Virus record (IMG/VR): IMGVR_UViG_3300025832_000065
Location: 1 to 24,171 of that record
DNA: 24,171 nucleotides
Strand: one strand, 5' to 3'
From: a virus
In this document: one piece after another, positions 1 to 24,171 of the stretch
Layout of the letters: each line of letters starts with the position of its first letter
Position numbering within the stretch: position 1 is the stretch's first letter
Position numbers and translations under genes: made by a program
The notes under the pieces: generated by a model
Told to the model about the DNA's origin: nothing
The model's input: only the letters and a program-made list of their open reading frames with translations
Database searches by the model: none

Positions 1-8
1 TGCTCTCT

Positions 9-440
9 TTATTTGGCTTGCTTCATGCCTAAATGACACTCTTCAATCCACTCATCTGGTATCCGCTTGTGTGCCCATGCGAACCCATTCTTTGTGCAAA
101 AGTCTGCATAAGAAGTCTTAGACCCTTTATACAACTTGGCATTTGCATTACTAAATAAGAACCTAAGATCAATCTGAGGTAGTTGCTGTTTGATTAACAC
201 ATGTTTCTGTCGATCAGCTGTGACCCATCGCCCCTTAGTCTCTAAGAACCAGACACCACCAGCCTTCGGGAGAATGAAGTCTGGGGTGTACTTGGCGGTT
301 CGACTAGGGATGGTGTAGGTCAGCTTTTGGCTCTCGTAGGTAAATGGTATACCTAGTCGCCTTAGTTCTTCAGCAATTATAGCCTCAAGACCAGACCTGT
401 AGCCTTCTTTGATACCTCGGTATCTATGATTAGAAGTCAA
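9..440 (-). CDS. Endonuclease I, T7 gp3-like Holliday-junction resolvase
   Basis: This 143-residue protein fits the T7 endonuclease I family (T7 gp3, 149 aa). The family resolves branched DNA and helps degrade host DNA for nucleotide reuse. The visible catalytic pattern is E19 in the SGLEAIIAEEL helix, E36, D54 in YTPDFILP, and E67 with K69 in LETKGRW. This corresponds to E20, E35, D55, E65 and K67 of T7. No signal peptide or membrane segment is seen. The start overlaps the end of the ssDNA-binding gene by 11 nt, so the two are probably translated together. It is the last complete leftward gene; only 8 bases of the window follow its TAA stop. Family assignment is strong; the role in host DNA breakdown is inferred from T7. 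Confidence 0.93.
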   Translation of the reverse strand: MTSNHRYRGIKEGYRSGLEAIIAEELRRLGIPFTYESQKLTYTIPSRTAKYTPDFILPKAGGVWFLETKGRWVTADRQKHVLIKQQLPQIDLRFLFSNANAKLYKGSKTSYADFCTKNGFAWAHKRIPDEWIEECHLGMKQAK

Positions 441-972
441 AGTTATCAGAGTTTTCTATTGCTTCAAAAGGTGCATCAATTGCTGATGTGTCTATAGTAA
501 ACCCACCCTCTTCAAGAGCATCAAAGCCAGCTCCATTCATGCCTTGCATTGCTTCAACTATTTGACAGGACGTAAGCTGTATAGACACACCAGCCTGACC
601 AGATACCTTATAGACATTTAGGTAGCCTTTAAGTCTCAATCGGCTACCACCGCCTATCCTTGGTTCTTTACCTTCTGGCACTAGTTGACCAGCTGTATCG
701 TAGAATTTCGGTTGATACTTAGACTGTAGTTTAAAAGCTACTTCCCCAGTCTCTTCATCTGTCTGATAGGGAACTCTATAATTAGCTGACCCATGTTCTT
801 CTTTAGCCGCATCCTCTATCAACTTAATAAGAGGCTTGGCTTCATCTTGAGACACTAATAGTTCTGCTTTGTATTTACCTTCAGAGTCAAAGGCTGTGTC
901 TGGTTTGTTCAAGTGTGGATACTTAGCAACTCCTACAGGAGTCTGAAAGTTTATCTTTGGTTTCTTAGGCAT
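430..972 (-). CDS. Phage ssDNA-binding protein, gp2.5-like
   Basis: A 180-residue protein that resembles the single-stranded-DNA-binding proteins of T7-like and marine podoviruses. Residues 1-135 look like an OB-fold core, with alternating beta-type segments such as RLRLKGYLNVYKV and VSIQLTSCQIV. The C-terminus is acidic and ends in DNFDF. An acidic tail with a terminal phenylalanine is the hallmark of T7 gp2.5, where it contacts the polymerase and helicase. The gene starts only about 20 nt after a leftward terminator, and its Shine-Dalgarno is weak (GAAAG region), so its expression may depend on readthrough. It lies between the RNA polymerase and endonuclease I genes, which fits a replication and recombination block. 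Function is inferred from domain shape and context rather than from a unique motif. Confidence 0.85.
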   Translation of the reverse strand: MPKKPKINFQTPVGVAKYPHLNKPDTAFDSEGKYKAELLVSQDEAKPLIKLIEDAAKEEHGSANYRVPYQTDEETGEVAFKLQSKYQPKFYDTAGQLVPEGKEPRIGGGSRLRLKGYLNVYKVSGQAGVSIQLTSCQIVEAMQGMNGAGFDALEEGGFTIDTSAIDAPFEAIENSDNFDF

Positions 973-992
973 ACTTTTGTCTTTCTAATGTT

Positions 993-1025
993 AAAAAGCC
1001 ACCCATAGAATCTATGGATGGCTTT
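993..1025 (-). terminator. Rho-independent terminator after the RNA polymerase gene
   Basis: Two 15-nt arms (995-1009 and 1011-1025) pair with one C/A mismatch around a very tight loop. On the minus strand the stem is followed directly by CTTTTTAA, a classic U-tract. It lies downstream of the RNA polymerase stop and just upstream of the ssDNA-binding gene, so it can separate early from later leftward transcription. Confidence 0.8.
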
Positions 1026-1040
1026 AAGTTTAGGAGGAGG

Positions 1041-1089
1041 AGAAGTCCCTAGAGTCCTTAGTAACAGGGAGGTAACTCTAGGGGCTTCT
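1041..1089 (-). other. Long hairpin in the intergenic leader, possible RNase III site
   Basis: Arms 1041-1055 and 1075-1089 pair over 15 bp with a single mismatch on the minus strand (a G-U wobble in the opposite transcript), around a 19-nt loop. It lies between the RNA polymerase stop and the terminator. It has no U-tract, so it is not itself a terminator. T7 early transcripts carry RNase III processing hairpins at similar junctions; a processing role here is inference. Confidence 0.45.
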
Positions 1090-1106
1090 GAAGGGTGACA
1101 TAAGTA

Positions 1107-3686
1107 TTAACTAAAGCAGAATTGACTGTCCCTTATTAGCTGTAGGTTTAGGTTTCCCATTTCGGGCATTGGATTGACTTCAGACCTCTCAAAGTCGAAC
1201 GGATGATCCAGCTGTTGCCTCAGTTCCTCTTGCCACTTTAGCAACAGGTTCTCAGCATCATACATCTCAATGTGGGCTTCACGGACACCGTAGTAGAGGT
1301 CGTCTACATCGCCAGAGATTGCAAAGCTATCGTGGATCATAAAGAAGTCATTAGTCGCTCCAGCGTCTAGCAGTTTGACTATAGTTTTAGCCATGCCAGA
1401 GGCGTCAAGCGAGTGTATGAGGTTAGCCGCTACAGATGCTGTGTTCTTCCTGACATCCACCTTACCTGTATCTAGCGATAAGGAGACCTTAGACCTAGTT
1501 CTCTCGCCTACAGCTGTATCAAACAAGAATATCTTAGTCTCTACCCTGTCCCTCTTTAGATAGTTATGGAAGACCCTAAACCCACTAGGCGAAGTCCAGT
1601 TGACCAGCTTGTTTTGCTTGCTGATAACATTGGTGCACGACTGTATCCACTTCATAGCTTCAGCCGCTTTAGGCAAGGTCTCCACAATGCTGTCGTAGCT
1701 GTGACCAGCAAGGTAACGTGACGCAACCTTTCGCTCTTTATTTGTCCTAGCAATCGGGTGTTCCTTTAGTTCACCATAAGACACAGATCGTTGCAAAGGC
1801 TTCATAACGTCTTCCATGTATTGACCAGTCATTCCAGCGACAACCGATGAATATGGGTAGGTCATGCAAGCCCTCTTCTGATTTCCTCTGGTAATACCAA
1901 AGTCTAGCCAAATACGCGCCAGTTCAGCCTTGGTGATCTCATTGCTACCAAAGGCACTAGGGTCGTCTAAATCAACAACAAGCCTTTGTGTAACTTTGTC
2001 AGCAACAGTTTGGTAAAGGTCAGCCATTGTGTCTTGTGGAACTAAGTTTACCAAAGCACCCTCTTCACTACGTGTCAAAAGACTGTAATGCTGAACACCA
2101 CTATTAGTCCCATCAAGTGAAATTGGTATAAAGCCAACAAAATCATCACCTTCATCAAGGTATCTGGAATACTCAAAGATAGCCGCGAGCATTTGAAAAG
2201 GAGAATCCGCACCTGACCATTGACCCAGACTGTTCTTGTAGTCTTTAGCCATGTCCAAGAGTACACCCTCATTCTTGTCAAACCATGCCACACGTCCATC
2301 AAGAGGTGCTTTGTCGATCTTCTCAAAGCCAGAGCAATTAGCAATGTGTATCTTTAGCCATCTAATGTTTTGCCCATCGACAACACGGCCTCTCTGAAAC
2401 TGAAAGAGTGACTTAATGTGGTCGTCTCTGTGGTAGTTGAAAGACGGAACCATGTTGAAGCGGCCTCTGAAATCACATGCCCATGGGATCGTAAAGTAAT
2501 CATGGACTGCAAGTTCATTAGCAATCTGAAGGTCTTGCTTCATGACAGCTTCAGCACCCTTTACCCTGCGGTCAGTGTTTCGCCATTCACGCTGGTCTTC
2601 TTTAATGGCTTTCTTCAGCTCCTGATCCATTGTCATGTGATCCTCTGGAAGCCTCGGAAACTCAGGTTTATCTCGCTTTGGAAACTTACCGAATGACTGT
2701 CTGGTCTCCCAGCACCACTCGACAACTTCAAGCATTTCCTCGTTGATACACAGCCTCGTTTCTTGCAGTGCATTGAGTGCTCTAAAGTGTTCTGGAGTTT
2801 CACCCTTGAAACTGTGTTCTATGGCCTCAATCTGCTTGCTGGAAGCCCCTCTAACGAGTTTGACAACCTCTGCTAGTCTCCAGTCCTTATAAGCCCCTGT
2901 ATGGAAGCCCTGCCAAGGGTTCGGTGTGTCCATTGGTATAGGCTTTAGAAGCGGTTGTGACCATTGGAGATACTCTTTGCTTCTCTCAATTTCGCGCTGG
3001 GCTTCCTGAGTAAAAGACAAACGAGTGATACTGTTTTTTGGAGTGGTGTACTGAGTGTCCTTTTGGAAGACATGACAATACTGAAAGATTGCTGAGATGA
3101 CTGGAGCGGCGTTGGCTGTCTTCCGCTTCATGTGCATCTTGCGATCACCCTTTTTCTCTTCGATGCCAAAGTATATAGACTTGGTGCCATTCTTAGACGC
3201 TATGTTCCTGAGAGCCTTCAGCCTGACATGTGCTGACGTGTGGGCTTCAGACACCATCTTTACTATTTGTCTGTTGTTCCTGTTGGCTTCCTCATCATCG
3301 CTATGAAGCAACTCCAACGCTAAACATTCACGATCTATAAGACTGCCTATTTCTTGAGTTACACTACTGAGCGTACTGTCTTTCAAGACTGCATTGTAGC
3401 AACTCTGGAGACCAATGAGTGCCAGCTGTCTAGGGTCAAGGTGCATAAGGTCGTTTAGCCACGTTGGGCGGCGTCCTTTGCCTCTTCTGGCTTCCTCGAT
3501 GTCTTTGGATAAACCATCAGCCACTAAGTCTAAGACTTGCTTTAGTTGGCTATATTCTGGTGCTTGCTCTGTTACGTTTTCTGCCTGTTGATACTTCTCG
3601 TTAAACTTACGTTTGCCATCTTGTTTCATGGTCTCGTTGTAGGCTTCTGAGATAGGGTTTGCCTGTGTGTTGCTATCGTTGCTCAT
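1107..3686 (-). CDS. T7-like single-subunit DNA-directed RNA polymerase
   Basis: The 859-residue protein is close to the T7 enzyme in length (883 aa). It should transcribe phage promoters. All core motifs are visible: DFRGR at 405-409; motif A, FIPISLDGTNSG, with catalytic D525 (T7 D537); motif B, KRACMTYPY, with K604 (T7 K631) and Y612 (T7 Y639), the ribose-discriminating tyrosine; and motif C, MIHDSF, with H785 and D786 (T7 H811 and D812). Segment 698-745 corresponds to the promoter-specificity loop region. The C-terminus ends SQFCFS, echoing the FAFA foot of T7 RNA polymerase. A GGGGGAG Shine-Dalgarno precedes the ATG, and the start overlaps the preceding 58-codon gene (ATGA). Neighbours are integrase upstream and the ssDNA-binding gene downstream. 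Its likely cognate promoters are the SP6-like elements at 7414 and 7606. Confidence 0.97.
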   Translation of the reverse strand: MSNDSNTQANPISEAYNETMKQDGKRKFNEKYQQAENVTEQAPEYSQLKQVLDLVADGLSKDIEEARRGKGRRPTWLNDLMHLDPRQLALIGLQSCYNAVLKDSTLSSVTQEIGSLIDRECLALELLHSDDEEANRNNRQIVKMVSEAHTSAHVRLKALRNIASKNGTKSIYFGIEEKKGDRKMHMKRKTANAAPVISAIFQYCHVFQKDTQYTTPKNSITRLSFTQEAQREIERSKEYLQWSQPLLKPIPMDTPNPWQGFHTGAYKDWRLAEVVKLVRGASSKQIEAIEHSFKGETPEHFRALNALQETRLCINEEMLEVVEWCWETRQSFGKFPKRDKPEFPRLPEDHMTMDQELKKAIKEDQREWRNTDRRVKGAEAVMKQDLQIANELAVHDYFTIPWACDFRGRFNMVPSFNYHRDDHIKSLFQFQRGRVVDGQNIRWLKIHIANCSGFEKIDKAPLDGRVAWFDKNEGVLLDMAKDYKNSLGQWSGADSPFQMLAAIFEYSRYLDEGDDFVGFIPISLDGTNSGVQHYSLLTRSEEGALVNLVPQDTMADLYQTVADKVTQRLVVDLDDPSAFGSNEITKAELARIWLDFGITRGNQKRACMTYPYSSVVAGMTGQYMEDVMKPLQRSVSYGELKEHPIARTNKERKVASRYLAGHSYDSIVETLPKAAEAMKWIQSCTNVISKQNKLVNWTSPSGFRVFHNYLKRDRVETKIFLFDTAVGERTRSKVSLSLDTGKVDVRKNTASVAANLIHSLDASGMAKTIVKLLDAGATNDFFMIHDSFAISGDVDDLYYGVREAHIEMYDAENLLLKWQEELRQQLDHPFDFERSEVNPMPEMGNLNLQLIRDSQFCFS

Positions 3687-3859
3687 GTGTTGGCTCCCCC
3701 TACTTTAACAGGTGGGGCAGTCTGTGGATTTCCCCAGCTAGACATACGAATTCCAAAGAAACCATTGCTACTGCTACTGTTTCCCTCTTGAGCGGCTGTG
3801 TTTTCAGACCACATATTAATCTTTCTTACAATGCTCACATTGTTTACTTTATTTGTCAT
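3683..3859 (-). CDS. Small unknown protein between integrase and RNA polymerase (58 aa)
   Basis: This short open frame starts MTNKVNNVSIVRK and ends PPVKVGGANT. I do not recognise it. The translation signals are good: AAGGGAAG lies upstream of the ATG, and the TGA overlaps the RNA polymerase start as ATGA, the same coupling used elsewhere in this operon. The middle is rich in Ser, Asn and Gly (EGNSSSSNGFFG), and no membrane segment or domain is visible. It starts 19 nt after the integrase stop and fills almost all of the space between the two large genes. It may encode a genuine small protein, or act mainly as a leader whose translation feeds ribosomes into the polymerase gene. Confidence 0.6.
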   Translation of the reverse strand: MTNKVNNVSIVRKINMWSENTAAQEGNSSSSNGFFGIRMSSWGNPQTAPPVKVGGANT

Positions 3860-3877
3860 TGTTACTTTACTTCCCTT

Positions 3878-4771
3878 TTAAATTTCCAGTCCAAACAGGT
3901 CAGTCTGCTTGGCTTGTAGTGGTGTAATAGTTTTGCTTCTCTCTCCTCTCATTAGTTCTGCCATAGACCTCAAGGTCTCTGGTGCAGTCTTGATGTATTT
4001 ACGGGTCGTGTTTAGGTCTCGGTGTCCTAAAAACTTTCCGATGATGTCCGTGTTATAAGCCCCACTGTTAGCCAGCGTGGTTGCACAGGTATGTCTAGTC
4101 GTATGAAACGTGTAACGGCTGTCATCATTAAGCACTGCCCTTCTCATGTGCTTCCACCCCCGATAAAACAACTTGCTGTTCCAGTTCTTTGAAACATCAG
4201 TTCCTAGTTTCCTAATGGCTCTTAGGGCTTCGTCATTGATAGGCACAGTACGACTATCGCCGTTTTTAGTGTCAGCTAAATAAACTGAGTAACCGCCAGT
4301 TTCATCAATAACTAATGTGCTTTCGTTTATGCTTCTGATCTCCCCTATTCGCATCCCAGTGTGAATGCCAATAATCAAGTAGAACTCTAAGTCTCTGAAG
4401 TCAGCACTGTTTCGAAAGTAGGACGACATTAAATCTATTTGAGACTTTGTAAAGTACAATGGTCTTTTGTTGCCTTTGACCTTGCGATACTTGAACTTGG
4501 GTACATGGCTAATGTGCTCTTCAGAGACTGCATGAGAGAACACCTTAACTATCATAGCCCCATAGTGATTTATTGTATTATTGGACAACCCCTGCTCCGC
4601 AAGACTGTCAAAGAAGCGGTGTATATGGCTAGGCTTAAAGTCGCTTATGGCTCTAGTGTCATAATCAGAGAAAGAGGAAAATCGCTCGGCTTTGGTGATG
4701 CTTCGGGCTCGGTGGGCTTCCCCGTCCCAGATTAGCTTTGCGTCCATGTGGACTAACTCAAGAAAGGTCAT
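3878..4771 (-). CDS. Tyrosine-family site-specific recombinase (integrase)
   Basis: The 297-residue protein has a SAM-like core-binding domain (about 1-95) and a C-terminal catalytic domain. The active-site set is complete: R141 in TGMRIGEI, K169 in LADTKNGD, H223 and R226 in HTTRHTC, H250 in LGHRD and the nucleophile Y259 in RKYIK. It is shorter than lambda integrase and appears to lack a separate arm-binding N-terminal domain. It should recombine phage attP with a bacterial attB, forming a transient 3'-phosphotyrosine link. The ATG is preceded by GGGAGAAAGTCC, and the start overlaps the upstream gene by 14 nt. Its position just upstream of the RNA polymerase gene matches integrase-bearing T7-like marine phages. 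No excisionase or clear repressor is recognisable nearby. Confidence 0.95.
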   Translation of the reverse strand: MTFLELVHMDAKLIWDGEAHRARSITKAERFSSFSDYDTRAISDFKPSHIHRFFDSLAEQGLSNNTINHYGAMIVKVFSHAVSEEHISHVPKFKYRKVKGNKRPLYFTKSQIDLMSSYFRNSADFRDLEFYLIIGIHTGMRIGEIRSINESTLVIDETGGYSVYLADTKNGDSRTVPINDEALRAIRKLGTDVSKNWNSKLFYRGWKHMRRAVLNDDSRYTFHTTRHTCATTLANSGAYNTDIIGKFLGHRDLNTTRKYIKTAPETLRSMAELMRGERSKTITPLQAKQTDLFGLEI

Positions 4772-4964
4772 TGGACTTTCTCCCTTGCTGATGTAGGTTT
4801 ATAAGTGCCCTGTGGTGTCCCCTTTGAAACTCACTGTCCGCTGGGTCTTGCTCGTAAAGCATTAGCGCACTTTCAAGACAGTAGATGTCGCCTGACGCTA
4901 CTGCTTCCCTTGCTGACTGCATCCCTAGTACATAATCAGCATTCATTTGTATTACTTCACCCAT
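4758..4964 (-). CDS. Unknown early protein (68 aa) upstream of integrase
   Basis: I do not recognise this protein. It begins MGEVIQMNADYV, is mainly helical and acidic in the middle (LYEQDPADSEFQRGHH), and ends with the peptide QQGRKSNDLS. I chose ATG 4964 over the GTG at 4988, because the ATG follows a GGGAG Shine-Dalgarno whereas the GTG has none. With this start it overlaps the upstream gene by 8 nt and the integrase by 14 nt. The last codons double as the integrase ribosome-binding site, in a sequence that also occurs at this gene's own start. Position suggests a small partner or regulator of integration, but nothing in the sequence proves that. Confidence 0.65.
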   Translation of the reverse strand: MGEVIQMNADYVLGMQSAREAVASGDIYCLESALMLYEQDPADSEFQRGHHRALINLHQQGRKSNDLS

Positions 4965-4980
4965 TGGACTTTCTCCCTTG
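4769..4980 (-). repeat. Duplicated translation-start cassette (two 19-bp copies)
   Basis: CAAGGGAGAAAGTCCAATG occurs exactly twice on the minus strand, at 4769-4787 and 4962-4980. Each copy encodes the end of one protein (GRKSN) while supplying the Shine-Dalgarno and ATG of the next. The feature spans both copies. Confidence 0.85.
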
Positions 4981-5172
4981 TTGCTCACGGACTGCCATGT
5001 CTATAGCTCCAGCCTTAGCTTGCTCTAGTTCCTGTTGTGTCAGGTTGCTTGCCATTGATTGTGCTAGTGTAGCGGCGGCCTGTGCCCTGTCTATTGATCT
5101 GGCGGTTAGACTGCGGAACAAGGCGACTTGCATGGCTTCGATTGTTGACTGTGGGGTATAATTAGTAATCAT
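4957..5172 (-). CDS. Unknown early protein (71 aa), Ala/Gln-rich helical
   Basis: This protein is unrecognised. It begins MITNYTPQSTIEAMQ and is mostly predicted helix rich in Ala, Gln and Ser. It ends in QQGRKSNG, a tail nearly identical to that of the next gene. A strong initiation region (GAAGGAAC, then AAGAATG) precedes the ATG; near-identical copies precede the genes at 5889 and 7035. It overlaps the following gene by 8 nt. There are no membrane segments or cysteine clusters. Expression with the integrase is likely; function is unknown. Confidence 0.65.
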   Translation of the reverse strand: MITNYTPQSTIEAMQVALFRSLTARSIDRAQAAATLAQSMASNLTQQELEQAKAGAIDMAVREQQGRKSNG

Positions 5173-5263
5173 TCTTTTGTTCCTTCTTTAGTTCTAGCTT
5201 CGCTAGTTCATGCTTGATTGCATGAGCAAACCCAACGCCTTGACGCTGGGCTAACTGATGCAA
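5162..5263 (-). CDS. Candidate micro-ORF (33 codons, TTG start) or readthrough extension
   Basis: The frame stays open for 33 codons immediately after the TGA of the 112-aa gene and reads LHQLAQRQGVGF, ending KKEQKNDY. A TTG directly abuts that TGA, with GAGAAGG nine bases upstream, and the stop overlaps the next gene's start. It could be a TTG-initiated small protein, or the product of TGA readthrough. It also contains a hairpin (5231-5250) and the repeated initiation box, so it may simply be a structured spacer that is open by chance. Confidence 0.3.
   Translation of the reverse strand: MHQLAQRQGVGFAHAIKHELAKLELKKEQKNDY
5170..5206 (-). promoter_or_regulatory. Initiation box copy 1 with adjacent hairpin
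   Basis: GAAGGAAC followed by AAGAATG lies directly at the start of the 71-aa gene, and the small hairpin CTAGCGAAGCTAG (5194-5206) sits just upstream. The same arrangement recurs at 5887 and 7033. Confidence 0.55.
5231..5250 (-). other. Intergenic hairpin CCCAGCG / CGTTGGG
   Basis: Seven-bp arms with one G-U pair enclose a 6-nt loop on the minus strand, and A-T and G-U pairs can extend it. No U-tract follows, so it is not a standard terminator. It is placed like the UUCG hairpin at 5933, ahead of an initiation box. Confidence 0.4.
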
Positions 5264-5602
5264 TCAGCTGGCCTTCTCAAGTAGGTCGCCAAGGCGTCCA
5301 GTGATGATGGTGAGAGCCGTGTTTAATGCTTTGGCATCGCACGTTTCCAAATGGTTGCGAATGGCGTTGTACTCGTCCCAAGAACCGCCTTTGAGTTCCT
5401 TCGGTTGGACTGGTGCTGTGGTTGGCTGTGGTGCTTCGTAGCCTAGCTCCTTTAGCTTATTAATCATGACGCTGTGGTCATTTAAGAAAGCCAGCAGATC
5501 AGCCTTAGATGTGGGAACATCAGCCTCAACGAATGCCCCTAGCTTCTTTGCGTCTGCCTGTGTTCCTGACCATTCGCCCTTGGGGCTTGTGTAAAGTCTC
5601 AT
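5264..5602 (-). CDS. Unknown early protein (112 aa)
   Basis: I do not recognise a named family here. It starts MRLYTSPKGEWSGTQADAKK and contains an amphipathic stretch with DVPTSKADLLAFLN. A Pro/Thr/Gln-rich linker follows at about 60-70 (PQPTTAPVQP). The C-terminal half is helical and ends GRLGDLLEKAS. This looks like two small helical parts joined by a flexible linker. The ATG overlaps the upstream stop as ATGA, so translation is coupled to the 96-aa gene. The frame stays open beyond the TGA. It has no signal peptide or membrane segment. As an early gene it may act on the host or on phage DNA metabolism, but that is only positional inference. Confidence 0.7.
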   Translation of the reverse strand: MRLYTSPKGEWSGTQADAKKLGAFVEADVPTSKADLLAFLNDHSVMINKLKELGYEAPQPTTAPVQPKELKGGSWDEYNAIRNHLETCDAKALNTALTIITGRLGDLLEKAS

Positions 5603-5889
5603 GCCGCCACCTCTTCAAATGAAACAGTGTATTCAACAGCTTCAAACCAAGCCACTGTAATTTGCTGACCATCAAATCTATACCTACGCAATCTTTCTGC
5701 GAATGCGTCAGCAGAAGTAATGTTGTCAAACAATTTTGGCTCATTACCATAAAGCGGAATTAGAGGTTTATTAGGATTATCTTTTGTCGATGGGTTCCAA
5801 TAATTAGACACAATTTTAGACTTAAATTCAAAGCCCAATTTTGTTTGATCAGCAATTGTTAGGTTTGCTATTACTACATATTTTGCCAT
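5599..5889 (-). CDS. Unknown early protein (96 aa)
   Basis: This unrecognised protein begins MAKYVVIANLTIADQTKLGFEF. It has a beta-strand-like N-terminus, a loop rich in Asn, Lys and Pro at about 30-45, and a basic helix around LRRYRFDG. It ends ITVAWFEAVEYTVSFEEVAA. The alternation of hydrophobic strands suggests a small alpha/beta fold, soluble and cytoplasmic. Its start follows the second copy of the GAAGGAAC/AAGAATG initiation box, and it overlaps the next gene by 4 nt (ATGA). Its base use is more AT-rich than its neighbours. Confidence 0.7.
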   Translation of the reverse strand: MAKYVVIANLTIADQTKLGFEFKSKIVSNYWNPSTKDNPNKPLIPLYGNEPKLFDNITSADAFAERLRRYRFDGQQITVAWFEAVEYTVSFEEVAA

Positions 5890-5927
5890 TCTTCTGTTCC
5901 TTCAGTTGTTCAGTGGCTAAGTCCACT
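5887..5927 (-). promoter_or_regulatory. Initiation box copy 2 with adjacent hairpin
   Basis: GAAGGAAC followed by AGAAGAATG precedes the 96-aa gene. A 5-bp hairpin, AGTGG/CCACT with a 6-nt loop (5912-5927), lies just upstream. This parallels the copies at 5170 and 7033. Confidence 0.55.
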
Positions 5928-5932
5928 TGATG

Positions 5933-5952
5933 CGCCACGCCGAAGCATGGCG
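5933..5952 (-). other. UUCG-tetraloop hairpin
   Basis: On the minus strand CGCCATGC and GCGTGGCG form an 8-bp stem with one G-U pair around a cUUCGg tetraloop, a very stable RNA fold. It lies 12 nt after the stop of the 37-aa gene and has no following U-tract. It probably stabilises or processes the operon mRNA rather than ending it. Confidence 0.55.
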
Positions 5953-5964
5953 ACACAAGTAGGC

Positions 5965-6078
5965 TCAGTAACTGCCGTAGCCGTATATGACTGCTAGAAC
6001 TGTGAGGATGATGCCAGACAACAAAGCGAATGATGCTAGGGCGTCTGGAGTTAACATGCGGTTGATTAGATGTCTCAT
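5965..6078 (-). CDS. Small single-span membrane protein (37 aa)
   Basis: This short gene encodes a protein starting MRHLINRMLTPDALASF. A hydrophobic segment follows (roughly residues 14-32, ALASFALLSGIILTVLAVI), then a Tyr/Gly tail ending YGYGSY. The basic N-terminus followed by one membrane span suggests an inner-membrane micropeptide with its N-terminus in the cytoplasm. Its ATG overlaps the upstream stop (ATGA), with GAGGTG as Shine-Dalgarno. The UUCG hairpin lies just downstream. Position among early genes would fit a host-membrane effector; an accessory lysis role is less likely this early. Coding potential rests on coupling and hydropathy, not on homology I can name. Confidence 0.6.
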   Translation of the reverse strand: MRHLINRMLTPDALASFALLSGIILTVLAVIYGYGSY

Positions 6079-6392
6079 GGTGTCACCTCTTCAACAAAGA
6101 ACTCACGAAGGTTGTCAAACTCTTCCTCTTCACCTTCGAGAATATAAAGATCATTGGCGGCATTACCGCCTTCGTCATGGAAGATATGACCACTGGCAAC
6201 AAGTGAACCAAATGTACCTTCGGCTTGCTTCTGTGACCAGCCAGCTTCTACAAGATCACTTGCTTGTACTACTGGCATTGGGTCGTCCATCATGTCGTTG
6301 ATACACTTAGCACCAGTGTTGCTCATGCCAGCTTTGACAAGTGTTATCATTGCGGCTGTTTGGTTTGCTGTAAGCTGTGTTGGGTTGCTCAT
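6075..6392 (-). CDS. Unknown early protein (105 aa), possible winged-helix
   Basis: This protein has no family I can name. Residues about 10-85 read as helix-turn-helix followed by a short wing: ASDLVEAGWSQKQAEGTFGSLVASGHIF resembles the recognition region of MarR-like winged-helix domains. The C-terminal tail is strongly acidic (EGEEEEFDNLREFFVEEV). If it is a DNA-binding protein, it is the only transcription-regulator candidate in the leftward operon and would interest anyone looking for the control of integration. It is coupled by ATGA overlaps at both ends. The fold suggestion comes from reading the pattern by eye and should be treated as tentative. Confidence 0.65.
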   Translation of the reverse strand: MSNPTQLTANQTAAMITLVKAGMSNTGAKCINDMMDDPMPVVQASDLVEAGWSQKQAEGTFGSLVASGHIFHDEGGNAANDLYILEGEEEEFDNLREFFVEEVTP

Positions 6393-6775
6393 GCTACTTC
6401 TCCCACATGTGCATCATAAAACTCTGTAACATAGTCAATCAATTCAGAGTTAAGGTTGTGGAGTAGTTCAGTTCCTAAATAATCAACGATAACTTTCTGA
6501 GCATATCCATATGAACACTGTGCATCGTGTGCAATGTACTTAGTAAACTGTTCGATAACGAATGAGCGTAGTTTCTTGCGGCTGTCTAAACACTCACCTA
6601 TTCGCTTTAGGTTCTGTCTGTAGTGGTCTTCACCTAAGTAAGACCCATCGAGCCAGCAAGAGAACATTCTGATTGTGTGGTTGTCCCCAGCCATTACAAG
6701 TACATGGCTATCAACGGCCTGATCTATGCCCTGTAGGTCTCTGATGATGTTGCTTTTGATTTCGCTAGTGCTCAT
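6389..6775 (-). CDS. Unknown early protein (128 aa)
   Basis: This unrecognised protein starts MSTSEIKSNIIRDLQGIDQ. It looks mostly alpha-helical and soluble, with several aromatic and charged clusters (DGSYLGEDHYRQNLKRIGE and YVTEFYDAHVGEVA). Three cysteines are present but not in a metal-binding arrangement. It shares 4-nt ATGA overlaps with both neighbours, which shows translational coupling in the early cluster. There is no signal peptide and no catalytic motif I can point to. Confidence 0.7.
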   Translation of the reverse strand: MSTSEIKSNIIRDLQGIDQAVDSHVLVMAGDNHTIRMFSCWLDGSYLGEDHYRQNLKRIGECLDSRKKLRSFVIEQFTKYIAHDAQCSYGYAQKVIVDYLGTELLHNLNSELIDYVTEFYDAHVGEVA

Positions 6776-7035
6776 TGGTTCGCCCCCATTAAAGAGGTCT
6801 TTACACTAGAGCGGATGCCTTCCCAGCCAGTCTTGGCAAGGCTAACAGCCGCCATTACTTGTGATGGGGTTGCTTTTGTGTGCCATTCGTCAGCCGCAAA
6901 TTCTAAAGCGGCTGTATAAGCAACCGCCCAGCTTGCGGTGAACTCATAAGATACAATAGCAACCTCTGCCATGTTCTGTATCTGTATGTCACTCATGTAA
7001 GAGGATGTTAGCGAGAATTTAGTTTCATTTGTCAT
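6772..7035 (-). CDS. Unknown early protein (87 aa), first well-supported leftward gene
   Basis: This unrecognised small protein starts MTNETKFSLTSSYMSD. An Ala/aromatic-rich helix occupies about residues 30-52 (FTASWAVAYTAALEFAADEW), and it ends KTSLMGANQ. The hydrophobic stretch is interrupted by charged residues, so I read it as a buried helix rather than a membrane span. It is the most upstream gene of the leftward operon that I can support well. Its Shine-Dalgarno AAGAAGG can pair with CCTTCTT upstream to form a hairpin, so translation may be controlled. The stop overlaps the next start (ATGA). Confidence 0.7.
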   Translation of the reverse strand: MTNETKFSLTSSYMSDIQIQNMAEVAIVSYEFTASWAVAYTAALEFAADEWHTKATPSQVMAAVSLAKTGWEGIRSSVKTSLMGANQ

Positions 7036-7064
7036 TCTTTAGTTCCTTCTTTGGTTAAGAAGGT
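7033..7064 (-). promoter_or_regulatory. Initiation box copy 3 with Shine-Dalgarno-sequestering hairpin
   Basis: The third copy of GAAGGAAC/AAAGAATG precedes the 87-aa gene. Here the Shine-Dalgarno itself lies in a perfect 7-bp hairpin, CCTTCTT-AACCA-AAGAAGG (7046-7064). The stem would hide the ribosome-binding site in the folded RNA. Confidence 0.55.
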
Positions 7065-7078
7065 CACTTGCTGTCTGA

Positions 7079-7177
7079 CTAATCCCTCGGCCTGTTGTTG
7101 GCTCTGGTCTTGCGATCTGATCCGCTTTGGTGGAGGGAGTTACAGTCCCCTGCCACACCTTGCGGCCTGTCGCCCAT
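7079..7177 (-). CDS. Candidate micro-ORF (32 aa) in a GC-rich patch
   Basis: An ATG-started frame reads MGDRPQGVAGDCNSLHQS and ends ANNRPRD. It is unusually GC-rich for this genome (59 of 99 bases are G or C) and strongly basic. There is no convincing Shine-Dalgarno before the ATG, and the frame remains open further upstream to a TTG. The segment also contains an inverted repeat around GGGGACTGTAACTCCC, so it could instead be a structured leader RNA of the leftward operon. I list it because its composition and position are distinctive, not because the coding evidence is strong. Confidence 0.3.
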   Translation of the reverse strand: MGDRPQGVAGDCNSLHQSGSDRKTRANNRPRD

Positions 7178-7243
7178 CTTTAGTCGTCGGGCAAATGCCT
7201 TCAGTGTACCCAAGGAATATCAAAAGATACGTCCCCCGTCAAT

Positions 7244-7255
7244 GCATATATGGCA
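7244..7255 (+). repeat. GCATATATGGCA direct repeat, left copy
   Basis: This is an exact 12-bp match to 7714-7725, with a CATATATG palindrome at its core. The two copies bracket the promoter and repeat block, which suggests binding sites for one protein. Confidence 0.5.
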
Positions 7256-7406
7256 ATTAATTACTGAAGGAATACTTGTGTCACCCTTTAAGACAGAAAG
7301 ACACAAGAACACCGACGATAGAGACCACAAGCCAGACTATAAGGCTAGTGAAGGCCTTGGTTGAACTACAGCTCCCTCAGACTTCCCTTGAGTGACTGAT
7401 GATCCC

Positions 7407-7427
7407 AAGGCCGAGACACTATAGATG
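7407..7427 (+). promoter_or_regulatory. Putative phage RNA polymerase promoter, rightward
   Basis: Bases 7415-7425 read GACACTATAGA, identical to the core of the SP6 promoter (whose consensus runs GTGACACTATAGAAG) and sharing CACTATAG with T7. By analogy the start is G7424. It points at the late virion genes, and the next base pairs begin the 10-bp tandem array. An inverted copy of the same 12-mer is at 7595-7606. The match was found by reading; no transcript data support it. Confidence 0.65.
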
Positions 7428-7460
7428 ACTATAGATGACTATAGATGACTATAGATGACT
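7421..7460 (+). repeat. Four tandem copies of ATAGATGACT
   Basis: There are four perfect 10-bp units, one helical turn each. Each junction recreates ACTATAGA, the heart of the adjacent promoter. Further units occur at 7510-7529 (two copies of GACTATAGAT) and 7539-7548 (GACTATAGAC). They are candidate polymerase or initiator binding sites. Confidence 0.9.
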
Positions 7461-7594
7461 AAGGAGCATCCTCTACCTGACAAACAATAAAGAAACCATA
7501 GACTAGGACGACTATAGATGACTATAGATACTAAGGATGACTATAGACTGATTGTCTCTCTATTGATTGTCATAGATGAGGATGATGGTAGATG

Positions 7595-7613
7595 TCTATA
7601 GTGTCTGGAGTTA
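7595..7613 (-). promoter_or_regulatory. Putative phage RNA polymerase promoter, leftward
   Basis: On the minus strand this reads CTCCAGACACTATAGAC. It shares the exact 12-mer AGACACTATAGA with the rightward element, in opposite orientation. The predicted start is opposite C7596. It points toward the early, integrase and RNA polymerase genes, so it could let the polymerase drive its own gene. Confidence 0.6.
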
Positions 7614-7619
7614 TCCTGA

Positions 7620-7653
7620 TGTTGACCAGGCACTTGTCCTTGTGTTGACCAGG
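7620..7653 (+). repeat. Two direct copies of TGTTGACCAGG
   Basis: The 11-bp sequence is at 7620-7630 and 7643-7653, a 23-bp spacing (about two helical turns). A degenerate third copy, GGTTGACTGAGG, follows near 7680. They are operator-like, but the binding protein is unknown. Confidence 0.5.
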
Positions 7654-7713
7654 GAAGGATGATTACCTGTGTTGTCTTGGGTTGACTGAGGATGTCCCAA
7701 TGTTTGCTTAAAA

Positions 7714-7725
7714 GCATATATGGCA
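7714..7725 (+). repeat. GCATATATGGCA direct repeat, right copy
   Basis: This is the second exact copy of the 12-mer at 7244-7255, in the same orientation, 470 bp away on the other side of the promoter and repeat block. Confidence 0.5.
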
Positions 7726-8046
7726 CAACCAGATAAAAATCCCATCAATGTCTAATGTCTATCGTTTGTCTTTCCTATTTATACTGGCAGTCGACGAGGG
7801 ATACATCATCCTTGCACCCTGCTTATCCATAGAAAACAACAGGTTACACAAGATACACCCTAGTTTTTTATAGGTTCACAGGAAATTAGACCCCCCGTAC
7901 CCTTAAAATAACATCAATTTCAAAAAGAAGGCTAAAGGTTGTTCTTGTTGTTGTTGTTGTTCGGCCTTCGAAACAAGAGCCATCCCCAGAAACACTAGCA
8001 TAGCTAGCCCCGTAGCACCGCTACTCAATAGTCAGGAACCCTAGAT

Positions 8047-8784
8047 ATGGCACTTGAAACAGGCACATACATTAACTCCCTAGTCTCCTCAAACCCAGCC
8101 TCCACAGACGGCTTGGCGCAAGCTGACGACCACTTACGATTAATCAAGAGCACCCTTCTTTCCACGTTACCGAACGTCACTGGAGCAATCACGGCATCAC
8201 ACACAGAACTCAATGTTCTCGATGGTGTCACAGCGTCTACATCAGAGATCAATAAGCTAGACGGATTGACTGCCACGACAGCACAGATGAATACCCTAGC
8301 TGGAGGTGCGGCAGTGCCTACTGGTGGTATCATAATGTGGTCTGGGGCAGTCTCAGCGATCCCTTCTGGTTGGGTCTTATGTAATGGTTCCAACAGTACC
8401 CCAGACCTTCGTAATCGGTTTGTGGTGGGTGCTGGTTCATCCTATGGTGTCAACGCTACTGGTGGTTCTACTACAGACTCTATAACAACTAACAGTGCTG
8501 GCGGTCATAACCACGGCGGTAACACTGGTTCAACAGCAGTTACAATACCTAGAGATGGTTGGGGTAACAGTGGGTCAAATTTTGGGACGTCAGTATCAGG
8601 CAGACTAATCGCTGGTACAGGAGCTAATGAGATAAATGAGACACTAGAAAGCATAAAGCATGTTAGTGGCGACAGGTCTTTCTCCCATACCCACAGTATA
8701 TCCACACAGGGCAACCACAACCATACGGCAACTGTAGACACAGTTCCCCCTTACTATGCCCTAGCATACATAATGAAAACATAA
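8047..8784 (+). CDS. Tail fibre protein with phage tail-collar domain
   Basis: This 245-residue protein has three parts. Residues 1-45 (SSNPASTDGLAQADDHLRLI) look like an attachment segment shared by many marine phage fibres. Residues 50-90 hold short repeats of the type TxxNxLDG, typical of trimeric fibre shafts. From residue 91, PTGGIIMWSG through PSGWVLCNGSNSTPDLRNRF, is a classic phage tail-collar domain. The Gly/Ser-rich tip carries HNH (154-156), HTH (214-216) and HNH (224-226). In T4-type fibre tips, HxH motifs bind metal in the trimer axis. An AGGA lies nine bases before the ATG. It is the first gene of the rightward block and probably contributes to receptor contact. Confidence 0.9.
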   Translation: MALETGTYINSLVSSNPASTDGLAQADDHLRLIKSTLLSTLPNVTGAITASHTELNVLDGVTASTSEINKLDGLTATTAQMNTLAGGAAVPTGGIIMWSGAVSAIPSGWVLCNGSNSTPDLRNRFVVGAGSSYGVNATGGSTTDSITTNSAGGHNHGGNTGSTAVTIPRDGWGNSGSNFGTSVSGRLIAGTGANEINETLESIKHVSGDRSFSHTHSISTQGNHNHTATVDTVPPYYALAYIMKT

Positions 8785-8802
8785 GAACGGAGTAAGTAGC
8801 CC

Positions 8803-10407
8803 ATGACTAACCTCCCAATACGTGGGCTTGGGTCTGTTGGTGTCATTACAGACATTGACCCATACAGCCTACCCATCAATGCCTACACCAGAGCCAAGAA
8901 CGTCAGGTTCAATGAAGCCAAGGTAACTAGAGCACCAATTTACAGGAGCATCTCAGGCAACCTATCAATTACTCCTAAGTTCATATACGGCATTGATGCC
9001 CTCACGGGTTTTGATACAGTCATAGTGGTGGATGATACCTTCGACATCTATGAGATGTCTAATGGCGTCCTAGCACAGAAGTTCAACAGTTCTTTGTCTG
9101 CATCCCCTATTACACCCGTGACAGCTACAATACTTGCAGACGTTCAGTATATCAACAGATCAAACACTGTGCCAGTACATAGAGTACCCAGCGCAACTAA
9201 CTTTACTGCATTGACCAACTGGCCTAGTGGCGTAACCACGACAGCCATGAGATCATATGGTGACTTCTTACTTGCACTAGGCACAGTAGAGAGTGGTACG
9301 GACTTCCCTAACAGGGTTCGCTTTAGTGACCCCGTGTTAGCTAACCAAGTCCCTAGTACATGGGATGCCTCAGACCTTACCAACAGTGCTGGATTCAATG
9401 ACCTAGTGCAAATGAAGACCCCCATAGTTGATGGTGCTACTTTAGGCTCCAACTTCCTTGTCTACTCACAAGACCAAGTGTGGATGATGGAGTTTGTCGG
9501 TGGTGCTTTTATCTTTAACTTTAGAAAACTATTCGACGATGCTGGGGTAATCAACCAGAACTGCATCCAAGAGGTTGAAGGTAAACACTATGTCTTCGAT
9601 AGAGATGACATATACGTGACTGATGGTAACACCAGACAGTCTATATGTGACGGTAGAATCCGTGAGTATATCTTCAACGGCCTAGACAACTCAAAGACTG
9701 AACAGTGTTTTGTCTTACATAACTCCCTGCTTGAAGAGTTATACTTCTGTTACCACACGGGTGACGATATGGCTGTCTATGCAGAGGGTGACGCATGTAA
9801 CCGAGCCGCTGTCTACAACTACAAAGAAGACATATGGTCATTCTATGATTTACCTAACGTAGTTGCAGGGGCACAAGCCAACGTAAACTCTGTGTCTACA
9901 TACGCAGATGCAACGACTACCTACGACAACATAGGTGGATCGTACCACACCCAAGAAAGCCCATACCAAAGGCATCCACTTGTTCTAGCAAAAGCTGGAG
10001 ATGGAGTAGCCAACAGTAAAGTCTACGGTATCGACTTGATTGAAAAAGGATCACTGTCGCAATCTATAGACACAGATGTATCCAAGCCGTTCTTCCTTGA
10101 ACGCGTAGGTCTTGACCTTGATGACCAAGGTATACCCCTGACTGGCTATAAGATTATATCTAAGATTACACCACAGATTTCTACAGACAGTTCAGAAGGT
10201 AGCTTTGTCTTTACTTTTGGAGCCGCAGATTTACCACACGCCACCCCTAACTATGGGTCTGATGTAAGTTTTGATGCCCTATACAACTACAAAGTGGATA
10301 CCCGTATGGCTGGCAGATACTTGTCGTACAAAATGACAGCTGGAGTAGACAAGGACTTCAACTTTACAGGTATGGATGTCGAGATCACTGTGACTGGTAG
10401 GAGATAA
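8803..10407 (+). CDS. Large tail/virion structural protein (534 aa)
   Basis: The protein starts MTNLPIRGLGSVGVITDIDPYSLP. It consists of alternating beta-strand and turn segments for nearly its whole length, with frequent D-G and N-turns and repeated blocks such as VVDDTFDIYEM. This suggests a beta-propeller or beta-helix-like structural protein. The N-terminal pattern and position recall P22 gp10-type tail hub proteins, which seal the portal channel, but I cannot confirm homology by eye. It follows the collar fibre gene by 18 nt and precedes a small conserved virion-associated gene by 4 nt. GGAG lies upstream of the ATG. No catalytic motif is visible. Confidence 0.75.
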   Translation: MTNLPIRGLGSVGVITDIDPYSLPINAYTRAKNVRFNEAKVTRAPIYRSISGNLSITPKFIYGIDALTGFDTVIVVDDTFDIYEMSNGVLAQKFNSSLSASPITPVTATILADVQYINRSNTVPVHRVPSATNFTALTNWPSGVTTTAMRSYGDFLLALGTVESGTDFPNRVRFSDPVLANQVPSTWDASDLTNSAGFNDLVQMKTPIVDGATLGSNFLVYSQDQVWMMEFVGGAFIFNFRKLFDDAGVINQNCIQEVEGKHYVFDRDDIYVTDGNTRQSICDGRIREYIFNGLDNSKTEQCFVLHNSLLEELYFCYHTGDDMAVYAEGDACNRAAVYNYKEDIWSFYDLPNVVAGAQANVNSVSTYADATTTYDNIGGSYHTQESPYQRHPLVLAKAGDGVANSKVYGIDLIEKGSLSQSIDTDVSKPFFLERVGLDLDDQGIPLTGYKIISKITPQISTDSSEGSFVFTFGAADLPHATPNYGSDVSFDALYNYKVDTRMAGRYLSYKMTAGVDKDFNFTGMDVEITVTGRR

Positions 10408-10411
10408 CAAT

Positions 10412-10693
10412 ATGGCTATCTCAGATAAGATTAATATGCTGGTGTCTACTTACGTTAGACGCCAAGCACCAACACTATCTCCAGAGTTCTTAGCAAACTA
10501 TTTGCAAGAGGAACTCAGAGAAATCGAAGCGTCTATAAAATCATTAGCAGACGCAAGTATCCAAGTAACCGACAGAGAACCTACCAACCCAAGAAAGGGC
10601 ATGGTGCGTTATGCCGTATCACCTTGGGAACCAATAGGATCAGGCGTATCTAAACTTGTTGTCTACAACGGCACAGCGTGGATAGCTGTATAA
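10412..10693 (+). CDS. Small virion-associated protein (93 aa)
   Basis: The N-terminal half is helical (ISDKINMLVSTYVRRQAP, then FLANYLQEELREIEASI). The C-terminal half is short beta-type sequence with TNPRKGMVRYAVSPWEP and LVVYNGTAWIAV. Small proteins of this build sit beside tail genes in many marine podophages, and the C-terminal half resembles the tip or adaptor modules of fibres. AGGAG lies eight bases before the ATG. It lies between the 534-aa tail protein and the first ejection-type protein, so a minor tail or fibre-joining role is likely. The exact function is unknown. Confidence 0.7.
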   Translation: MAISDKINMLVSTYVRRQAPTLSPEFLANYLQEELREIEASIKSLADASIQVTDREPTNPRKGMVRYAVSPWEPIGSGVSKLVVYNGTAWIAV

Positions 10694-10710
10694 AATAAAA
10701 GGAATATTAT

Positions 10711-11751
10711 ATGTGGGGCGCAATTATAGGTGCTGGAGCCAGCTTACTTGGCTCAAAGATGCAATCAAAATCTATGGACAAAGCAAATGCCGCAAAGATG
10801 GCGGCGTTTAACCAATACAAACCATACGTGGATAATAACTTATCTGGTTCTGAAGGTGCGTTAGGTGGTGTCTTAAACACTGGAGCCTACCAAGGACAAA
10901 CATACGCCGCACCTAACCAGTTCCAGACAGGCACAGCTAATACTATGGGCGGCTATGGTACTAATATGATGAACAGTGGTAATGCCATGATGGGCAATAC
11001 AGCTGGCTTTGGCAACAACGCCAACTCATTGTACGGACAGTATCAAGGGATGTCAGAAGCGGCACAGCAAGACCGCCTTGGCAACGCTATGAACTACGCA
11101 TCAGCAAACTCTGGTGGTCTAGTAGACGCCGCAATGCGTGATGACCGTCGTAACCTACAAGAGAACACTTTGACTGGCATAGACATGGCGGCAATGGGTT
11201 CTGGTAACATGAACTCTAGTCGCGCTGGTGTAGCGGAAGCAGTAGCTAACCGAGCATATGACGACAGACGTGCTGATGTAGCTACAAACATCCAGAATAG
11301 TCTTATTGACCGTAGTCTAGGCCAACAGGCACAACAGTTCCGTGACCAAGGTTCTGCATTGCAAGGTGCTGGACAGGCAAACCAAAGCATCCAAAGTGCT
11401 TACGGTGTTGGTATGAATACTCTAGGACAAGGTGCTAACTTCGGTATGAACGCTGGTAACAGTTTACAAGGTTACAACCAAGCAAACCTTAATGACCAGA
11501 GGCAACGATTTGAAGACCAACGTGACTTTGAGATGAATCAGCGTAAAGGCTATCAATCAGGTATCTTGGGTAAGGCTCCAAACTCGTCTGGTAATGGCGT
11601 ACAAGCTAACATGAATAATCCGTATGCCGCCGCACTAGGTGGTGGTATGGCTGGCTTTGGTTTTCAGCAAGAGTATTTCCCACAGCAAACACCGCAAACA
11701 TCATTCTATAGGCCAACTGTAGGTGCAACAGCAAACCCACACATGAGATAA
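10711..11751 (+). CDS. Putative internal virion/ejection protein (346 aa), Gly/Asn/Gln-rich
   Basis: The N-terminus (MWGAIIGAGASLLGSKMQSKSM) has a short Gly/Ala hydrophobic segment that could insert in a membrane. The body is low-complexity, rich in Gly, Asn, Gln, Ala and Met, with helices such as NMNSSRAGVAEAVANRAYDD. The C-terminus becomes Gln/Pro/Phe-rich. This composition and gene order are typical of small ejection proteins that travel with the genome into the cell and line a periplasmic channel (compare the P22 and T7 ejection proteins). Two larger virion proteins follow in the same direction. AAGGA precedes the ATG. The assignment rests on context and composition. Confidence 0.7.
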   Translation: MWGAIIGAGASLLGSKMQSKSMDKANAAKMAAFNQYKPYVDNNLSGSEGALGGVLNTGAYQGQTYAAPNQFQTGTANTMGGYGTNMMNSGNAMMGNTAGFGNNANSLYGQYQGMSEAAQQDRLGNAMNYASANSGGLVDAAMRDDRRNLQENTLTGIDMAAMGSGNMNSSRAGVAEAVANRAYDDRRADVATNIQNSLIDRSLGQQAQQFRDQGSALQGAGQANQSIQSAYGVGMNTLGQGANFGMNAGNSLQGYNQANLNDQRQRFEDQRDFEMNQRKGYQSGILGKAPNSSGNGVQANMNNPYAAALGGGMAGFGFQQEYFPQQTPQTSFYRPTVGATANPHMR

Positions 11752-11763
11752 AGGAGGATTATA

Positions 11764-13380
11764 ATGAGACAACCAGTTCTATCACAAAGCTACCCTAACT
11801 ATAGTCCACCGATGCCTCCAGTGTTAAATACAGGTAACTCAAACAGCGTTATACAACAAAACATTGACAGCTTAAAAATTACTAATCCAGAAATATACGA
11901 AAAATACAAGAACGACCCAAAGACACTTGTGTATATGGCAAACTCTTTTTTAGAAGTAGCCAAAGACCCTGAAATGACGGCACTTGAAGAGTTAGAAGCA
12001 CCTCGAAGAAATAATTTCTTAAAAGGTATACTTAGTGACCCAACTCGCGGCGAAGTTATAGACCAACAAAAAAAAGACGCTGAAGAGTTTGGTGAAGATT
12101 ATGCACTAGACCAACGTGCTAAGTCTCTTGCCGCAGTAAGTCGGGCACAGAAAGACCCTACCACTACTCTTTTCGATGATGGTAATAAAGTCCCGTCTGC
12201 GTACACTGAACCTGTTCTTTACAACAACCCAGAAGAAAATGATTTTGGACAGCTAGATAAAGTTGAAGAGCCTCCGTTGCTTGCTGATTTTACGTCACCA
12301 ATGCCTACAGGCGCACGTTTAGACCCCTACATGGACATACCTAATGTAAAACAGGATGATCCTATAGATGACATGGTAGCTGGAGAGAACCTATACCCAT
12401 ACACACCCACTCCAGATGGACACCATAGAATGCCAAATGGCTCCATTATGCCAGACTCTGAGATGCCTGTAGGTGCTCGTCTTGACCCTTACATGGAAAT
12501 ACCACAGACAGATGTACCAGAGGGCGTATTGAATACCAAAGACGGGACTAAACCTAAAGGTAACGGCATCTTAAACACTGATACTACATCCTCTAATGAT
12601 CGCAAAGGTAGCGCAGTGTCTGCAAACGCCCGTGGTTCTGCTATGCCTTTTGGTAAGATCAACAGGAACGAAGCACTTATGCGTATCGGTGGTGCTATTG
12701 TTGGTGGGTCATCTCAAGGTTTCTCTGGTGCAATGAAAGCCGCAACAGACGAGTTTGGTAACATTAAAGATGCTAACAGACAGGCAGAGACTGACGCATT
12801 CAACAAAGCAGAGGCAACAAGACTTGCTGAAGCCAGAATACAAGCACAAAAAGACAAGGCTGACAAAAATAAGAAAGCAATGGGTATGCCTAGTGCTGTC
12901 TATAAACAGGCCGCATTGACTGCCATTACTGACATCAAAGGTAGGTTAGCAAACGAAAGTGCATTTAACCCATTTGACAACAATACTGGTCTCTTTGGTT
13001 ATGCTATGTCTCACGTAGCTGGTACAGATGCACATGATACAGCAAACGCTATTGATACAATTGAAGCATCTATCGGGTTTGACAGGCTACAAAAGATGCG
13101 TGATGATTCACCAACTGGTGGTGCTTTAGGTCAGGTTTCAAACATAGAACTTGCACTATTAAGAAAATCACTAGGTTCATTAAAACAGTCTTCATCAAGA
13201 GCACAGTTTGTTAAGAACCTAAATGCAATAGAAGTACAATACAAGAAAGCTGTTGCCGCTGTAGAAGCACAACAACGCGAGTGGTACAGAATGCAAGGTG
13301 TCGATGTTCCAGAGCCTGTAACTGACAAGTCTAAGCCAGCTGTGGTTGGAGGCTATTCAATAGTAACTAAACAGAAATAA
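11764..13380 (+). CDS. Putative internal virion/ejection protein (538 aa)
   Basis: The first half is loosely structured and rich in Asp, Pro and Asn. It contains a repeat: MPTGARLDPYMDIP near residue 180 and MPVGARLDPYMEIP 54 residues later. A Lys/Ala/Gln-rich coiled-coil-like helix follows at about 345-375 (DAFNKAEATRLAEARIQAQK). The C-terminal third (roughly 375-520) is helical and more globular. The Shine-Dalgarno is near perfect (AAAGGAGG, six bases before the ATG). It lies between two other ejection-type genes, so a role in the internal core or genome delivery is the best inference. I recognise no enzymatic motif. Confidence 0.7.
   Translation: MRQPVLSQSYPNYSPPMPPVLNTGNSNSVIQQNIDSLKITNPEIYEKYKNDPKTLVYMANSFLEVAKDPEMTALEELEAPRRNNFLKGILSDPTRGEVIDQQKKDAEEFGEDYALDQRAKSLAAVSRAQKDPTTTLFDDGNKVPSAYTEPVLYNNPEENDFGQLDKVEEPPLLADFTSPMPTGARLDPYMDIPNVKQDDPIDDMVAGENLYPYTPTPDGHHRMPNGSIMPDSEMPVGARLDPYMEIPQTDVPEGVLNTKDGTKPKGNGILNTDTTSSNDRKGSAVSANARGSAMPFGKINRNEALMRIGGAIVGGSSQGFSGAMKAATDEFGNIKDANRQAETDAFNKAEATRLAEARIQAQKDKADKNKKAMGMPSAVYKQAALTAITDIKGRLANESAFNPFDNNTGLFGYAMSHVAGTDAHDTANAIDTIEASIGFDRLQKMRDDSPTGGALGQVSNIELALLRKSLGSLKQSSSRAQFVKNLNAIEVQYKKAVAAVEAQQREWYRMQGVDVPEPVTDKSKPAVVGGYSIVTKQK
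12301..12504 (+). repeat. Internal protein repeat GARLDPYM(D/E)IP
   Basis: The nucleotide copies at 12301-12342 and 12463-12504 are 162 nt apart and encode 14-residue units differing at two positions. The DNA has diverged at third codon positions while the peptide is kept, which suggests selection on the peptide. Confidence 0.75.
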
Positions 13381-13391
13381 TAGGTACAGAT

Positions 13392-16300
13392 ATGCCAACA
13401 TTCGAGATTACCGCACCAGATGGTAAAGTATATGACATCACAGGTGAAACACAGGAAGGCGCATTAGCGGCTTTAAAGGAACACTTAGGAGATACTGGAC
13501 AAGAACAGCCAGCATCAGTTGATAACAGTAATAACACTGGTATCAACAGCCCTACAGGTGGTTTTAAAGAGGCTTTATTGCAGGGTGTAGACGCACCTTT
13601 GGATGCTATGGGTACAACTGCTAGAGTATTGGGTGCTGAAAAGACTGGTGAGTTTCTAACAAACTTAACTGAAGCCCCAGAAGGCTATGAGTCAGCATCT
13701 GCTAAGTTTATTGAAGGTGATGAAGATGGCTCCTACGCATACAGGTACTTACCAAAAGCGGCATTAGAGCAAGGTGCACAGTTTGCTGGTCAGCAGTTAG
13801 CAAGGGTTGGTGGCGCGGCTGTTGGGTCTATGTTTAGCCCAGCAGGGTCACTCATAGGTGGTATAGCCGCACCTGTTGTTGTCAGTGCCGTACAGCATCT
13901 TGGCGGTATTGCAGAAGAACGCGCAAGAAACCAAGGTAGAGAAAAGCCTAACAAAGATGACTTCTTGTATGCTTCGACTACAACCGCTGGAATAGCACTT
14001 CTGGACTCTTTGGGACTAGGTAGTGGTAAGGTTTTTGCAACAGCCCTCAAAGAGTTTGGCACAGAGTCTTTACAGAGTGTCGTTGAGCAGACAGGTACAT
14101 CAGTAAACACTGAAGCTGGTCTTAATATTGACCCAAGACAAGCAGTTGGTGAAGGCATCATTGGTGGAGCATCTGCTGGCGGTGTAAACACAGCTATATC
14201 TACAGTTAGTAAGACTGGTGAAGTTGTCTTCAAACCACGCCAAGAACTTGATCCAGAAGTTGACCAAGCGGCTGGCGATGTTGCTAGGATGCTAAATGAA
14301 ATTGCTAGTGATGAGGGTCTTAACCTAAAAAACATTGATCCCACATCAAAAAAGGGTGCAAACACTGCCTTAGACACAGCTAGATCAAAGAATACTACTG
14401 ATATAAACACTGCCGCAAAAATCCTTCGAAAAGAAGTTCTTAAAGGTGCAGATACTGCAACCTTAGAAAGATTTAACCAAGCAATTAAAAACGCCAATAC
14501 CAAAGTAGGTACTGTAGTTTCTAATGAAGACATTAAATTTATAAAAGACACTGTAGGCAAGGCATTAGAAGGCCAACAGCTTGTTCAGTCACTTTATAAA
14601 TCAAATGTTGTTACAGAACTATATGCCGCTGGTCTTAAAGGTGGCTTTTCAAAGTTTACTGACAACTTCAACCCAATACCACAAATTGGTAAATCATACG
14701 ATCCTGCAAGATCAATAGGCACTATGTTAAACTTAGGTGCTATTGCTGGAACAGGTGGTTCATCTTTATTAACACAAGTACCTTTAGTTGCTGGTGGACG
14801 TGCAATTGATGCAGTCACAGGCCGTAGGTCTAAAGTGAACCGCTTTGTTAAAAAGAACAAAAAGTCTACTGGTATGTCTACACCTGTTGGAATTACTGTT
14901 GAAGGCAGGACAAAGCGTCTAAAAAATGCCCAGACAGCGGCAAACAACGCTAAGATAGCTACCGCAAAAGCTAAAGCAGATGCAGGAAAGCAAGCCTTGT
15001 TTGTCAAAATGTATGAAGAGGGCTTACACCCTAATCCAACGTCCCCTAGAGGGATAGCATTTGAAGGCTTACGTGAGGTTGGTAATCTTGGAGACATGAC
15101 ACCAGCACAGATAGATGCTGAAATCATGCGTGTCATTAATAGACGTCTTGCAAAAGGTGCAGATGCTGATGTTCGCAGGGCACTAAATGCTTACAAATCA
15201 CACCTAAAGACTGGCAAGATGCCAGACAGCGACCAAACATTGTCTTATACTGTCGGTGTAATTAAAGGTGGCTTTAAGTTTCCAAAAATTGATCCAGCCG
15301 CACCTACGTCACCAGCTTCACCTACACCCCCTGCACCACCACAGCGTAGTCCAGAGGTTCAACAAGGGATTGATGACAATAGACAGTTTGTGCAGAACCT
15401 GATTGATAAGCTAGATAAAGATAAAGCTGTTTCTGACAGTGATAGGCTAGTTCTTAACAACTCATTAAGTGAATATCAGCTAAGTCTTGGAAAAGACCCT
15501 AAGACAGCATCACAGTCACTTGTTGATCGTGCAAGAAAGAACCTTTCTAACGAAAAACTTGCAGATAAGTACCTAATGCCGTATCATACCCGTGTCGTTT
15601 CACAACAAGCGGCTATAAACACAGGAGTTGATAAACCAAATGGCGATACAGGAACAACAGGATCACCACCTACATCGGTATCACCGACACCTCCTGTCTT
15701 GGAACCAACACCCACTAACCCCCCAAATCCAAAAGAGACTGGCGGAGGAACTCAGCAAGAACCCAACGTGGGAGATGGCGGAGGACAAGGGGTACTTGGA
15801 ACACCAGAACCAGTAGTAACTAAACCACCCTCACCAGCTGAAGTAAAAGCAGAATTACCAGAAGCCGAAGCCTTAATTGAAATTGGCAAGAAAGGTACAA
15901 AGTATGAAAATGGTATCCAAGACTGGGCTTCAGCACTAGACGCGGCTAAGAAGCTAGGCCTACAAGTCAACCTTTTTAAAAGTATAAGTAGGATGCGAGA
16001 GGATGCTAAGTTTCGTTATGGTACAATCAAGCCAACTACACAGGCTTTCTTTAGTGACTATAATAACAAAGGTGGTGCTGGCGGTACAATATTTACTATG
16101 GTTCCAAATGCCTCAAAGGGTTTAAATAAAGAAACTAAAAAGCTAAAAAGAGTTACAGAAATTGAAGCCATAAAATCTCTTTTACATGAGGTGGCGCATG
16201 GAGTTACTCAGGGCAATCTTACTGGAAAAGGTATATCTAAACCATATTCAAAATTAGGTAAAAATGCTTTTACTGGGCAGATGAACAAATATGGAGATGG

Positions 16301-16817
16301 GACTTTTACAGGCAGTATCATTGCGCCAGTCTTGATGGAATACCACCAGTTAAAAGACAACAGCCCTATATTTGACGAGATCAACAACCTACAGTGGAAT
16401 ATAAAGGCTTATGCTGAAAACAACCCAAAATCTACAGTGGCTATAAGGTCATTTTCAACTCGTATTGAAGAACTAATGTCTAATAATCCTACTATGACTA
16501 AAGGAGAGGCGGCTGATGTTGTTTCAGAAGGTCTTCCAAAATACCAGAAATATGCCATGAACTTTGCAGAGGCCGCTGTTGATCCAGTGTGGGTCTATAT
16601 GTTCAATCCAAAACTTGCCAAAGAATTAATGCCTGAGACAACTAAAGTCATCAGGGATGAATTTAAAAAAGCTGGCAACAAGCAAATTAGGTTCTACTCA
16701 AGTTCTTTCGCAACAATATTAGCTATAGTTTCAGCTATGGTTGCAAAGGAAAGTGGCGAGGACGAAGAGCCAACTGAAGGAATACTCAGTCCACAAGAAG
16801 GTATCTTATCAGCATAA
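13392..16817 (+). CDS. Large ejection/internal virion protein with HExxH metallopeptidase motif (1141 aa)
   Basis: Residues 1-34 (FEITAPDGKVYDITGETQEG) form a small N-terminal module seen in many phage internal proteins. Residues 130-175 and 250-265 are Gly/Ala-rich and hydrophobic, like membrane-active segments, with the EFGTESLQSVVEQ signature between them. A long helical middle leads to Pro-rich linkers near 635-655 and 755-800. The C-terminal domain contains SLLHEVAHGVTQ, with H932, E933 and H936 forming a zincin HExxH motif. A third ligand may lie among later acidic residues (RIEELM or FAEAAVDP). A hydrophobic segment near 1107-1122 precedes an acidic end. By analogy with T7 gp16 it may open the cell envelope during DNA entry, but here by proteolysis rather than as a transglycosylase. 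That function is inferred. Confidence 0.75.
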   Translation: MPTFEITAPDGKVYDITGETQEGALAALKEHLGDTGQEQPASVDNSNNTGINSPTGGFKEALLQGVDAPLDAMGTTARVLGAEKTGEFLTNLTEAPEGYESASAKFIEGDEDGSYAYRYLPKAALEQGAQFAGQQLARVGGAAVGSMFSPAGSLIGGIAAPVVVSAVQHLGGIAEERARNQGREKPNKDDFLYASTTTAGIALLDSLGLGSGKVFATALKEFGTESLQSVVEQTGTSVNTEAGLNIDPRQAVGEGIIGGASAGGVNTAISTVSKTGEVVFKPRQELDPEVDQAAGDVARMLNEIASDEGLNLKNIDPTSKKGANTALDTARSKNTTDINTAAKILRKEVLKGADTATLERFNQAIKNANTKVGTVVSNEDIKFIKDTVGKALEGQQLVQSLYKSNVVTELYAAGLKGGFSKFTDNFNPIPQIGKSYDPARSIGTMLNLGAIAGTGGSSLLTQVPLVAGGRAIDAVTGRRSKVNRFVKKNKKSTGMSTPVGITVEGRTKRLKNAQTAANNAKIATAKAKADAGKQALFVKMYEEGLHPNPTSPRGIAFEGLREVGNLGDMTPAQIDAEIMRVINRRLAKGADADVRRALNAYKSHLKTGKMPDSDQTLSYTVGVIKGGFKFPKIDPAAPTSPASPTPPAPPQRSPEVQQGIDDNRQFVQNLIDKLDKDKAVSDSDRLVLNNSLSEYQLSLGKDPKTASQSLVDRARKNLSNEKLADKYLMPYHTRVVSQQAAINTGVDKPNGDTGTTGSPPTSVSPTPPVLEPTPTNPPNPKETGGGTQQEPNVGDGGGQGVLGTPEPVVTKPPSPAEVKAELPEAEALIEIGKKGTKYENGIQDWASALDAAKKLGLQVNLFKSISRMREDAKFRYGTIKPTTQAFFSDYNNKGGAGGTIFTMVPNASKGLNKETKKLKRVTEIEAIKSLLHEVAHGVTQGNLTGKGISKPYSKLGKNAFTGQMNKYGDGTFTGSIIAPVLMEYHQLKDNSPIFDEINNLQWNIKAYAENNPKSTVAIRSFSTRIEELMSNNPTMTKGEAADVVSEGLPKYQKYAMNFAEAAVDPVWVYMFNPKLAKELMPETTKVIRDEFKKAGNKQIRFYSSSFATILAIVSAMVAKESGEDEEPTEGILSPQEGILSA

Positions 16818-16825
16818 CAACATAC

Positions 16826-16850
16826 AGCCCCAGTAATGGGGCTTTATTAT
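16826..16850 (+). terminator. Terminator-like hairpin before the terminase genes
   Basis: AGCCCC and GGGGCT form a perfect 6-bp stem around a 6-nt loop, followed by TTATTATTT. The U-tract is imperfect, so termination may be partial. It separates the ejection-protein genes from the packaging and head genes. Confidence 0.65.
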
Positions 16851-16864
16851 TTCAAGGAGCCAAT

Positions 16865-17209
16865 ATGATAGTAAAAACAGCGTATGACCTAGTGCCGTAC
16901 CTAGAAGCTATAGAGACTATAAAAGCATCGTCTTTAACCAAAGATCAAAAGTCACAGATACTAAAGGAGATGAAGTATTCCTTTATCGACATAGTGTTTT
17001 GCAAGCAGTGTCCAAATACACACTCTATAATCTCAAGCATACTAGGAGAGCACAATGGGAGCACCCAAGGAACCAAGAAAGAAGTCGCCAAAGAAGGAAC
17101 TGAAGTATCCAAAGAAGGCAACTCCAAAAGAGAACAACTACTTCACAAAGTTAATGCAAACCGAGGAAGGAAGGGCACTACGCAAGCAGTGGTCAACCAA
17201 AAAACGTAA
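16865..17209 (+). CDS. Unknown protein (114 aa) overlapping the terminase small subunit
   Basis: A strong AAGGAG five bases before the ATG supports translation. Residues 1-60 look like a real small helical domain (DLVPYLEAIETIKASSLTKD, then FIDIVFCKQCPNTHS). From residue 64 the frame runs through the start of the next gene and becomes Lys/Glu-rich low complexity (KEVAKEGTEVSKEGNSK). The overlap is 155 nt, exceptionally long for this window, and both frames remain open and basic. Alternatives are an out-of-frame C-terminal tail of little importance, or ribosomal frameshifting into the downstream frame. I do not recognise the N-terminal domain. Confidence 0.55.
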   Translation: MIVKTAYDLVPYLEAIETIKASSLTKDQKSQILKEMKYSFIDIVFCKQCPNTHSIISSILGEHNGSTQGTKKEVAKEGTEVSKEGNSKREQLLHKVNANRGRKGTTQAVVNQKT

Positions 17210-17558
17210 GAATGGAGGAAGGCCAGTAGGCACTCCAGATGGCTACACACTAGAAGCCATTACTCCTATCCGAAAACAGGCACAGAAAGACGCTGAAAGG
17301 ATTGTAGCTATCATGGCTAAAGAAAACAATATTGATGACGAGTACGCTGTTGAAGCACTTAAAACCGCAGTCGAGATCATGCGTGAACCAGCGCAGAACC
17401 GAGACAAACTAACAGCCGCAAGAATGGTCTTAGACTTTACTAAGACAAAACCAGTATCAAAGAGCGAAGTCACTGTTGGTAAAGCAGAAGCCTTCTTGGA
17501 GTCGCTTTTAGTAAGTGACACAGAGGAAGAGCAAACCGACGATGGAAACGAAACTTAA
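17055..17558 (+). CDS. Probable terminase small subunit (167 aa)
   Basis: The N-terminus is extremely basic (PRKKSPKKELKYPKKATPKE), consistent with DNA contact. The remaining two thirds are helical (RKQAQKDAERIVAIMAKEN, then VEALKTAVEIMREPAQNRDK) and end in an acidic tail. Position immediately before the large terminase, size and charge pattern fit a small subunit that recognises packaging sites and regulates the ATPase. I see no unambiguous family motif. AGGAG lies nearby upstream of the ATG. The gene begins inside the preceding reading frame and ends 17 nt past the chosen start of the large subunit. Confidence 0.7.
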   Translation: MGAPKEPRKKSPKKELKYPKKATPKENNYFTKLMQTEEGRALRKQWSTKKRKNGGRPVGTPDGYTLEAITPIRKQAQKDAERIVAIMAKENNIDDEYAVEALKTAVEIMREPAQNRDKLTAARMVLDFTKTKPVSKSEVTVGKAEAFLESLLVSDTEEEQTDDGNET

Positions 17559-19113
17559 ACAAGTACGCCGCAAACTATATGACGAATTTGACTTCTACTC
17601 TAAGTCAGCACTCAAGATCAGAACCAAAGATGGAGACATCAAGCCCCTCAAACTAAAGCCAGCTCAAGTTATCCTACAAGAAGCTGTAGATAAACAGATG
17701 GCTACTGAGGGCAAGGTTCGCATCATAATTCTGAAGGCTAGACAGCAGGGTCTATCGACGTATGTAGGCGGCTATCTTTACTTTAATGTTTCCCAGCGCA
17801 AAGCATGTAAGGCAATGGTGGTTACACACCACTCTGACAGTACAAGAGCACTGTTTGACATGACTAAACGCTACCATGAGAACTGCCCAGAACTACTCAA
17901 GCCGCACACAAAGTATTCATCTCGCAGAGAGTTGACCTTTGACGTTCTTGATAGTTCTTATGTGGTTGCTACAGCTGGTGGTGAGAGTATTGGACGTGGT
18001 GAAACACTTACGCACATACACGCCTCAGAACTTGCCTTCTGGCAGAAGTCCACAGCCCTAGAGAACTGGAATGGTATGACGCAAGCCGTACCTAACAAGA
18101 AAGGCACAGCCGTATTCGTAGAGAGTACAGCTAATGGTGTCTCTGGTATATTCTATGACCTATGGAAAGGTGCAGTGAATGGCTCTAACGGCTATGTCCC
18201 TGTGTTTATACCTTGGTATGTAGACCCAGAGTATCGTGAGGCTGTACCAGAGAACTTTGAGATAACTCCAGAGGAAGAGGACTTATCTAAGAAATATGAG
18301 TTAGACAATGAACAGCTAATGTTCCGCAGACGCAAGATTTCACAGAACGGCATCGACCTATTCCACCAAGAATATCCAGCGGAGCCAGAACAGGCCTTCT
18401 TAACCACTGGGCGTCCTGTGTTTAACCCAGAGACATTACAAGAAAACCTACACGATGCTAAAGACGTAACAAGTCGTCTAGCACTCGAAGGTGAGGACTG
18501 GCTAGAGAATGTACGTGGAGAACTAACACTCTTTCGTAAACTAGATGCTGGCGAAAAGTACACTATAGGAGCAGACGTTGCTATGGGTGTCAGAGGTGGT
18601 GACTGGTCAGTTGCCCAAGTTCTCGACAGCAAGAAACGACAGGTGGCAACCTATCGTGCCCAAGTTCATCCAGACTACTTTGCTAATGTCCTCTACAAAC
18701 TAGGAGAGTTCTTTAACTTTGCCTACATAATCGTAGAGAACAATAGTCACGGTATTCTAACGTGTACTAGGCTTGGAAAAGACATGGCCTATCCTAATTT
18801 CTACACAGAAGTACAGGTAGACAAGTTGACAGATAAGGAAACCATCAAGTTAGGTTTCACTACAACTTCCAAGACAAAACCTCTGATCATTGATGAACTC
18901 AGAGCCTCAGTTCGAGAGGGTAAGATCGAACTAAACGATAAAGTCACTATTCGGGAAATGCTAACATACATCGTCACACAAAGCGGCGGCATGGAAGCAG
19001 AGTCAGGATGCTTTGATGACTGTGTAATGAGTTTAGCCCTAGCCAATCATATCCATGAAGGTGCTTGGGAACCCATAGACGCAGTTGACGATTATTACAT
19101 TGAGATGGTTTAG
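17542..19113 (+). CDS. Terminase large subunit
   Basis: The packaging motor protein is 523 residues from ATG 17542. An in-frame GTG at 17515 would add nine residues; the Shine-Dalgarno evidence is weak for both, so the start is uncertain. ATPase motifs: a Walker A-like KARQQGLST (65-73), a Walker B region THIHASE (E163) and the coupling motif ESTANG (194-199). The C-terminal RNase H-like nuclease follows, with D345 in IGADVAMG, E399 in IIVENNSHG and D492/D493 in CFDDCVMSL. The AFLTTGRPVF segment typical of this family links the domains. It pumps DNA into the prohead and cuts the concatemer. The portal gene follows after 2 nt. Confidence 0.95.
   Translation: METKLKQVRRKLYDEFDFYSKSALKIRTKDGDIKPLKLKPAQVILQEAVDKQMATEGKVRIIILKARQQGLSTYVGGYLYFNVSQRKACKAMVVTHHSDSTRALFDMTKRYHENCPELLKPHTKYSSRRELTFDVLDSSYVVATAGGESIGRGETLTHIHASELAFWQKSTALENWNGMTQAVPNKKGTAVFVESTANGVSGIFYDLWKGAVNGSNGYVPVFIPWYVDPEYREAVPENFEITPEEEDLSKKYELDNEQLMFRRRKISQNGIDLFHQEYPAEPEQAFLTTGRPVFNPETLQENLHDAKDVTSRLALEGEDWLENVRGELTLFRKLDAGEKYTIGADVAMGVRGGDWSVAQVLDSKKRQVATYRAQVHPDYFANVLYKLGEFFNFAYIIVENNSHGILTCTRLGKDMAYPNFYTEVQVDKLTDKETIKLGFTTTSKTKPLIIDELRASVREGKIELNDKVTIREMLTYIVTQSGGMEAESGCFDDCVMSLALANHIHEGAWEPIDAVDDYYIEMV
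18560..18571 (+). promoter_or_regulatory. Weak phage-promoter-like sequence inside the large terminase gene
   Basis: ACACTATAGGAG matches the ACACTATAG core of SP6-type promoters and resembles the T7 initiation region. It encodes the conserved TIGA segment of the nuclease motif, so coding constraint may explain it. It points toward the portal and capsid genes. Confidence 0.2.
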
Positions 19114-19115
19114 AC

Positions 19116-21149
19116 ATGAAATCAAATAAAGATTATAAAAAACTCGACGACGATCAAATCGTGTCCATAGTAGATACTAACCTAAGACGCTCCATTGGAT
19201 ACTACGACAGTGAGTTGTCAAAAGAACGCCGTAAGGTAATGGATTACTACAGTGCTAAACTCCCTCGCCCAGCGCATGATGGAAACAGTAAGTATGTAAG
19301 TCAGGACGTTTACGATGCTGTAGAAAGCATGAAGGCGGCTTTGTTAGAAACATTCAGCACAGGCAATAAGTCACTTAGGTTCTCACCACAGAACGCTGAT
19401 GATGTCCCAACAGCTGAAGTCTGCACAGAGTACACCGACTATGTTCTACATCGTCAAAACAACCTGTTTGAAACTATGCAGACTGTTATTCACGATGGTC
19501 TTATTGCTCGTGCTGGTATCGCTAAAGTTTACTGGTGTATGCAAGACGAAAGCACACTGGAGTACGTTGAAGGGCTTACAGAGGAAGAACTGGACGTACT
19601 ACTAGCTGAAGAAAATGTAGAGATCGAAGAGATAACTGAAGACGAGTTTGGTATGTTCTCTGGTGAGCTACGTGTAACCCGTGACACATCACAGGTAAAA
19701 GTAGAAGCTATTGCACCAGAAGAGTTCTTGATTGAACCCCAAGCAAAGTCATTAGATGACGTTAGTTTCTGTGCACACCGCACTAAGAAGTCTATATCTG
19801 AACTTATTGAAATGGGCTACGATGAAGACCTTGTAGCAAAAATAGGTGACAATGAAGATACTGACTTTGACAATGATCCAGAGATACTATCTCGACATGA
19901 CGATATTGGTGCTGACAGAGGCTTCAACTCCAAAGGCGACCAAAGACAGACACGCCAGATAACAATAGTCGAAGCATTCATAATGCTAGATGTAGAGGCA
20001 ACTGGTGTCGCTGAATTACACAGGGTTGTTAAGGCATCTAATGTTTTACTAGAGAAAGAAATAGTAAACAGACGACCATTCGTAGCATTCGTACCACTGC
20101 CTATCCCACATGCTTTCCACGGTAATAACTTTGCCGAGAAACTATTAGGCATACAGAATGCACGTACAGTCTTAACTCGATCCATTCTTGATCACGCTAT
20201 GGTTACTAACAACCCACGATATACTGTGGTTAAAGGTGGCCTAACGAACCCAAGAGAACTAATAGACAATCGTGTCGGTGGTATCGTGAATATATCACGC
20301 CCTGACGCAATTGCCCCTATGCCTCAAGCATCTTTGAACCCGTTTGTATTCCAAACTATTCAGATGTTAGATGAGGATAAAGAAGATACCTCTGGTGTCT
20401 CTCGCCTATCTCAAGGTCTTAATAAAGACGCTATAAGCAAACAAAACTCAGCGGCAATGGTCGAGCAATTGGCAACAATGAGCCAACAGCGACAGAAGAT
20501 CATCGCGCGTAACTTTGCGAACAACTTCCTAAAGCCTCTATTCTCTATGGTCTATTCACTAGTCGTCGAGAACGAGTCTGAGGAGAAGATTGTTGAGTTA
20601 GCTGGACGTTATGTCCCTGTCAACCCTTCGCAATGGGCTGATAAACGTGACGTACAAGTTGAGTTCCACTTGGGCTATGGTGATCAGGAGCAACTGGTGC
20701 AAAAGCACCTTTCGTTCCACCAACTATTATCTGCCGATCCTACTCTTGGACAAATGTACTCTCCTGAGAACAAGTTCAAGATGTTAGCATCAATATTAGA
20801 TAAATCAGGTATCAAGAATGTTGCTGACTTCCTAACAGACCCAGCGTCGATACCTCCACCGCCACCTGATCCAAATGCAGAGATGCAGATGCAGATGGCA
20901 CAGCAACAAATGCAACTTCAAGAACGACAAACTGCTGTCGCTGAGATGAAGGTGCAAGTTGATGCACAAATGCGTCAAATGAAACTTGAGCTAGACACTA
21001 TGAAGGCTCAACAAGCATTTGCCCTACAATCTGACAAGCAAGACCTCAACGAGACTGAGTTTGAACACAAAGAGTTCGTGAACTTAGAGGAACTAGAGAT
21101 CGCAAGAACTGCTGATGATGTCAGAGCAATCGCAAGTCCTAACGGATAA
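19116..21149 (+). CDS. Portal protein, SU10/P22-like
   Basis: This 677-residue portal begins with a helical stretch (RKVMDYYSAKLPRPAHDGNS, SKYVSQDVYDAVESMKAALLETF) characteristic of podovirus portals of the SU10/P22 group rather than the shorter T7 gp8 type. The centre has a beta-rich clip/stem region (about 185-300). A conserved helical crown and wing follow, including IISRP-type and LNKDAISKQNSAAMVEQL segments near 420-450. Residues 585-645 form a Gln/Met-rich coiled coil (QMQMAQQQMQLQERQTAVAE), compatible with a barrel inside the capsid. It forms the dodecameric channel for DNA packaging and ejection. It starts two bases after the terminase stop. Confidence 0.9.
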   Translation: MKSNKDYKKLDDDQIVSIVDTNLRRSIGYYDSELSKERRKVMDYYSAKLPRPAHDGNSKYVSQDVYDAVESMKAALLETFSTGNKSLRFSPQNADDVPTAEVCTEYTDYVLHRQNNLFETMQTVIHDGLIARAGIAKVYWCMQDESTLEYVEGLTEEELDVLLAEENVEIEEITEDEFGMFSGELRVTRDTSQVKVEAIAPEEFLIEPQAKSLDDVSFCAHRTKKSISELIEMGYDEDLVAKIGDNEDTDFDNDPEILSRHDDIGADRGFNSKGDQRQTRQITIVEAFIMLDVEATGVAELHRVVKASNVLLEKEIVNRRPFVAFVPLPIPHAFHGNNFAEKLLGIQNARTVLTRSILDHAMVTNNPRYTVVKGGLTNPRELIDNRVGGIVNISRPDAIAPMPQASLNPFVFQTIQMLDEDKEDTSGVSRLSQGLNKDAISKQNSAAMVEQLATMSQQRQKIIARNFANNFLKPLFSMVYSLVVENESEEKIVELAGRYVPVNPSQWADKRDVQVEFHLGYGDQEQLVQKHLSFHQLLSADPTLGQMYSPENKFKMLASILDKSGIKNVADFLTDPASIPPPPPDPNAEMQMQMAQQQMQLQERQTAVAEMKVQVDAQMRQMKLELDTMKAQQAFALQSDKQDLNETEFEHKEFVNLEELEIARTADDVRAIASPNG

Positions 21150-21177
21150 GCAACCTTAACCAAAAAGAGAGAACTAC

Positions 21178-21456
21178 ATGTCTACACAAGAAGAGCAACT
21201 TGTGATGGCTGGTGATGAAGCTGGAGCCATACTTAATGGTTCCGCCTTCAACTCAGTTATCAATGAACTTGTCGAAAGAACCTTCCAAACATTTGTAAAC
21301 ACTGAGCCTTCCGACAAGGACAAAAGAGAACATGCCTACAACCACTATCGAGCATTAGTTGACGTGGTTGATACTTTAAAACAGCGAGTTCAAGTGCGTG
21401 ACAGCATTGTAGAACAGCAGAACGGCGACAACAGCCAAGAGGAGACTGCTCCATGA
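21178..21456 (+). CDS. Small head-module protein (92 aa) between portal and scaffold
   Basis: The protein has a helical core (FNSVINELVERTFQTFVNTEP, then HAYNHYRALVDVVDTLKQRV) and an acidic Gln/Glu-rich tail. Small acidic helical proteins often stand between portal and scaffold genes in marine podophages, and this one fits that slot. AGAGAG precedes the ATG. Its TGA overlaps the scaffold start (ATGA), so the two are probably made in proportion. It may assist prohead assembly. No enzymatic motif is visible and I cannot give it a name. Confidence 0.7.
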   Translation: MSTQEEQLVMAGDEAGAILNGSAFNSVINELVERTFQTFVNTEPSDKDKREHAYNHYRALVDVVDTLKQRVQVRDSIVEQQNGDNSQEETAP

Positions 21457-22505
21457 ATGACAACGAGCAAAATGTAAACTCTGAGCCAAAAGCATTAGAT
21501 ATTGATGATGCGGCAGAAGCAATCTTAGGACGATGGGATGACGGGGAAACCTTATCTGAAGTCGATGAAGATGCAACATCCGAAGACCTAGAAGAGACAG
21601 AGGTAACTGAAGATGAACTAGACGATGAAGAGGACGATGAAGGCGAAGATAACCTTGATGACCCCGAAACAGATGAACTAGACGACGATGACGAAACTGA
21701 TGAAGATGAAGACGCAGAAGAGGATGACGACGAACCTCTAGCCGCTTCAGACGATCAGGTTGTAGACATCTCAGTCAATGGTGAGTCTAAGAAGGTATCT
21801 GTAAAGGATTTGAAACGGCTCTATGGTCAAGAAGCATCTCTAACCAAAAAGTCTCAAGATTTGGCTAACCAGCGCAAACAGTCAGAAGAACAACTGGCAC
21901 AAACGCATATGTCATATCAAAAGTTAATGGAACGCGCAGAAGCTAGGTATAAACCTTATGCTGACATAGACATGTTAGTAGCGTCACGCGAGATGGATGC
22001 AGAAACATTCTCTCAACTACGCCAAGATGCGAAGCAAGCAGAAGACGACCTAAAATTCCTACAGGAAGAAAGTGGTCAGCTTGTATCCCAAGCACAGCAA
22101 AACCATCAGCAAGCAACTAAAGAGGCCGCCGCAGATTGCGTAAAGGTTCTACAGGAGCAACTGCCTGACTGGGGTAACGAACTGTATACTAATATACGTG
22201 AGTACGCTGTTGCATCAGGATTACCCAAAGACCAAGTAGATCAGTACACTGACCCACAAGTCATCATGCTGATAAACAAAGCACGACTCTATGATCAATC
22301 AAAACAGTCCGCCAAAAGCAAAAAAGCCAAGGCCAAACTTACGAAATCAAAAAGCGGTAAGACTAAGGTTTTAAGTTCCAAGAAAGCACCACCATCTAAA
22401 AAGTCTATCCAGAAAGCTAATCAACAGAAGCAAATGGATATGCTCAGTGGTGCTAAAGACCTTGATGATATTGCAGAGGCATTAATGAGCCGCTGGGAAG
22501 AGTAA
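21453..22505 (+). CDS. Capsid scaffolding protein with matching motifs at both ends
   Basis: This 350-residue protein has an acidic region at about 30-95 dominated by Asp and Glu. A short beta-type segment follows (VVDISVNGESKKVSVKDLKRLY), then a long coiled coil at about 125-215 and a Lys/Ser/Ala-rich basic region at 285-325. The C-terminal helix is DLDDIAEALMSRWEE (336-350). Such charge segregation with a terminal helical clamp is typical of podovirus scaffolds, which bind the capsid protein and leave or are degraded before DNA entry. Residues 16-30, DIDDAAEAILGRWDD, closely match the C-terminal motif, so the protein may have two equivalent binding elements. It is coupled to the previous gene by ATGA and precedes the capsid gene by 45 nt. 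Confidence 0.85.
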   Translation: MNDNEQNVNSEPKALDIDDAAEAILGRWDDGETLSEVDEDATSEDLEETEVTEDELDDEEDDEGEDNLDDPETDELDDDDETDEDEDAEEDDDEPLAASDDQVVDISVNGESKKVSVKDLKRLYGQEASLTKKSQDLANQRKQSEEQLAQTHMSYQKLMERAEARYKPYADIDMLVASREMDAETFSQLRQDAKQAEDDLKFLQEESGQLVSQAQQNHQQATKEAAADCVKVLQEQLPDWGNELYTNIREYAVASGLPKDQVDQYTDPQVIMLINKARLYDQSKQSAKSKKAKAKLTKSKSGKTKVLSSKKAPPSKKSIQKANQQKQMDMLSGAKDLDDIAEALMSRWEE

Positions 22506-22550
22506 ATCTTCTTAAACTTAATCCTAAAATTGTAATAAGGAAATTACATT

Positions 22551-23435
22551 ATGGCAACATATACAACCTATACCCAAGTGGGTCAGAAAGAAGATGTTTC
22601 AGACATCATCGCTAACATTAGTCCGTTTAGCACTCCATGTTTAGCAATGTTCAAAGACGAAAAAGTATCAGCTAGAACTTTCTCATTCCTTGAGGATTCA
22701 TTAGCAGATTCAGCAGTCAATGCGGCAGTTGAAGGAGCAGACGCAAGTATGCTAACTTTGACAGATGCAACTGAGAGAACACAGAATACTCAGATACTTT
22801 CTAAAGCCTTCCAAGTAAGTGCAACAGCAGATGCCGTGGCAACTTATGGTCGAGCAAAGGAAACTGCTTATCAGTTAGCTAAGAAACTTAAAGAAATCAA
22901 AAAAGACTACGAACGTGCAATGGTTGGCGTTGAGCAAGCCGCAGTTGCTGGTAATGCTTCAACAGCACGTAAGATGACTTCTATCATTAACCAAATGTCT
23001 ACAGCTGTAGACGCTGGTTCAAACGCAACAGATGCCTTAACAGAAGCAAAACTATTGTTAGCTGGTCAAACAGCATACGACAATGGTTCTGATGTTGACA
23101 CATTCATGATCAAGCCAGCAGACGCACAAATCGTAGCTGGTTTCTCAGCGGCATCTGGTCGTAATCGTGAAATCTCACAAGGCAAAACATTGGTCAATGC
23201 GATTGATCTATATGTGAGCCCTTACGGCGAATACAGAGTAGTATTGAACCGCGAGTTAAAGACAACTCACGCACTACTAATAGACCCAACAATGTTCAAA
23301 ACATGTACGTTGCGTCCATTCACAAGAACACTTCTAGCGAAAAATGGCGACTCAGATCGACATCATATCGTGGGCGAGGTTTCTTGCAAACATACCAACT
23401 TTGCTGACTCTGTGAAGATCACAGGCTTATCATAA
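22551..23435 (+). CDS. Major capsid protein, HK97-fold, SU10-like
   Basis: The 294-residue protein starts MATYTTYTQVGQKEDVSDII. It then carries SPFSTPCLAMFKDEKVSARTFSFLEDSL, a pattern typical of the SU10-type major capsid family (formerly DUF5309), not the T7 gp10 type. A helix-rich region follows (AKKLKEIKKDYERAMVGVEQA, the HK97 spine helix), then the A-domain strands and a C-terminal beta segment. It assembles the icosahedral head on the scaffold. AAGGAA nine bases before the ATG, a dedicated 45-nt spacer and a strong terminator after the gene are consistent with high expression. Family assignment comes from motif reading plus the portal-scaffold-capsid order. Confidence 0.9.
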   Translation: MATYTTYTQVGQKEDVSDIIANISPFSTPCLAMFKDEKVSARTFSFLEDSLADSAVNAAVEGADASMLTLTDATERTQNTQILSKAFQVSATADAVATYGRAKETAYQLAKKLKEIKKDYERAMVGVEQAAVAGNASTARKMTSIINQMSTAVDAGSNATDALTEAKLLLAGQTAYDNGSDVDTFMIKPADAQIVAGFSAASGRNREISQGKTLVNAIDLYVSPYGEYRVVLNRELKTTHALLIDPTMFKTCTLRPFTRTLLAKNGDSDRHHIVGEVSCKHTNFADSVKITGLS

Positions 23436-23466
23436 GTTTCTAATAGACCACTAATAGGTCTTTACT

Positions 23467-23526
23467 AGGCCACCCACAGACACACAGGTTTTGCTCTCCT
23501 TACTGTTGTCCGTGGGTGGCCTTTTT
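23467..23526 (+). terminator. Strong Rho-independent terminator after the capsid gene
   Basis: Arms AGGCCACCCAC (23467-23477) and GTGGGTGGCCT (23512-23522) pair perfectly over 11 bp. They extend by a further 4 bp (GACA/TGTC) after one mismatch, around a 24-nt loop, and TTTTT follows. A smaller hairpin, AGACC/GGTCT (23445-23461), precedes it. Confidence 0.88.
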
Positions 23527-23545
23527 ACGTTTTAAGGGTAGCAAA

Positions 23546-23851
23546 ATGACTAACAAAACACAGCCAACATTATTACAAAATGAAACTGACTTTATGCAAG
23601 AGCATGGTCAATTATTACAAAAGCATACACAGCACATCTCACAGTCATTCTTAGATGATCTGAAAGACGCTCGAAACAATAGTTCGAAGCCTACAGGTGA
23701 GATGATGAGAGTAGCCTCCATACCGACAGCCGTTGTCGAGAAGTGGATGCGAGAAGGATTCAATATCTGGGAAGCCAAAGGTTCAGAGATTGTCCGTAAA
23801 CTAAAGAACGAGGACTTAGACATGTTCCTTACAACCAATAAGAGGATTTAA
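23546..23851 (+). CDS. Small protein between capsid and adaptor (101 aa)
   Basis: I chose ATG 23546 because an upstream in-frame GTG would lie within the terminator stem, and AAGGGTAGC precedes the ATG. Residues 1-45 are polar and helical (NETDFMQEHGQLLQKHTQHIS). The C-terminal half (GEMMRVASIPTAVVEKWMREGFN) has a compact conserved-looking helix-turn pattern and ends FLTTNKRI. Genes of this size sit between capsid and adaptor genes in related marine podophages. A head-completion or decoration role is possible but unproven. Confidence 0.7.
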   Translation: MTNKTQPTLLQNETDFMQEHGQLLQKHTQHISQSFLDDLKDARNNSSKPTGEMMRVASIPTAVVEKWMREGFNIWEAKGSEIVRKLKNEDLDMFLTTNKRI

Positions 23852-23852
23852 A

Positions 23853-24171
23853 ATGAACAAAGGTGAAATCCGAGCACACTTTATTGCTCTTCTAAATCGT
23901 AGTGACTGTTCGAATGCTTTGGCTGACACCTTCATTGATCAAGCAATCACTAGAATACAGAGACAACTACGTGTCCCAGCAATGGAAAAACAAAACGATT
24001 ACAATGTAGCATCAGATGCAGGGACTTCAAAAGTAACAATGCCAGCTGATCTACTTGAGATAATCGAGTTGTATTACGATGGTAACGCATTAGTCCGCAT
24101 CCCTCTACATGAGATGGTACAGTATCAAAAGACAGGTGAATTAGGTTCACCAAGGTTCTTCTGCCGAGAGC
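23853..24171 (+). CDS. Head-tail adaptor protein, 5' part only
   Basis: The frame is open to the window edge, 106 complete codons without a stop, so the gene is truncated by the window, not broken. It starts MNKGEIRAHFIALLNRSDCS. TFIDQAITRIQRQLRVPAME follows, a helical pattern characteristic of the SU10-type adaptor (connector) proteins that dock under the portal. Then come beta-type segments (SKVTMPADLLEIIELYYDGN and LVRIPLHEMVQYQ). AGAGGA lies upstream of the ATG, and only one base separates the gene from the previous stop. It should bridge portal and tail nozzle. Its position after the capsid gene is as expected. Confidence 0.8.
   Translation, partial: MNKGEIRAHFIALLNRSDCSNALADTFIDQAITRIQRQLRVPAMEKQNDYNVASDAGTSKVTMPADLLEIIELYYDGNALVRIPLHEMVQYQKTGELGSPRFFCRE

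Follow-up and report, generated by a model that had tools for sequence, protein, structure and literature searches.

A head scaffolding protein encoded in the window, the whole 24,171-bp stretch of phage DNA that was analysed, carries two copies of one short motif, one near its N-terminus and one forming its C-terminus. Both copies exist, are conserved and change in concert across families. The preferred reading, to which we give a probability of roughly 0.5, is that the two copies are a single lineage-specific capsid-docking helix used twice, through which one scaffold chain bridges two capsid subunits; here we infer the capsid protein as the receptor, one site for both copies, and the bridging itself. 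The C-terminal copy would be the second helix of a helix-turn-helix hook and the N-terminal copy a lone helix on a disordered, strongly acidic tail of ~95 residues, both docking in grooves of one kind on the inside of the major capsid protein (MCP), by analogy in the N-arm/P-domain region. One scaffold molecule would hold two capsid subunits at a spacing set by its long core helices, and these weak, repeated and reversible contacts would help capsomers to gather, then let go upon DNA entry and scaffold exit.

It has long been asked how scaffolds gauge capsomer spacing and curvature, and the answer is hard to obtain since scaffolds are flexible and mostly invisible in procapsid maps. Two interchangeable docking helices would offer a simple and testable rule, with two contacts per chain and a core that sets the spacing, and this rule predicts which 15-residue peptides bind, compete and swap. 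Slightly more tentative than the reading for the window itself is its extension to the large SU10/LUZ24-like group, where a chain with two such helices, alike within a lineage and varying between lineages, might act as a covalent clamp between two capsid subunits. If so, a single chain would do the work for which other scaffolds are proposed to dimerise. As the motif differs by lineage, it could tell which scaffold fits which capsid.

Profile matches and gene order identify the product as a SU10/LUZ24-type head scaffold of the known family phrog_3927, which upholds the annotation given in an earlier note on this DNA (Table 1). The phrog_3927 match (8.2e-29) covers residues 1-339 of 350 and positions 1-333 of the 342 in the profile, and the gene is located directly between the genes of an SU10-type portal and an SU10-type MCP; the order portal, small ORF, scaffold, MCP is identical in named phages. 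The MCP was related by phmmer to the capsid of Pseudomonas phage Pa223 (PDB 9ny2, 3e-36) and to that of SU10 (7z45, 2e-28), and the relationship was also obtained with Foldseek. For the scaffold, no PDB sequence matched at E<=1 and no scaffold family in Pfam was hit, and homology to the scaffolds of P22, 80alpha or SPP1 was found in neither search. Matches of the scaffold core to EF-P were below the cut-off and were taken as spurious. A sister contig of 42,273 bp bears a scaffold identical to that of the 24,171-bp window record.

Table 1. Features of the window discussed in the text, with the introns located in relatives in the last row
Feature	Position	Strand	Basis or remarks
T7-type RNA polymerase	1107-3686	-	PF00940 6e-73
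Tyrosine integrase	3878-4771	-	PF00589 3e-20
Head module, SU10/LUZ24 type	19116-24171	+	
Portal protein, SU10 type	19116..21149	+	PF23899 4.9e-184; phrog_1216 7e-133
Small conserved ORF, 92 aa	21178..21456	+	Between portal and scaffold; weak phrog_12967
Head scaffolding protein, 350 aa	21453..22505	+	phrog_3927 8.2e-29; phrog_9013 2.5e-18; position between portal and MCP
Putative N-terminal docking motif, residues 16-30	21498..21542	+	DIDDAAEAILGRWDD; predicted lone helix 18-32
Acidic stretch, residues 31-98	21543..21746	+	Predicted disordered; least constrained part measured (pN/pS 0.48)
Helical core, residues ~103-293	21759..22331	+	AlphaFold2, pLDDT mostly 70-90; short beta hairpin, long helices 117-170 and 183-236, shorter helices
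Basic stretch, residues 286-322	22308..22418	+	Largely predicted disordered (pLDDT <50 at 289-314)
C-terminal hook, predicted	22398..22502	+	AlphaFold2, pLDDT ~50-66; helix 316-332, turn, helix 337-349 (the C-terminal motif)
Putative C-terminal docking motif, residues 336-350	22458..22502	+	DLDDIAEALMSRWEE; last 15 residues
Major capsid protein, SU10/LUZ24-type HK97 fold, proposed receptor	22551..23435	+	PF17236 7e-72
Group I intron in MCP gene of relatives	L341:3636-3860; L019:5752-5979; L034:4375-4635		RF00028

The open reading frame and the two motifs lie exactly where the earlier note had placed them, and the identity at 8 of 15 positions was verified. With a BLOSUM62 score of 56, the two segments are the best 15-mer pair in the protein. 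None of 1000 local shuffles (blocks of 25) matched this score between the first and last ~50 residues, while anywhere in the protein it was matched by 14 of 1000 (1.4%), because residues 31-98 are an acidic stretch of low complexity. The DNA of the two motifs agrees at 30 of 45 bases, and a regular-expression scan of the frames of the 42-kb sister contig found the motif nowhere but in the scaffold pair. The end pair is unusually clear in the window's clade, nearly identical and with an RW pair, and it is weaker in many relatives.

Conservation within this clade was followed in 63 distinct scaffolds, reduced to 19 after dropping those more than 85% identical. Mean identity was 0.50 for the N-terminal and 0.54 for the C-terminal motif. 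The core (151-285) had 0.53, the acidic stretch 0.33, and the segments just ahead of the N- and C-terminal motifs 0.42 and 0.27, respectively. The pN/pS values were 0.24, 0.25, 0.21 and 0.48 for N motif, C motif, core and acidic stretch, so both ends are under purifying selection and the acidic stretch much less so. The N-terminal motif, whose loss in homologues would have counted against the earlier proposal, is thus as conserved as the core. In the branch of L351, L352 and L353, the Trp is missing at both ends. The 68-residue acidic stretch just inside the N-terminal motif is acidic in most other families read as well, with poorly conserved sequence, and it may act by charge, for instance in the release of the scaffold on DNA entry.

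Scaffold genes were collected from viral contigs and named phages by their place upstream of a related MCP gene, and a single-protein scan of genome contigs gave three loci. Clustering at 50% identity yielded 41 clusters, 38 of which (from SU10/LUZ24/Venkman/CRP-7-like phages) were kept; the scaffolds of Mycobacterium, Propionibacterium and Sporosarcina phages (L140, L396, L397) were left out as not recognisably of the same family, a choice made after seeing the sequences. Each pair of families was scored by its best ungapped 11-mer match, with residues 3-48 taken from one member and the C-terminal 22 residues from the other. The choice of families, segment lengths and scoring was made during exploration, and the alternative lengths and controls are all given. 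Own N/C pairs scored 19.4 versus 14.6 (sd 0.72) for swapped pairs in the 38 families (z 6.7, p 5e-5, the lowest value that 20,000 permutations can give), and on these swapped-pair tests pure chance was rejected for the likeness of the two ends. Without the window's clade and L050, the scores were 17.1 and 14.2 (z 4.1, p 1e-4). The own-pair excess was unchanged with motif lengths of 8 and 14, and an earlier run with 31 families had given the same result.

Relatedness among the families makes these permutations look more certain than they are. Drawing a single member from each of 11 clades (35% core identity) gave a median p of 0.002; without the window's clade and L050, 8 clades were left and the median was 0.014, 77% of draws falling below 0.05. 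For five control regions of these proteins the p values were 0.59, 0.94, 0.06, 0.32 and 0.45, the nearest being the N-terminus against residues 111-132 (p 0.06); as internal regions show no own-pair excess, composition bias of a given phage was rejected as the cause. Recent duplication or gene conversion was also discarded. At amino-acid-identical sites of the two ends, N and C codons agreed in 185 of 356 cases within a gene versus 1513 of 3535 between genes, leaving little sign of sequence homogenisation.

In an independent check, with a profile made from the C-termini of all but the tested protein, the N-terminus outscored all internal windows in 19 of the 38 families; were the windows all equal, ~6 families would do so. 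Tested one by one with shuffling, 14 of 38 families reached significance (p<0.05); some lineages thus show a strong effect and others a weak one or none, and many families have generic end segments. The motif varies by lineage and is often alike at both ends, as in L050 (MDDIAASILVK at the N-terminus, VDDIAATLLVR at the C-terminus), MJing1 (LANASSAIERL, LRDAASVIERL), L348 (TSTDAAVEALL, GSTDDAVAALM), Vibrio SJSY21 (NDFDVFSSLDD, DSVDVFNALLD) and RHph_N3_2 (DEGVSAIENLL, DAAARAIEALL). A recognisable motif is conserved at both ends in relatives, with the exceptions of L228 and L229, which retain the N-terminal motif while the C-terminal one is not recognisable; these two are natural cases for whether one end suffices. 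That the two ends change in concert from family to family argues that both were shaped by the same kind of partner.

Structural models were obtained with AlphaFold2 from read-through chains of the window and of one Venkman-clade relative. In these chains the scaffold was joined to the MCP, which lies in the same frame, by a 16-residue linker with the stop codon TAA read as Gly; the tether is non-coding sequence, which is a caveat on the model. The N-terminal motif was modelled as a lone helix (18-32) within a low-confidence tail of 97 residues. A like layout was predicted for the relative, with an N-terminal helix at 18-29 and C-terminal helices at 315-329 and 332-342, and in both clades the terminal helix-turn-helix reached a pLDDT of only ~50-70. 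Over the motifs themselves, pLDDT was ~30-43 (N) and ~49-66 (C) in the window's tethered model, and ~42-55 and ~40-72 in that of the relative. Neither motif was confidently docked on the MCP in the two tethered runs, and at this low confidence docking is neither supported nor refuted by the models. The N-terminal copy is predicted without the first helix of the hook and may therefore not bind as the C-terminal copy does. Of the two options in the earlier note, divalent bridging of capsid subunits or separate capsid and portal contacts, divalency is the better supported, through the concerted change of the ends.

The same missing helix would allow the partner of the N-terminal copy to differ, and the main rival holds that the C-terminal hook grips the capsid protein while the portal is bound by the N-terminal copy, or vice versa, linking portal to shell and helping assembly to nucleate at one vertex. 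There is precedent in P22, where a cleft between the wing domains of the portal holds the scaffold's C-loop and portal-coat contacts are also mediated by hooks (PMC12005531). Two different receptors are not expected, however, to force matching changes at the ends in lineage after lineage, and this co-variation weakens the portal reading, which we regard as unlikely. Co-variation of the ends would also follow if the helices packed homotypically or shared an internal pocket. Both ends might then bind a shared site on the scaffold or each other, leading to self-closure, head-to-tail chains or a C-terminal hook that is masked until the MCP competes. Scaffold oligomers are common, SPP1 gp11 being a stable dimer (PMC6813328), but neither end reaches confident pLDDT in single-chain AlphaFold2 models that contain the whole scaffold, and such self-binding is judged a little less likely still than a portal contact.

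As a predicted lone helix borne by a long disordered tail, the N-terminal motif could also serve as a docking peptide for some other partner, such as an ejection protein, a host factor or the product of the small ORF that adjoins the scaffold gene in most relatives read. This is improbable, as it leaves unexplained why the N-terminal motif tracks the C-terminal one in sequence across families. The least probable account is coincidence, with generic amphipathic helices (acidic at the start, rich in Ala, hydrophobic towards the finish) at both ends and no common function. The generic end segments of many families, the 24 of 38 that miss p<0.05 alone and the 1.4% of shuffles matching anywhere in the protein all speak for it. 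Against it stand the own-pair match far above swapped pairs, the null internal controls, the absence of Trp from both ends in L351-353 and the purifying selection on both ends, and on the permutation tests coincidence already appears largely refuted.

In comparison with known scaffolds, the premise of the earlier note that scaffolds generally bind through one terminal element fits the C-terminus of P22 and 80alpha and the N-terminus of SPP1 and phi29 (PMC12005531, PMC5644958, PMC6813328). In P22, a C-terminal hook grips the inner face of the HK97-fold capsid protein (PMC12005531), and the window's scaffold may resemble gp8 in the helix-turn-helix predicted, at low confidence, at its extreme C-terminus. 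Arg293/Lys296 give the contact in P22 a mainly electrostatic character (PMC12005531), whereas the window's motif has an acidic start and a hydrophobic/aromatic end; a second, N-terminal copy in gp8 is not described in the literature searched. In 80alpha and SaPI1 CpmB, the last 16 residues, which include RIIK, attach to the capsid protein's inner face, and CpmB dimers straddle adjacent capsomers (PMC5644958). The short C-terminal helix, putatively a docking one in the window's scaffold, and the use of one motif in two places are shared, but there the reuse is between two proteins, and here it is within one protein that lacks RIIK. For SPP1, an N-terminal hook was proposed, together with gp11 dimers as double hooks between capsomers (PMC6813328). 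The likeness would be a terminal helical hook for the inner face of an HK97-fold capsid protein, with two hooks proposed to bridge capsomers; the difference is that gp11 gains two hooks by dimerising one-hook chains, whereas the window's scaffold has two putative docking segments in one chain. With two co-varying end motifs in one chain, the simplest reading is the double-hook trick of SPP1 and CpmB carried out within one polypeptide.

The closest relatives are the phrog_3927 and phrog_9013 scaffolds of the SU10, LUZ24, Kuravirus, Venkman and CRP-7 type, which are like that of the window by profile (8e-29 and 2.5e-18) and gene order, and in having an acidic N-terminal part, a helical core, a basic stretch and a short C-terminal helix; they differ in the RW end pair, clear in the window's clade and weaker in many of them. 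In the literature searched, which took in few subscription journals, scaffolds with paired end motifs were nowhere described. As judged from sequence, the family is known, and its two-ended design, undescribed in that literature, would be a variant of the known docking-hook scheme.

Most of the relatives read (including L130-L133, L135, L136, L138, L139 and L142) have an ORF of 71-90 aa that separates the portal gene from the scaffold gene. Several of the products have a KRE.xY-like patch (DKREHAYNHYRAL in the window, NKKREDCYQKYKMV in SU10), and the product could be a partner in head assembly.

The scaffold comes from a marine phage whose record combines the SU10/LUZ24-type head module with a T7-type RNA polymerase and a tyrosine integrase, which suggests a mosaic podovirus-like phage that is possibly temperate. 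No tRNA genes were found in the window. Its MCP gene is without insertion, and in several close relatives a group I intron (RF00028, 84-88 bits) interrupts the gene near codon 225; apart from those in Table 1, L007, L008, L009, L020, L036, L037, L342, L343 and L345 likely carry it as well.
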